Below, one piece after another: positions 1 to 64,000 of a stretch of 64,000 bases of DNA. This stretch comes from Mesodorylaimus sp. YZB2_4 (lineage: Eukaryota; Nematoda; Enoplea; Dorylaimida; Dorylaimidae): assembly GCA_030248295.1 (NCBI GenBank), contig JASANH010000125.1:1-64000 (forward strand). Reading direction: 5' to 3'. Both the position numbers and the translations under genes were made by a program. The notes beneath the pieces were generated by a model. That model had not been told where the DNA came from. It did no database searches and was given only the letters and a program-made list of their open reading frames with translations. Within the stretch, counting starts at the first letter, position 1. Each line of letters opens with the position of its first letter.

Positions 1-667
1 ATGTTTTGCGTGTGAGTTCTGTGGAAAGTATGGTGCGGTGTGGACACGGATGTGTTGAAGGAAAAGCGGCGGATGGCAGCAAGGAAATTATAAGATGACT
101 GTTTTTCGGAAATTTTGAGTGCTGATATAGTTGGTTTAGATATGAAGTTTGTAGAGAAGTTTTCGCTGTACAGTAGAAAATAAGGGTAATTTTTTTGAAA
201 TCAGGTGGAAAAGAAAATTTTGTCGATGGTGGTACGCGAAATAGCGATTTGGCTATTTGGTGTGCTGTGATTTCGTTAGGGTCGCATGTTTGTTTATAGG
301 CGGGCGGGTTGCGGTGACGTTGTGCAATTCATCGTAAGCGCGGGTTAGCTTAGGGAATAAAGATTAGCGCCATAGGCGAGGGGAGGGGGGCGTATGTTTT
401 GCGTGTGTGGGCTGTGGAAAGTACAGCGGGGGATTTTTGGCACGGTCGGTGGGCATCTGGGTATAGCAATGGGGTATGCATGGTCACGTGCTGATGGGGT
501 GGCGGCGGGTGGCAGCGAGGGGGTGTTATCACCAGTGTTTTCTGGAACTACAGTATTTGGTAATGACATAGATATTTTATGGATGAAGTGTGTGGAGAAA
601 TGTGGGGAGTAATTCATGGCAGTTTTGTGGTATGGGGCAATATGATAAAAAGAGCTTTATTTAGCGG
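1..667. repeat. Diverged direct repeat, no gene seen
   Basis: No coding region is supported here. Bases 1-165 and 393-610 are diverged direct copies: both begin atgttttgcgtgtg, share ctgtggaaagta, a ggcagc-containing GT-rich middle, and a distal stretch resembling agatat...gaag...gtggagaa. The region is T/G-rich on the plus strand. It may be a decayed dispersed element or a segmental duplication. The left copy is cut by the window edge. Confidence 0.5.
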
Positions 668-840
668 GTTGTAACCTTGGAAGTCGATGGCTCCATCTTT
701 ATTTCAATCGGCTGTCCTAGTCATATCTTCCAATTCGCTCGCGCTCATATTTTCTCCCAACGTCTTCATTCTACGGCTAAGTTCTTGGGCTATTATCCGT
801 CCATCTTTGTTCGATTCCAATATCTAGAACAAGCACATCG
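668..840 (-). pseudogene. Calmodulin-like EF-hand pair, decayed
   Basis: On the minus strand one frame reads ILESNKDGRIIAQELSRRM, then KTLGENMSASELEDM, then TRTAD-stop-NKDGAIDFQG. This follows the calmodulin layout of an EF loop (x-S-N-K-D-G-x-I with Glu at position 12), the helix-linker LGE...ELEDM, and a second loop D-x-N-K-D-G-x-I-D-F. Damage is visible: a TGA replaces the second residue of the second loop, loop position 1 of the first hand is Glu rather than Asp, position 12 of the second loop is Gly instead of Glu, and a TAG lies just upstream of the first hand. Further up (about 840-975) a weak remnant of another hand (IDSRNEGVVL) can be read. I take this as a dead gene or retrocopy; a real gene split by unrecognised introns is less likely. 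Confidence 0.55.
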
Positions 841-1574
841 CCGATCAGCCGAGTACATCGTTTATAACATACACAATAACCTGGGCCTGGCCTGGCACCT
901 AGTGACAAAGCAACATGGCACGCTCGCTCGCACTCAAGAACCACACCTTCATTGCGAGAATCAATGGCTGTCATATTCTGAACTGCTACAGCATACTGTA
1001 AGACGACCTATGCTTCCTGACCTGCGCTATGTACAACAGCAGTGCTGTCAGGCACCCTGTACAACATCATAAAACTTTCAGCAGCCTTGTGACGTCTTAA
1101 AACTGTCAGTGCAAAACCACCCTGTCGGCCAGTAAATCATGTCTTGTGTTACGTGTCCCTTCACCCTCGACTGTGTTTTAGCATTTCGCGATGAGGTAAA
1201 CAGGAACAAAATCACGTGTCAGGGAAACACCACTCTCGCCCAACAGCCACCCACCTCAAATACAGCATGGAAGTCTTCCTCGCCACTCTGCCGGTCGTCA
1301 TCTCCATCGGTATCTGCCAAATCGTACATGACGACTTATATGAACTCTTCGAATTCTATAGTTCCCTTGCCTGAAATCGCATGCACTCACATCATCTGAT
1401 CGGCACAACTCGGACATATTTTCGACCAGAAGCCGAGACTTGATGTCGTCGTGATTCTTAGCAGTGAAATTTATTTGTTCACTTAATTATTTATTTGTCG
1501 TTAATTCGGTCGACAAATCATCCACAACGCCAATTATGCCATATACTTTTACTGGCAACCTGCCAGTAAGCGAG
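841..1574. other. Gene-free stretch
   Basis: Apart from possible EF-hand remnants at its left edge I see no conserved motif, splice-signal pattern or RNA gene here. Confidence 0.4.
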
Positions 1575-2231
1575 ACCCCCACTAAAAAAAGTCCATGAAA
1601 TGGACCAACCCCTAGGTGCTTAGGAATAGAGAACACAAACCTGCCCTCAAAAAACCGTGCGAAAAATTTCCCCTCTCCACGCGCTTCTCTATTCCTAAGC
1701 CCTGACAAATGATACCGTTGTGCGTTGCTGCAGGAACGCTGAAGCTTCGTGGCATGCGGTCACTACACTCACGTTCTATGTATAACGTGAAATAATCGTT
1801 GCACAGGAAGCCTGCTCTTTGACACAATGAGTAACCGACACAGCCATTATATCCGGACACTTGGCATTCTATTAATTGACCTACAGCTTGCAATCGTAAC
1901 ATGCCTACAGTTATAGTGACATAACGCACTGTCCATTTACAAAATGCATAGTTTACTTGAAAGACTAAACGAATCACTGCGCCGAACCCATAACAGCAAA
2001 ATCTCATGCCTTCAACCATGCAAGCAATGCAGCAAATGCTTCTATGCATTATGACTCGGCATGCAATGTATTCTCCACGCTATACCTAACGCAAGCGTAT
2101 ATCAGGGCTTAGGAATAGAGAAGCGCGTGGAGAGGGGAAATTTTTCGCACGGTTTTTTGGTGGCAGGTTTGTGTTCTCTATTCCTAAGCACCTAGGGGTT
2201 GGTCCATTTCATGGACCTTTTTTAGTGGGGT
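1575..2231. repeat. Fold-back element with about 130 bp inverted arms
   Basis: The left arm (1575-1705) and right arm (2102-2231) are near-perfect inverted copies around a unique loop of about 400 bp. Each arm is itself built from smaller palindromes: gcttaggaatagagaa is inverted at the other end of the same arm as ttctctattcctaagc, and gtccatgaaatggac forms a short palindrome near the outer end. Such nested symmetry is typical of fold-back or MITE-type DNA elements. I could not identify a target-site duplication or a transposase in the loop. Confidence 0.8.
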
Positions 2232-5200
2232 ACGTGGATATGGCTCCAAACCGGCGCATCAACGCACCGCACCGTAAATAAATGCATTATTTTAGGGTTT
2301 TTAAATTGTATCTATCAAATCTCGCTTCTTTCGGGAGTACGTAAAAATGCATGTTGACAGCTATCATGAAAACCAAGAGGGTCACTGCATGCACCACCAT
2401 TAAAAATTAGTTCTGCATGCTGCTGCCAACATGGCAAAGTTTCAGCTTGCGACCAGGGGGTCTCGGAAGAGAAACTAATAAACACAAAACATTACGGCAT
2501 TCCAAGCAGCGTGGGCGATTTAAAAACGCAACGAATAACGAGCGAACACTTATTGTCAGTAACTGAGAAAATCCATTAGGAAGCCCACCCACAATTCAAA
2601 GGCATTCTTTCTTAACCTTTTTCTATTACTCTAGAAGGGCGCACAGTATTCGCTTTCTTCCTGGTGCTTTGCAAGAAAACCTTCGCGATTACGAAATAGG
2701 CATAGTCGATAGTCGATTTTTTGATCAGGTGATAGAGCTTTTGTTTGCCTGCCATTTATGTAACGTTATTATGGCACTTGAGCAGGCCAAAAATCTCAAT
2801 CTTCTTTCCCGAGTTTCCCGTCCCACGCGATAAATTGCAGCCTTCAAAAAAAGTACGAATAAATTTTGCAAATTTTTAGGTCGTTGGGGCTCTTGGTTTA
2901 AGGGGCCTCAAAAAGTTTAGCGGGAAAATAAAAAGTCCAGATGGAACTGATTTTAGTCTGTGGTCATACTGTATTTCGGGAAAGCATACATTTAAACTCA
3001 AAACTAGGTTTTTTATGTTCATGTTGAGCCATGCTGTCCTTTCCCTGCACTTTGCTTGATGACTATATGACTTGGGCCTGATGACTGTAGCGAGTCTAAG
3101 GTTAATTTTTTTAAGGCGTCTTCATCGTCTAGCTAGCCGGGCTGCACAGTTTCATGACATGAAAGCGCAGCTATTTAAGACATGCGTCGGGGAATTTCTG
3201 GTGCCAGAAATTACCTCAGGCAGGTTCGTTTTTAGCCACTTATCACAAATGGCGTAAGATTCAAACGGTGAACAGAGAAGGTGCGGGCTGGGGTTACTGT
3301 AAGCGCTCACCTGAACAATGCCAAAAGTCAGAAAACTGTCTCACACGGGGCGATTGCCAGTTTTTTTTATAATGATGTTGTTTTTATTTATTTTCCGTAA
3401 TTTGTTTTTTAGATTTTTCTTGTTTCAAACTATATGCACGAGTACGGACTGCACGTCTTCATGTCTACACGACGAGGAACTCAGCGCAAAAAGTAGAACA
3501 GTGATTTTTGAAACTATTAGAGGAAAAATATAACAGAATTTATCAATAATCAACGAAAAGGAATTCATGCTTGTGGAAGAAAATAAGAATTATTCCAGAA
3601 GTCAAAAAGAACTAAGCTTGGTAGGGTCCGAAACCACATGTACAGCGCCCCGACTGCAGAAACTGTGCGTCAAAAGTCCTCTGCGCCACAGAGTTCTTTC
3701 AAATTTCTGGCAGAAGTCAAAAGACAAGCAGTTTTTGACCCCTTTCAGGCCTTCCCTGTCTAATCGGAAGGGACCTTCTCAGAGCGGAAGCGGAGGATAT
3801 CTGGAATGAAATCTTTCTTTTGGAGACAGCAAGGACGAATTGACTCATGACAGAATTGTCCAGCCTTATCTGCGCTATATGTAGTTTGCACGTGATGGAC
3901 TATCTTGCGCCAAACATTGTAGATGGGCGGAAAGTGACCAAGAGACCATTTCCTAAATCCGGGTAGACAATGGTCAGTGTCAACTTTTGTTGCCTCAGAC
4001 AGGTTTCCTGTTCTCTACCGAACTATTCTCCAAAACCTCGATGAATGCTTGCCTCTAACGATAAGAATGAGAATTCTTGCCGGGGGGGGGGGGGGTTCTC
4101 ATAACATAATCGGCGTGCGTTTTGTTCCATCGAGCCATTTTCTCTCAGTTTCAGTTTCTCCGCTCTGTGCTCTAGAATTTATGTTTGTTTTTCCTTCGCG
4201 GAGGGCGAGCGCTGACTTGGGTTTGAAGAAGGCCCGAGCAGCGCGGTCAAGATTTACATAATGTTCCCAGTATAGTGCAGATTCGTGTACAACTAGTGTG
4301 CGGAGAATAGGAGGTGCAAGATGTGAGTATGAAACCACTGTTCTTTAAGCTATTTCCAGGGTTTAAGTGGTGCAGCGCAGCGCCGTTCGATACAACACTC
4401 CATTAATGCGGCCATCGTGGTTCGAGTCTACCAGTGGCTGGAATTTTTGGCTTTGAAAACTCTCTAAGCTGTCTTTTCTTTTCCAAACTGGTCACTTGCC
4501 TAAATCTACTGACGCGGGTTGCTTGGCGCAGACGCACAGATGAATAAAATCTTACTTGGACCAAAACGGGAATCAGCCTCTACACTTGACTTGACTTCAA
4601 CGAACGAACGCCGATTCCGTAATGAGAAAACCCCCAGATAACATGCGACAGTGTAACAGACTTTACATTCCACTGCTTTTTGTGCATGCGTTGTAGAGCG
4701 CCTCGACCACTGGTCATCTATCAGGTTATCAGAAGAAGGGGTGGGCCAGATAATAATAAATGCTAATAAAAGAGCCAACGTCAATCGATTATTCACGATG
4801 GAAAGCGCCACGATGATCACCATTGTCTCTGAGAGAGCCCCTAGATTCTGCATGTGAAAATAACAGCTATCATAGTGAGAAGAATAGCGGCTGTTGTGCA
4901 GGTGATAAACGCAGCGGGTTTAGAAACAAATGAATCATACATTCGATTCTCGATTCTCTACTCTTCGATTCTCTTCTCGAGCAATTTTTTTGAACTTTTT
5001 TTAACTAACCGCAAATATTTCATACCGTACTGTATTTTAGAACTTTACAATTGCATGCCTGCTGCAAGCTCAACGTTTTCTTTAGCATGTAGCTTGAACT
5101 GTTGGCCTACCGCTTATGTTAGACGAAGTACAAGATTCGGGCAGGCATTCACAAGGCAGGCATCAAATGACCCCCGCTGCGGCTTATTGACTATGGACGC

Positions 5201-6589
5201 GCTGAGGCAGAGAACAAAAGAGTTTAGCCGTGAAAACAATGGGCAGGTGCACTAACTTATCAACCTTGGCGGCCACATAACTTGTTCAAACAGTCCGACT
5301 TATGTCCTTTAACCAGACAATTTTCGGTCACAGGTATTGCTGGTACGCGTTTATTGCAGGTTTTCTTGAAGCCTAAACACCATCAAGGAAAACTAAAGCG
5401 GAAGCGAGCGCCCGATGAACTATGAACTAGTATTTTCATAAACTAGCACCTCACCGAAGTGACATAACGAGACAGCAGCCCATTTCGTTATGTCAAGTCA
5501 GGCGGAATTTCCTTCTTCCCAAGGTGACACAAAGTATTGAGCATAACAATTTTTGTCTTGCCTGGATTAACTAATTAATCAGGGAATGTGCGCAACCTTT
5601 GAAATCTGGGCAGATAATTTGATAAGGCTACTGCCACCATTTTCTGAGTGGAAAAGGCTATTAAAGGGGCCCGGGTGTGCTTGTTTCTGTCAATTAATGC
5701 AAATGAGAGCTCTCATCCGGAATTTAGTTTCCTGTCCAGGAAACGCGAGAGCTCATTGAATTTCTCCTCTCGTCTTTGCAGCTTCCTCCTCAGAGGTCTG
5801 GCTTGTGTCAACAAGCTTCTGGTCGTGTGAGACGTCAAAAAAACAAAGCCTTCTTTCTATTTTTTTGAAGTTCTGAAGCGTTGTCTCTTTATCTCAAATT
5901 CGTCTTACAGCTAGGTAGAAATAACAAGGCTGAACAGACTCCCTCTTCTTGGCGGATAGCAAAGCAGTTTCTGTACCGCGTAGGATGAAATTTAGCTAGT
6001 TTTTCCAAGTCGCTATGTGTATTCGAAAACATGCCTAAGAAGTTTTTGATTAGCCAAACTTAATCCACTCCCACTTTTATTTCTTGCTTCCCCAGCCATT
6101 GCTAAATGGTCATGGAATTCGCTTTTTCGCATTAAGATGCTACCGTCGCGTGATCTGGTGGACACGTCCCTTTGACGTGCTTGAGGTGCGTCGAGTCGAA
6201 AATGTACTTACAAGGTCTAGGTTCCTCGCTCGATGATTTTAAACAGCTTTATCATTTTGAACTGGCGCTTTTCGTTCTGCCTACTTACGTTAGTTTGCAT
6301 GTTTTACTCTGTTCTGCTTTGTTATTCTAAGTAGGGTCATAGTTGAACTTGTTTATTCAAACGCTTCACTTGCAGGTTTGTCCTGCTGTTAATTACAAAC
6401 TGTACCTACTGAACTACATACTGTATGTGTTTTAGTACAGTCCATTACACTACAGCATTTTACTCAAAAAAAGCTGACAGGCACGGGTATCGATTAATGG
6501 TTAATTAACTACCACCTACCTCGCCCTCGCCCCTGTTAAAAGCGCAATCGGATACAATGTACGAAAAACAGGATTAAAATATGTAGCTA
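2232..6589. other. Gene-free stretch
   Basis: About 4.3 kb with no coding segment I can support. Open frames here are short and have no recognisable domain, signal peptide or flanking splice signals. It contains one poly-G tract (4082-4095). A tRNA B-box-like ggttcgagtcta near 4429 lacks a matching cloverleaf. Confidence 0.5.
4082..4095. repeat. Poly-G tract, 14 G
   Basis: Uninterrupted G run with G-quadruplex potential; one of six long G/C monotracts in the window. Confidence 0.9.
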
Positions 6590-6916
6590 ACAAGGGAGCA
6601 TCGCCAACCGTCAAGTCGAACTTTGAAAAACCAAAAATTGTAATATGTTCCTGGGTGCAAAAGAAAGCTTTCTGCAAAATATTAGAGGCGTCTGGCCAAC
6701 AGTGGTCAGCGTCTGGTCAGCAGTGGGTTTTTTCCTGAAAAACCCAAAAAATCCAGCAGAATTTGAAAATTTTACTGTACTTTACGCGCTGACCACTGCT
6801 GACCAGTTGGCTAGACGCCTCTGATATTTTGCACAGAGCTTTCTTCTACACCCAGGAACATGTTACAATTTTTGGTTTTCCAAAATTCGACTTAAGGGTT
6901 GGCTATGTTCCCTTGT
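6590..6916. repeat. Fold-back element, about 130 bp arms
   Basis: Left arm 6590-6727 and right arm 6789-6916 are imperfect inverted copies. The outer ends read caaggga...tcccttg, and the inner parts contain ggtcagc/gctgacc motifs flanking a spacer of about 60 bp with its own small hairpin (gggttttttcctgaaaaaccc). Similar ggccac/gtggtcagc/gaccagc palindromic sequence recurs at 19920-20030, so this is probably one copy of a dispersed non-autonomous family. Confidence 0.75.
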
Positions 6917-8566
6917 AAGTGGTTTTTTTTGAAAATGTATAACTACCGGGAACACCATTATTTCTTCACCCATAGATTAAAAAGAATGTTAGCATTTCAG
7001 TAGTACGAAGCAAGCACATGCTTCATCTTTACACACACTGCCGCCTCCTGAGACTGTTCGTTCAATGCACCATCCCATGGACACACTGCCATGAAGCTTT
7101 TGACAACGAGGAGTGCAGGGCAGCTCTTTATTGAGCTCACTGTCAGTTTTTCCTACGTGAGTACGCGCGAATTAATTAGAACAATGGGCTCCTTAGTTGG
7201 AGCTGGACACCAAACAATGCTCAAATTTTTTATCCCCTGCTCTTCTAGTCCTACTTTAATCAAAATTTTTCTGGACGGCGACTATTATTTGAGTACTTCG
7301 GCATATGGTCTATTCGTGTAAACGTCTACCAGAAGCCACAAAAACAGCTATGAACTCGATATTTTCTTTTGAAATCCAATTAAACTAAAACCACTTTTCT
7401 GGTGATTTGAAGAACAGCTCTACAAAGATTTATGGGGAGCATACGTTGACTGGATACACCGCAACTTGGCTTCTTGGGAAGTCTTCAAGCGCATTTCAGC
7501 GTAGCATCACAATTTTCCAGTAATCGAGACTTAAAAAATCTTTGACCTTAATGTAGTGCTGCCTCTCCTCGACTATCATCATTGGAGCCGTATACACGAG
7601 TATGGCTGCTCCTTAGAAGGCATGGCTTTTCAGGGGTCATTTTCTTTCGACCATGTTGGAGAATCACTGTTTAAAAATGAAAGACTACTTAAAACCTGTT
7701 TCACCCTCTGAACTACCAGTGGTTGCCTCTAGTGTGGTACATGGGATATGCATGCCAGCAGGAAAAAGCAAAGGGAACATAAGAAAAATGTACGAAGAGA
7801 TATTGACAAGGCTCTTATCATTAAAAGGACGAACAGGCTTATAGCTAAATTAGAACTCATTTCTTTGTGTTCTGTGCTTCGAATGATAAGAGCTCATGTT
7901 CGAGCTTGTAGTGATAACAAAAAGAGGAAGAAACTTTTCTATATTACGACAGTCATATTTTTGATTGTGACTTCATTTAACGTAGGTTGAACATTTACAG
8001 GTCGCTCACAGATTTCAGATTTGTTCCGACTTCGCACTCTTAGTGCCATGACTCCATCTGCCTCCGTGTATGTAACCTTACCCGTATTTTCATTAAACCC
8101 ATGTCCACCTCGACGATGATATTATAAAGGTATTAGAGCTACTTTACTTCCTCTTAAGACATTTGTCGCACTGAACTAGGAATAAGAATTTTGTCCTGGT
8201 TGATTCTGTGCGAGGTCTTACATAATGTCTATTTAGCAGTCAGCGTTTATATTAAATTTAATGGGCAGGTCCAGAACGGGTTATTAGAATTAGTTACTTC
8301 TTATTGTCAGGACTCGCCTTTTGTTGTACCCTTCTTCCTAAATCAAATCCCCCCTGGCCTCGATTCCCGAACCAGCCATTGCATCCAGATTAGTGCAGTC
8401 GGCTGACCCTTCTCGCACTCACAACACAACGTCGATCTTTAATTAAATGATTCACGTCTGCACGGGCTTCTGCCGGTTTCATTAGCCGTCTTGGACGCGG
8501 CCTTGTCCCTTCTTCAGTTAGTTTACGCAGAATCGCTTCTCCTGTCAGGCTGCGACATTGAGGAAC
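6917..8566. other. Gene-free stretch upstream of the globin
   Basis: No coding exon recognised. A ttctcctgtcag at 8537-8548, just before the globin start, looks like a 3' splice or trans-splice acceptor. If so, a 5' UTR exon or a spliced leader could join here, but that cannot be shown from the sequence alone. Confidence 0.35.
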
Positions 8567-9283
8567 ATGGGTCACGCCCTGCGCAAATCGAATCCTAAGT
8601 CGGCTGGTGGCACGGACACTGACTTGAAAACGTCGAATTCGAAAGGGCAAAATTCGAAAGGAATTCAAAGAATCATCAGTCGCATAACTTGTTCGGAGTC
8701 CGCGTGTCCGGCTAATGATGACGGTGGAGGGACGAGGGAGCCGGGAATTCTCTCATGTTTATCCGATCCTCGAGCCAAAGAGCTTCTGAGAACAACTTGG
8801 ATCGATGATTTCGGTTTGCTGTACGACTTAGGAACGGATATTTACAATGAGATATTTCGATTAGATCCGAGCACGAAAAAGTTATTCAAAGCTTTAGACG
8901 GGTATGATTTGGAGAAAGATCCGGAAGCATTACGTCGTTGTCCTGGATTCAGTAAACAAGCACTACGTTTCATACAAACAGTCACAATGACGGTCAGAAA
9001 TTGCTCTCGATTATGGACTATCGACGACTACCTACGGGATATTGGGCGTCGACATGTGCAGTACAAGCAACAAGGGTTCGAACCCCGCCACTGGCACGTG
9101 TTCGAGACCGCTATGGCCAACGTGATCGAGGACAGAGCCGTCAATAAGCTGGCACTGAACGACACAGATCGTGCCATTTTGGCCGACGCCTACAGACAGC
9201 TTTCGAGACACATTGTCGCCTCGATGACGGCCGGATTTTTGGAACAAGAAAAGGAGGACCGACTGAAACTTGGTGTAAAATGA
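8567..9283 (+). CDS. Globin-domain protein, single exon
   Basis: Predicted protein of 238 residues. Residues 1-62 are a low-complexity Ser/Lys/Gly-rich extension; the globin fold covers about 65-225. Landmarks: the C-helix/CD motif DPSTKKLF with Phe CD1 at 107, Gln at the distal E7 position (131, in FSKQA), and the proximal F8 His at 163 (GRRHVQY). Gln at E7 is known in nematode globins and is compatible with oxygen binding. The start is the ATG giving MGHALRK; upstream in-frame codons lack ATG. Gly2 invites N-myristoylation, as in some nematode globins, but His3 does not fit the usual pattern. The whole domain is in one exon, although globin genes usually keep introns in helices B and G. A poly(A) signal follows the stop by one base. 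Ligand chemistry, respiratory or sensory, cannot be decided. Confidence 0.9.
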   Translation: MGHALRKSNPKSAGGTDTDLKTSNSKGQNSKGIQRIISRITCSESACPANDDGGGTREPGILSCLSDPRAKELLRTTWIDDFGLLYDLGTDIYNEIFRLDPSTKKLFKALDGYDLEKDPEALRRCPGFSKQALRFIQTVTMTVRNCSRLWTIDDYLRDIGRRHVQYKQQGFEPRHWHVFETAMANVIEDRAVNKLALNDTDRAILADAYRQLSRHIVASMTAGFLEQEKEDRLKLGVK

Positions 9284-9284
9284 A

Positions 9285-9290
9285 AATAAA
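9285..9290 (+). terminator. Poly(A) signal of the globin gene
   Basis: AATAAA begins one base after the globin TGA, so the 3' UTR would be very short. Confidence 0.6.
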
Positions 9291-10986
9291 TCTTGGCAAT
9301 TTGTGGTTTTGAAAAAAACGACATTGCGGACTGCAATGTATTTTTGTAGGTCATGTTCATATATGAGATACCTTAACCGCATTTTATGCTAACAGTCTAT
9401 ATTGTGGATTATGATTCATGTTGGTTTCTTGTCAGAGCCAGGCATGATGTTGTAGGATTTCGCATGAAAATACTTAGTATCATCAATTTTCATTGTGTGC
9501 CCTGTAAGCTTTCTTTTCTGATGTGACGTTTAAATTCTTGCGTAAAGGAGTTTTCGAGAAGAGGAAATAAGAAGATGAAGTTGTACGAAAACCTAAAATA
9601 AAAATGGGTAATAAATTACAGGTCACATGGGGTAGCTGTCTTATGACAAAAATTCATTGATTTTTCACCCCATTAATCTAATGAATACGTGTACATAAGA
9701 AGACATCAGAAGCACATTTATCACTTCCTGTATGACGGAGCTAGTTTTACTAGTTTTATGCCAACTGCTACAAAATATTGATGTAACTTGTGGCATTTTG
9801 AAAAATATGAATGAAACTTTCAAATGACTGCTTCCTTGGGTGGAAGGTCGTTTCATGCACAGTATTGCGAAAAGTTACTTATTAGTGGAAAGTAATAGAC
9901 TCTTGCAACTCATATATGGGGGTGTTGTAACATTCGAAGGTTTAGACACGATGTTCAACGAGCGCATATTTTCTATTTTATAGTTCTACCATAAGTGGTC
10001 CTAGCTTCGCACAAATATTAAGTACTGTTGATTGCTACTTGGTATGCAGCGGAGCCTAGCTATTTCTGTTGCAATTAAACCTGATTACGGCCACATCTCC
10101 ATGAAAGCTAATTAGACATCAAATTGTTATCGGATGGTTCTGAGTTTAAGGTCGCGATGAAGCCTGAATGGATATTTCGCACTTTTGAAGATAGAGAGGA
10201 TTCTGGGTGACTGACGTAAACAACCCTTGGCTGCACAGAAAATTCTTCCTCGTGCTCTAAATTTTTCATTTGAATAAGGTTAGGATTTGGTCTATACACG
10301 AATCCTGATAGAGAAATCTGACAGCGCAAAAACAGACCTTGTCCCAAAAGAGCAAATCGCATGATCGCGTGCTAGGTTTTCTTGCTTTATCAGAGGTACC
10401 TTTTCCATTTTCATTAATTTTTGAATGAGTAGGCCATCAGAACATGTCGTTAATACCTACTGGATTCACACGAAAAAATTATATAGCTTGTGACCGCTGC
10501 ACCGACATCTGCACCTAATGTTTCATCGATTGCCTTGCGTCCTATAGGCTTGCTGGAGGTGAGGCATGAGTAGCTCGGACTGTTAGTAAACTGATCGCGA
10601 GAAAAGTCAGTTTACACGGAAAAGCTGAGCGGGAAACATTTGAGCGAACAATGCCTACAAAATAGAAAATGCAACAGCAGAAAATGGTGGGTGGAGGAGT
10701 CCCAGGGATACGTTTTTCGAGGATAACTATAAGTGAAAATTTAAGCGGGGATAAACAGTTTCAATCCTAAGCATTAGTCTGTCTACTGTCTGATTAGCAT
10801 TAGCATGTCTACTGTCTGATAATCATCCACGTTGGATCCTCGTGTTCATTTTCTAGCCAAAGGGTGATCTGAAGATCCGTAGATTTGGCTGATGGCCATA
10901 CCAGCGCCACAACTACGAACTCGCAGCTACGAACGCGAGAGTAAGCAAGGACCACGCAGTGTGACACCCTAAAATGTATACGGATA
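9291..10986. other. Gene-free stretch
   Basis: AT-rich intergenic DNA; no conserved coding segment, RNA gene or long repeat recognised. Confidence 0.4.
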
Positions 10987-11100
10987 GTTCGATGAGATGC
11001 GCCAAATAAGCGTGCGATGCGGCGCTTTTGGGAGATCTGACAGTGTATAAAAGTGCCTGAAACGTCGCATCGCAAGCTTATTTGGCGCATCGCATCGAAC
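10987..11100. repeat. Short hairpin element, 35 bp arms
   Basis: Bases 10987-11021 and 11066-11100 are inverted copies with only about two mismatches (core gatgcgccaaataagc). The loop is about 44 bp. The size and symmetry fit a minimal MITE; no target duplication was identified. Confidence 0.75.
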
Positions 11101-11574
11101 TGTATTGATCGAATAAGTTGCCAGTGTTACTTGCTGTGAGTGTACAGTTTGTAAATTTGCTGCGCCAGTGGTCCAACACAATGCACGCTTTGCTTGGTTC
11201 TGCTATTGTAAAATTCTCACTGATGTCCCACACCCATCTGAATTGCTAGCTTCTCAATTACATAAGTACCCCAAGGTAAAATCTGTGAAATATTGGAGCT
11301 CAACTCGTATGGAGGTAAATATGGAGCACCTGTTTTCATATAAATTTGCCTATCTATTATTTGTCATTGTGCTGTATTAGAATGCTCGACAGAAGTGCCA
11401 ATTATTATCGCTTACATGCCAGGAGGGGGCAGAGAAGAGGTGTTTGCGCGCAGACAGAGCCCAAATACTCCGTTTAATTTAATGGCCACTTGCGCAAAGT
11501 GAGGATTTGCAATAAATCCACGTTTGTGGTGACTGATTTGGTGACGCGATTTGGTCGATTCTGGCGGTACTGGG

Positions 11575-11705
11575 TGGGCCACCAACGGCCTGGCGTGCAA
11601 GGTCAGCGAGGGTTTATGGTTGGCAAACCGACCTCCATCACCAGGGATCGAACCTGGAACGTTCCAAGCCGCTCACCACCAAGCAATACGGGTAGGCGCA
11701 CGCTT
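11575..11705 (-). mobile_element. tRNA-derived SINE, copy 1
   Basis: Read on the minus strand, it begins with a tRNA-like head: an A-box-like segment (ttgcttggtggtgagc) and, after about 25 bases, a canonical B box (ggttcgatccc). A tRNA-unrelated body follows, containing taaaccctcgc. The head (cccgtattgcttggtg) and body recur in the same orientation at 20115-20313, which makes a dispersed SINE more likely than a lone tRNA gene. The cloverleaf stems are not maintained. Confidence 0.65.
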
Positions 11706-12728
11706 CAGAAAAAGCTACCATGCGGCGGCGTAAGCGGTACCTTTTTGCTGAAAAGGATGCCCAAGATCGAAAACATGTTAGCATTCCAAGTATGTTTTTA
11801 AAACTTTTTGCTTGCTGCAGGATACGACAAATCACCTGAGGGAGTAAGAGAAAAATTTGTTTTTGGTGACTTCTGATACTGTATCTCCCTCGATCGACAG
11901 GAGACAATAATTTTTCTATGGCATGGAGTATAGCTTCATGGCGCGCTCACGATCAGCTCCGTATAAGATTCAGGGTAGTACACTGAATTTTCTTCTTATT
12001 ATTGATTAGACAGCTGAAAATGAGAAACAGACTTGTCCTCAATGACTCCTAGAGGCTGGCTTTTTCTTTTATGAAAACGCATAGTAAAGAATCAAATGAT
12101 TTTCGATTATATCGATAAAGTTTAAGAAAAACCGTTTTGCAAAAATTCAAAGAGCTGAAATGCGGCTGTTTTTTAAAAGCAGTCGTAGGTAGTAAATTTC
12201 ATGGATTATTGGTCAGTCCAAAAATTCACGAAATTGAACTCATACCTGCACAGTAGCATTCTGGCTGCAGCTCGACAGTATGGCTGCTTCAGGTTACCTT
12301 CGCCGGCGAGCCGGCCTGCCGTCGATAGCTGCAAAAAGAGACTGAAGCTCAAAAAAAACAGAGACCCTGAAGCACATCGTGACCGTTCTGGAATCGAAAG
12401 TACTTCCGTTCCAAGAAAAACCGCTATTAACGAAAACCGGGTACACTTTCATTACCTGTCGATACCTGACCTGTCTTTTTCTTGAAAAGATAAAAAGGCA
12501 CACAGGATAAGCAGAAGTTTTCGAAATCAGATGTGCGATTGTTGAAGTCTTCTGAATCGATTTGGTTCGCTGTGATGGCCAGGTGCGCTTACGACGGTCC
12601 GCCACAGGAAAAACATAAAAGACGTCTGCGCCCGGGTGGTGAGCCACGAACGGGTTGACACTTGTGTCAAATGAAGACTCACTGTGGCGAGGTAGATAGT
12701 ATTTCCCACTGGGAGTGGGAGTGGGAGT

Positions 12729-12745
12729 GGGGGGGGGGGGGGGGG
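12729..12745. repeat. Poly-G tract, 17 G
   Basis: Homopolymer G run directly following three gggagt units. Confidence 0.9.
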
Positions 12746-12918
12746 ACATATTTAAACAGCCTGACATGAAGTTGCATTTCAGGTCTCGAAATTCTGATAA
12801 GACATGTAGGTACACATGGCGGCCAACAACCAGGGTGTTTTGGCGAATCTGTACATTTTTATTAATGTCAGGTGATCTGATAAACACAATTGTCAAAAGA
12901 AAAATCTTTTTTACTGCT

Positions 12919-12936
12919 GGGGGGGGGGGGGGGGGG
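12919..12936. repeat. Poly-G tract, 18 G
   Basis: Homopolymer G run about 175 bp from the previous one. Confidence 0.9.
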
Positions 12937-13850
12937 ATTTGGGGCTCGGCGGGACAGAGTCCAGATGGGAGTCTAATGAACACAACAAGTGCTCGTCTAG
13001 TAGTATGTTTTTTCTCATATCCTCTTTTCCACTAAGGAATCGACGAGAGAGCAATTCATAATAGACAAGATAATAACAACTGTTCGCTAAGGATTTCGTT
13101 CACCTCTGGTCTTGAATGCGTCCAAACCTGAGCAAGGGGCCGCGCATCGGTGCTCGAACGAAGATGAATAAGTCCAGGAAACAAGCTGTACTAACTTTTG
13201 GAAAATTTCAGTCTACATTTTCAGTTCAAAAGAGTTGTGTAACGAGTCCGCCTCCTTGTCGACAAACATCATAGGCTCATTGTCTTCGGCGGGAAGTGCA
13301 AGTGCGAGAGAGAAAAGATGAAAGTATTGTCAAAGGAATAAAAGCCTTTTTCTTACAAAAAAATCATATAATTAGCTCAAACGAGGCGGACTCAGTCTTT
13401 GTTTCCAAGCTGTTTTCAAAAAAGTTATCTCCAAGGCGACTAAATTACGTTTAAAATCATAGCGACAGACTTCGTTAGTCTAGTGGATTTAACCGTATTT
13501 CAAGGGGCTTTTTCGCCTGACAAGTGAGATTTAGCTACAATTGTGGGGCTATTTCGAATTAGATTTTTTGCTCTTCGAAAGTATAGCAACAAACACTTTC
13601 TGATTGAAATTTAAGACGTTTGACGTCATCGTGTCGTGATTTTATTTTAGGTTTGGAAAAATCGTCAGGTGGCATTTATGCCCGAAATATTCTTAAAGGC
13701 TAGTGTTGAAACTATCAAATTCATTGTACTCAAAGTCTTTTTTCTTGTGACTATAGATTTGCTTTTAGAAAATTCCAGAAATATTTTTCCTAATTGCTCG
13801 ATGTAACTGGAGGCGCAGTGATATTTGTGCAAAGATATATCATATCAAAA

Positions 13851-15497
13851 ATGATATTTCCAAGTCAAAAATTTCTTATCGCTTGTTTCCATTTTGTATT
13901 ATTTTTTCAATCTTCCACGACAACTTCATCAGCCCTTTCCAAATTGAAATTGGGCAGTGGAATAGGATCGTCGGCGGGCTCTCAGCGTTTTTCGAAATGC
14001 GACAAGCGAATTTCGATTGGCCAAATTGTAGATACATTGATTTCGGGCTACGATAAAAATGTATTACCAAACGAAAATGGCCTGAATGTTACGATCGAGA
14101 TTCATGTGCAAGAAGTTTCGGACATCGCCGAATTAACTGGCGATTTTCAATTAGATTTATTTTTTAGCGAAATTTGGACCGATCCGCGTTTAAATTTCGA
14201 GCATATCCCAATTTGTCGAAGAAATATGACTCTGAAGCCCGATCATATTTTAAATTTGTGGACACCCGATACGTGTATTGTCAATTCGAAGGAAGCCGCC
14301 ATTCATAGTTCCCCCTCAGAGAATACTTTCGTTATTTTATATTCCAATGGTACAGTGTGGCAAAATCATAGAATGCGTGTTCGTGCACCTTGCGAAATCG
14401 ATTTACGCGCTTTTCCATTTGATACACAAAAATGTTTTTTAGTTTTCGAAAGTTACAGTTATAATTCGCAAGAAGTGCAATTACATTGGTTTCATGCACC
14501 CGTCACACTCATGCACGATATTGCACTGCCTGATTTCAATCTGATCACCACGACAGTTGAACGATTTCAATTGGATTATCCTAATGGCCTGTGGGATGAT
14601 TTAAAAGTAACTTTTGTGTTTCGTCGTCGGTATGGATTTTATTTGACCCAAGCATATTTTCCAACTTTTCTTACTGTAGTCGTGTCTTGGGTAACATTCT
14701 ATTTGGAACCACGCGCCTTGAGCGCACGTATCACCTTGGGCGTGAGTAGCCTGTTGGCATTGACGTTCCAATTCGGTAACGTCCTTCGCCATTTGCCGCG
14801 CGTCAGTTACGTCAAGTGCATTGACGTGTGGATGATGGCTTGCGTCGCCTTCGTCTTCTTGTCTTTGATCGAATTAGCAATCGTCTGCCGCGTATCTCGA
14901 CGACAGCGATTGGCCGCCTTGGGCAAGCAGACTGTGAACAAGTGGTTGACCATGATTCGACAACGACGATCAGTCAGTGGATCGATCGATAAGGGATCAG
15001 GTGATGGTGCAGCCAAATCATCAACCGGCCAGCCCGCCACTACGAAACAGTCCATGTGGGCTACGGCGGTGACTGCTTTAAAGAACAAACAAGTGGTTGC
15101 AAACAATACCAGTGCAAATATTAATAAAAGAACATCCAAAGATATTCCATCATTTCCTTTCAAACCACGCGATGAAAGAACACTTTTGATGCAATATGAA
15201 AATGGAACTGCCTCTGTGCTCAATAATCGAGGGGGAAGTACTCGAGTGAGAATACCCGATAAAATTATTGCTGCCAAAAAGAAAGAAGCCGAACAGGCGA
15301 AGAGGCAAAAACAACAAGAAGACAAGGCTAAACGTGATACACCATCGATTTTTCAAAGAAAAATAAGAATTACCCCCGAAGGCATCGACACGATTAGCCT
15401 CGTGGTATTTCCTGCTTGCTTCTTGATTTTTAACATAATCTATTGGACTTATTATATCCGATTCTTTGATGAAAAGAGACCGATTGATGGTGGCTGA
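13851..15497 (+). CDS. Cys-loop ligand-gated anion channel subunit (ACC-like)
   Basis: Predicted 548-residue pentameric channel subunit. The chosen ATG gives an N-terminal hydrophobic signal peptide (MIFPSQKFLIACFHFVLFF). The extracellular domain ends with the signature loop: Cys181, 13 residues including FPFD, then Cys195. TM1 is about 262-284, TM2 about 291-311, TM3 about 322-345 and TM4 near the C-terminus (about 518-541). TM2 opens with S-A-R then ITLGVSSLL; Ala at -1' and Arg at 0' with no Glu indicate anion selectivity, but the usual Pro at -2' is Ser. The run ALTFQFGNV...LPRVSYVK between TM2 and TM3 is typical of nematode acetylcholine-gated chloride channels (ACC/LGC-46 group), so that is my best subfamily guess; the ligand is not proven. 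The M3-M4 loop (about 350-517) is long, basic and low-complexity. The gene is a single exon, unusual for this family. Confidence 0.92.
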   Translation: MIFPSQKFLIACFHFVLFFQSSTTTSSALSKLKLGSGIGSSAGSQRFSKCDKRISIGQIVDTLISGYDKNVLPNENGLNVTIEIHVQEVSDIAELTGDFQLDLFFSEIWTDPRLNFEHIPICRRNMTLKPDHILNLWTPDTCIVNSKEAAIHSSPSENTFVILYSNGTVWQNHRMRVRAPCEIDLRAFPFDTQKCFLVFESYSYNSQEVQLHWFHAPVTLMHDIALPDFNLITTTVERFQLDYPNGLWDDLKVTFVFRRRYGFYLTQAYFPTFLTVVVSWVTFYLEPRALSARITLGVSSLLALTFQFGNVLRHLPRVSYVKCIDVWMMACVAFVFLSLIELAIVCRVSRRQRLAALGKQTVNKWLTMIRQRRSVSGSIDKGSGDGAAKSSTGQPATTKQSMWATAVTALKNKQVVANNTSANINKRTSKDIPSFPFKPRDERTLLMQYENGTASVLNNRGGSTRVRIPDKIIAAKKKEAEQAKRQKQQEDKAKRDTPSIFQRKIRITPEGIDTISLVVFPACFLIFNIIYWTYYIRFFDEKRPIDGG

Positions 15498-15543
15498 ACT
15501 TTTATTTGATGCATTCTAGTGATTGCTATTTTTGTGAGCTGTG

Positions 15544-15549
15544 AATAAA
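15544..15549 (+). terminator. Poly(A) signal of the channel gene
   Basis: AATAAA 47 bases after the stop codon; a second copy follows at 15559-15564. Confidence 0.6.
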
Positions 15550-15564
15550 ATTTTATTGAATAAA

Positions 15565-17079
15565 ACTTTTTGAACATATTTCGGCGTTACAAAATATGCA
15601 TATTTTTACATCCCAGATACAACATTATGCGTGTTGTAACAGCTACAGTTGGCAGTTAGCACACAAAAAAAGGCAGTATGCGAATTAACGTTAGAAAGGT
15701 TTTAACGGACATGTAATTCAATGCAAAAGAACATGTTTCCTGATTACAAGTAGTAAATTCTAATACATTTCAGCATTTTGTGAGGCCCCCATGAGGTCAT
15801 GGGGTCATGGTGGCCAAATGAGGTCATATATGTATGCGTCCATGCATTTAATATTATCACTAAAATTAAATATTATACATATGTTTAAAATATAGACTGA
15901 AGACGGAATTGTCATGTATGTACAGTACACGTGTGAAGAAAACACTCACGCTCTTCCACAACGTTTTCACACATGTGACATCAGTGTATGAATTCGAAGT
16001 GCGGACAGTTTCGCCATTATCTATACAAAAAATGCACTCCGTATCGCCCACACAATGAATCAGCCAAAAACCAAAAAATAGCAAATCCATGTCGAATAAA
16101 ATACAGTATTACAAGGCAGAGCTGGGCGCATGCATGAGTCATAGCCTGATACCAGTGTCAGCAATCACCATCAGCATATCGGCATGTTTTGACACGCTAT
16201 GTTTCATTCTTGTGCCGCAATTATGCACCCAGACTAGCTAAGCAAGCCTTTGTTCAACGGGTACACGAGCTCATGTTCATCGCTTTGCTCGTTCTTCCTC
16301 ATAACACCGATTGTGATTTATGAAAGACGAAACCTTTGGTCATACCTCACTAGCGTAAACACGACCTTGGAATTCGGGCATTTGGGGAACAGCTGACGTT
16401 AAAAGTAGGAAAAGTAGAGATAACAAATCGACACCATAGTCAAAGAACAGGCGAAGACCAAATGAGCGATGGCCGATGACGACTTGCGCTTTTATCATTC
16501 TTGTTGCGGAAAGAGGCGGAGAAGGGAGCAAAGATTTTTCAAAGGCCCGACTATTTTTTTACAAGATACCAGGAAAGTGGCATGTTACGATCGTAAATCT
16601 GCTCACGAGGCGCATCAGTTAGCTTGGCGAAAATTATTATAGCATGGTGCAACAGTTGTAAAATTAAATGCTTTGGAGAAATAGGTTGCACTTGCGCAGT
16701 TCTTATACAGTTTTCGTAGAACTCAAGATTACTGTAGAGGTTTAGGTACGTCGAAAAAATAGCGCCTGCACGATTCAATATTTATTCATCAAAAATTTTG
16801 GCAGCTCTCTACTGCAGTGGCACGTTCATGGACGCGTTCATTCTCTCAGTGTACGTATACTTGCACAAAAGTAACTGTCCAGCGTGAAATTCTTGTGTGA
16901 GAAGGAATAGGTTCATGACGTTGGTTTTATTCACGTCTTTACCAAGAAGGAGTGAAAAGATTTCTATACGATAAATATGTAAGCTTGAGATGATCTAAAC
17001 TTCACCAAATTTGTGATCATTTAGCAGAATCTCCTCATGTTTCACTCGCAACAAAACAATGGATATGGTGTCATGGCAA
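15565..17079. other. Gene-free stretch
   Basis: No coding exon, RNA gene or strong repeat recognised. A short ggggtcatgg/gaggtcat repeat lies near 15790-15830. Confidence 0.4.
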
Positions 17080-18324
17080 GATCGGATGGGGGGTTTGTCG
17101 AATTAGATTAGATCGGATGAGTTTCAGATCGGATCATGTGATATACTTGGAATCCCTTTTAACAATCAATGACGCATCAAAATTTTCTGAAAGGCTGCTC
17201 CCCTTAATAAACACAATATGTTATCATTGTGCAATGGCTCAAACAGCGCCCCTCTCAAGCCTTTGTCACACCGCCCGTCATGGATCTACTGTACTTTAGC
17301 TGCTGCTAACATAAAAGCACGATGCGCGTTTGGGTAAAATTGTGCACAAATTACTGGTGGCATTGAGCAACAAACGCCCAGGAAAGCTTCATTGTCGAAT
17401 CTTGTTCCATCATGGCAATGCGCCCACCCATTTCGACTTTTCTGAAAAAGATTTCTGCTGGTAGACTCTTCTTTATCGGCCAATAGTTCAGACCTAGCCC
17501 CATCTGCTGTTTTCTGTCCCCATCACATTGGGGGCATTGGATATAAATCGATCTTGAATGTCAAGGGTAATGTTGTAGAGTGCTCTCAGATCGAGGCACG
17601 CTGCCTTTCAAGTGTACGTGCGATGACGACAGCGCCTGCAGGTCGAGCTTGGCCGGCTGTGAATCGTTTGTGGGTTGAAAAGTAAAATTATACATATCTC
17701 CAGTTCCTATAACCCTTCCAGCATTCCTAAAACTTTTTGAAAGGGCCTCGTATTGTACTTCGCAAACTGATAAAAAAAGTAAAGATGCATGCTGCTCATA
17801 AATGACTGTAGCCATAAGTTCAATCTTTTTTCACTAAATGGAATTTTTCCAGTACCTTTCATCTTCTTACTAATATTTCTGCTGTCCAAACTACTTACAA
17901 AATCTGATCTTGAGCCATCCAGGTTTGCCCTGACCCTGACTATTGCTGCCCTGACGAGTTCGATAGTGATTCCTGACTTTGTCGCATTCAGCACCCGGCC
18001 CTGACTTGCCTCATTCGCGACGAGGCCCTGCCTTGGAATTTCTCTGGCCACGAATAATAAGAATGAGAAGATGACTTGTAACTCTGATTATGAGCAGATA
18101 AAAGGGAGCATCAATGCAGAATATTGATTTCATCTCATTCATTACTCTAAGAGTGAGTGGAGAAAAAAATGCAATAGGTGCTTGCCAGCGGTTATTGGAA
18201 ACACAATTGGTTTAGAATTTCGGATCGGGGCTCACATCAGATGATCCGGTCAAAATTTTTAGACAGTGCTTTTTGATCAGATATCCGATTAGAACGGATG
18301 GGATCGAATCTGATCCAGCCATGA
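17080..18324. mobile_element. Dispersed gatcggat-ended element, long copy
   Basis: Both ends are rich in gatcggat-type sequence in roughly inverted orientation (gatcggatg...gatcggatcatgtga at the left; gatcagatatccgat...gatccagcc at the right). Internal parts match a shorter copy at 41463-42034, for example atgctgctcataaatgac near 17790 against atgctgcccgtaaatgac near 41660, followed in both by gccataa..tttcaat. No open frame resembles a transposase, so it is probably a non-autonomous DNA element; the short copy looks internally deleted. Confidence 0.6.
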
Positions 18325-18330
18325 AGCAGG

Positions 18331-18802
18331 AGCCGAGACGTACGATCCTCACAGGAAGTCTGCCTAAAAACTCCATTCTACTGTAAATGAAACGCGCTTC
18401 TCGTTAACTGTACTGTAAGTTTTCTCAAGAGTGCGAGGGCACTTCACAGTGTATGGAGCTCGGCGGAACTCGTCAAGGGTCGGAACTATTTAACACAAAC
18501 GGCAGTGCTGATGTCGCGTCTCAAGATAAACTACCTGTCAGTAAATCTCTCGATCTGACGACGAATACGTAATTTTACTTCAATAACGAGACATATTCGC
18601 AAAAACGTCAAAAAATAATCAGTTGCGGAAGTATTGGGAGAATATTGTGCGCATACGCAACAAATTCGAATTCTTGTGCTCTCATTTTTATCCCCTCCTG
18701 ATCTGTCGGCGTTCTAGCTTGCTTTGTAAAACAACAGGCTCTAAAAAGATTGTGTTCTGTGATTATCACGCTGGACAGCGATCGAAAACTAGAATTCTTT
18801 AC
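18331..18802. other. Probable 3' end region of the SIDT-family gene
   Basis: The last exon I can place for the minus-strand SIDT gene ends at 18803 with a GT donor, so at least one short terminal exon should lie here. I could not choose it with confidence. Confidence 0.35.
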
Positions 18803-21800
18803 CGTAAACTGGAAAAAGACGGCAAAAGCTGAACAAAATGCCCAAATGTCGTTTCCATCATAAAACGCCAATAAAATGCAGGGGCCATTATGAGTGCGCG
18901 AAATTCCTGGTGGGGCCTATAAATCATTTGTTTTCAAGTTTCTGCAAGTCAACATAATGAAATCCCATACCATAAAATCAACTCGTTTTTGCAAATAGTA
19001 TACCAAGCCAATGATCCAAAAAATTAAGCCGAGGAGTGCTAATAATAGGACACCCAAAAAATGGCAAACTGATTCGTTTTCGCCTTTTTGCTAAAATTTT
19101 AACAATCTGACGATGCGCAAACGATACTGTACCAACAACATTGCGCTATCTTACCGCAATGTGGAATCCCATGTAAAGGCAGCTGGCCACAATTGCCGAA
19201 ACCGTGACGTAACTGGCGTAATCCAAAATGTTTAGTTTTATCAAAGATACGCATCTAAAAAGGGTCCATCCAAGTATACACCTTCGGGTCCATCTAAGGC
19301 CTTCGGGCTTCAGCCATCTTACAAAGCTTGAACGACGCACCAAACTAATGCGATGTAAACAGATGGTGAGTAAATAAGTTGTCGGTATGATTTTTCTTCA
19401 ATGAGTTTTTTATGTTGAATGTGAAGGGGGACTAAAAAAAAGAAGCGTAGCAAGAAAATTAAATGTTTCCAGAATCAAACGATCCAATCACGAGATATAT
19501 TTCTAAAGTCTCGAGTTACTGGACCATAGAACAGGTTTCTCCTGTACGGACCCATTCCAAAATAATCGAAATCAGTTTTTTTCGCTATAAAGTGAATGCT
19601 CAAAAAGGGAGTAACGCGATAAAAATTTACAGGTTTGGAGAAGCTGTTTTTGTTGTGTTTTTTGTTTGTTGTGTTGTTTTTTGTTGTTTGTTGTTTGTGT
19701 TTTTAGATATCACATGACCTTTTCATTAATTTAATAGCGAAACAAGGGAAAATGGGCATGCTTGTATTGAACCCGAAAAATCCTCATGATGGCTGGAAAT
19801 TTTATAATCAAACTAGTAAAACTGACGAGAAAACCTATTTGAGTGTCCCCCTCAATATCGGGTCAAAAACCGAAGAAAAACATCACAAATGACCATAGAA
19901 ACAGTTTGCCAAAATTATAGCTGCCAATGGCCACGTGGTCAGCTGTGACCAGCGGTCAAAGTTGGCTGGTTTACGCGCTCGAATTCGAATTCCCATAGTG
20001 CACAGTGGTCAGCAGCCACATTTGGCCATGTTTGTGAGAATAAAATTACTGCTTTTATTTCATTCATCTTAGTAAGCAGCGGAGCCTGTTTTAGGGCCAC
20101 CTCTACGCGAAGGCATCCTGGACCAGACATCGTCTACTCGTTTGTCTCCCGTCTCTCCACTCGGAGCACCTCGGTGGTGCTGCCCAACACCTGGCCTGCG
20201 AGGGTTTACGGTTCGGAAACTGACTTCCGTCATGGGGACTTCCGTCACTGGGGATTGAACCTGGGTCGAGCCCAGGCGCTCGTTAGCACCAAGCAATACG
20301 GGTAGACGAATGCTGAACTACTGCATCGCAAAACTATGAAGATAGATACTTACACAATCCAAGGATAATTATCGCTGTGACGGTCACGGCTAAAATTGCT
20401 CCAGCGTTTCCGAAGTGCACGCTCTACAAGACAGGAAATTCAAACTATTTCACACAGGAATAAAACCAGAAAATCACCTCTGACAAAGCTGATAAAGCTG
20501 TTATCAAGATCCAAAAACCAATAATCCCGTATAAACTAGAGGAATAGTAAAAAGATGCGATTCCAAGAAGGAGAGCCAAAATCAAAAAACCATTTTCTAA
20601 AATATGGATGACCTGCTGATGCAGAAGGAAAATAAAAAAAAAGGTTTTTACCCGTAAAATGCAGAAATCGTGCAGGACACGAATGGAATAATGCAGATAT
20701 AATAGCTTGAGCCAACATGCACAAGATGACAGCTATGATGATCGGCCGTATTTGTTTCGCTTCGCCATTGCCTTGACCGCCAGGGAAGCAACTATAACAT
20801 TCACTTTTGTCTCCCTTACCTTAAAATGTAAGTTTAAAAAATTGTAACAAGTTATTTCTTGTGTATGTGAGTATGCTGGCCGGGTGTGGGTATAAGAAAA
20901 ATTGGGCGGGGGGAAGGTGGGAGGGGAGAGGCTAACGACCTTTAGTCCTTTTTTGAATTTGCAATGGGGCCATCCATAAAGGTCGACCGCAGCCTAGGGG
21001 GTGGGGGGGGAGAGAGTTGGCAAAAAGTGGTCAGCTGCGGTCGGGGGGAGGGGTCGCGGCCAATGGTCGACCGCAGCAAATTTTTAGACTTTTGATGACA
21101 AAAAAACACCTTTCATCGTCACCAGTAGTGCGCGTTAAAACCTTCAAAACTTTTTGTCTCCTCTTCTCCTTGGTCGTTCATTCTCGATAATGCAATTTCG
21201 GCTTGATCAGGACTCTTATTCCCAACTGGAATGGCATTTGATCCGAAAGGGAAAAGTTGGGAGGCGATGGCTAAGCTGATTTAGGCGTTGATCCGCCTTT
21301 CTGGCCCGCAACCCTGACTGGGAGGCCGAGGTTTATTCCGACGGAGGACGGCAGTTTAGTAGCTTGTCGCTGGCTTTGGACACCTGGCTCCGGGCGACAC
21401 CACGTCACTGTCAAACGGCGGACGCCCACCCAAGGGGCAGAGAATTGGGAAACTGTCTTCAAACACCAGTCGAGATGGTCCCTAAGCTAACGATAAGTCC
21501 AAGCCCCTTCTCACACAGTATGCCCTCGTGTTGAGGTGCTCCCAGTGAAGACACAGGGAACCTGCCATGAGAGCTGGTCACCTCTAGGGATGGGTCGGGA
21601 TCACTTTTTTCCAGGATCGAGATCAGGGCAAGCCCGATCGGGATCGGGATTTTTTGTTTGAGTTCGAACAGTTTGCACGCACGAAGGAGATGAGTCTATT
21701 TTCCAGACCAAAGCACACTTTAGTCATCCAGGTTGTTTATCAGGTCGAGTTTCAGTCATTATAAATAAGCTGAAATTGATGAGTACCGTATTTCCTCGAA

Positions 21801-24800
21801 ATTCTGCCCGCGGGAGAAATTTTTTCAAATGGGTTCCAGACGGGGGAGAATTACTAGAGGGGGAGGATTTCCAGAGGGGGAGAATAAAGTTCAATCGGGG
21901 TCTAGACAGGGGGGAATAACCAGAGGAGGGAGGATTTCGAGGAAATACGGTACATTCGCAGTTTCGATACGCGTCCAGCGAGGTCAGCCTAGACTAAGTA
22001 AAATTAGTGTTGCTATCATTATCGATTTGAGCCGATGTTGCTGTTGCCCTTCATCGCTACTGCTTCATGCCAGATATGATGGATCAGAGTGTACCTGCCA
22101 TGCTTATGCATATCATAATTATTAGCAAAATCCCGATGCCTCAATGTCAGGATCAGGATTGGGATCCCAACCTATCCCTCACAGCCGCGCTTATCATCTC
22201 ATGACTGCTTGCCAGCTAATATGATTGGAAGTCCCGTAGAGAACTGAGCCGGCGCTGCCCAACCCGCAAAACTTTTAAAAAATATGGGGAAAAGTTGTGG
22301 GAAAAGTTTGTGGAGGCTTTTACGAAATAGAAATCCGCTCCATAAATCAAAAACGATTTGTCTTCGAAGGAGATGGCATCTTGTCGAGCTCAAAAAAGCA
22401 TAAGACGAAACATTCCACAAAACTGCGTTTGGAAGGGGGAGGGGGTCTGGCTGAAGTGGTCGATCATTTTTGAGGGGGGGGGGGGGGGGGTTCGCGATAA
22501 GTGGTCGGCATGCGGTCAGGGGGCGGGGTCAAAAAATCGATATTTTGTGCGGTCGACCTTTATGGATGGCCCTAACAGGTTATACTCATGTGACTACAAA
22601 CGAAAAAGGGATTACAGACGTGACTAACTGGCTGACCAGCTGACTAACTGGTCACATGCGTAAGCTCCTAACGTAGCAGTGACAAAAAAGCACTAAAAAT
22701 AAGGAACCGAGATCATGATGATATAAAAGCATACTGTAATCTAGGAGGCCTAAGGGCTGATGTCGATTTTACTCTACCAGCATCAAAGTAAATACGAGCA
22801 TCATCATCCGCTGAATGACTTTGTGCTGCTTGTGCTTCTAAAATAATTTTGTATTGTGGCTAGGGGAGGGGACGTCAAGGAGTGATCCGATCTCTTAGAT
22901 TGCTTTCAAGATGACCCCCTATCCGCACGCAAGTTTTGTTTTCCAGATGGCCTCTTACCACTGCAACATAAGCAAGTATAAACTGATAGCGATTGCGCAT
23001 GATCCATAGGCGAATCCAGAACTGAAGACGTGATTGAAGGCGGAAACGGATTTTGCATAACGAAGACATTCGTAATTGTAATAGCATAAATCAGATTTTT
23101 CGTATTCCTGAAAAGTATCAAGTCTGCCCCGTCAGTGCGCTTCGACTGCTTGGGATTGCATTAAAGTCAGAGATAAGAGACTGTCTTTCCTACTGTATTT
23201 TGTCGCACCAATTAAAAAATGTAATATTTAGGCCTCGCACAACAAAATTTCAAGGTTATAACTTCATCAAAGAAACTGAAGATTCTTCCAACTTACCGTC
23301 AACAATGACAACATGACCGCAAAGAAAATCAGAACTGACACTGCCGCTAGCACACCAACGATACGATGCGAATCTGACAGTTTGAACCAATGCAACCGCA
23401 CATGTCTGCTCTGTATGCCAGTCGATGCTGGATAAATCGGGGCGCGATCTGTAAAATAAATTGGGAAACATTGTCAGGAAAACGCACAAAATTTCAGACT
23501 TTTGCACCCAATCAGACTCGATTCGACTCGATCATCTCCTCTGTGACCGGCCCCCCCCCCCCCCCCCCCCCCGAAAATGCTTTTCATTCAGACTCACCAT
23601 CACTGTCAAGATCAGGAGCCAACCGATCGCGACTTTGGCCCATATCACCTTGGTCAACCTCTGATGGCTGTGACATGGCCCCGACTGTTTCACTGCCTCC
23701 GACTGGCACTGACCCAATCGGCCTTTCATCACTGCCGCGTCGTCTACAAAATTCAGCAAGATTGATCAAAACAAAGTGGAATTTCTAGCGCTTTCTTACC
23801 CGCTCAGTTTAAAAAGAACCACAACAACTGCTGGGAACAGAAAAACAACGACTGATATACCAATGGCTAAGCCGATAGGCGTAGAGTAAGACATGTCGGA
23901 CCCAGATTTGGTAATTTTGAGATTAATTTTCTTTTTCTGAGTTGGCTCTAAAAGTACAAGGGCTGAGAGAAAAATCGCAGCATTGTAGAATTTTGTTAGA
24001 CCTTACTAGACGAATTTTTTGTGGAAATAAAGCTGAGGAACATTCGAGGGTAGCTCGTGCTTTTCTGAAAAAAAAGAAAAGTATAGATTGATGAAGATAA
24101 TAGCACTCGGGACAGGACGTACCATGAGTGTGGTGGTTGCATGCCTCGTAAAAGTGACCGTTCGATGCGCCTTGTCAGCTTCATCCAACATGGAGAGCAT
24201 GGGACACTGAAAGGACACACGTGTGTCTTTGAAAGATGCTATAGGTCTGAACTTAAGTACGGACAGAGTTCTCGTATGGGTGCACACCCGTACTCTAGCT
24301 GGGGAAAATGGCACAATTCGCTAGCGCTTAGATTAATTTTTAAAAATTGGAAGTTTTTTCCAATAAAGCTTTTTATCCAAGACGAACTGCTGCTCCTTTT
24401 GTCTCGTAGAAAGAGTATTATTCTTTCAATTTAAAAAAATTTTTTTTGGCTATCCAAACTGATTTTTCGCGCGCCCGTCTGAGAGCAGTGCTCGAAGAAG
24501 TGTTAGATTGAATGAGCCACTCTTTGGCCATGCCTACACGATTCAGAGCAGACGTGCAGACATGATTTCGAGAGTTATAAGCGAAGTTTCATTAATTGAC
24601 TAAATTCATTCAATAAGCAATATTGTATAATGTAAAGTTGCGTATTAAATAAATCATTTTATAGCTGAATGCACGTATAATTATTTGTGAATTCAGCTAT
24701 GGAATTATTTATTGTATGAAGTGGTTTCGCTGCCTCTTTTGGGCTTTGTTGATGGCAATAAAAATATATCAACTCGCTCTGACTCTGACAAACAATTTTT

Positions 24801-27800
24801 CGATCAGTGGACCAAGATTTCTATCATCGGCCAGACTTTCCCTGAACCGCTTTGAAAACTTAAAATCCTGACCACCAGCAGGGATTTTAATTTCCTAGAG
24901 CTCTATCGTCCCAGCACTTTCATTGTATATCCAGCCATTTTAAATTCTTTCTCTAACTGCTCCACTGCCCTTGACCGCTTCGAGACCCCACCTGAGTAAT
25001 GCATTCCTTTCATGCTGGACTTCGCACAAGACGACTGGCCAAGGAGTACAAGATGGTATAAGGGGCATGCCTGAGGTTGGTTTAACTGATCAGGTCGATC
25101 AGGTCAGACAGGATTTGAGCATCGTTTTTCCATTCATGGACAATATTGTCAAGGTTTAGTGTTCGGCCGGGGCCCGACCCCAAAAAAGTGTGGCGTAGAT
25201 TCACCCCCGAAAACTTTCCCACCTTCGGCAATCGAAAAGACCCACTAAAGATAGCATCAGTATTTTCCGCGATGTTGTGAGTTAAAAAATACGGTGCTGC
25301 CTGCGTGGTGCGACGAGGCATTGTGCAATGCGCACATTTTTGCTAGTGGGATCTGGCGAGCACTTGGTAGTTGGGGCTAACTAGCTAGCCTACTTTTCTC
25401 TGAAAAAAAATTGTTCGAAGCGTCGTCCTATTTTGACAAAGTTTACAAGAAATTTTCAGGGTGCAACACTTATAGTGAAAACCTTGACGTCATTGATAAA
25501 TTTCAGGCTCAGGATGAGATCAACATGCAATAGCTTCGCCAGGCTCCTCACTGATAGTGCTCTTGCGTCTGCTGATCCGTAATAGATTCGTGGTATGTGT
25601 GAATGCTTCCGGTATAAATGCATCGTAAACTTCATGAAGTTCTTGGAACATGTCAAGAAATGAACATATAAGCAGACTTTGACACTCAGAAAGCTTTCTC
25701 TCATTCCCGTCCCCGCCGAGGTTATCTTCAGCCCCCAAAAAACCCAGCCCCCAAAAAAGGCCAACCCCATCCCCATCCCCGTCCCCGTCCCCGACCCCGA
25801 ACGGGAGAAGACTAACCCCGTCTCTGCCCCCGTCCCCGAAAAAGTCACCAACACCCGAAAGCTATTAAGGTTGACCATATAGCATCAGTAAAGCACCCCC
25901 CCGGGAATAGTATAGCACACACAGAAGTACCCGTTCTACACAGTCATCTCACTTATCGTCAGGCTAATCGTTATCCCACACCAACTGCCTAGCCTGCAGA
26001 TTTCGCCTACACAGCACCACATATTTTGCCACAAATTCATCCAGTGCAGGCACCAAACGAGGGTCCTATCAAGCTGAGCATCGCTGCAGTTCAGTATTGG
26101 CGGTCTACAGCACACTCACTAATGCCACACGTGTAATATTAGGTTACACGGGCCACATTGGAGGGAGCAGATGGTCTCAGACACATTTGCTAGGCAGGCC
26201 TCCTACTCTTATAAGAACCCAAAACATCGACCCGACGGGTTTCAATCTGACGATGCGGATAAAGCGGCCTACGAAGACCTAATACGTGAAATACGGCGGC
26301 CAACTGGCAAACAGATACTGCTCCGTGTATAAGGCAAGCACAGTGCAGGCAGGTCTACCTGGACAGGTGCCTTGTACACGTGACCTTGCTTCCTGTTTAC
26401 TGGGATTCCATAAAGTTAAAGCAATCAGAAAATACTCACTTTGGCCTCCTGAATGAACATCACGGCCGTCTGATCGACCTCCCTATCATCGGGCACAGCG
26501 GTGACAATGATATCGACCACTTCCACCCCGTCTGGAAATTTGAACTCAAATGCATCCGGCCAAGCAGGACCGATAGAGAAGTCCGTACTCTTTCGATCCA
26601 GTCTGAAATTACATGCACCCGCATTATTTAAAAATTTTTGCTCAAAATGTTTACAAGAAAAACTATTGTGCTGCACAACGTAAGTGATTCTTTTAAAACC
26701 TAGAAGCCATAGACCAGCATTCTCTGAAACTCAATATGCGTCAATAGCCAGACATGATATGGCTGGCGGGGCGGATATGGCAAGCAGCCCTTTGCTCACT
26801 TATCAATGATAAACGTATTTCTTTCCACTGTTCGCACTTGTAATCGATATCGAACTTCGTCCTCCGATGCACTGCTCACAGAAACGAACACATCGCTAGG
26901 CTTCTAAAGAAAAGCAAAGACAATTTTGTCAAGAAAAGGTTCACCAATACGCATGAAATAGATCAATCTTGCATCAAGCTAGTGTTTGAAAGACAGGGTC
27001 TTTTCACCTCTGACCTGACTTTGATCCTGATCGGCCCTCAGAAAATTTTTTGCCCTGACCCTGGCTTTGGCAAGAGGTCGATCAGGTGGGTTTTGACAGA
27101 TTTCTGACCTTGACCTCGGACATTACATCAAGCCTGTGCACTGGTCACATATACTAACACATCGCAAGAGATTGCGCAAAGAGCATCGCTGCACAGAGTA
27201 CACAACGCGTAGGCGGAAAACGAAGCACTCGCTCACATCGCACTATTCTTATCAGCTTGCAAAAACAAAATGGAGCATCCTTGCGACTGCATTAGTCAAC
27301 GCCAACAACATAAATCAGTGCATAATTCATCTTTAACGTAAACTTACCGTTTTTTCTTCTGTTGGACAGAAAAATCGTCTCACCATGTGAAATTTCGTGC
27401 TAAAAAAAATCTCCATTCAACAAATTTTAATCATGACTGCTATTAATGCAGAACTCACCCATCGATGGTCAAGGGGAGCATGAACGACAACGCAGACTCC
27501 TCCGTCCAAGCTGTAATCGTCAGTGGAAGCTTATCAGTGGAGTTCCATGGTGCGGGCAATTCTGGCTCTACAAGAGCAGTCTGGTCCTGAAAAATAATAG
27601 CAGCTAAAAAATTAGACAAGTCTGCCTCGCCGCAAAGGAAAACGTTTGCGCTTACTTTCGGGATGCTGAACAAATAAATATTTGGGGGTAAACTACCACC
27701 AACGGTGCCGTTATAATTTGCCTTCAATTCTCCATTGGTAACATTCAAAGTTTTAATGGGTTGTCCAGAGTATTCGACAGCATTGCAATATACTACGACG

Positions 27801-27826
27801 CACAGGAAATATAAAACGAGTTTCAT
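18803..27826 (-). CDS. SID-1/CHUP-1 (SIDT) family membrane protein
   Basis: SIDT proteins are multipass membrane proteins linked to dsRNA import (SID-1) or cholesterol uptake (CHUP-1). Exons on the minus strand, joined in phase: 27826-27656, 27586-27459, 27399-27348, 26903-26800, 26602-26440, 24206-24123, 24064-24007, 23947-23800, 23743-23598, 23448-23297, about 20826-20652, 20596-20478, 20423-20356, 19254-19155, about 19091-18972 and about 18871-18803. One short exon between 23297 and 20826 and the 3' end are missing from the model. The protein has a signal peptide (MKLVLYFLCVVVYCNA), then beta-rich extracellular segments with SIDT landmarks (LSFMLPLT, FKFPDGVEVVD, a CPM...TVTFTRH stretch). 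The first TM follows TKSGSDMSYSTP, then an acidic loop, then TM segments including ALFHSCPA, DYASYV and FYDGNDIWAF. In SIDT1/2 the last motif carries two metal-binding His (HDIWH); here they are Asn and Ala. Introns hold many repeats. Confidence 0.85.
19920..20030. repeat. Palindromic ggtcagc/gaccagc repeat
   Basis: Contains gccaatggccacgtggtcagc, gtgaccagcggtcaaa and cacagtggtcagcagcca, related to the inner arms of the fold-back at 6590-6916. It lies in a 3'-side region of the SIDT gene between exons. Confidence 0.45.
20115..20313 (-). mobile_element. tRNA-derived SINE, copy 2
   Basis: Minus-strand copy of the SINE at 11575-11705: cccgtattgcttggtg head, a B-box-like ggttcaatcccc, and the shared taaaccctcgc body. 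It sits in an intron of the SIDT gene, in sense orientation with it. Its middle has a partial internal duplication (gacggaagtc twice) not seen in copy 1. Confidence 0.65.
21594..22180. mobile_element. Nested element with gggatcggga-type inverted ends
   Basis: The left end reads agggatgggtcgggatcac followed by several gatcgggatcggg units; the right end reads aatcccgatgcc...ggattgggatcccaacc then tatccct, an imperfect inverted counterpart. A related solitary end is seen near 57130-57200. It is interrupted by the 171 bp element at 21783-21953. Confidence 0.55.
21783..21953. mobile_element. 171 bp MITE with 20 bp perfect TIRs
   Basis: Ends are exact inverted copies: 21783-21802 begins gtaccgtatttcctcgaa and 21934-21953 is its reverse complement. 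The outer TA on each side could be a TA target duplication, as for Tc1/mariner-type MITEs. The interior is a degenerate tandem of gggggaga/ggaggattt-like units. It forms the innermost of three nested insertions. Confidence 0.8.
22474..22490. repeat. Poly-G tract, 17 G
   Basis: Homopolymer run near the right end of the 1.6 kb TIR element. Confidence 0.9.
23551..23572. repeat. Poly-C tract, 22 C (poly-G in the SIDT transcript)
   Basis: Longest pure G/C run in the window. It lies in the 148 bp intron between two SIDT exons (23598 and 23448), so it is G-rich on the coding strand close to splice sites. Confidence 0.9.
24649..24712. repeat. Hairpin with 27 bp arms
   Basis: aataaat..tttatagctgaat..cac is followed after a short loop by its imperfect inverse ending attatttatt; small palindrome in a long SIDT intron. 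Confidence 0.6.
25735..25835. repeat. C-rich ccccgt/ccccat microsatellite
   Basis: Short tandem ccccat and ccccgt units with cccccaaaa interruptions, in a SIDT intron. It creates a spurious Pro/Val open frame on the plus strand. Confidence 0.6.
26155..26340 (+). repeat. Dispersed repeat, copy A (second copy 58662-58852)
   Basis: Both copies contain attggagg, catcRacccgacggg followed by ttcaRcct-like sequence, then cggcggcca and cgtgtataaggc in the same order and orientation. Copy A lies in a SIDT intron. Family unknown; a tRNA-derived origin is possible but not shown. Confidence 0.55.
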
Positions 27827-29286
27827 GATAAAAAATGAAAAGTTCAAGCTCGAGCTAGCGACTCTCGCCAATATTAACCAGGCGAGCGGTTTTGAGTCAG
27901 CTTTTTACGTAAATAGAATCGCGCAATCTACAGTAGAAGTTGGCGAAGGGGAAAGAAAATAACGCTTGCAAAATGAATCACAGTTACGTAATAATTACGA
28001 AAAATATAATCCTCTAGGGTTTCTAGCAACAAGAAGCCAAACGTGCTTGTGTCTGCACCGCATGTGTCGCACTTGCATCTGGATGGGAAATACCAGCCAG
28101 CCGCTCTGCGCTGTTGAGTGTTGAGGGAGACAGCGCCGTTGCCTGGAGAGGCTGTTAGTGAAGCTTCTGGTTTTAAGTGCGCAAATCGATTGGGATGTCC
28201 CGTTACTCACATATTCCTGCGCACGCTGCACGATGCGTGGGATGATGTAACTCAAGGCCGCCATGTCAAATACAAATTGTAAATGACCTTGCATTTGCCC
28301 GAATGTGAGGCAGGTACCCTAAAGCGAGGCAAAATATCACTGGGAAAAAATCTGGGTAGGTTTTTGTCGGTTCGTTTCCAGTTTTGCACTCTAGCGCACA
28401 GCGCGTTTGTGAGTATGGCGGGGATTTTTCCACGCACAAGCTCACAAGACATAACGTTGGCGGGTGGGGTTGGGGTTGGCGATTAGCAAAAGAGCTTCCC
28501 GTCATTGTGCGTACGAGTTTTGATATAAGTGAGCATATAACCGGATTATGTCCGTTCTGTTCAAAAAAAAGGCAATCCCCAAAAATTCTGCTCCAAGATT
28601 CTAGATATTGAAATCCAATATTAGGATGGAGTCAATACAGCAAAAGACTACACCATCGTATGTTTCTTTCACACGCAAGGGGCGTATCCGTTGTATCCAG
28701 ACTCTGAAATCTTTCCCTGAGAGTTAGGTGTGTCGAATGTACTCCACACTTGACAAATTTCGCACGCAAACCTCCACAGGCAATGAAAAAAACTGGCTTT
28801 GGCCGGAAGAACACATTCACAAGGCACGATTTTGGAAAAGGGAGCGGTGCGGTTGCCACTATTATACTGACTCTTACATTTCTTACTAAAAAATTTATTA
28901 CACCATTTTATCGAGTGTTCTCAAGGTACGCCGAAAATGATGCCCCAACCCCACAGTCGACTGCATATGGCAAATATGGAACACGATTGGAACATGCGAA
29001 TGTTAGCCGCATCAGAATTAATTACAAAAAGGTATGAATGGTTTTGCATTTTTACTTTTTAAATGCCTGCCGATGAAATCTTGATGTTTGCCTTCCTTAT
29101 ATGTGTGAATCCGTGAAAGACATAAACCTAGGCTGAACACGAGACTTGTGCGAGACAATTATTATTGTGACGTACGTCGTATCCGGGTTCCGCATGTAAA
29201 GGGGTCAGGAAATGTCGTCCATGCCAAATTCGTAGGCTGACTTGTATTCTAACTGTACAATATTGAGTCTCTTAGAGAGGGACGAA
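27827..29286. other. Intergenic region between SIDT and Dispatched
   Basis: The two genes are divergent, so this 1.46 kb should hold both promoters. No coding exon was recognised and no clear TATA or conserved site can be singled out. Confidence 0.4.
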
Positions 29287-32200
29287 ATGTTTGCGAAAAT
29301 GTGTTCAGAAAAATTGGCAAGATTAGAAATTCGGTTAACTTCTAGCTTCTGCTCATTCATTTATAATCGCCCGGTCACCGTGTTGGTGGTCAGTGGATTT
29401 CTCTCTGTCGTACTCCTTTCGTTGGGAATACACTTCAGTTCGTGGCCTGATTTTACGGACCAGGCTAAGGTAAGTTTTTAGTGCTCGAAATTTTAATTTT
29501 AATTTATACCTCTTACAAATGTCACTGATAAAATGCGAGAGAAATTCGTTTTTTTGATTCAAAACTCACTTCACACAACGCATTTTATTTACAGGGATTC
29601 GAAACCAGAAACACAGAACTTAGTAAGCATGTTGTGACATGGACTAAATTGGATAAACATATGAGCATATACTCCGACATATCGGAACCATATTTTCGGC
29701 GTCTACATCCGGATTCCTTTGCTGAAAACAAATTGAGGTATGTGACAAATACGAGTGTGACTATCAGTACAAACGCTTGATCAACTATAACTATGACGGC
29801 ACAGACTTTCTAGAAAAAAACGCCACAGTGCCTTCACTGGGCCGAGTCCATCTCGATCGAACGAAGGCAAGACATTTCTGGAATCTTTCTTCACTGGCGC
29901 CGCGGATGAATCGCCCTGTTTGCAAATCACTTTTGATAGCACTGATGAACAAGGAGCCTTTGCACAAAATGGTAAGTACTTTATGCGCTTATGCGATTTT
30001 TGGTCTTTCAAAAAACACTGCACTATATACACATTAATAAAGCACATAAATGTTGTCTGCGTTTCGTAGTACGAATCAGTTTAAAGTGAAAGACGCAGAA
30101 ACATTAGCAATCAGGTACTTTTATCTGTTTTCAGAGTCTCAGAACAACCGTATAGCTTTGTCGCACCTCACAAAATTGTTGACTTGTTCCATCAATGCCC
30201 CCGCTTTTGTGCAAAATAGGATGTTTTTTTAGCATATTTTTTCAGTCAAGTTATTTTTGAGTCGCCATCGTTCGACTCCCTTTTCTCACTCGACAGTATG
30301 AGCGAACTGTGCAAATTTCAAGCCGACACTGACAAAGTGCTCGACCCAATACGCTCAGCTATCGATTTCCGATATTTCTGGAGTCTACCCAATTATCTGA
30401 CTTGTATGAACGGCCTGCTTACATGCAACGAATTGACGGAAAAAAGTATCGTAAACTCGGCCAAAATTATTCGCGAATGTTTCGATTATAGAGAAATAAT
30501 TATTTTCTGTGGCTTACAACAAGATGGTTTTGAATATTTAAAAAGGCACCCAAAAAATTGTAGTCAACTTCCTTGTGAATGTCGCTCGAAATTTGTCTTC
30601 GGTATATTTTATTACATGTTATCAAAAAATGTTGTCAGTTCGAGCGGGCCAATTTACACGGACGTCATTCTGCCAGCATTGCAATGGGAGGCGTACGAAT
30701 ATCAAGGGACGCCTAATTTGACCAGCGATCAAATGTTGAATGTCTACAATAACTTGGCCGAATTAACTCAGGGAGTTCACCTACTGAAAGCGAAGGGCAT
30801 AACAATGGGTATCAAATATACGGCATTCTTGGAGACTTTCTATCGGGATTGCTTTTTCGTATTAGCCGCGTGGGTGGCTGTTTACTTGATCATTTGGCTA
30901 TATTCAGGATCACTCTTTTTCACGTTTGCTGTTCTCTTATCAGTCGTTTTCTCAGTAGGTGTCTCCTATTTCGTATATAAACTGGTATTTCGTCTCCAAT
31001 TTTTCCCATTCATGAATCTACTGATGGTCATTTTATTGATTGGTATCGGAGCTGATGATACGTTCGTGCTCAAGGTAAGGAAGGATACTGCGCTATTGTG
31101 GGTCAGGAGGACACCTTAATTTATGCTTTGTTGGTGGTGTAACATACTCGTAGGCGCACAGGTATTCAGCCCTGGAGGACAGTCGTAGAAAATCGCTGGT
31201 ACGTCAGCCAGTCAGATTGATGTTTCACAGTGTAGTCTTTGACTGTTGGAATAAGTTGTATGCGGAGTGCGTAAGCTCCCCGCGGCTTTGCCTACCAACG
31301 GTCAATCTCTGACTCAGGACGACACTATCTATCATGGAGGTGAGGGGGCTACATCAGCGACTTTGATTTTTCGAACGTGCCATGTGGTACTTATTCCCTC
31401 TAACTTCCTTCTGGGCGTGAGCTATCCACATAAACATGAGACTTTTTCAGCACATTTTCGACACTCCGTCTCGTAAATCACGTTCAGTCGTGGTGAATGG
31501 TGTTCCAACAACAATACCACCAGCATATGGAAAAGAGGACACGCGCGACGCTTTGTCGCACGCCGCACTCTCCATGTTCATCTGCAGCGCTACGACAGCA
31601 GCAGCATTTTATGCCAATTTGGTCAGCGATATCGTGGTGATCAAATGCTTTGGCGTCTTCGCTGGAACTACCATGCTAATCAACTATTTGTTGGTGGTGA
31701 CTTGGTTGCCTGCATCGCTCATCGTGCTTAATACTTATTTCGACCCGTGTTTCGAAAAGTTATGTCCGAGTGGGCTACTTGGATTCGCTCGCAAAGTTTG
31801 GGCCATGGGTGCCTTATTGCCAAACTATATTTTATTAACAGCTCTTCCACGTGCTGTCATGATGTTGAAGTATTTTTGGATCGCTCTCTTCAGCGCTATT
31901 TTCATTGGATCGTGCGTGGTGGTCTTTTATCAACCGGGTGTAGCTCTGCCTGTTCGAAATCCCCTACAAATGTTCAAACCTTCGAATCCTTTAGAGTGGT
32001 ACGATGATTTTGCCACGGAGTATTTCAGTTTTGCTGAAGATTTATTTAAACAACCGATGGAAGTGGTTGTAGTTTTTGGTGTGAAAGCGGCTGATGACAA
32101 TGGGCTGATGGAACCCAATGATTACGATGTCCCCCTCGAATCTACACAATTCTTTGCTGAACCAGGATTCCAAATGAATTTGACATTCCTGCACGCAATC

Positions 32201-33446
32201 AACGACGTATGTCATCAATTAAACAAAGCTAACTTTTTGCTTAATGTTATTCGATGCTTTCCGGATGACTTTTTCGAATGGTCGAAAAGACAAGGTTGCT
32301 CAGATAAGAAAAACACGACAGGAGATCCATGTTGTAATATTTATGAACCAACATTCGTCGATTCTAGGGATATGGTATTTTGTTTAGCACAGTCCACAAA
32401 AGCCTTGGATGTGATGGGCGGTGGACCAATATTTCGTATGAGCGATTTGAACAGGGCTGCTGGTTTTGTTCTTTATTATAATGCCAATTACACTTGGTCA
32501 CCAGATTACACAAAATTGAAAAAATTCTTTACAGATGTTGATGGTGGTATGAAAGAGGTAAATCAAAAAAGGCGGTCCGTTTTTAGCGAATAGTGAATCT
32601 AAATTAGATCACTCTCTGTCTAAATGTTCACCAAGGAAGACTTTATTTCAGATTCTGCAAGCAAGCGATCTGAAAGCGATCCAAGACGGCTGGTTTGTGA
32701 CAACTACTGTGCATCCACTCTTGTGGTACGACTTGCAATGCAGTCTGCTCAGAGGCACGACAGTCGGCATCCTGGTATCCGTGGGTGTGGCACTAATCGT
32801 GGCGGCAGTCACCATGCGTGCATTCGTTCTGAGCATCCTCAGCGTGATCACAGTATTTGCTATCAATGTGGTAATTATCGCCTGCCTGATCCTACTCGAT
32901 TGGCACTTGAACATTGTGGAGTCAACCCTGATTATATTGACCGTCGGGCTGGCATTTGACTTCACACTAAACTATGCAGTGGCTTATCAATTATCACCGA
33001 AAGGCACCAGGGAACAGAAAGTGTGCACTGTGCTGCAGTACATGGGTATGCCAGTATTTCTGGCCTTCCTGACGACTTTCGTGGCCGGCCTGATCATGTT
33101 GCCTTCATCAATCATGGCTTATTACCAAATAGGGGTGTTTATGGTTCTGGTGGGTGTGATCAGCTGGTTATACTCGGGCCTATTTTTCTTGTCACTTCTT
33201 GCCGTGGTTGGCCCTGAGGACTGTGAATGGACATTACTACAGAATATGATGCCCAATGCGGCTAAGAGATTCTGGAGGAGCCAAACCTCGACGGTGGCGT
33301 CCAGCGCAAGTGCGGGTGTGGAGGAAGCTAGGGCAGACAGTGTCGAGATGAGTGCCAGACAACAGAATGCAACTCAAGCGAGCAATAACGTGAATGCTAG
33401 AGTAGAAAATGGTGTGACAGTGCAAAGATTGGTACCTGATGCCTAG
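29287..33446 (+). CDS. Dispatched-family (CHE-14-like) RND transporter
   Basis: Dispatched proteins are 12-TM RND/sterol-sensing-domain transporters that release lipidated signals; nematode CHE-14 acts in apical secretion of epithelia. Exons in phase: 29287-29469, 29595-29737, 29829-29971 (or from 29805), 30135-30150, 30246-31074, 31154-31270, 31451-32557 and 32652-33446, giving 1,110 residues. Landmarks: an early TM, then the RND start motif GFETRNTELS, a Cys-rich luminal loop, FFPFMNL and the TM4 relay motif GIGADDTFVL, then HAALSMFICSATTAAAFYAN and NYLLVVTWLPAS typical of Dispatched, a second luminal loop with DPCCNIY, and a last exon with ESTLIILTVGLAFDFTLNYA, keeping the TM10 Asp of the proton/sodium relay. 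The 16-nt fourth exon is predicted because it alone restores phase between flanking exons. The N-terminal loop is the least certain part. Confidence 0.9.
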
Positions 33447-34228
33447 ACTTTTCGCAGACCCTACGGTCTATTGTATAAATTTTAAAAGTTTAATGTTCAG
33501 AATATTGAAAAGATTATGATAGAGATAGTTGTTAGACAGGATATAAAACATTTTCATTATAACTAGAGCAGTTTCTGGACTGAGAATGATGGGGCGTCAT
33601 CTGCGAGCTAATCATCTTGACACCAAAATGGATTCAATCCTTCGACGGCTCGGAGCTCTGGAAACGCCAAAGAGAAACCCCAAACGGTTGACCGTGGAAC
33701 GCTGACTTTTTGAGGTAGCATGAACAGGCCGAGAACTGTATGCGTCCAAAATTTAGTCCAAATCCGTTCGTGGAGTCGCGAGATTGTGCTCCAAGTTCAC
33801 TCGTGGGTCCTGTGATGTGCGGGTTAAAGTCAACACTGCACCAGTTAACCGAAATCGTTCAGATTCAAACATTCAAACAACAAACTTGTTCATTCAAACA
33901 AGTTTGTTGGCAGTTTTTAGGGACAAAAGTATGAATGTGAAAAAATAGCGCATGTGCTTAGTCTCACATAATCCATTGGGCGAAGTTGGGAGTCGAACAA
34001 GTGCGAGGTTGCTTGGGATTTCTGATGTCACCAAGGATCACTTTGGTTCCTGCACTAACTCGTCTCGTCGATATTATCTCCCAGGATACGAGCAATTGGA
34101 GAACTCGAGGGCCACGCCAACGCCTTCAAGTTTCAGAGTTGTGCATGACAGCTAACGACAATATTCAAAACGCTGGGCCCTCTCACATTTTGTCCCCTCC
34201 CTAAAATAGATTTTTCTACTGTTTCACG
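33447..34228. other. Intergenic region
   Basis: No exon recognised. A small hairpin (caaacttgttcattcaaacaagtttg) lies near 33880-33910. No AATAAA is obvious just after the Dispatched stop; gtataaatt near 33472 is a possible variant. Confidence 0.4.
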
Positions 34229-35722
34229 ATGACATCAGTGGCCCCGAAAATTTCGGAGTCAGCGGATTCGACTAACCCTGAACAAAATAAAATTGTTACT
34301 AAAACTTTAGATCTTCTTTATACGACTGGATCTTACTTTGCTGTACGCTTATTACATAACAAAAAACAAGAATGGAGACGTCCAATCTATTTTGGATCCA
34401 GAATTCTGTTCGCCTTTCTTTGCCTTTTGTTCTTGCTGGCCCTGCTAGTCTGTGTTTGTTTATGCTTTCCAGTACTTGATCATGGCAGGATTAAAATCAA
34501 TCTCGATATCTTTTTTATATATCCATTTATATGGACCGGTTTCACCATCGATAGCTTGGCTTGTTTTATCACATTAAATCTTGGCATGGAGTATTTCATA
34601 GAAATCAAAGATTTTAAGAGCCGTCTGCTGGAAGACACAGAATTTACAAGGCTTCCAAAAACTACGTATATCAAATGGCGTCGTAAAACCAGATACCTGC
34701 TGCTAATGCTGAGTATCTTAATCATGTTCCAAATCGGGCTAGCCTGCAGCATGATGGCGGGCATAATCGACACCCCAGTCAAAATGGAACGTATCACATA
34801 TTGGGTATTTTTGCCCGAATGGTTCGGCTGGGTCCTCTGGTGTGCGGTTGTAATTTTATGCCCATTACATATCGGCTATCATTGCATATTTATGGCCAGT
34901 CAGTGTGAATTGGTGTGTTTATATTTTCGAGCATATAACAAAAAACTGAAAGCTGAAGATGCGGATAGCTTCACGTGTAAACGAATTTTGACATATCAAA
35001 ATCAATATTATCGATTGGCGAAATTGGTTCACTATTTGGATCATGCATTCAGAGTGTCGTGTTTTTTCCAGCTCTCTGTTGTGACGATCGCCAGTTGTTT
35101 CGTATTATATCTCTTCGCTGATGGAAAGACGGGGTTGGGTAATTTGGTGTACGTCACGTGTTCCTTGTGCGGTTTGATTTGCATGTTTTCATTTACTGCC
35201 ATACCATCGTTATTGATCGATAACCAGGTGAGGTTGGGGAAATTTTGGCAAAGATTAATTCACAAATATTAACAATTTCAGGCGGCCAAACCAAAATTTT
35301 TACTGAGAGCGTGGTTGCTGAAATATAATCAAGAACACCAGGACAGCACCCCCGATCAAGTAAGACAAGATTTTGCCTTTTCAGGTTTTAAGACTTTTCA
35401 TTACAGTTGATTTTCCACATTTTAATGTCATTTTTATAGGCTACTCATCAAGCTTTTGTAACTTTTCTGCAATGCGTTCTCTCTGAAGATGTTGGCATAA
35501 CGGTGGCTTCCCTGTCAAAACTAAATTCTAATCTCCTAGTGACTGTAAGTAGTCCTTGCTCAAGGCATTTTCGTTGAAGAGAATTAGTTTTTTTCCATTT
35601 TGTTGCATTTCTAGTTAGCATCGATGATTATAACGTATTTCCTTGTCATACTGCAATTTGGCGTCGACATTAGTTCTAAAAACGGATGCTCGAGAGAGAC
35701 CAATAGCACAGAATTTCCGTGA
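34229..35722 (+). CDS. Gustatory-receptor-family 7TM protein (LITE-1/GUR/EGL-47 type)
   Basis: Four exons, all phase 0: 34229-35227, 35282-35359, 35440-35544 and 35615-35722, giving 429 residues, close to the usual 430-450 for nematode members. The protein has a cytosolic N-terminus of about 50 residues and seven hydrophobic segments (the first around LFAFLCLLFLLALLVCVCL). The final exon carries TYFLVILQF, matching the TYhhhhhQF signature of TM7 in arthropod and nematode Gr-type receptors. These proteins are seven-pass, inverted relative to GPCRs, and serve as ligand-gated cation channels or photosensors (LITE-1, GUR-3). The sequence alone cannot tell whether this one senses chemicals or light. 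Introns are 54, 80 and 70 bp. A GPCR of another class is less likely because no DRY or NPxxY motif exists. Confidence 0.82.
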
Positions 35723-36139
35723 CTTGATGCACGTGTCTGGTGCACTAGGCTGAAATTTCAGAGTGATATTACAGTGGGTGACCGCGTGATGTTAGTGAGG
35801 CACGAGCCCTGCAATTGATATACTTCGAGTTTTGGTGGGTGGTTTTGATGGTATTCGCAAGAGTAAAAATGCTTATCGAGTGGATGCTTCTGGCGATTAT
35901 TCTGGTAACCGCTCGAATGCCTCCCCTCCCATACTTTTCCTTTGGTCCATCAACCGACAAGTGTTGTCGTCGTTACATATATAATTATGCAACCATCGGA
36001 GTTAGCCTCAGAAAGCTTTATTGGAATGATGGTAACTCAATGATTACATCTCAAAGGAAGATACATCACCGGGGAAAGGGAGCACGTAGACATTAGACAG
36101 GTACTCCATTACTAAACATGTTTTCCGCCTTTGACTCAC
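35723..36139. other. Intergenic region, possible 3' exon of the neighbour
   Basis: Contains no recognised coding segment. The minus-strand small secreted gene ends its visible exon at 36140 with a GT donor, so its next exon may lie here. Confidence 0.3.
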
Positions 36140-36362
36140 CATCTACTCTAGGTTCGCAATTGCAAGCATAAAAATTCAGTCTTAAAGGATATAAGTTGCA
36201 TCTTTTCAGTTCCATTCCATTCTGCATGCACACGAGAGTGCATCGACGACATGAAGGAGCGGGTTTCACAAGAAAATTTTTCATTCGCGCAAATTTTCCG
36301 CTGGCAAATTGAGCATTTGGCGCAATAAATAATAGTGATAATAAAACTTGAAAATTATTCAT
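36140..36362 (-). CDS. Small secreted Cys-rich protein, first exon (partial)
   Basis: The first exon encodes 74 residues: a signal peptide (MNNFQVLLSLLFIAPNAQFA), a short basic spacer, then cysteines spaced C-x2-C-x3-C-x9-C-x11-C-x-C. The exon ends at a good donor (g|gtgagt, phase 1); the following exon is not identified, so the C-terminus is unknown. The same cysteine spacing occurs in the minus-strand protein at 59299-59775, although the intervening residues differ. I do not recognise a named domain. A secreted structural, signalling or defence peptide would fit, but none is shown. Confidence 0.6.
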
Positions 36363-37957
36363 GAATTGCAGACCCTATAAAGAAAAGAAAATGCATTGCG
36401 ATGAGACAATTCGTGCTGAAAATTACACATTTAACGTATCGGACGTTTTGAGTGGTCGATCCTGTGATTAAAGATACTGTAAGGTAAAAAGAAGTGGTGT
36501 GTCAAAATTCGCGAAAATATGTGAGATTCGCTGTTTTTCAGCAGTTATATTGCCTTGCTTGCGTTTTATTATGAAATCCTTGACAAAAGTCGATGAGTCA
36601 CTCGGTCTATGGTTTTTTTTTCGTGCTGGAAGTGGCGCGTTGGACAGAGTGCTTGTCTCGCCTCTCTTGCGTCGGGAGTAACAAATTGGAAGGACAGAAA
36701 TTGGATTCCCTTGACGTCAGAGTAAGGACAGCTGAAAGATCAAGGCTAACCTGGACTAATCTAGAAGTGGGGCTCAATCCAACTTAACTTACTAATCCTA
36801 CCCATCAGCTGCCATGTACGGCATAAAAAGATACATATCATAAGCGACAGGATTTACAAAATGTAAAATTCTGGCAGGACAATTTGCAACGGTATATATT
36901 TATAAGAGACATCTAAAACCTCCATCTAGAGATCCTCTAAATACATTACATGCAATTAAATGCTGCTCCATTATCGAATCTATGATTTGCGTATATGATT
37001 TGCGTTAAAAATGAGTGTCCTAGTTAACTCGGTTTTGTAGCACGCATAAAACAAGAGGTGTTCGTAAAGACTAATAAGGATTACACACCTTGAATTAGGA
37101 AGCATTAAATGCATGGCAAATAAGTCATATTATAGCACACTATACAGCAATGTTCACGTGACAGGCACGTGAACATGTCTCGTTATATCATTCAACGCAT
37201 TCTTGTTGTCCCACTCACACTTTTTCCGTTCCGCTCCCTTCCCTTCATTCGCTCTTTTTTAAAAGCCAAATTGTTTTCAATTCTGTGCGCCTACACATCG
37301 GCCTTTTTAAAGTTGATTGAAAACAAGTGGATCCAAGCTGGCAGCTATTCTCCTCTGGCTTTTCTAACGACAACTTATATAGCTGCTGTCTTCTTTCCAC
37401 TTTATGAGACCCTGCTGTCATGTGGCCGGATCACCACGCTTTCCGAATATGCAGAGCTTTTCCTCCAGCTCTCAGAATTATAATCTAACCCACTGGCCTG
37501 ACATCGATTTTCTGCTTTATTTTATTAGTGTAGTTAGTTGTTAGTCTAGCTTGGCATCTTACACCATCCACGCTCCGATGATCAAATGCGTTTCCTTGAG
37601 GAAATCCAGCAGCTGAATAGGAAGCTCCTCGGATTAATTAAGAACACCATGCCGAATGCTTACTGAGTCAAACTGCAACAGACAGATAGAAAAAGAGTAC
37701 CAGGTCATATTTGCGGGTTTTCCAGTGTGCATACTGTGCCTGGCCTCACCTAAGTACCAATACATGAAAGACATAAAATTATGCCAGACTATTGAATCCA
37801 ACACACTGAAGATCCTTGGCCTATAAAATCTCTCGATGAATTATCACTTGGAAGCGTTTTCTTTTTTATATATATATTACGACGACGATTAAAATCTAAC
37901 GTCATCCTTAGACGCCATTCCCGCTGACCAACCATCCTTAAATTACACGAACTTCAG
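36363..37957. other. Gene-free stretch
   Basis: No exon recognised. An A-box-like gtggcgcgttggacag near 36632 suggests a tRNA-derived fragment but no B box follows. Confidence 0.35.
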
Positions 37958-39020
37958 ATCATCAGTTGGAATCATTTCATTGCTTTTGCGATTATTGGTG
38001 GATTAGCAAATTTAGCAATTATTATTGTATGTTGTATGATTTTATTAAAAAATAATTAACGCGAAACTCAGCATTTGTGTATTAAAAGCGTGGCAGTAGC
38101 GGATTTCACATTTCTTGTAATACAGTGCCCGCTAATATTTGTAGGACAATGCGTAAGACTCGAGTTTACCAAATTCTTGTGCATGTTCGTCGTCTACATT
38201 ACTCACTTGCAACTGGTTGCCTCAAGCTTAAGTTTCCTGAGCTTGAATAGAGATAAATTCATTCGTCTAAGATTCCCTTTTCGCTACTTGACTCTGGTGA
38301 CCTTCCCTCGAGGTAAAGTATGCATTTGCGCACGTTGGCTTGTGGCAATATACTGGGGCATCTTTCTTCTATTTAGACCATTATTTGAATTTCGTGATAA
38401 CTGCGACGTTGATGTGGTCGGGCCATACGCCACGGAAATGTACTTAACATTCTTCATCTCATTCTTTCTAGCACCTGTTACGATCGCCATGCTGATCAGC
38501 TTCAACATTTACATACTGTGAAAAGATCGAGATTATCATTTCTCTCTTTACATCCAATCGAGCCGCGTGATCACCCCGGACGCTTTAGAGTTTACTTATT
38601 TTTAAAAAAAAGTTAAAAAATATGCAAATTTACGAGAATTGGATTCTGCTGACAAATGTGAAATTCGTGGGAAGAAAATAAAGCGACAGGGAACGTCATC
38701 GTCATTTCAAAGATTCAAGAGACAGACTCAATCCCACTTCAGATTTAAAAACAGCTATTTATGTCTCCAGCGCCACCATTTGGGCAGTTTTTACCGTGCT
38801 GCCATACCGCATAGTATATTTGACTACAATTTATCAAGATGACCATTGGTTTAATTGGCTGAAATGGGGGACAAATTTGATGCTGGCGCTTAACTCAGTC
38901 GGAAACCCGATATTGACCGTTTTCACACGACCGCGATATAAGAAAAAGATAAAAGGCATTCTTGGCCTGAATGTCAGAGGTGATGCCCCGACTACAGCCA
39001 CAGTGAGCACACTAAAATAA
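37958..39020 (+). pseudogene. TRH-receptor-like rhodopsin-family GPCR, disrupted
   Basis: A single frame from 37958 reads through TM1 (AIIGGLANLAIIIV), then a TAA at 38057-38059 exactly where intracellular loop 1 should be. The same frame continues through TM2 (VAVADFTFLV), TM3 ending SLNRDKFIRLRFP (DRY region changed to NRD), TM4 and TM5 (LAPVTIAMLISF). A TGA (38519) and a TAA (38603) interrupt loop 3, and a one-base shift around 38740 moves TM6-TM7 (VLPYRIVYL, NSVGNPILTVF) into the next frame, ending at 39020. The order and the PYR motif resemble thyrotropin-releasing-hormone receptors. Continuity of the loop-1 alignment across the TAA argues against an intron there, so I call a pseudogene; an unrecognised intron in loop 3 could excuse the other breaks. 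Sequencing error is the main alternative. Confidence 0.65.
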
Positions 39021-39566
39021 TTGACAGTGAAGAGTTGAAAAATTGTTTGAATGTAAATAACTGTGCAAAATCATAAAAGCATTATTGAATACATGTAATT
39101 CAGATTTTAAAAACGAAAATTATAAGCAGGTGAGTTTTTCTGAGGGTACTCAATCAGGGTGACTCAATGTGATACTGGTTTTTAAAGTGGGTAATACGAA
39201 TACAATAAATTAGTCTTGAAATGCAAGGATTTTAAAATCCGAATTGCTTTCTGTCATTGAAAACAAAAGAAAAACAAGCATGTTTGCAAGGCAGGACGAA
39301 ATCTCAGAAGTTAGAGAACAAACAGGAACATCGTACGGGCCTCATTCATATTCAGTAATCCGACAATTTCTTGTTTTTATCTGCAACGATTCCAATCTCA
39401 GCGTTTTTAGGCAGAGTCAAGATTTCACTAAAATCTATCGGACAGCAACATTTCTTGGCGTTCACAGATTCGAACAGATTATTCAAATCTGTTCGAAAGA
39501 CGCTCAAATCTCGAACTGTATTTGGCTTGTCTCAATCCAAAGGGATCGACATAAGATACCTTCTAC
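39021..39566. other. Gene-free stretch with a short palindrome
   Basis: No exon recognised. ttcgaacagatt and aatctgttcgaa form a perfect hairpin near 39470-39500. Confidence 0.4.
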
Positions 39567-39972
39567 AATAGGGCGCGGGCTTTCCTCGAATTACGGCTTC
39601 GCGGGCTCTAGCAGACACTTGGCGGGGCGAAATGGATGGCGATTGGCGATTGACCTGTCCAAGTCGGCGTGTGCGCGTGAAGTACGATGTCGTCATGCGA
39701 GGCCCGCGATAAATCAATTGCAATAAAATAGGGTAAAAAGCTAATCCAAAACTGAAATTGCTTAAATTTTATGCTTCTTGTCCATTGAATGAATGAATCC
39801 AATGAAGATTACGAGAAATTATTTGGTATTTCATTTCGTCACGGGCCTCGCATGACGTCATTCTAGGCCGCGCACACGCCGACTCGGACAAGTCAATCGC
39901 CATCCATTTCGCACCGCCTAGTGTCTGCTAGAGCCCGCGAAGGCAAAATTCGAGAAAAGCCCGTGCCCTATT
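39567..39972. repeat. Fold-back element, about 140 bp GC-rich arms
   Basis: Arms 39567-39709 and 39841-39972 are imperfect inverted copies, sharing gcgggctctagcagacac, gaaatggatggcgattg, cggcgtgtgcgcg and tgcgaggcccg. The loop of about 131 bp is AT-rich and unrelated to the arms. The arms are much more GC-rich than their surroundings, suggesting a recent insertion. No transposase. Confidence 0.8.
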
Positions 39973-40339
39973 AGCCGACACTAAAAAATATACATTTGAT
40001 TAGAAATAATTGATGGTAGTCTTTGCCCTTTCAAATATCCCGCTCGTACATGATGCTCGAACGAGCATCAGTAGTGTGCTCAATGGTTGGTCTGCTAGAA
40101 AGCGCGCGGTAGATCGTTTTCATTTGTTTTGACTCCACGCACCTACCTGTGCCTCAAGTACTATCATGGAACTGCAAAAAGATTGCTATTCTGTTATTTT
40201 TTGTGGTTGCGATGCTGAGAGTTTGGTAAGTAGACGTTTTTTACAGTACGGTGCATGATTGTTCTGTTTTCTGGGTTGACACATTCCACTTGGGGCCATC
40301 GAAAAAGAGCGACCGCAAAAAATCTCTATTCTGACCCCA

Positions 40340-40480
40340 CCCCCTGGCTGCATGCCCCCTCCCAGGGTCGACCGTACCACCGCACCGGCCGTACCGTACC
40401 GCCGTACTGGGGGGGTGGTACGGTACGGTACGGGTACGGCAGTGAAAACAGCCCGGCACGGCCGTACCTCCAGGATTATG
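40340..40480. repeat. GTAC-rich palindromic repeat, copy 1
   Basis: Contains ccctggctgcatgccccctcc, gtcgaccgtacc and tandem ggtac units (ggtacggtacggtacgggta). These motifs recur in another order at 40975-41100. The ggtac units are self-complementary, so the block can fold extensively. Confidence 0.65.
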
Positions 40481-40562
40481 TCAGTTTTAAATTTTCCGCG
40501 CTTCGATGATATGCAGGTGCATGCAACTTACTTCAAAACAACTGTCGAAGAGGAACTTTAAA

Positions 40563-40603
40563 AATATTTGCGGTTGAAAAATATTTGCGGTTGAAAAATA
40601 TTG
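40563..40603. repeat. Short tandem repeat, 17 bp unit
   Basis: atatttgcggttgaaaa is repeated about 2.3 times in tandem. Confidence 0.7.
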
Positions 40604-40974
40604 GACTCGCATTGGATCCATTGCATTGGTGGAAAACCAATTCCTTGGCCTTTCCTCGATTAGCAAAAATCGCGAAAATATATCTTTTTGCACCTGCTGG
40701 AAATCAAAGCTCGGAAACCGCATTTTTGGTGGCTAAGAATTTATGTTGGGGTAACCGTGCAAGTCTTTTGCCAGAAACTACGCGAATGCTTCATTTTTTG
40801 AAGTGTAATCTGCCAGCAGTTGGATTCAATACGTTCAAATTAGTGTAATACGGATGTGTGAAGCCAGAATCAAGCAAGCTAATAAAGTACTTTTGCTGAA
40901 CTGTCCTCTTTTGAAATCAAAGCATAACCAGCTAAGAAAGTTTCTAATTCATATGCAGTTGAAGTAAGATTTTG

Positions 40975-41123
40975 AGTACGGTACGGTACGGTACGGTACG
41001 GGCGTACCAGGCCCTCGGTACGAATACGGTACGGGTAAGGTCAAAAAAGCTGGTACGGTCGACCTGGGCCCCCTCCCCCTGGCTGCATGCCCCTTCCATT
41101 AGCCGTGTAACCCCCCCCCCCCC
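40975..41123. repeat. GTAC-rich palindromic repeat, copy 2, with poly-C end
   Basis: Begins with five ggtac-type units (acggtacggtacggtacggg), continues with gcgtacc...ggtacg, ggtacggtcgacctgg and ccctggctgcatgccc, and ends in a 13 C run (41111-41123). The two copies at 40.4 and 41.0 kb share modules but differ in their order and orientation. Confidence 0.65.
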
Positions 41124-41462
41124 TCCCTCCCTCCTACGCCTGCCAGGCCTGGTTACATTGGCGTCACGAATAGGATTAGCATTGTCATAAAAACATGGGG
41201 GAAAATTTCTCACGCGAAATCTCTCATTTAATTCGGGTACCGTCAAGAATCTCCCGCATCCCCACGAGTTTTCTCTTTCCATTAGCCATCAGACTAATTG
41301 TTTGCATACAAATTTTATGCACGAATCTATTACTTCGATGGCTCTTCCAGCGAAGCCTTTAGTAAAACTGCGATGTGCTCAGAATCAGTTCTGCTCAGAA
41401 GCAGCAGAACTCGCAGCATCTCCAGCTCTCTTCATGATGGCATGGATGTCATGACTCATGGC

Positions 41463-42034
41463 CGAATCGGATCAAATGAGTTTCGAATCGGTCATCATGT
41501 GAATTGACTGTAATTATTTTTTTCTAATCACAAACGCACCCCATTTATCAAAGGCTTCTTTCATGATAATTTTTATAATTGGGCTGCCGTTTGTCACACA
41601 CTGCTAATCATGGACCTACTTTGCAAAGTAATAAACTAAAGTATGCAGATCCATGCTGCCCGTAAATGACACTACTGCCATAACTTTCAATTTTTTTAAA
41701 CGGACATTTCTAATAATTTTCCCCCTAGAAACCTTCGCCCGACAGCAACTATGTCCAAAATCTAAGTCATCCATGCTTTCTCTAGCCCTGAAGAAAAGAA
41801 GCTCACTTGCGAGAATCTAATTATAATCAGAAAAACAAAACTCGAATACTGATCACATGACAATACAGAGTGGTCGAGGGGAAACTGCCCAATTGTTTCC
41901 TGTTTGCCTACAGTTAGTTATTGCAGACACGACGGGCTTAGAGAACTAAGGACTATCCAGAGCTTCATATCGGAACCTGATCAGAAATTTCGATAGACAA
42001 TGTTTGGGTCGGATAGCATCCAATTCAATCCGTG
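41463..42034. mobile_element. Dispersed gatcggat-ended element, short copy
   Basis: Shorter relative of the element at 17080-18324: gaatcggatcaaatgagttt at the left and ggtcggatagcatccaat at the right in roughly inverted form, with a shared interior. No coding capacity. Confidence 0.55.
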
Positions 42035-42722
42035 AGCATGGCAGAATCTCGAGATTTTGTGCTTTTTCTGCCAGAGCATTGTTCTGAAATAAGTCTTCCA
42101 GCTCCAATGGAACAAAGAATCGCTCTGACTTGAGAATTGTTCTCGGTAAGGGGACCAGGGTCGGCGACCGGGAGAAATAAACGAAAAATAGGTTCAGAAT
42201 TATTCTCAGACCTAGTGCGACCATGGCCTCACAGGCTTGTCAGAACAGGCTTGTCGTTGTCGGAGCAAAGAAAAGTCAGCCTAGCCTAGCCTGGCCTGGG
42301 CTAGCAAGACCCGAGCAAGATCTTTTGATCATGCTTAAATTTAAATGTGCCACTATTCAAATTTTATAATCACCTTGTCATACAATATTACTGCACAACT
42401 GCAAACCATTCTCAAATATAGAATACCCATTCAGACATTGGCATGTCATAACGTATATGACATGTAGCCGAAAGTTTTCTGCAATTAAGGCAGTTTGAGC
42501 CAGGAATAAGCCAGGCCGATGTGTTGAAAAAACACAGGACCAAGATAAAAACAACTTGAACAGAAAATTGATGATTTTACTCTTTACCATCGAGTCAGTT
42601 TTTAAGGTTCAGTAGTACGTACGCCATCGCCTACGACTGCAAATGCATAATCAAACGCTGTATCTCTTTCATCATGGAATACCCATTCTGGGAACGTAGA
42701 ATTACATCTCCTTTGTCAGAAT
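42035..42722. other. Region downstream of the PEQ-repeat gene
   Basis: No exon recognised and no clear minus-strand AATAAA. A short cctagcctagcctggcctgg repeat lies near 42280. Confidence 0.35.
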
Positions 42723-45700
42723 TTAATACGAGAATCCTCTTGTCTTGCAATCAGCCTTGACAAACTGTTGCACCAGGTTTCCGGCATCTTGACCTGAAAA
42801 ACACCTGAACGATATGGATACTACAGAAATAACTAGAGAAGCTTACCACTCCCACAGACACCACAAGACAGTGGACAGAACGCTTCAATTAACGAACGAG
42901 CAGCATTTCCCAAATCCTTGCACTGAATGTTTCTCCCCTTTTCACCACTGGAAAAATATGCCATATTATATTCCCTCCAGGAAACATAAGCCACATCACG
43001 TTTCTTCAAAGCGAGAGCAACAGGTTCTTCCGTAGGGTCTAATGAGCGACATACAGACTTGCACAACAATTCGCACGAAGAATGTGCGTCCTTGCAGGAA
43101 CCTAAAAAAATGACTCAATGTTTCAACGTAACATTCACTTTTACTGTTACTTGATGGCACACTGGTGGGCGAAGTAAGTGGTTGAACTGCGACAGTAAGC
43201 TGTTCTGGCTGTGCAGGTTGCGAAGGTTGCTCGGGATGTTCACCTGGTGGCTGTGGATGTTCTGGTTGAGATGGCTGAGCTGGCTCTTCCACATTTGGCT
43301 GTTCTGGCTGTACAGGTTGAGAGGGCTGTTCAGCTGGTGACTGTGGATGTTCTGGTTGAGATGGCTGAGCTGGATTTTCCACAGTTGGCTGTTCTGGCTG
43401 TGCGGGTTGCGAAGGTTGCTCGGGTTGTTCAGCTGGTGACTGTGGATGTTCTGGTTGAGATGGCTGAGCTGGATTTTCCACAGTTGGCTGTTCTGGCTGT
43501 GCGGGTTGCGGAGGTTGCTCGGGTTGTTCAGCTGGTGACTGTGGATGTTCTGGTTGAGATGGCTGAGCTGGATTTTCCACAGTTGGCTGTTCTGGCTGTG
43601 CGGGTTGCGAAGGTTGCTCATGTTGTTCAGCTGGTGACTGTGGATGTTCTGGTTGAGATGGCTGAGCTGGCTCTTCCACAATTGGCTGTTCTGGCTGTGC
43701 AGGTTGCGAAGGTTGCTCTGGTTGTTCAGCTGGTTGCTGTGGCTGCTCCTCAGCTGGTTGCTCTGCCGTTTGCTCAGGCTGAGATGGCTGAGCTGGCTCT
43801 TTCACAGCTTGCTGTTCTGGCTGTGCAGGTTGAGAGGGCTGTTCAGCTGGTGAGTGTGGATGTTCTGGTTCAGATGGCATGGCTGGCTCTTTCACAATTG
43901 GCTGTTCTGGCTGTGCAGATTGCGAAGGTTGCTCGGGTTGTTCAGCTGGTGGCTGTGGATGTTCTGGTTGAGATGGCTGAGCTGGCTCTTCCACAATTGG
44001 CTTTTCTGGCTGTGCATGTTGCGAAGGTTGCTCTGGTTGTTCAGCTGGTTGCTGTGGCTGCTCCTCAGCTTGTTGCTCTGCCGTTTGCTCAGGCTGAGAT
44101 GGCTCTTCCACAGTTGGCTGTTCTGGCTGTGCAGGTTGCAAAGGTTGCTCGGGTTGTTCGGCTAATGGCTGTGGATGTTCTGGTTGAGATGGCTGAGCTG
44201 GCTCTTCCACAGCTGGCTGTTCTGGCTGTGCAGGTTGAGGAGGCTGTTCAGCTGGTGAGTGTGGATGTTCTGGTTCAGATGGCTGGGCTGGCTCTTCCAC
44301 AATTGGCTGTTCTGGCGGTGCAGGTTGCGAAGGTTGCTCAGGTTGTTCAGCTGGTTGCTGTGGGTGCTCCTCAGCTGGTTGCTCTCCCGTCTGCTCATGC
44401 TGAGATGGCTGAACTGGCTTTTCCACAGTTGGCTGTTCTGGCTGTGCAGGTTCCGGAGGTTGCTCGGGTTGTTCAGCTTGTGGCTGTGGATGTTCTAGTT
44501 GAGATGACTGAGCTGGCTCGTCCACAGCTGGCTGTTCTGGCTGTGCAGGTTGAGGGGGCCGTTCAGCTGGTGCAGCTGGTTGCTGTTGCTGCTCCTCAAC
44601 TGGTTGCTCTGCCGTTTGCTCAGGCTTAGATGGCTGAGCTGGCTCCTCCACAGTTGGCTGTTCTGTCTGTGCGGGTTGCAAAGGTTGCTCGGGTTGTTCA
44701 GCTGCTGGCTGTGGATGTTCTGGCTGAGATGGCTGAGCTAGATCTTCCACATTTGGCTGTTCTGGCTGTGCAGGTTGCAAAGGTTGCTCGGGTTGTTCAG
44801 CTGGTTGCTGTGGCCCCTCCTCAGCTATTTGCTCTGCCGTTTGCTCAGGCTGAGATGGATGAGCTTGCTCTTCCACAGTTGGCTGTAATGGCTGTGCAGG
44901 TTGCGAAGGTTGCTCGGCTTGTTCAGCTGGTTGCTGTGGCTGCTCCTCAGCTTGTTGCTCTGCCGTTTGCTCAGGCTGAGCTGGCTCTTTCACAGCTGGC
45001 TGTTCTGGCTGTGCAGGTTGAGAAGGCTGTTCAGCTGGTGACTGTGGATGTTCTGGTTGAGATGGCTGAGCTGGATTATCCACAGTTGGCTCTTCTGGCT
45101 GTGCAGGTTGCAAAGGTTGCTCCGGTTGTTCAGCTGGTTGCTGTGGCTGCTCCTCAGCTGGTTGCTCTGCCGTTTGCTCAGGCTGAGATGGCTGAGCTGG
45201 CTCTTTCACAGCTTGCTGTTCTGGCTGTGCAGGTTGAGAGGGCTGTTCAGCTGGTGACTGTGGATGTTCTGGTTGAAATGGCTGAGCTGGATTTTCCACA
45301 GTTGGCTGTTCTGGCTGTGCAGGTTGCAAAGGTTGCTCGGGTTGTTCAGCTAGTTGCTGTGGCTGCTCCTCAGCTGGTTGCTCTGCCGTTTGCTCAGGCT
45401 GAGATGGCTGAGCTGGCTCTGCCACTGTTGGCTGTTCTGGCTGTGCAGGTTGCAAAGGTTGCTCGGGTTGTTCAGCTAGTGGCTGTTGATGTTCTGGTTG
45501 AGATGGCTTAGCTGGCTCTTCCACAGCTGGCTGTTCTGGCTGTGCAGGTTGAGGAGGCTGTTCAGCTTGTGAGTGTGGATGTTCTGGTTCAGATGGCTGG
45601 GCTGGCTCTTCCACAATTGGCTGTTCTGGCTGTGCAGGTTGCGAAGGTTGCTCTGGTTGTTCAGCTGGTTGCTGTGGGTGCTCCTCAGCTGGTTGCTCTC

Positions 45701-48700
45701 CCGTCTGCTCATGCTGAGATGGCTGAACTGGCTTTTCCACAGTTGGCTGTTCTGGCTGTGCAGGTTCCGGTGGTTGCTCGGGTTGTTCAGCTTGTGGCTG
45801 TGGATGTTCTAGTTGAGATGACTGAGCTGGCTCGTCCACAGCTGGCTGTTCTGGCTGTGCAGGTTGAGGAGGCTGTTCAGCTGGTGCAGCTGGTTGCTGT
45901 GGCTGCTCCTCAACTGGTTGCTCTGCCGTTTGCTCAGGCTTAGATGGCTGAGCTGGCTCCTCCACAGTTGGCTGTTCTGTCTGTGCGGGTTGCAAAGGTT
46001 GCTCGGGTTGTTCAGCTGCTGGCTGTGGATGTTCTGGCTGAGATGGCTGAGCTAGATCTTCCACATTTGGCTGTTCTGGCTGTGCAGGTTGCAAAGGTTG
46101 CTCGGGTTGTTCAGCTGGTTGCTGTGGCCCCTCCTCAGCTATTTGCTCTGCCGTTTGCTCAGGCTGAGATGGCTGAGCTGGCTCTTCCACAGTTGCCTGT
46201 AATGGCTGTGCAGGTTGCAAAGGTTGCTCGGCTTGTTCAGCTGGTTGCTGTGGCTGCTCCTCAGCTTGTTGCTCTGCCGTTTGCTCAGGCTGAGCTGGCT
46301 CTTTCACAGCTGGCTGTTCTGGCTGTGCAGGTTCAGGAAGCTGTTCAGCTGGTGGCTGTGAATGTTCTGGTTGAGATGACTGAGCTGGCTCTTCCACAAT
46401 TGGCTCTTCTGGCTGTGCAGGTTGCGAAGGTGGCTCTGGTTGTTCAGCTGGTTTGTGTGGCTGCTCCTCAGCTTGTTGCTCTGCCGTTTGCTCAGGCTGA
46501 GAAGGCTCTCCCACAGTTGGCTGTTCTGGCTGTGCAGGTTGCGAAGGTTGCTCGGGTTGTTCAGCTGGTGGCTGTGGATGTTCTAGTTGAGATGGCTGAG
46601 CTGGCTCTTCCACAGCTGGCTGTTCTGGCTGTGCAGGTTCAGGAGGCTGTTCAGCTGGTGGCTGTGGATGTTCTGGTTGAGATGGCTGAGCTGGCTTTTC
46701 CACAGCTGGCTGTTCTGGCTGTGCAGGTTGCGAAGGTTGCTCTGCTTGTTCAGCTGGTTGCCGTGGCTGCTCCTCAGCTGGTTGCTCCGCCGTTTGCTCA
46801 GGCTGAGATGGCTCTTCCACAGTTGGCTGTTCTGGCTGTGCAGGTTGCGAAGGTTGCTCAGGCTGTTCAGCTGGTGGCTGTGGATGTTCTGGTTGAGATG
46901 GCTGAGCTGGCTCTTCCACAGCTGGCTGTTCTGGCTGTGCAGGTTGCGAAGGTTGCTCTGCTTGTTCAGCTGGTTGCCGTGGCTGCTCCTCAGATGGTTG
47001 CTCCGCCGTTTGCTCAGGCTGAGCTGGCTCTTCCACAATTGGCTGTTCTGGCTGTGCAGGTTGCGAAGGTTGCTCGGGTTGTTCGGCTGGTGGCTGTGGA
47101 TGTTCTGGTTGAGATTCTTGAGCTGGCTCTTCCACAGCTGGCTGTTTTGGCTGTGCAGGTTGAGGAGGCTGTTCAGCTGGTGGTTGTGGATCTTCTGATT
47201 CAGATGGCTGGGCTGGCTCTATTACAATTGGCTGTTCTGGCAGTGCAGGTTGCGAAGGTTGCTCGGGTTGTTCAGCTGGTGGCTGTGGATGTTCTGGTTG
47301 AGATGGCTGAGCTGGCTCTTCCACAGCTGGCTGTTCTGGCTGTGCAGGTTGAGAAGGCTGTTCAGCTGGTGGCTGTGGATGTTCTGGTTGAGATGGCTGA
47401 GCTGGCTCTTCCACAATTGGCTTTTCTGGCTGTGCAGGTTGCGAAGGTTGCTCTGGTTGTTCAGCTGGTTGCTGTGGCTGCTCCTCAGCTTGTTGCTCTG
47501 CCGTTTGCTCAGGCTGAGATGGCTCTCCCACAGTCGGCTGTTCTGGCTGTGCAGGTTGCGAAGGTTGCTCGGGTTGTTTAGCTGGTGGCTGTGGATGTTC
47601 TGGTTGGGATGGCTGAGCTGGCTCTCCCACAGCTGGCTGTTCCGGCTGTGCAGGTTGAGACGGCTGTTCAGCTGGTGGGTGTGGATGTTCTGGTTCAGAT
47701 GGCTGGGCTGGCTTTTCCACAATTGGCTGTTCCGGCTGTGCAGGTTGCGAAGGTTGCTCGGGTTGTTCAGCTGGTGGCTGTGGATGTTCTGGTTGAGATG
47801 ACTGAGCTGGCTCGTCCACAGCTGGCTGTTCTGGCTGTGCAGGTTGAGGAGGCTGTTCAGCTGGTGCAGCTGGTTGCTGTGGCTGCTCCTCAACTGGTTG
47901 CTCTGCCGTTTGCTCAGGCTTAGATGGCTGAGCTGGCTCCTCCACAGTTGGCTGTTCTGGCTGTGCGGGTTGCAAAGGTTGCTCGGGCTGTTCAGCTGCT
48001 GGCTGTGGATGTTCTGGCTGAGATGGCTGAGCTAGATCTTCCACATTTGGCTGTTCTGGCTGTGCAGGTTGCAAAGGTTGCTCGGGTTGTTCAGCTGGTT
48101 GCTGTGGACCCTCCTCAGCTATTTGCTCTGCCGTTTGCTCAGGCTGAGATGGCTGAGCTGGCTCTTCCACAGTTGGCTGTGATGGCTGTGCAGGTTGCGA
48201 AGGTTGCTCGGCTTGTTTAGATGGTTGCTGTGGCTGCTCCTCAGCTTGTTGCTCTGCCGTTTGCTCAGGCCGAGCTGGCTCTTTCACAGCTGGCTGTTCT
48301 GGCTGTGCAGGTTCAGGAGGCTGTTCAGCTGGTGGCTGTGGATGTTCTGGTTGAGATGACTGAGCTGGCTCTTCCACAATTGGCTCTTCTGGCCGTGCAG
48401 GTTGCGAAGGTGGCTCTGGTTGTTCAGCTGGTTGCTGTGGCTGCTCCTCAGCTTGTTGCTCTGCCGTTTGCTCAGGCTGAGAAGGCTCTCCCACAGTTGG
48501 CTGTTCTGGCTGTGCAGGTTGCGAAGGTTGCTCGGGTTGTTCAGCTGGTGGCTGTGGATGTTCTAGTTGAGATGGCTGAGCTGGCTCTTTTACAGCTGGC
48601 TGTTCTGGCTGTGCAAGTTGAGGAGGCTGTTCAGCTGGTGGGTGTGGATGTTCTGGTTCAGATGGCTGAGCTGGCTCTTTCACAATATGCTGTTCTGGCT

Positions 48701-51700
48701 GTGCAGCTTGCGAAGGTTGCTCTGGTTGTTCAGCTGGTTGCTGTGGCTCCTCCTCAGCTGGTTGCTTTGCCGTTTGCTCAAGCTGAGATGGCTGAGCTGG
48801 CTTTTCCACAGCTGGCTGTTCTGGCTGTGCAGGTTGAGAAGGCTGTTCAGCTGGTGGCTGTGGATGTTCTGGTTCAGTTGGCTGAGCTGGCTCTTCCACA
48901 ATATGCTGTTCTGGCTGTTCAGCTTGCAAAGGTTGCTCTGGTTGTTCAGCTGGTTGCTGTAGCTGCTCCTCTGCTTGTTGCTCTGCCGTTTGCTCAGGCT
49001 GAGATGGCTCCTCCACATTTAGCTGTTCTTGCTGTGCAGGTTGCGAAGGTTTCTCGGGTTGTTCAGCTGGTGGCTGTGGATGTTCTAGTTGAGATGGCTG
49101 AGCTGGCTCTCCCACAGCTGGCTGTTCTGGCTGTGCAGGTTGGGGAGGCTGTTCAGCTGTTGGCTGTGGATGTTCTGGTTGAGATGGCTGAGCTGGCTCT
49201 TCCACATTTGGCTGTTCTGGCTGTGCAGGTTGCAAAGGTTGCTCGGGTTGTTCAGCTGGTTGCTGTGGACCCTCCTCAGCTATTTGCTCTGCCGTTTGCT
49301 CAGGCTGAGATGGCTGAGCTGGCTCTTCCACAGTTGGCTGTAATGGCTGTGCAGGTTCAGGAGGCTGTTCAGCTGGTGGCTGTGGATGTTCTGGTTGAGA
49401 TGGCTGGGCTGGCTCCTCCACAATTGGCTGTTCTGGCTGTGCAGGTTGCGAAGGTTGCTCGGGTTGTTCAGCTGGTGGCTGTGGATGTTCTGGTTGAGAT
49501 GGCTGAGCTGGCTCTTCCACAGCTGGCTGTTCTGGCTGTGCAGGTTGCGAAGGTTGCTCAGGTTGTTCAGCTGGTTGCCGTGGCTGCTCCTCAGCTGGTT
49601 GCTTCGCCGTTTGCTCAGGCTGAGATGGCTCTTTCACAGTTGGCTGTTCTGGCTGTGCAGGTTGCGAAGGTTGCTTAGGTTGTTCAGCTGGTGGCTGTGG
49701 ATGTTCTGGTTGAGATGGCTGAGCTGGCTCTCTCACAGCTGGCTGTTCCGGCTGTGCAGGTTGAGAAGGCTGTTCAGCTGGTGGGTGTGGATGTTCTGGT
49801 TCAGATGGCTGGGCTGGCTTTTCCACAATTGGCTGTTCCGGCTGTGCAGGTTGCGAAGGTTGCTCGGGTTGTTCAGCTGGTGGCTGTGGATGTTCTGGTT
49901 GAGATGACTGAGCTGGCTCGTCCACAGCTGGCTGTTCTGGCTGTGCAGGTTGAGGAGGCTGTTCAGCTGGTGCAGCTGGTTGCTGTGGCTGCTCCTCAAC
50001 TGGTTGCTCTGCCGTTTGCTCAGGCTTAGATGGCTGAGCTGGCTCCTCCACAGTTGGCTGTTCTGGCTGTGCGGGTTGCAAAGGTTGCTCGGGCTGTTCA
50101 GCTGCTGGCTGTGGATGTTCTGGCTGAGATGGCTGAGCTAGATCTTCCACATTTGGCTGTTCTGGCTGTGCAGGTTGCAAAGGTTGCTCGGGTTGTTCAG
50201 CTGGTTGCTGTGGACCCTCCTCAGCTATTTGCTCTGCCGTTTGCTCAGGCTGAGATGGCTGAGCTGGCTCTTCCACAGTTGGCTCTAATGGCTGTGCAGG
50301 TTGCAAAGGTTGCTCGGGTTGTTCAGCTGGTTGCTGTGGCTGCTCCTCAGCTTGTTGCTCTGCCGTTTGCTCAGGCCGAGCTGGCTCTTTCACAGCTGGC
50401 TGTTCTGGCTGTGCAGGTTCAGGAGGCTGTTCAGCTGGTGGCTGTGGATGTTCTGGTTGAGATGACTGAGCTGGCTCTTCCACAATTGGCTCTTCTGGCT
50501 GTGCAGGTTGCAAAGGTTGCTCTGGTTGTTCAGCTGGTTGCTGTAGCTGCTCCTCTGCTTGTTGCTCTGCCGTTTGCTCAGGCTGAGATGGCTCCTCCAC
50601 ATTTAGCTGTTCTTGCTGTGCAGGTTGCGAAGGTTTCTCGGGTTGTTCAGCTGGTGGCTGTGGATGTTCTGGTTGAGATGGCTGAGCTGGCTCTCCCACA
50701 GCTGGCTGTTCTGGCTGTGCAGGTTGGGGAGGCTGTTCAGCTGTTGGCTGTGGATGTTCTGGTTGAGATGGCTGAGCTGGCTCTTCCACATTTGGCTGTT
50801 CTGGCTGTGCAGGTTGCAAAGGTTGCTCGGGTTGTTCAGCTGGTTGCTGTGGACCCTCCTCAGCTATTTGCTCTGCCGTTTGCTCAGGCTGAGATGGCTG
50901 AGCTGGCTCTTCCACAGTTGGCTGTAATGACTGTGCAGGTTGCGAAGGTTGCTCGGCTTGTTTAGCTGGTTGCTGTGGCTGCTCCTCAGCTTGTTGCTCT
51001 GCCGTTTGCTCAGGCCGAGCTGGCTCTTTCACAGCTGGCTGTTCTGGCTGTGCAGGTTCAGGAGGCTGTTCAGCTGGTGGCTGTGGATGTTCTGGTTGAG
51101 ATGGCTGGGCTGGCTCCTCCACAATTGGCTGTTCTGGCTGTGCAGGTTGCGAAGGTTGCTCGGGTTGTTCAGCTGGTGGCTGTGGATGTTCTGGTTGAGA
51201 TGGCTGAGCTGGCTCTTCCACAGCTGGCTGTTCTGGCTGTGCAGGTTGCGAAGGTTGCTCTGGTTGTTCAGCTGGTTGCCGTGGCTGCTCCTCAGCTGGT
51301 TGCTCCGCCGTTTGCTCAGGCTGAGATGGCTCTTCCACAGTTGGCTGTTCTGGCTGTGCAGGTTGCGAAGGTTGCTTAGGTTGTTCAGCTGGTGGCTGTG
51401 GATGTTCTGGTTGAGATGGCTGAGCTGGCTCTCCCACAGCTGGCTGTTCTGGCTGTGCAGGTTGAGGAGGCTGTTCAGCTGTTGGCTGTGGATGTTCTGG
51501 TTGAGATGGCTGAGCTGGCTCTTCCACAATTGACTGTTCTGGCTGTGCAGGTTGCGAAGGTTGCTCGGGTTGTTCGGCTGGTGGCTGTGGATGTTCTGGT
51601 TGAGATTCCTGAGCTGGCTCTTCCACAGCTGGCTGTTCTGGCTGTGCAGGTTGAGGAGGCTGTTCAGCTGGTGGGTGTGGATCTTCTGGTTCAGATGGCT

Positions 51701-54700
51701 GGGCTGGCTCTATTACAATTGGCTGTTCTGGCAGTGCAGGTTGCGAAGGTTGCTCGGGTTGTTCAGCTGGTGGCTGTGGATGTTCTGGTTGAGATGGCTG
51801 AGCTGGCTCTTCCACAGCTGGCTGTTCTGGCTGTGCAGGTTGAGAAGGCTGTTCAGCTGGTGGCTGAGGATGTTCTGGTTGAGATGGCTGAGCTGGCTCT
51901 TCCACAATTGGCTCTTCTGGCTGTGCAGGTTGCGAAGGTTGCTCTGGTTGTTCAGCTGGTTGCTGTGGCTGCTCCTCAGCTTGTTGCTCTGCCGTTTGCT
52001 CAGGCTGAGATGGCTCTCCCACAGTCGGCTGTTCTGGCTGTGCAGGTTGCGAAGGTTGCTCGGGTTGTCCAGCTGATATCTGTGGATGTTCTGGTTCAGA
52101 TGGCTGGGCTGGCTCTTCCACAATATGCTGTTCTGGCTGTGCAGCTCGCGAAGGTTGCTCTGGTTGTTCAGCTGGTTGCTGTGGCTGCTCATCAGCTTGT
52201 TGCTCTGCCGTTTGCTCAGGCCGAGATGGCTCTTCCACAGTTGGCTGTTCTGGCTGTGCAGGTTGCGAAGGTTGCTCGGGTTGTTCAGCTGGTGGCTGTG
52301 GATGTTCTGGTAGAGATGGCTGAGCTGGCTCTCCCACAGCTGGCTGTTCTGGCTGTGCAGGTTGAGGAGGCTGTTCAGCTGTTGGCTGTGGATGTTCTGG
52401 TTGAGATGGCTTAGCTGGCTCTTCCACAATTGACTGTTCTGGCTGTGCAGGTTGCGAAGGTTGCTCTGGTTGTTCAGCTGGTTGCTGTTGCTGCTCCTGA
52501 GCTTCTTGCTTTGCCGTTTGCTCAGGCTGAGATGGCTCTCCCACAGTTGGCTGTTCTGGCTGTGCAGGTTGCAAAGGTTGCTCGGGTTGTTTAGCTGGTG
52601 GCTGTAGATGTTCTGGTTGAGATGGCTGAGCTGGCTCTCCCACAGCTGGCTGTTCTGGCTTTGCAGGTTGAAGAGGCTGCTCAGCTGGTGGGTGTGGATG
52701 TTCTGGTTCAGATGGCTGGGCTGGCTCTTCCACTATTGGCTGTTCTGGCAGTGCAGGTTGCGGAGGTTGCTCGGGTTGTTCAGCTGGTGGCTGTGGATGT
52801 TTTGGTTGAGATGGCTGAGCTGGCTCTTCCACAGCTTGCTGTTCTGGCTGTGCAGGTTGAGGAGGCTGTTCAGCTGGTGGGTGTGGATGTTCCAACTGGG
52901 ATGACTGAGCTAGCGCTTCCACATTTGGCTGTTCTGGCTGTGGAGGTTGCGAAGGTTGCTCGGGTTCTTCAGCTGGTTGCTGTGGCTCCTCCTCAGCTGG
53001 TTGCTTAGCCGTTTGTTCAGCCTGAGATGGCTGAGCTGGCTTTTCCACAGCTGGCTGTTCTGGCTGTGCAGGTTGAGAAGGCTGTTCAGCTGGTGGCTGT
53101 GGATGTTCTGGTTCAGATGGCTGAGCTGGCTCTTTCACAATATGCTGTTCTGGCTGTGCAGCTTGCGAAGGTCGCTCTGGTTGTTCAGCTGTTTGCTGTG
53201 GCTGCTCATCAGCTTGTTGCTCTGCCGTTTGCTCAGGCTGAGATGGCTTTTCCACAGTTGGCTGTTCTGGCTGTGCAGGTTGCGAAGGTTGCTCGGGTTG
53301 TTCAGCTGGTGGCTGTGGATGTTCCAGTTGAGATGGCTGAGCTGGCTTGTCCACAGCTGGCTGTTCTAGCTGTGCAGGTTGAGGAGCCTGTTCAGCTGGT
53401 GGCTGTGGATGTTCTGGTTGCGATGGCTGACCTGGCTTTCCCACAATTGGCTGTTCTGGCTGTGCAGGTTGCGAAGGTTGCTCTGGTTTTTCAGCTGGTT
53501 GCTGTGGCTGCTCCTCAGCTTGTTGCTCTGCCGTTTGCTCAGGCTGAGATGGCTCTTCCAGAGTTGGCTGTTCTGGCTGTGCAGGTTGCGAAGGTTGCTC
53601 GGGTTGTTCAGCTGGTGGCTGTGGATGTTCCAGTTGAGACGGCTGAGCTTGCTCGTCCACAGCTGGCTGTTCTGGCAGTGCAGGTTGAGGAGGCTGTTCA
53701 GCTGGTGGATGTGGATGTTCTGGTTGCGATGGCTGAGCTGGCTCTTCCACAATTGGCTGTTCTGGCTGTGCAGGTTGCGAAGGTTGCTCTGGTTCTTCAG
53801 CTGGTTGCCGTGGCTGCTCCTCAGCTTGTTGCTCTGCCGTTTGCTCAGGCTGAGATGGCTCCTCCTCAGCTGGTTGCTCTGCCGTTTGCTCAGGCTGTGA
53901 TGGCTGGGCTGGCTCTTCCACAATTGGCTGTTCTGGCTGTGCAGGTTGCGAAGGTCGCTCGGGTTGTTTAGCTGGTGGCTGTGGATGTTCTGGTTGAGAT
54001 GGCTGAGCTGGCGTTTCCACAGCTGGCTGTTCTGGCTGTGCAGGTTGAGAAGGCTGTTCAGCTGGTGGGTGTGGATGTTCTGGTTTAGATGGCTGGGCTG
54101 GCTCTTCCACAATCGGCTGTTCTGGAAGTTCAGGTTGCGAAGGTTGCTCGGGTTGTTCAGCTAGTGGCTGTGGATGTTCTTGCTGGGATGGCTGAGCTGG
54201 CTCTTCCACATTTGGCTGTTCTTGCTGTGCAGGTTGCGAAGGTCGCTCGGGTTGTTCAGCTGGTGGCTGTGGATGTTCTGGTTGAGATGGCTGAGCTGGC
54301 TCTTCCACAGCTGGCTGTTCTGGCAGTGCAGGTTGAGGAGGCTGTTCAGCTGGTGGCTGTGGATGTTCTGGTTGCGATGGCTGAGCTGGCTCTTCCACAA
54401 TTGGCTGTTCTGGCTGTGCAGGTTGCGAAGGTTGCTCTGGTTCTTCAGCTGGTTGCTGTGGCTGCTCCTCAGCTTGTTGCTCTGCCGTTTGCTCAGGCTG
54501 AGATGGCTCCTCCTCAGCTGGTTGCTTTGCCGTTTGCTCAGGCTGAGATGGCTGGGCTGGCTCTTCCACAATTGGCTGTTCTGGCTGTGCAGGTTGCGAA
54601 GGTTGCTCGGGTTGTTTAGCTGGTGGCTGTGGATGTTCTGGTTGAGATGGCTGAGCTGGCGTTTCCACAGCTGGCTGTTCTGGCTGTGCAGGTTGAGGAG

Positions 54701-56344
54701 GCTGTTCAGCTGGTGGGTGTGAATGTTCTGGTCCAGATGGCTGAGGTGGCTCTTTTACAGCTGGCTGTTCTGGCTGTGCAGGTTGCGAAGGTTGCTCTGG
54801 TTGTTCAGCTGGTTGCTGTGGTTGCTCCTCAGCTGGTTGCTCTGCCGTTTGCTCAGGCTGAGCTGGCTCTCCCTCAACCGGCTGTTCTTGCTGTGCAGGT
54901 TGCAAAGGTTGCTCAGGCTGTTCAGCTGGTTGCTGTGGCTGCTCCTCATCTGGTTGGTCTGCCGTTTGTTCAGGCTGAGATGGCTGAGCTGGCTCTTCCA
55001 CAGTTGGCTGTTCTGGCTGTGCCGGTTGCGAAGGTTGCTCGGGTTGTTTAACTGGTTGCTCTGTCTGCTCTTCAGCTGGTTGCTCTGCCGTTTGTTCAGG
55101 CTGAGATGGCTGAGCTGGCTCTTTCACAGTTGGCTGTTCTGGCTGTGCCGGTTGCGGAGGTTGCTCGGGTTGTTCAGCTGGTGGCTGTTGATGTTCTGGT
55201 TGAGATTGCTGAGCTGGCTCCTCCACAGCTGGCTGTTCTGGCTGTGCAGGCTGAGGAGGCTGTTTAGCTGGTGGCTGTGGATGTTCTTGTTGAGATGGCT
55301 GAGCTGGCTCTCCCACAGCCGGCTGTTCTGGCTGGTTAGCTTGGTGTTCTGGGCTTCTACCTGGTTCCGTTGCTGGTTTGTGGTTGCCTGTTCCAATGCT
55401 TCCAGTCTCAGAGACTTCATCATATCCTCCATTTTCCATCCACCAGTCATAATACGCTTGTTCTAAAAGTGTTCTTATTCGCGAGGTTTGGGTGCTTTTC
55501 ATCTCATCTCACCATCAGCTAGAATTAAATCAGCTCGTTCTTGTTCGGTTTCGCTTCTTTGGCACTTGTAGTATTTTCCCTGAATCACGGCGTATGCTTG
55601 TATATCAATCCAAGCTCCATTGCCAGCTTTGCAGCCTAGAAATGATGTTTTTTACTTAATTTCTTCTTGTCATAAGAGAATTTCTTCACCTGTTGCTCTT
55701 GCTTCATAGTTATTTTTTTCTTGAAAGCATGTTATGCTTGTGTTTCCAGAGAACCAGGTTTGGCCTGGACGGTGAAATGAATTATTCGTGATGCATCCCG
55801 GTTCATACTTCCGAGTGACAAACCCATTAGAACTACTGACACATCGATATCGGCCCTTTCTAGGGACATTCATCGAGCTACCGATTTCTATCACGTTTCC
55901 TGTTGGCGCCACACAAGCTGAAAGAACATGAAAACTTTGTTAAATAGGATATATCTCGCTGCAACCTTTTTGTGCTCCTTTTCTTACCGATTACATCAAG
56001 CGATAGCGTCAAGTAGTCGTCAGACCATCTGCATTCAAACTTGAAGCTGCCGCTCGACCAGGTTTCACCTGGTGTTAATTCTTGACCGCCGATGACGTTG
56101 CCGGGCACACAGGCTAAAATATTCATTTTTGCACTTCTATAAATGCTCGCATTGTAACGTTATTACCAATTGGATTTGTTCCCCATACAACGCCGTCTTC
56201 GACGTAGCATTCGAATTTTATTTTGTTTTCAACCCATATGTCGCCTGGCTTACACTCTGTATTGAAATCACCCACGCTATGTCGTGGTATTCTCGCGGCA
56301 GCAGCAATAGCTGCAGCAGCAGCGAGAAGGCACAGTCGTAGCAT
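42723..56344 (-). CDS. Giant secreted Pro-Glu-Gln repeat protein with MIG-18-like modules and ShKT-like tail
   Basis: Seven exons on the minus strand, every junction phase 1: 56344-56167, 56113-55988, 55917-55690, 55635-55513, 55462-43151, 43101-42847 and 42793-42723. Total 13,293 nt, exactly 4,431 codons including the stop. Residues 1-18 are an Ala-rich signal peptide (MLRLCLLAAAAAIAAAA). Residues about 25-218 hold five modules, each with two Cys and a motif like C-x-PG-x-n-W-x-n-F-x-C, resembling the fibronectin-I-like domain of nematode MIG-18-type proteins. A linker (EQAYYDWWMENGGYDE) leads to about 4,000 residues of Pro, Gln, Glu and Ala repeats with units such as AEQPEQPSQPAQPEQP, VEEPAQPSQPEHPQPP and SQPEQTAEQPAEEQ, with almost no Cys or aromatic residues. 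Residues about 4322-4407 form an eight-Cys ShKT-like domain ending CPLSCGVC. Introns are 49-70 bp. Likely an extended extracellular matrix, cuticle or lumen protein; that role is inference. Confidence 0.85.
43200..55330 (-). repeat. Pro-Glu-Gln coding tandem array with higher-order blocks
   Basis: About 12 kb of one exon is made of imperfect units of roughly 33 codons with two interchangeable endings (PEHPQPPAE or PEQTAEQPAEEQPQQPAE). Large blocks are copied: the rare marker NVEDLAQ (plus strand gctagatcttccacattt) occurs at about 44738, 46049, 48029 and 50137. The block 44.4-45.0 kb matches 45.7-46.3 kb (offset about 1.31 kb), 47.84-48.35 kb matches 49.95-50.46 kb (offset about 2.1 kb), and 49.02-49.35 kb matches 50.60-50.93 kb (offset about 1.58 kb). 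Unequal exchange is the likely mechanism. Confidence 0.85.
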
Positions 56345-56456
56345 ATGGTCCTAAAGTGTTGTATTCAGAACAATACGGTTACCAAAGGCGACGATGGCGA
56401 ATACAGTACTAACGTTAAGCACTGACTTAATTGCATGAAACAAGGGACAGTGTTCT

Positions 56457-56466
56457 CATATATATG
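56457..56466 (-). promoter_or_regulatory. Possible TATA element of the PEQ-repeat gene
   Basis: catatatatg lies about 115 bases upstream of the start codon. The distance would allow a 5' UTR of about 85 bases. Sequence resemblance only; the region is AT-rich. Confidence 0.25.
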
Positions 56467-58661
56467 GAGTTACGAGCTATATAATATGCGGATTTCCTAT
56501 ATTCTTTTTAACATCATTTGAATACCAAATCAAAGTGCGTAATCCCTTGTCCTGTGTATTTATTATCCAGCTTTGCATTGCAATTTGTCATTTGAATAAT
56601 AGACACCTGGTTTACTGTGAATACGTACTAACGTGGATTGTTTGGTGACGATGACGTGATGGTATGCGCATAAATTTTTAAACGGCCGCACAGATCGTGA
56701 GTTATACAAGCTCAAATTTCCCTTCATACAGTATGGTATGTGTGCTCAGCTCTCCTTGTATTTTAGGAAAAAATTGCATCATCGGCTGTCATGAAAAAAT
56801 TTTGAGTGGGCTTGCTGCGTTTGCTAGTTGTCAATTGAAGCTTGGCCATAATATGATGTTATAAGAGTTTGCCTCAGATTACCATCTTTATTGGATATTG
56901 TAAGTGCGTTCTGATAACATCAGCGTATACAAAACTGTTTAGCTTTTTTGCATTTTCTTATGTACGAGGGAATTGTAATTAATTTAGCACATTTCAATCA
57001 AGCGGTACAATGCCATACTTATTCCCCTTATCCAAAATAACCTCCACGAGGCCAGCGCATCAGCTGCATCGCGTGCATACTCGTCAAAAGAAAGAGTTCT
57101 CACACCTCTCATAAAACTCTCCCGTCTAGCGCTCGTTCGGGATCATTATTTTCAGGATCGGTACCGGGATCGGGACTCGCTCAATCCCGACCGGGGCGGA
57201 TCGACAGACGGATAAAGCCTTTCTACCACCCCCCTGATAGCCAGCAAAAAACCACAACCCTTCCTAAACAAGCACAAAAGGCAAGCGAAAAAAAAACAAA
57301 CCCCCCCCCCCCCCCCCACCCCCAACCCCAACACCCCCCCCCAAGCCAAAAACCCCCCCCACCCCCACCCCCCCCCCAAAAAACACACCCCCACCGCCCC
57401 CACCCCCCCCCCCCCCGAATCCGTCTTAAATCTCGCCTCAGGCGCCAATTATTTCTCCTATGTCGTTTGGGGTCTGATAGACAGTGACAGTGAGGAAAAA
57501 AACTGGACAGTGAGGCCGTAGTACTGAAGACATCATCCCTGTAATATTCAATTACTTAAAGTGGATTTGTTTGGAATTGCGCCTATCCAGCTCCCGGACT
57601 CGATCAGTCGATTCCTGGCATTGTTCAGTATGTCTTCTCTGACATCCGAATGACTGGAACAACATAAGACACACTGAGTAATCAGTAAAAATCTGACGGT
57701 AGTGGAATTGTTATATCCGCCTCAGGAAAGTGAAGAACCAAGAGACCAATAATATTTTGAAAAACTGGAATATTTTTTGTTCTGAGTCGCCCGACGAGGC
57801 GGTGCTGGATCATCGTTTGCCCGTGATATTGGTAATTTCATACCTAATATGCATATGGAATTCGGGCAAAATCCCCGCCATCCCGCTAATGTCGAGAAGT
57901 GGACGTCCCTTGCACGCTAGCCTCCGCTCACCCCCTGTACAGCCTTATAGCAGCCCGTGCGATACATTTGTGCGACTTTACATCACGATGGTAGCTTATT
58001 TAGCTTCCTGTGTACTTTTAAATTCCTTCCACCATACATTTTTGGCATAGCCTTTTAATCTGCGTACCTCTTGCTTCAGCATATCTCAAATATCTGTGAT
58101 ATCATCATATCAATCTGGTAGGCAGGTAAGGTCATCTAAAAGTCATCTAACACTTTTAAGCAGTCTTCTTTTCATTTACACTAGGATAAATCCCATCCAC
58201 ATCCTTTAGCGTACAGTAATTGTGTGATAATTCTAGATAGTGGCTTTCTCCTGTATACGCGCGCTGCATTAGGAAACCAGGGGACACAAAGAAAAGATGC
58301 ATGGTGCACAATTCCAAAAATTTTGCGTTCAACCTTGTTAAATTTTCCCAGAAATAAAAAGTCCATTTATCAAAATCATACACTCAGCAAATTTGACCTA
58401 GGTGTACAGGCTTTACGATGAATTAACAATCTGTAGGAGCCCCAGTCAACCAGTCAGTGCTGCGATTTTTACGAGGCTTGCCCAGGTCTTTTCTGAACAT
58501 GCGTCCTATAATGGGTCATCGTTCATCGTATGGGCAAGTTGGAGCACCAACTTGACCCAACTTATGGACTAACTTGAATCTTGCTTCACAATTGACTACG
58601 CGTTATCAGCAATAAAAACTTGAATAAGTGCCTATAAGTGTAATAGGCGGAATAGCCCAAT
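56467..58661. other. Gene-free stretch with C-rich DNA
   Basis: No exon recognised. It includes a solitary gggatcggg-type repeat end (about 57130-57200) and the C-rich block at 57297-57417. Confidence 0.4.
57297..57417. repeat. C-rich low-complexity block
   Basis: About 120 bases of almost only C and A: repeated runs of 8-19 C separated by aa or a. G-rich on the minus strand, with strong quadruplex potential. Degenerate C/A spacing of this kind can also arise from sequencing or assembly error in a homopolymer. Confidence 0.8.
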
Positions 58662-58852
58662 ATTGGAGGAGGTACTACGGGGAGCGGACGGATGGAGGCA
58701 GGTCACCTAGTCGTAGGTGCCTGAGACATCAACCCGACGGGATTCAGCCTCGCCTGGAGGAGCGCATCGAGCAGCCAACGAAGGCAACTGATACGCTGTA
58801 TGCGGCGGCCAGTCAGGGCAACCACATGCTGGTTCGTGTATAAGGCGGCCAG
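58662..58852 (+). repeat. Dispersed repeat, copy B (first copy 26155-26340)
   Basis: Same ordered motifs as copy A (attggagg, catcaacccgacggg, cggcggccag, cgtgtataaggcgg). An internal gcggccagt-aaggcaaccagata segment is partly duplicated at the right end. Confidence 0.55.
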
Positions 58853-58903
58853 TTAAGGCAACCAGATACACTACCTTCTCCACGGGCCAAACACACCTAT
58901 GTA

Positions 58904-59053
58904 CTACGCGAGTAGGAATTCTCGTTCGAATATTTTTGTCATGGTATTTGGGAGGTAGTTCACGATGATGTTACTGGCACCCTCTGGTTCGTATATCTCG
59001 AGAGGCGAATTGTGGTCGTCCATCTGCAGGTGGGTCAGACTATTGTCGTCCAT
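58904..59053 (-). pseudogene. Fragment resembling the first RRM of ELAV-type proteins
   Basis: The minus-strand frame encodes MDDNSLTHLQMDDHNSPLEI, then EGASNIIVNYLPNTMTK and a stop after a few unrelated residues. NIIVNYLPNTMT matches the RNP2 strand of ELAV/Hu/EXC-7 RRM1 (consensus NLIVNYLPQxMT). The remainder of the RRM is absent: the frame diverges right after this motif and a dispersed repeat begins about 50 bases further on. No donor site follows the conserved part. Most likely a truncated gene copy; a real exon whose donor I missed is possible. Confidence 0.4.
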
Positions 59054-59298
59054 TGTTGCAGCGGAAAGTTGATTCGTCGACGACAACATCACAAATTGAG
59101 AATTTTTAAATGCAGTATATTTCGAGAAAATGCTTGACAAACCACTCACTCTATACACAGAAAACTGCAATTCACCAATTGATAATTATTATTGCCCTGG
59201 CCTATCCTGTCATATTGCTACTCTTGACCGGCGTGCGAGTTTTCACTTTCTTAACTTGCTTTCGCGACAATGACTGGCTGGAGTCGAGAAACCCATAG

Positions 59299-59775
59299 CT
59301 ATTGACTTCTACAAAAAAACAATAATGCAAAAATAGTGCTCATGTTGGAAGTGAAATCTGTGCCACTAGACGTTGCCGCCATTTTCCTCTCTATTCTGAG
59401 ATCCACTGTTGTCAGATCCAGGTTGCTGCTTCTAAGTTTACTTGTTTCACTAGTAACAGTGATATTCTCCATTGTTTTCGAGATATCCCATTCATTTGCA
59501 TCGAATACAAATGCAACAACTCGTACATCCCACTTTTCACGGGATACGTCACTGGGCTTTGAGCAAAGGCACAAATATTCACCACTTTTCTCATAATGCT
59601 GACTGCAGGTCTTAAATTTTGCGTTGTGGTCAAGACAAAACTCTAAACATTCTTGACAATCAGACACTTGTTTTGAGAAAAAGTTCGTAGCGCTTCCCAA
59701 TCCGCTGGAGGCTGTGATGGTACCAATTGCAATCATAAAAAGCAGGGGAAGAAATTTTGAGCCGTAGAATAACAT
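59299..59775 (-). CDS. Secreted Cys-rich protein, possibly membrane-anchored
   Basis: Single open frame of 158 residues from an ATG. Signal peptide MLFYGSKFLPLLFMIAIGTI, then six cysteines spaced C-x2-C-x3-C-x9-C-x11-C-x-C (residues about 39-71), then a Ser/Thr-rich stretch and a short hydrophobic C-terminus (STIFALLFFC) that might act as a GPI-type or membrane tail. The cysteine spacing equals that of the gene at 36140-36362; the rest differs. I do not recognise the family. An intron after the Cys module cannot be excluded, in which case the C-terminal half would be wrong. Confidence 0.55.
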   Translation of the reverse strand: MLFYGSKFLPLLFMIAIGTITASSGLGSATNFFSKQVSDCQECLEFCLDHNAKFKTCSQHYEKSGEYLCLCSKPSDVSREKWDVRVVAFVFDANEWDISKTMENITVTSETSKLRSSNLDLTTVDLRIERKMAATSSGTDFTSNMSTIFALLFFCRSQ

Positions 59776-60938
59776 TGCGAGAAAATAAGCGGTTTAGTTA
59801 GCCTTGAGGTTTTGCTTCCCGCCCTCAAGACACCAGAAGTTGCTTCTGGGAGGTGGAGGTTGTTGTCTTGTGGAGGGCAATTGGTTTCTTACAGCTTGTA
59901 TCGCGCGATGCAACTGGATGCTCATTTATTTTCCTTGGTGAATTTTTAGGACAGCTGCTTTGCTGGAGTGAATTTTTTTGAACATGTAGAAGAATCCACG
60001 CCATTGCGCGAGCATCGCATACATGTAAAATCGTATAACCGCTTCTATAATTTTCGCAGAGCATAGAAGTTGGCATTTCGATTTTTTTCTTCTACTATTA
60101 CTATTCGTGGTTCCTTTTTCTGCAGTGTCATCTCGAGCTTCCTCCTGCGACTTGCGTTTCCGCCATGACCTTTTGAATGACGCTGATTGAGGCAATCAAA
60201 TATTCTGGCAGTAATCGCAGGTAAACTTTCTCTGAGCGTTAAGTCATGCAGTAAGAACTCCGAGACCTTCGGCTTGACTGAAATTTTCCTCGCTGTCATC
60301 GTCTTTTTGAAACAAGAAGGCGTAGTTCTACCGTTCGTTTGTTCACCTAGGAAAAGCATGAGCGAGAACGATTGGAAAACGCTTTTTCGAACGACTGGTG
60401 ATCTCCTCGATAGGGAGCCTGTACAAATTATTCTTGACAATACTAAGCCAGTGCCATACGCCAAGGATTGATTCTAACTTTACCAATGTTGTAGGAGGAT
60501 GCGCATTCATGTTTTTCTTGGTCGGGACATTAATAAATTCGTATATCTATTTTGTATGAGATTTTGAAAAAATCAAACTGGCAGGAGTCTAAGCATTATT
60601 TTATCATAAGCCGCAGCTGCTGGTAATTTTATTGTCAGCCCTACTCATTCCCTCATAATGTTTGCCATGTAGCGTATGTGGCTATTTTCAAAAGGGCATT
60701 TGTATGCTTCTGTACTACTCCACTCTTAAGCTCGACTGTTGCGTCGAGCTTAAACAACGATCTTGACTACTTGTCAGCGGTCCAAAACCAAAAACGTAGT
60801 CCAAACTAAGGATATGCACCATATTATAATGAGGCAAACTTTGCTACGTCTAGAGCTGATAATGTCGTGATATCGCAGAGGATACCGCAAGCTAATAAAA
60901 GTGTCCGCATTTAAGCATAAAAGGCTTAATGTTCACAC
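59776..60938. other. Unassigned stretch with weak open frames
   Basis: Two overlapping Lys/Arg-rich minus-strand frames (59826-60464) and a plus-strand frame (60187-60471) are open but show no domain, signal peptide or convincing splice sites, so I do not call them genes. A TM1-like segment, GGCAFMFFLVGTLINSYIYF, is readable at about 60491-60556 (+), upstream of the GPCR relic. Confidence 0.3.
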
Positions 60939-61538
60939 ATGAACCATACGGCATCATTACCTATACTCGGGTGTCCTTTTTCGCCCTCTTCTTTCTCTTG
61001 CCAATATCTGACTCGTTCCCGACTAGCATTAATAGGTATATTTCTAGTGGCCAGAATAGCGCGTCAATCGCAGCGAGCCGGCGATGAACTCGAGAGAAAT
61101 TCAAAACGTTGCAGCTGTGCAGATTTCTGTTTGAAAATAGTAAACAGACTATTAAAATCAGTGCAAACAAATTCATCGCCAGCTGAACGTGTTGGAATGG
61201 CCCGACAGCGATCAGGGATGACATCCAAATGGCTAAAGCAGAATCTATGGACGGTTATCTCTATCTTTACAGCAACAAACTTATTGTTCTATACATTAGT
61301 GCCATACAGAATATTTTATGTGGCTTTTAGTTTCTTCCATCTTGGTCGGGCAGAGTGGCTCATATTGGTTGCCTATCTTCGAATTATGTCATATACGGCT
61401 GGAACTCCCTTTGTAACTCGCTTGACTCACAATCAGCCACAATACCGGAATCTGTTCATGAAAAGGATCAGGTGCAAAAAGAACGACTTATCGACCTACG
61501 GGAGTCGAAGCACTCGTAGCGCGCAAAACGAGGGCTAA
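60939..61538 (+). pseudogene. TRH-receptor-like GPCR, C-terminal part
   Basis: The frame encodes the end of TM5 and loop 3 (ALIGIFLVARIARQ...), TM6 with VPYRIFYV, and TM7 with YTAGTPFVTRLT followed by a basic tail. The TM6 PYR motif and TM7 layout match the disrupted GPCR at 37958-39020, so the two are paralogues. The first half of TM5 appears in another frame (VSFFALFFLLPI at about 60972-61007), implying a frameshift inside the helix. A possible TM1 lies at 60491-60556, but TM2-TM4, including the DRY region, are not found in between. I therefore read it as a decayed gene. A functional gene with unseen introns is unlikely because the missing helices would need to fit in under 400 bp. Confidence 0.55.
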
Positions 61539-62310
61539 AGACTACTACCACGAGTACTATCATAGAACCTAAGTTTTCAGTATTTTTCTTGTTCGTGAGA
61601 TTTCTTTTTGGAAACTTAATATGTATATACGGTACAGTAGGAAGGAATCATCTGTGCTAGTGGTAAGTCTCTGCCCTGTACCTGCCTGTGGTAGCTTACA
61701 GTAATGCTTTAGGCCTTCCTCTATAATGCGACAGTCGCAAATGCTCCTATGCTGCATTGCAATGAAGTACGTTTCTTGTAACTCGTTTTGTAAAAATTTG
61801 TTTCTAGCAAATCAATTTGCACAAGGTATGAGACGTTAGTGCAGTAGGGTAACAACTCTAGATCACAAGCTAAAACGCAGCCAGAATCCGAAAACAAGGA
61901 TCGTGAACTCGTTTTTTGCCCTCAAATTTGATTTGACAAAAAAGGACAATGTGGACGCATCGGGCGCAAAATTCAGCCCTAGAATATAATTACGCAAATA
62001 TGCACATCACATCACTAGCGTCACATGGGCCAATGCCTAGTCGCTTATAAACTTGTAAGACCGCCTTTTACTAATCTGCTAGAATTAGTTTCGGAGAATT
62101 GAGTAAAATTTTGTGTACTTGTAAACTAGTCCAGCTAATTTTCTCTAAAAACTTTTTTTTGATTTTTAATGCGTACTCGCCGAACTTTATCTACGCATCC
62201 ACCTATCACGTCACCGTAATCCGACACCATGCCATAAATCTAGTTAACAGTTCAAGGTCATGTTTCAGTTTTCAGCTGTGTTGCCAAATATGGTCACACA
62301 TCTAAAATAA
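61539..62310. other. Intergenic region before the TTR-like gene
   Basis: AT-rich; no exon or repeat recognised. Confidence 0.4.
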
Positions 62311-62943
62311 ATGGGGTCAGGTGGAACGGGCGATATGACGCCAATGAAGATATATTGTCTGTGCGTAATTTACGTCTTCTCTCTCCTTTGCGTTTCTTCT
62401 GCGGAGCTGCAGAGAGCAGTCGCAAAAGGTCATTTACTTTGTGGTGACCAACCTGCGAGGGATGTCAGAGTTAAGCTATTCGACGAAGGTACATTTCTGA
62501 GCACACTGCAAAACTCTTACTCCAAAGTTTTTAATTGTCATTTAGACGTTGTTCTGGACGATCTGCTGGATGAAAAAAGAACCAATTCTACTGGACATTT
62601 TCTGGTGGACGGCGTCACGCGAGAAAGATCAGACATTGAGCCAGTCGTCGTTATTTATCATAACTGCGACGCGCCAGTGGTAAGCGAGCTTCCCATGTGT
62701 TACAGATTAAGAATCTTTCAATTTTTTATGGAACACACTATTAAATGCTTTTAGAGATGTGATCGCCGTATGATGGTATATATACCCAAGAAATACATTA
62801 ATCGTGGAGAGAGCATCGATACCAGTCGAAATATCGATATGCTAAAAGTGTTTGACATTGGTGTGATCAATTTAGAATCGTACATCTATGGGCGGGGAGT
62901 TTATGACAAGCTTAAAGACAGAGTTTGCTGGCATAAGAAGTAG
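62311..62943 (+). CDS. Transthyretin-like (TTR-like) secreted protein
   Basis: Three exons: 62311-62488, 62546-62679 and 62755-62943 (introns 57 and 75 bp), 166 residues. A signal peptide is clearest from Met12 (MKIYCLCVIYVFSLLCVSSA), so 62344 may be the true start. The mature protein follows the nematode TTR-like pattern: AKGHLLCGDQPARDVRVKLF, then DEDVVLDDLLDE formed exactly across the first splice junction, NSTGHFLVDG, IEPVVVIYHNCDAP, and after the second junction RCDRRMMVYIPKKYINRG...FDIGVINLE. Cysteines of the family are kept. TTR-like proteins are small secreted beta-sandwich proteins, among the most abundant nematode secretory products; one C. elegans member (TTR-52) bridges phosphatidylserine on apoptotic cells, but most have no known ligand. 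Length and exon layout look intact and functional. Confidence 0.93.
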
Positions 62944-64000
62944 CTGGACGACAGGCTTTGATGATTATGCTATAGCGTCCGGTATTTATACTCAATATGA
63001 TGCTGTGATTTTTTGGTTCTTGCTTATACTAGTACGATGGTCCATACTCTACTGTTTTCGCAAACGCATAAAAAAGAACACAGTTTTAGAGCAACCAAAG
63101 ATAAAGGTGCACGAATTTCCTATTTTCATGAAATCTTACTGGTCTTAAAGTTTCTAAAAAACATACACAGTCTTGGCTACTCAGGTTGACAAATCGATTA
63201 TTATATGTTTTCTGGTCGTCTGATCTGTTCGCTTCCAGGGTTACGCTGGTGGGTGAGGCGGACAATAGATACGGACCGTATCTAACGTTATGGTTTGCCT
63301 GGCAACACTGGATACGGTTCTTAAAGGGGTTTAAACTGGCAGCAATTATTTCAACACTTCTGAAGTTGGGAGCTACAGTGCTGTGTATGGACGCATTGAT
63401 TCAGTGACCATTTTCTTATATTTTCTTTTAGCGAGTGGATTGGCCAACCCTAAGTTCAATCTCCAGCAGCTCCATTGGGTCCTGTTTGAAAAAGTACCGC
63501 GCAAGGCTGATTCCATGTCAGCCTGTGAGCTGCATTATTGTCGTGGTGTTCTGACTGTAGAGAGAAGGACAGTGCCTGAACTGTCGATCAGCCATTCACA
63601 TGCCAAGGTATTCTGTTTTCAACTAAAGCTTTCTATTGCCAAATCAGCACAGCGAATTCCGTAGGACTGTGATGCATAGAAGGCATACGGTGGAGAATCT
63701 GCATGCGTATCCATCCTCTTGTGCTGTGGATTCGGTCTCCTTTATACCTATACATGCATATCTATGACATTTCATCATACCAAATACATGGATCAGTCCA
63801 CTTTGCTGTCGACTACATGCTGTTTCATTCCAAAAACGAACTATGGGTTCAGCGTCAAGAGTGAAATATAAATACTATCTAGGCTTACACCTGCACTTGC
63901 CAGATGTAGTCATATTACCAAAGCATATCGCTCCAAACAGTATCAATACGCAGTTTCGTATCATTTCGTGCAGCATCGTATCACCATCGACCTTTTTCAC
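62944..64000 (+). other. Right edge: possible exons of an unidentified gene
   Basis: A plausible exon runs from a good acceptor (ttttcttttag at about 63432) to a donor (aag|gtattc at about 63608). It reads LANPKFNLQQLHWVLFEKV...ADSMSACELHYCRG...VPELSISHSHAK in one open frame. An upstream open segment (about 63238-63405) follows ttccag. I recognise no domain. The remaining sequence to 64000 shows nothing clear; the gene, if real, continues beyond the window. Confidence 0.3.

Follow-up and report, generated by a model that had tools for sequence, protein, structure and literature searches.

The window, i.e., the whole 64,000-nucleotide stretch of Mesodorylaimus sp. DNA that was analyzed, carries a minus-strand model (56344-42723) of seven exons and 4,430 aa, in which two cysteine-bearing caps flank a very long proline-rich spacer. 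On balance, the sequence is considered to be a real single gene encoding a secreted structural polymer, and its product would most probably be an extracellular material of stretchy or gel-like nature. This cautious preference applies to the explanation as a whole.

Gene model and exon layout

The model matched exactly that of the preliminary description, i.e., seven exons, all joined in phase 1, with a whole number of codons. All six introns are GT-AG introns of 49-70 nt, and the only stop in the CDS is at its terminus. Two other in-frame donors are present at intron 5, giving 4,432 or 4,434 aa, and therefore the exact donor is left undecided. The features are listed below with their basis in brackets.

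56167..56344, minus strand: exon 1, apparent signal peptide (MLRLCLLAAAAAIAAAA) and first 2-Cys FN1-like unit (model; Fn1_2 profile)
55988..56113, minus strand: exon 2, second 2-Cys FN1-like unit (model; Fn1_2 profile; paralogous exons)
55690..55917, minus strand: exon 3, third and fourth 2-Cys units (model; paralogue comparison)
55513..55635, minus strand: exon 4, fifth 2-Cys unit (model; Fn1_2 profile)
55425..55462, minus strand: start of exon 5, conserved YxxW motif (YYDWWMENGG) (paralogue comparison)
43151..55462, minus strand: exon 5, 12,312 nt, Pro/Gln/Glu/Ala repeat spacer (model; composition; repeat analysis)
42847..43101, minus strand: exon 6, two-part eight-Cys tail containing the dibasic motif VALALKKR; its second half is ShK-like but under the Pfam cut-off (model; profile; tail comparison)
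42723..42793, minus strand: exon 7, final 23 residues including a ninth Cys, then stop; the least supported exon (model)

The apparent signal peptide was assigned by eye, and to that extent the earlier claim was borne out. An acceptor-like CTTTAG lies 6 nt 5' of the ATG in exon 1. A genome search for the SL1 RNA family, in which 50 of 31,302 candidates were scored and the control was likewise silent, gave no match, and the exact SL1 leader sequence gave 0 matches; trans-splicing therefore could not be tied to SL1. Exon 7 found no support among paralogues; in the tail search of the genome, exon 7 matched nothing but itself.

Repeats are prone to mis-assembly, and 12.3 kb lie between the two ends of the gene, which would suit an artefact in which pieces of adjacent genes were fused across a non-coding satellite. 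This is very improbable and already largely refuted. At seven of seven loci compared, the Tyr/Trp (YxxW) motif opens the low-complexity exon, and the acceptor AG precedes the Tyr codon by exactly 8 nt. The tails behave similarly; in all 13 examined, an acceptor AG precedes the first Cys codon by 5 or 2 nt, giving phase 1 if used. Because the exon starts are conserved at both ends, a chimeric gene model was rejected; paralogues back both doubtful joins, i.e., the exon 5 start and the tail acceptor, as the single gene proposed earlier would have it. Both caps also occur in a sister gene, C28:101074-99062 (C28_101k). Furthermore, a single frame of exon 5 stays open for 4,103 codons with neither stop nor frameshift, whereas the longest open run in 200 dinucleotide shuffles was 312 on average and 510 at most; the shuffles destroy the repeats and are therefore a loose control for open-frame length.

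The paralogue family and its caps

The gene is not the lone oddity it had seemed. In the same genome, the N cap recurs at seven or more further loci and the tail at 12 or more. The best N-cap match outside the window had an E value of 4.4e-24, and exon 3 showed 32-51% identity to the same exon in seven paralogues. The family was defined by an Fn1_2 N cap, a low-complexity linker, and a YxxW exon start and a two-part Cys tail that each follow a phase-1 acceptor, and all of these were found together in the window gene and C28_101k. The latter encodes the N cap, YLNWL, a short T/P linker and the tail in 520 aa when read through the tail acceptor; a 54-nt phase-1 intron ending at this acceptor also fits. 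C111 (391 aa, start not identified) accommodates a phase-1 intron of 55 nt whose end precedes the Tyr codon by 8 nt, and its tail is matched weakly (E 0.12 and 0.18). At C28_105k, automatic modelling gave no linker-to-tail join. C28:202k has the N cap, with no repeat exon recognized within the 4.6 kb read, and C90:1-2000 showed no match to either cap. The frames of C10 and C90 are broken in the assembly. The family plan, as predicted from these sequences, is a signal peptide, Fn1_2 modules, the Y-x-x-W motif, a variable Pro-rich spacer and an ShK-like two-part Cys tail. Since paralogues share the exon starts and a sister gene has both caps, the window gene is the largest family member seen.

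The N cap is composed of five 2-Cys units with 10 Cys in total. Against Pfam Fn1_2 (PF23003; 70 profile positions, cut-off 27 bits) it scored 66.1 bits (E 3.2e-18) in three stretches and thus belongs to Fn1_2 in the profile check proposed earlier for the N-terminal region. The separate pieces scored 31.3, 23.9 and 29.8 bits, of which 23.9 (exon 3 alone) is under the cut-off. Of the five MIG-18/fibronectin-I-like modules described before, the FN1-like character holds, but the count does not, i.e., five 2-Cys units correspond to three Fn1_2 stretches. No match was found in NCBIfam, which covers bacteria and archaea, or in a sequence search of PDB. MIG-18 carries Fn1_2-type modules, and those of the window N cap score as the same type; in contrast to MIG-18, the window gene splits them across four phase-1 exons. 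In the available text of PMC4856095, MIG-18 is a secreted basement-membrane protein working with the ADAMTS protease MIG-17, and neither a Pro-rich spacer nor a Cys tail is mentioned there, whereas the window gene has both.

The tail had been described as an eight-Cys, ShKT-like domain. It is Cys-rich with eight Cys in exon 6, but a ninth lies in exon 7, and ShKT membership failed. Taking membership as a score above 20.9 bits across the whole six-Cys domain, the tail reached 15.1 bits against ShK (PF01549) and matched only profile positions 22-37 of 37. The ShK/ShKT assignment was rejected on both counts, i.e., a score below the cut-off and a half-motif of the last 16 positions. The tail shares its CPxSCGxC ending with ShK proteins and differs from them in its sub-threshold score, its two-part layout of eight Cys and the dibasic motif separating the halves. 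Three sister tails scored 21.2 (C15:490.9k, above the cut-off), 19.0 and 9.7 bits. A dibasic motif of KR or RR type was counted by eye between the halves in 11 of 13 tails.

These two features, the resemblance of the second half to ShK and the recurrent dibasic motif, could suggest that the caps are signalling or channel-acting (ShK-like) modules, carried on a long stalk or freed at the conserved dibasic site. Such a role is improbable. The window score is under the cut-off with only the end of the profile matched, a spacer of 4,100 residues would be needless for it, and ShK domains in nematodes are found in many kinds of protein.

Other searches with the tail gave one match in NCBIfam (the bacterial and archaeal library), far under its cut-off, and three in a sequence search of PDB at E 0.3-0.95, taken as chance. 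The cysteine-cradle domain CCD-aECM (PF23626; four invariant Cys) gave no match at E up to 10, and membership was rejected. A six-frame genome search with PF23626 also gave no match, and its positive control was silent too.

The proline-rich spacer

Exon 5 is composed of P (27.5%), Q (23.9%), E (18.1%) and A (11.5%), in about 109 repeat units mostly of 30, 33, 39 and 42 aa. Its 4,103 residues have a net charge of -690, no Cys and only six Y, W or F in sum. Ser (5.0%) and Thr (2.3%) are low, and the spacer is therefore not mucin-like. An extended Pro-rich spacer, as proposed earlier, was supported. At lag 3, proline is 2.24 times as frequent as expected. This periodicity, the absence of Cys and the few aromatic residues would fit polyproline-II or disorder. 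The length of more than 1 micrometre given before holds for a chain pulled out to its full contour (4,103 x 0.31 nm = 1.27 um), but not as a predicted resting size.

The spacers of the paralogues are diverse. The C10 spacer (QPTQPEQP) is close in style to that of the window and has a lag-3 proline value of 2.97. The Pro-rich C90 spacer (EAPEQPTAAPEVPT), C984 (EIPVPPKVEP) and C15 (QQPFEPVPFPP) show lag 3 weakly or not as the main period, i.e., 1.73 in C90 (lag 7, 3.35), 1.27 in C984 (main lag 10) and 1.58 in C15.

The spacer frame is kept open without codon-level conservation. Omega within the repeats is 1.15-1.30, so amino-acid changes look near-neutral, and the numbers of differences per codon position are near-equal (1115, 1083 and 988). 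No stop was observed against 3.7 expected from 53 singleton changes (P 0.029), or against 18 expected from 308 changes on a spanning tree (P 2e-8), a figure that presumes independent changes, a premise violated by gene conversion. Changes to hydrophobic residues or Cys numbered 34 against 49.7 expected (p 0.010, uncorrected).

Omega near 1 means no purifying selection on repeat residues, and the spacer could therefore be largely passive bloat, i.e., a tolerated disordered linker grown by repeats, with the caps doing the work of a small two-cap secreted protein. The even codon positions and the retention of both caps in short-linker paralogues (C28_101k, 520 aa; C111, 391 aa without its start) are in its favor. 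We regard it as rather unlikely. At least four other loci have long Pro-rich spacers, of which three (C90, C984 and C15) clearly differ in wording and C10 resembles the window, while hydrophobic changes are depleted and the 4,103 codons are free of stop and frameshift. The alternatives weighed here exclude neither one another nor the preferred explanation.

Proposed material and related systems

In the preferred explanation, in which the product is a structural polymer that is secreted, both Cys-rich caps would serve as conserved nodes, binding either partners in the matrix or each other, possibly via disulphides. The Pro-rich, strongly acidic and Cys-free spacer would be an extended, hydrated and extensible polyanionic strand, for which length and composition would be important and the exact letters of little consequence. 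Assembly may be end-to-end or cap-to-matrix, in an extracellular matrix that would most likely be apical, such as the cuticle, the lining of the pharynx, the egg or a gland secretion. Secretion, the mode of cap assembly and the matrix location are deduced from sequence. The product may act as a matrix tether, cuticle filler or gel-forming secretion, as first proposed. For the functional class of gel-forming or disulphide-linked end-capped polymers, only the Cys counts of the model bear on interchain bonding via the end domains. With 10 Cys in the N cap and nine in the tail, at least one would lack a partner in the mature chain, provided that exon 7 is correct; the odd count, like exon 7, is without paralogue support.

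It is also possible, though doubtful, that the product is secreted by a gland, the gut or the reproductive tract, as a lubricant, plug, adhesive or food-handling mucus analogue, and is not a built-in cuticle part. The soluble polyanion character and the composition low in Ser and Thr would suit this, and the sequence names no tissue. Nothing direct stands against it, but FN1-like and Cys caps are usual in fixed matrices too.

Spidroins have a repetitive centre flanked by non-repetitive terminal domains; they resemble the window protein in plan and differ in composition and fold. Glutenin repeats are of low charge, whereas the window spacer is strongly acidic. In the available part of PMC7795185, HMW glutenin subunits of wheat have Cys-bearing conserved ends and a long repetitive centre of variable length (481-872 residues). 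The window protein shares these Cys-bearing ends around a repeat centre, without a claim of homology, but the glutenins are plant storage proteins with shorter centres.

Among nematode matrix proteins, DPY-6 and SPIA-1 are nematode-specific, secreted and largely disordered, with a small C-terminal Cys domain (CCD-aECM) that in DPY-6 is required for ordering furrow collagens, according to the available parts of PMC11925461 and PMC13225626. The window protein is alike in its putatively disordered and secreted chain and small C-terminal Cys domain, but its tail has eight to nine Cys instead of four with no PF23626 match, it has an FN1-like N cap, and its spacer is P/Q/E whereas DPY-6 is Ser/Thr mucin-like. 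The disordered families of the C. elegans pharyngeal cuticle are secreted, low-complexity and Cys/Pro/Gln-enriched, with a bias against charged residues, in the available text of PMC9629831, whose main text mentions neither fibronectin nor ShK. The window spacer is similarly low-complexity and Pro/Gln-rich, but unlike them in its net charge. The use of both kinds of protein in nematode matrices favors the structural polymer, and the bias against charge counts against it.

No printed description of the two-cap Pro-rich architecture, and no named protein with it, was found in the papers searched, which agrees with the earlier statement that no such named protein is known. Tentatively, the plan of FN1-like head and split-Cys tail may be fixed, whereas nearly any extended sequence rich in Pro could take the place of the spacer (P/E/Q, P/E/A/T, P/E/V/I/K, P/Q/F or T/P) and be extended to thousands of residues. 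Selection would then act on length, open frame and composition and hardly on letters, and heads and tails with odd Cys and a dibasic processing motif would link chains into networks, an animal counterpart in nematodes of glutenin or spidroin architecture.

The window gene illustrates how small phase-1 exons can cap a runaway repeat exon, and a spacer this long between two Cys domains is a candidate biomaterial. One genome holds a natural series with the same secreted plan and very different spacers, and therefore what matrix spacers are selected for, i.e., length, charge or wording, becomes directly testable.

Gene model and end domains

The preliminary description had proposed a gene of seven exons, and this model was reproduced on the minus strand, i.e., 4,430 residues with one terminal stop. 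All six introns were GT-AG, 49-70 nt long and in phase 1.

Exons of the window gene in the reproduced model
56344-56167, minus, exon 1
56113-55988, minus, exon 2
55917-55690, minus, exon 3
55635-55513, minus, exon 4
55462-43151, minus, exon 5 (spacer)
43101-42847, minus, exon 6
42793-42723, minus, exon 7

Because intron 5 has two other in-frame donors (giving 4,432 or 4,434 residues), this junction is frame-correct but not residue-exact. An in-frame stop in the repeat would have spoken against the model; none was present in the assembly sequence, and exon 5 (12,312 nt) was open over 4,103 codons. Open runs reached at most 510 codons in 200 dinucleotide shuffles of exon 5 (mean of the longest, 312), and 545 in its remaining five frames. 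An acceptor-like CTTTAG (window 56345-56360) lies 6 nt 5' of the start codon, which is compatible with trans-splicing. The exact SL1 leader had zero matches in the genome assembly.

The N cap, i.e., residues about 25-218 from exons 1-4, consists of five two-Cys units (ten Cys). As expected from its fibronectin-I-like description, it matched the Fn1_2 profile (PF23003) at 66.1 bits. The tail has eight Cys from exon 6 and one from exon 7, and ends in CPLSCGVC, similar to ShK (PF01549). It had been likened to ShKT, but its 15.1 bits fell short of the 20.9-bit cut-off, with profile positions 22-37 alone matched; three sister tails scored 19.0, 21.2, and 9.7 bits. On these profile scores, the tail is best termed ShK-like, not ShK. 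A cysteine-cradle domain (CCD-aECM, PF23626) was ruled out for the tail, with no match in the profile search. The tail is built of two halves with four Cys each. A motif of the form VGxAxxKR, read by eye, separates the halves in 11 of 13 tails examined, counting a V-A variant (window) and an R-R variant (C28_102k, on contig C28); the tails on C111 and C6 are without it. This dibasic motif is a possible candidate site for cleavage.

The genome comprises 145 Mb in 1,067 contigs, and the window corresponds to C214:1-64000. In six-frame searches, it gave 116 matches for the cuticle collagen N domain (E up to 1e-5), which to our knowledge is restricted to nematodes, 73 for ShK (E up to 0.001) and 79 for Fn1_2 (E up to 0.01; some under the Pfam cut-off). 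The genome is accordingly read as that of a nematode. CCD-aECM gave no match, and a control search was equally silent. Three of the seven neighbouring ORFs scanned in the window gave a family, all ordinary, and four gave none.

Neighbouring ORFs with a family match
31421-32590, sterol-sensing/Patched-type
38060-38518, 7tm_1 (rhodopsin-type) receptor
62311-62751, transthyretin-like

Paralogues and the single-gene model

Sequence search with the two caps detected relatives on other contigs, and the N cap also matched further, more distant Fn1_2 genes.

Paralogue loci by contig
N cap: C28:105.6k, C28:101k, C28:202k, C10, C90, C984, C111
Tail: C28 (three), C15 (two), C33 (four), C86 (two), C6
Tail, partial: C107 (two, second half only), C111 (weak)

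A spacer exon was recognised at seven loci, the window included; at all seven it opens with Y-x-x-W, and an AG stands exactly 8 nt ahead of the Tyr codon. An AG also precedes the first tail Cys codon in 13/13 tails examined (5 nt in seven, 2 nt in six), a set that leaves out C107 and one of two C86 copies, and would give phase 1 if used as acceptor. At C28_99k it was read by eye, because a second AG is nearer to the Cys codon. C33:495k and C33:506k have an identical opening peptide; they may represent one recent duplication.

Models of sister genes also join both caps. The C28:101074-99062 model has 520 residues, i.e., N cap, YLNWL, Thr/Pro linker, and tail; its final residues overrun the likely end. 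It passes through the tail acceptor unspliced, but splicing at this acceptor, with a phase-1 intron of 54 nt, is also compatible with the sequence. The C111 model runs from cap to tail over 391 residues, with no start found. It used another, anchor-forced acceptor, and a phase-1 intron of 55 nt whose end lies 8 nt ahead of the Tyr codon fits there. At the C28:105.6k locus an AG lies 5 nt ahead of the first tail Cys codon, yet the automatic linker-tail join was not obtained. Because of the conserved exon starts and the sister genes with both caps, the two caps are assigned to one gene on homology, which counters the alternative that the ends come from separate genes.

Three further features were observed. 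At C28:105.6-102.2k, two N-cap exons are separated by a modelled intron of 1,251 nt, which is filled with a short satellite repeat reading SCGSNASHAVAMHLMR. Short tail-only relatives lie at C33:484-507k and C86:162-167k, some close together in opposite orientation. At C33:498k and C86:167k an insert separates the two Cys halves of the tail, Pro-rich in the former.

Spacer composition and selection

The window spacer has about 109 repeat units, e.g., QPEQPAVEEPAQPSQPEHPQPPAEQPEQPSQPA, with lengths of 33, 30, 42, and 39 residues in 29, 25, 18, and 18 of 108 spacings. It is composed of P (27.5%), Q (23.9%), E (18.1%), and A (11.5%), with zero Cys and a net charge of -690.

Spacers of the paralogues
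C10: QPTQPEQP-type, style near the window's
C90: EAPEQPTAAPEVPT
C984: EIPVPPKVEP, 758 open codons, runs past contig edge
C28:101074-99062: Thr/Pro
C15:494.6k: QQPFEPVPFPP stretch, 917 open codons, then tail

At C15:494.6k, the stretch of DNA covered contained no recognisable FN1 cap. The N-cap paralogue at C10:224497-228565 has a distinct C-terminus, CCCKDNVALFRQLNTILENHLKINAESLDKLTNILDQLVKKQG, which includes a CCC motif and a segment resembling a helix. This suggests that the tail was swapped, perhaps for one with an oligomerising helix. The frame of this paralogue is apparently broken once, near 226.9k. That of C90:1-8700 is broken several times toward the start of the contig, where the search as far as base 1 gave no convincing match to the tail; the breaks at both loci may be assembly errors or decay.

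Pro at lag 3 was 2.24x expectation in the window and 2.97x in C10, which fits polyproline-II-like strands. It was weaker in C15 (1.58x) and C984 (1.27x; main period 10). The main Pro period of C90 was 7 (lag 7, 3.35x; lag 3, 1.73x). The proposed length above 1 micrometre holds for the contour (1.27 um), but as an upper bound only, not as relaxed size. A relaxed polymer chain is far smaller than its contour length.

Among 29 bounded 33-residue units, differences were nearly even over codon positions (1115, 1083, and 988). Omega was 1.30 for 53 singleton changes and 1.15 when 108 units were connected by a minimum spanning tree (308 codon changes of one base). Given these values, the letters of the spacer appear close to free. 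No stops arose against 3.7 expected in the singletons (P 0.029) and 18 in the spanning-tree changes (P 2e-8, a value that is too strong if changes were spread by gene conversion). Changes to hydrophobic residues or Cys were depleted (34 against 49.7 expected; p 0.010, uncorrected, one of several groupings), as were Arg changes (14 against 28), and Lys changes were enriched (47 against 21).

Proposed role and known systems

Sequence analysis established the gene model, the family, its common caps and its differing spacers. An apparent signal peptide would export the window protein. The caps would fold by disulphides and may bind matrix or one another, and the spacer, as an acidic, hydrated, extended strand, could give reach, extensibility or swelling. 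Since ten plus nine Cys leave at least one unpaired, interchain bonds would be permitted, if exon 7 is correct.

Both cap types are already known or near-known. The literature searched, which covered few subscription papers, gave no account of the two caps in combination, nor of the Y-x-x-W junction, a tail in two parts separated by a dibasic motif, the exchange of spacers or the length. Glutenin subunits have an analogous plan (PMC7795185). DPY-6 and other cysteine-cradle proteins of nematodes are mostly disordered with a C-terminal Cys domain, which DPY-6 requires for cuticle patterning (PMC11925461, PMC13225626, and PMC11304992). Their plan is analogous, but the window tail is not a cysteine-cradle domain. 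Pharyngeal-cuticle proteins of C. elegans were reported to avoid charged residues (PMC9629831), which counts against a pharyngeal-cuticle role for a protein with a spacer of net charge -690. The window protein probably belongs with end-capped disordered secreted polymers.
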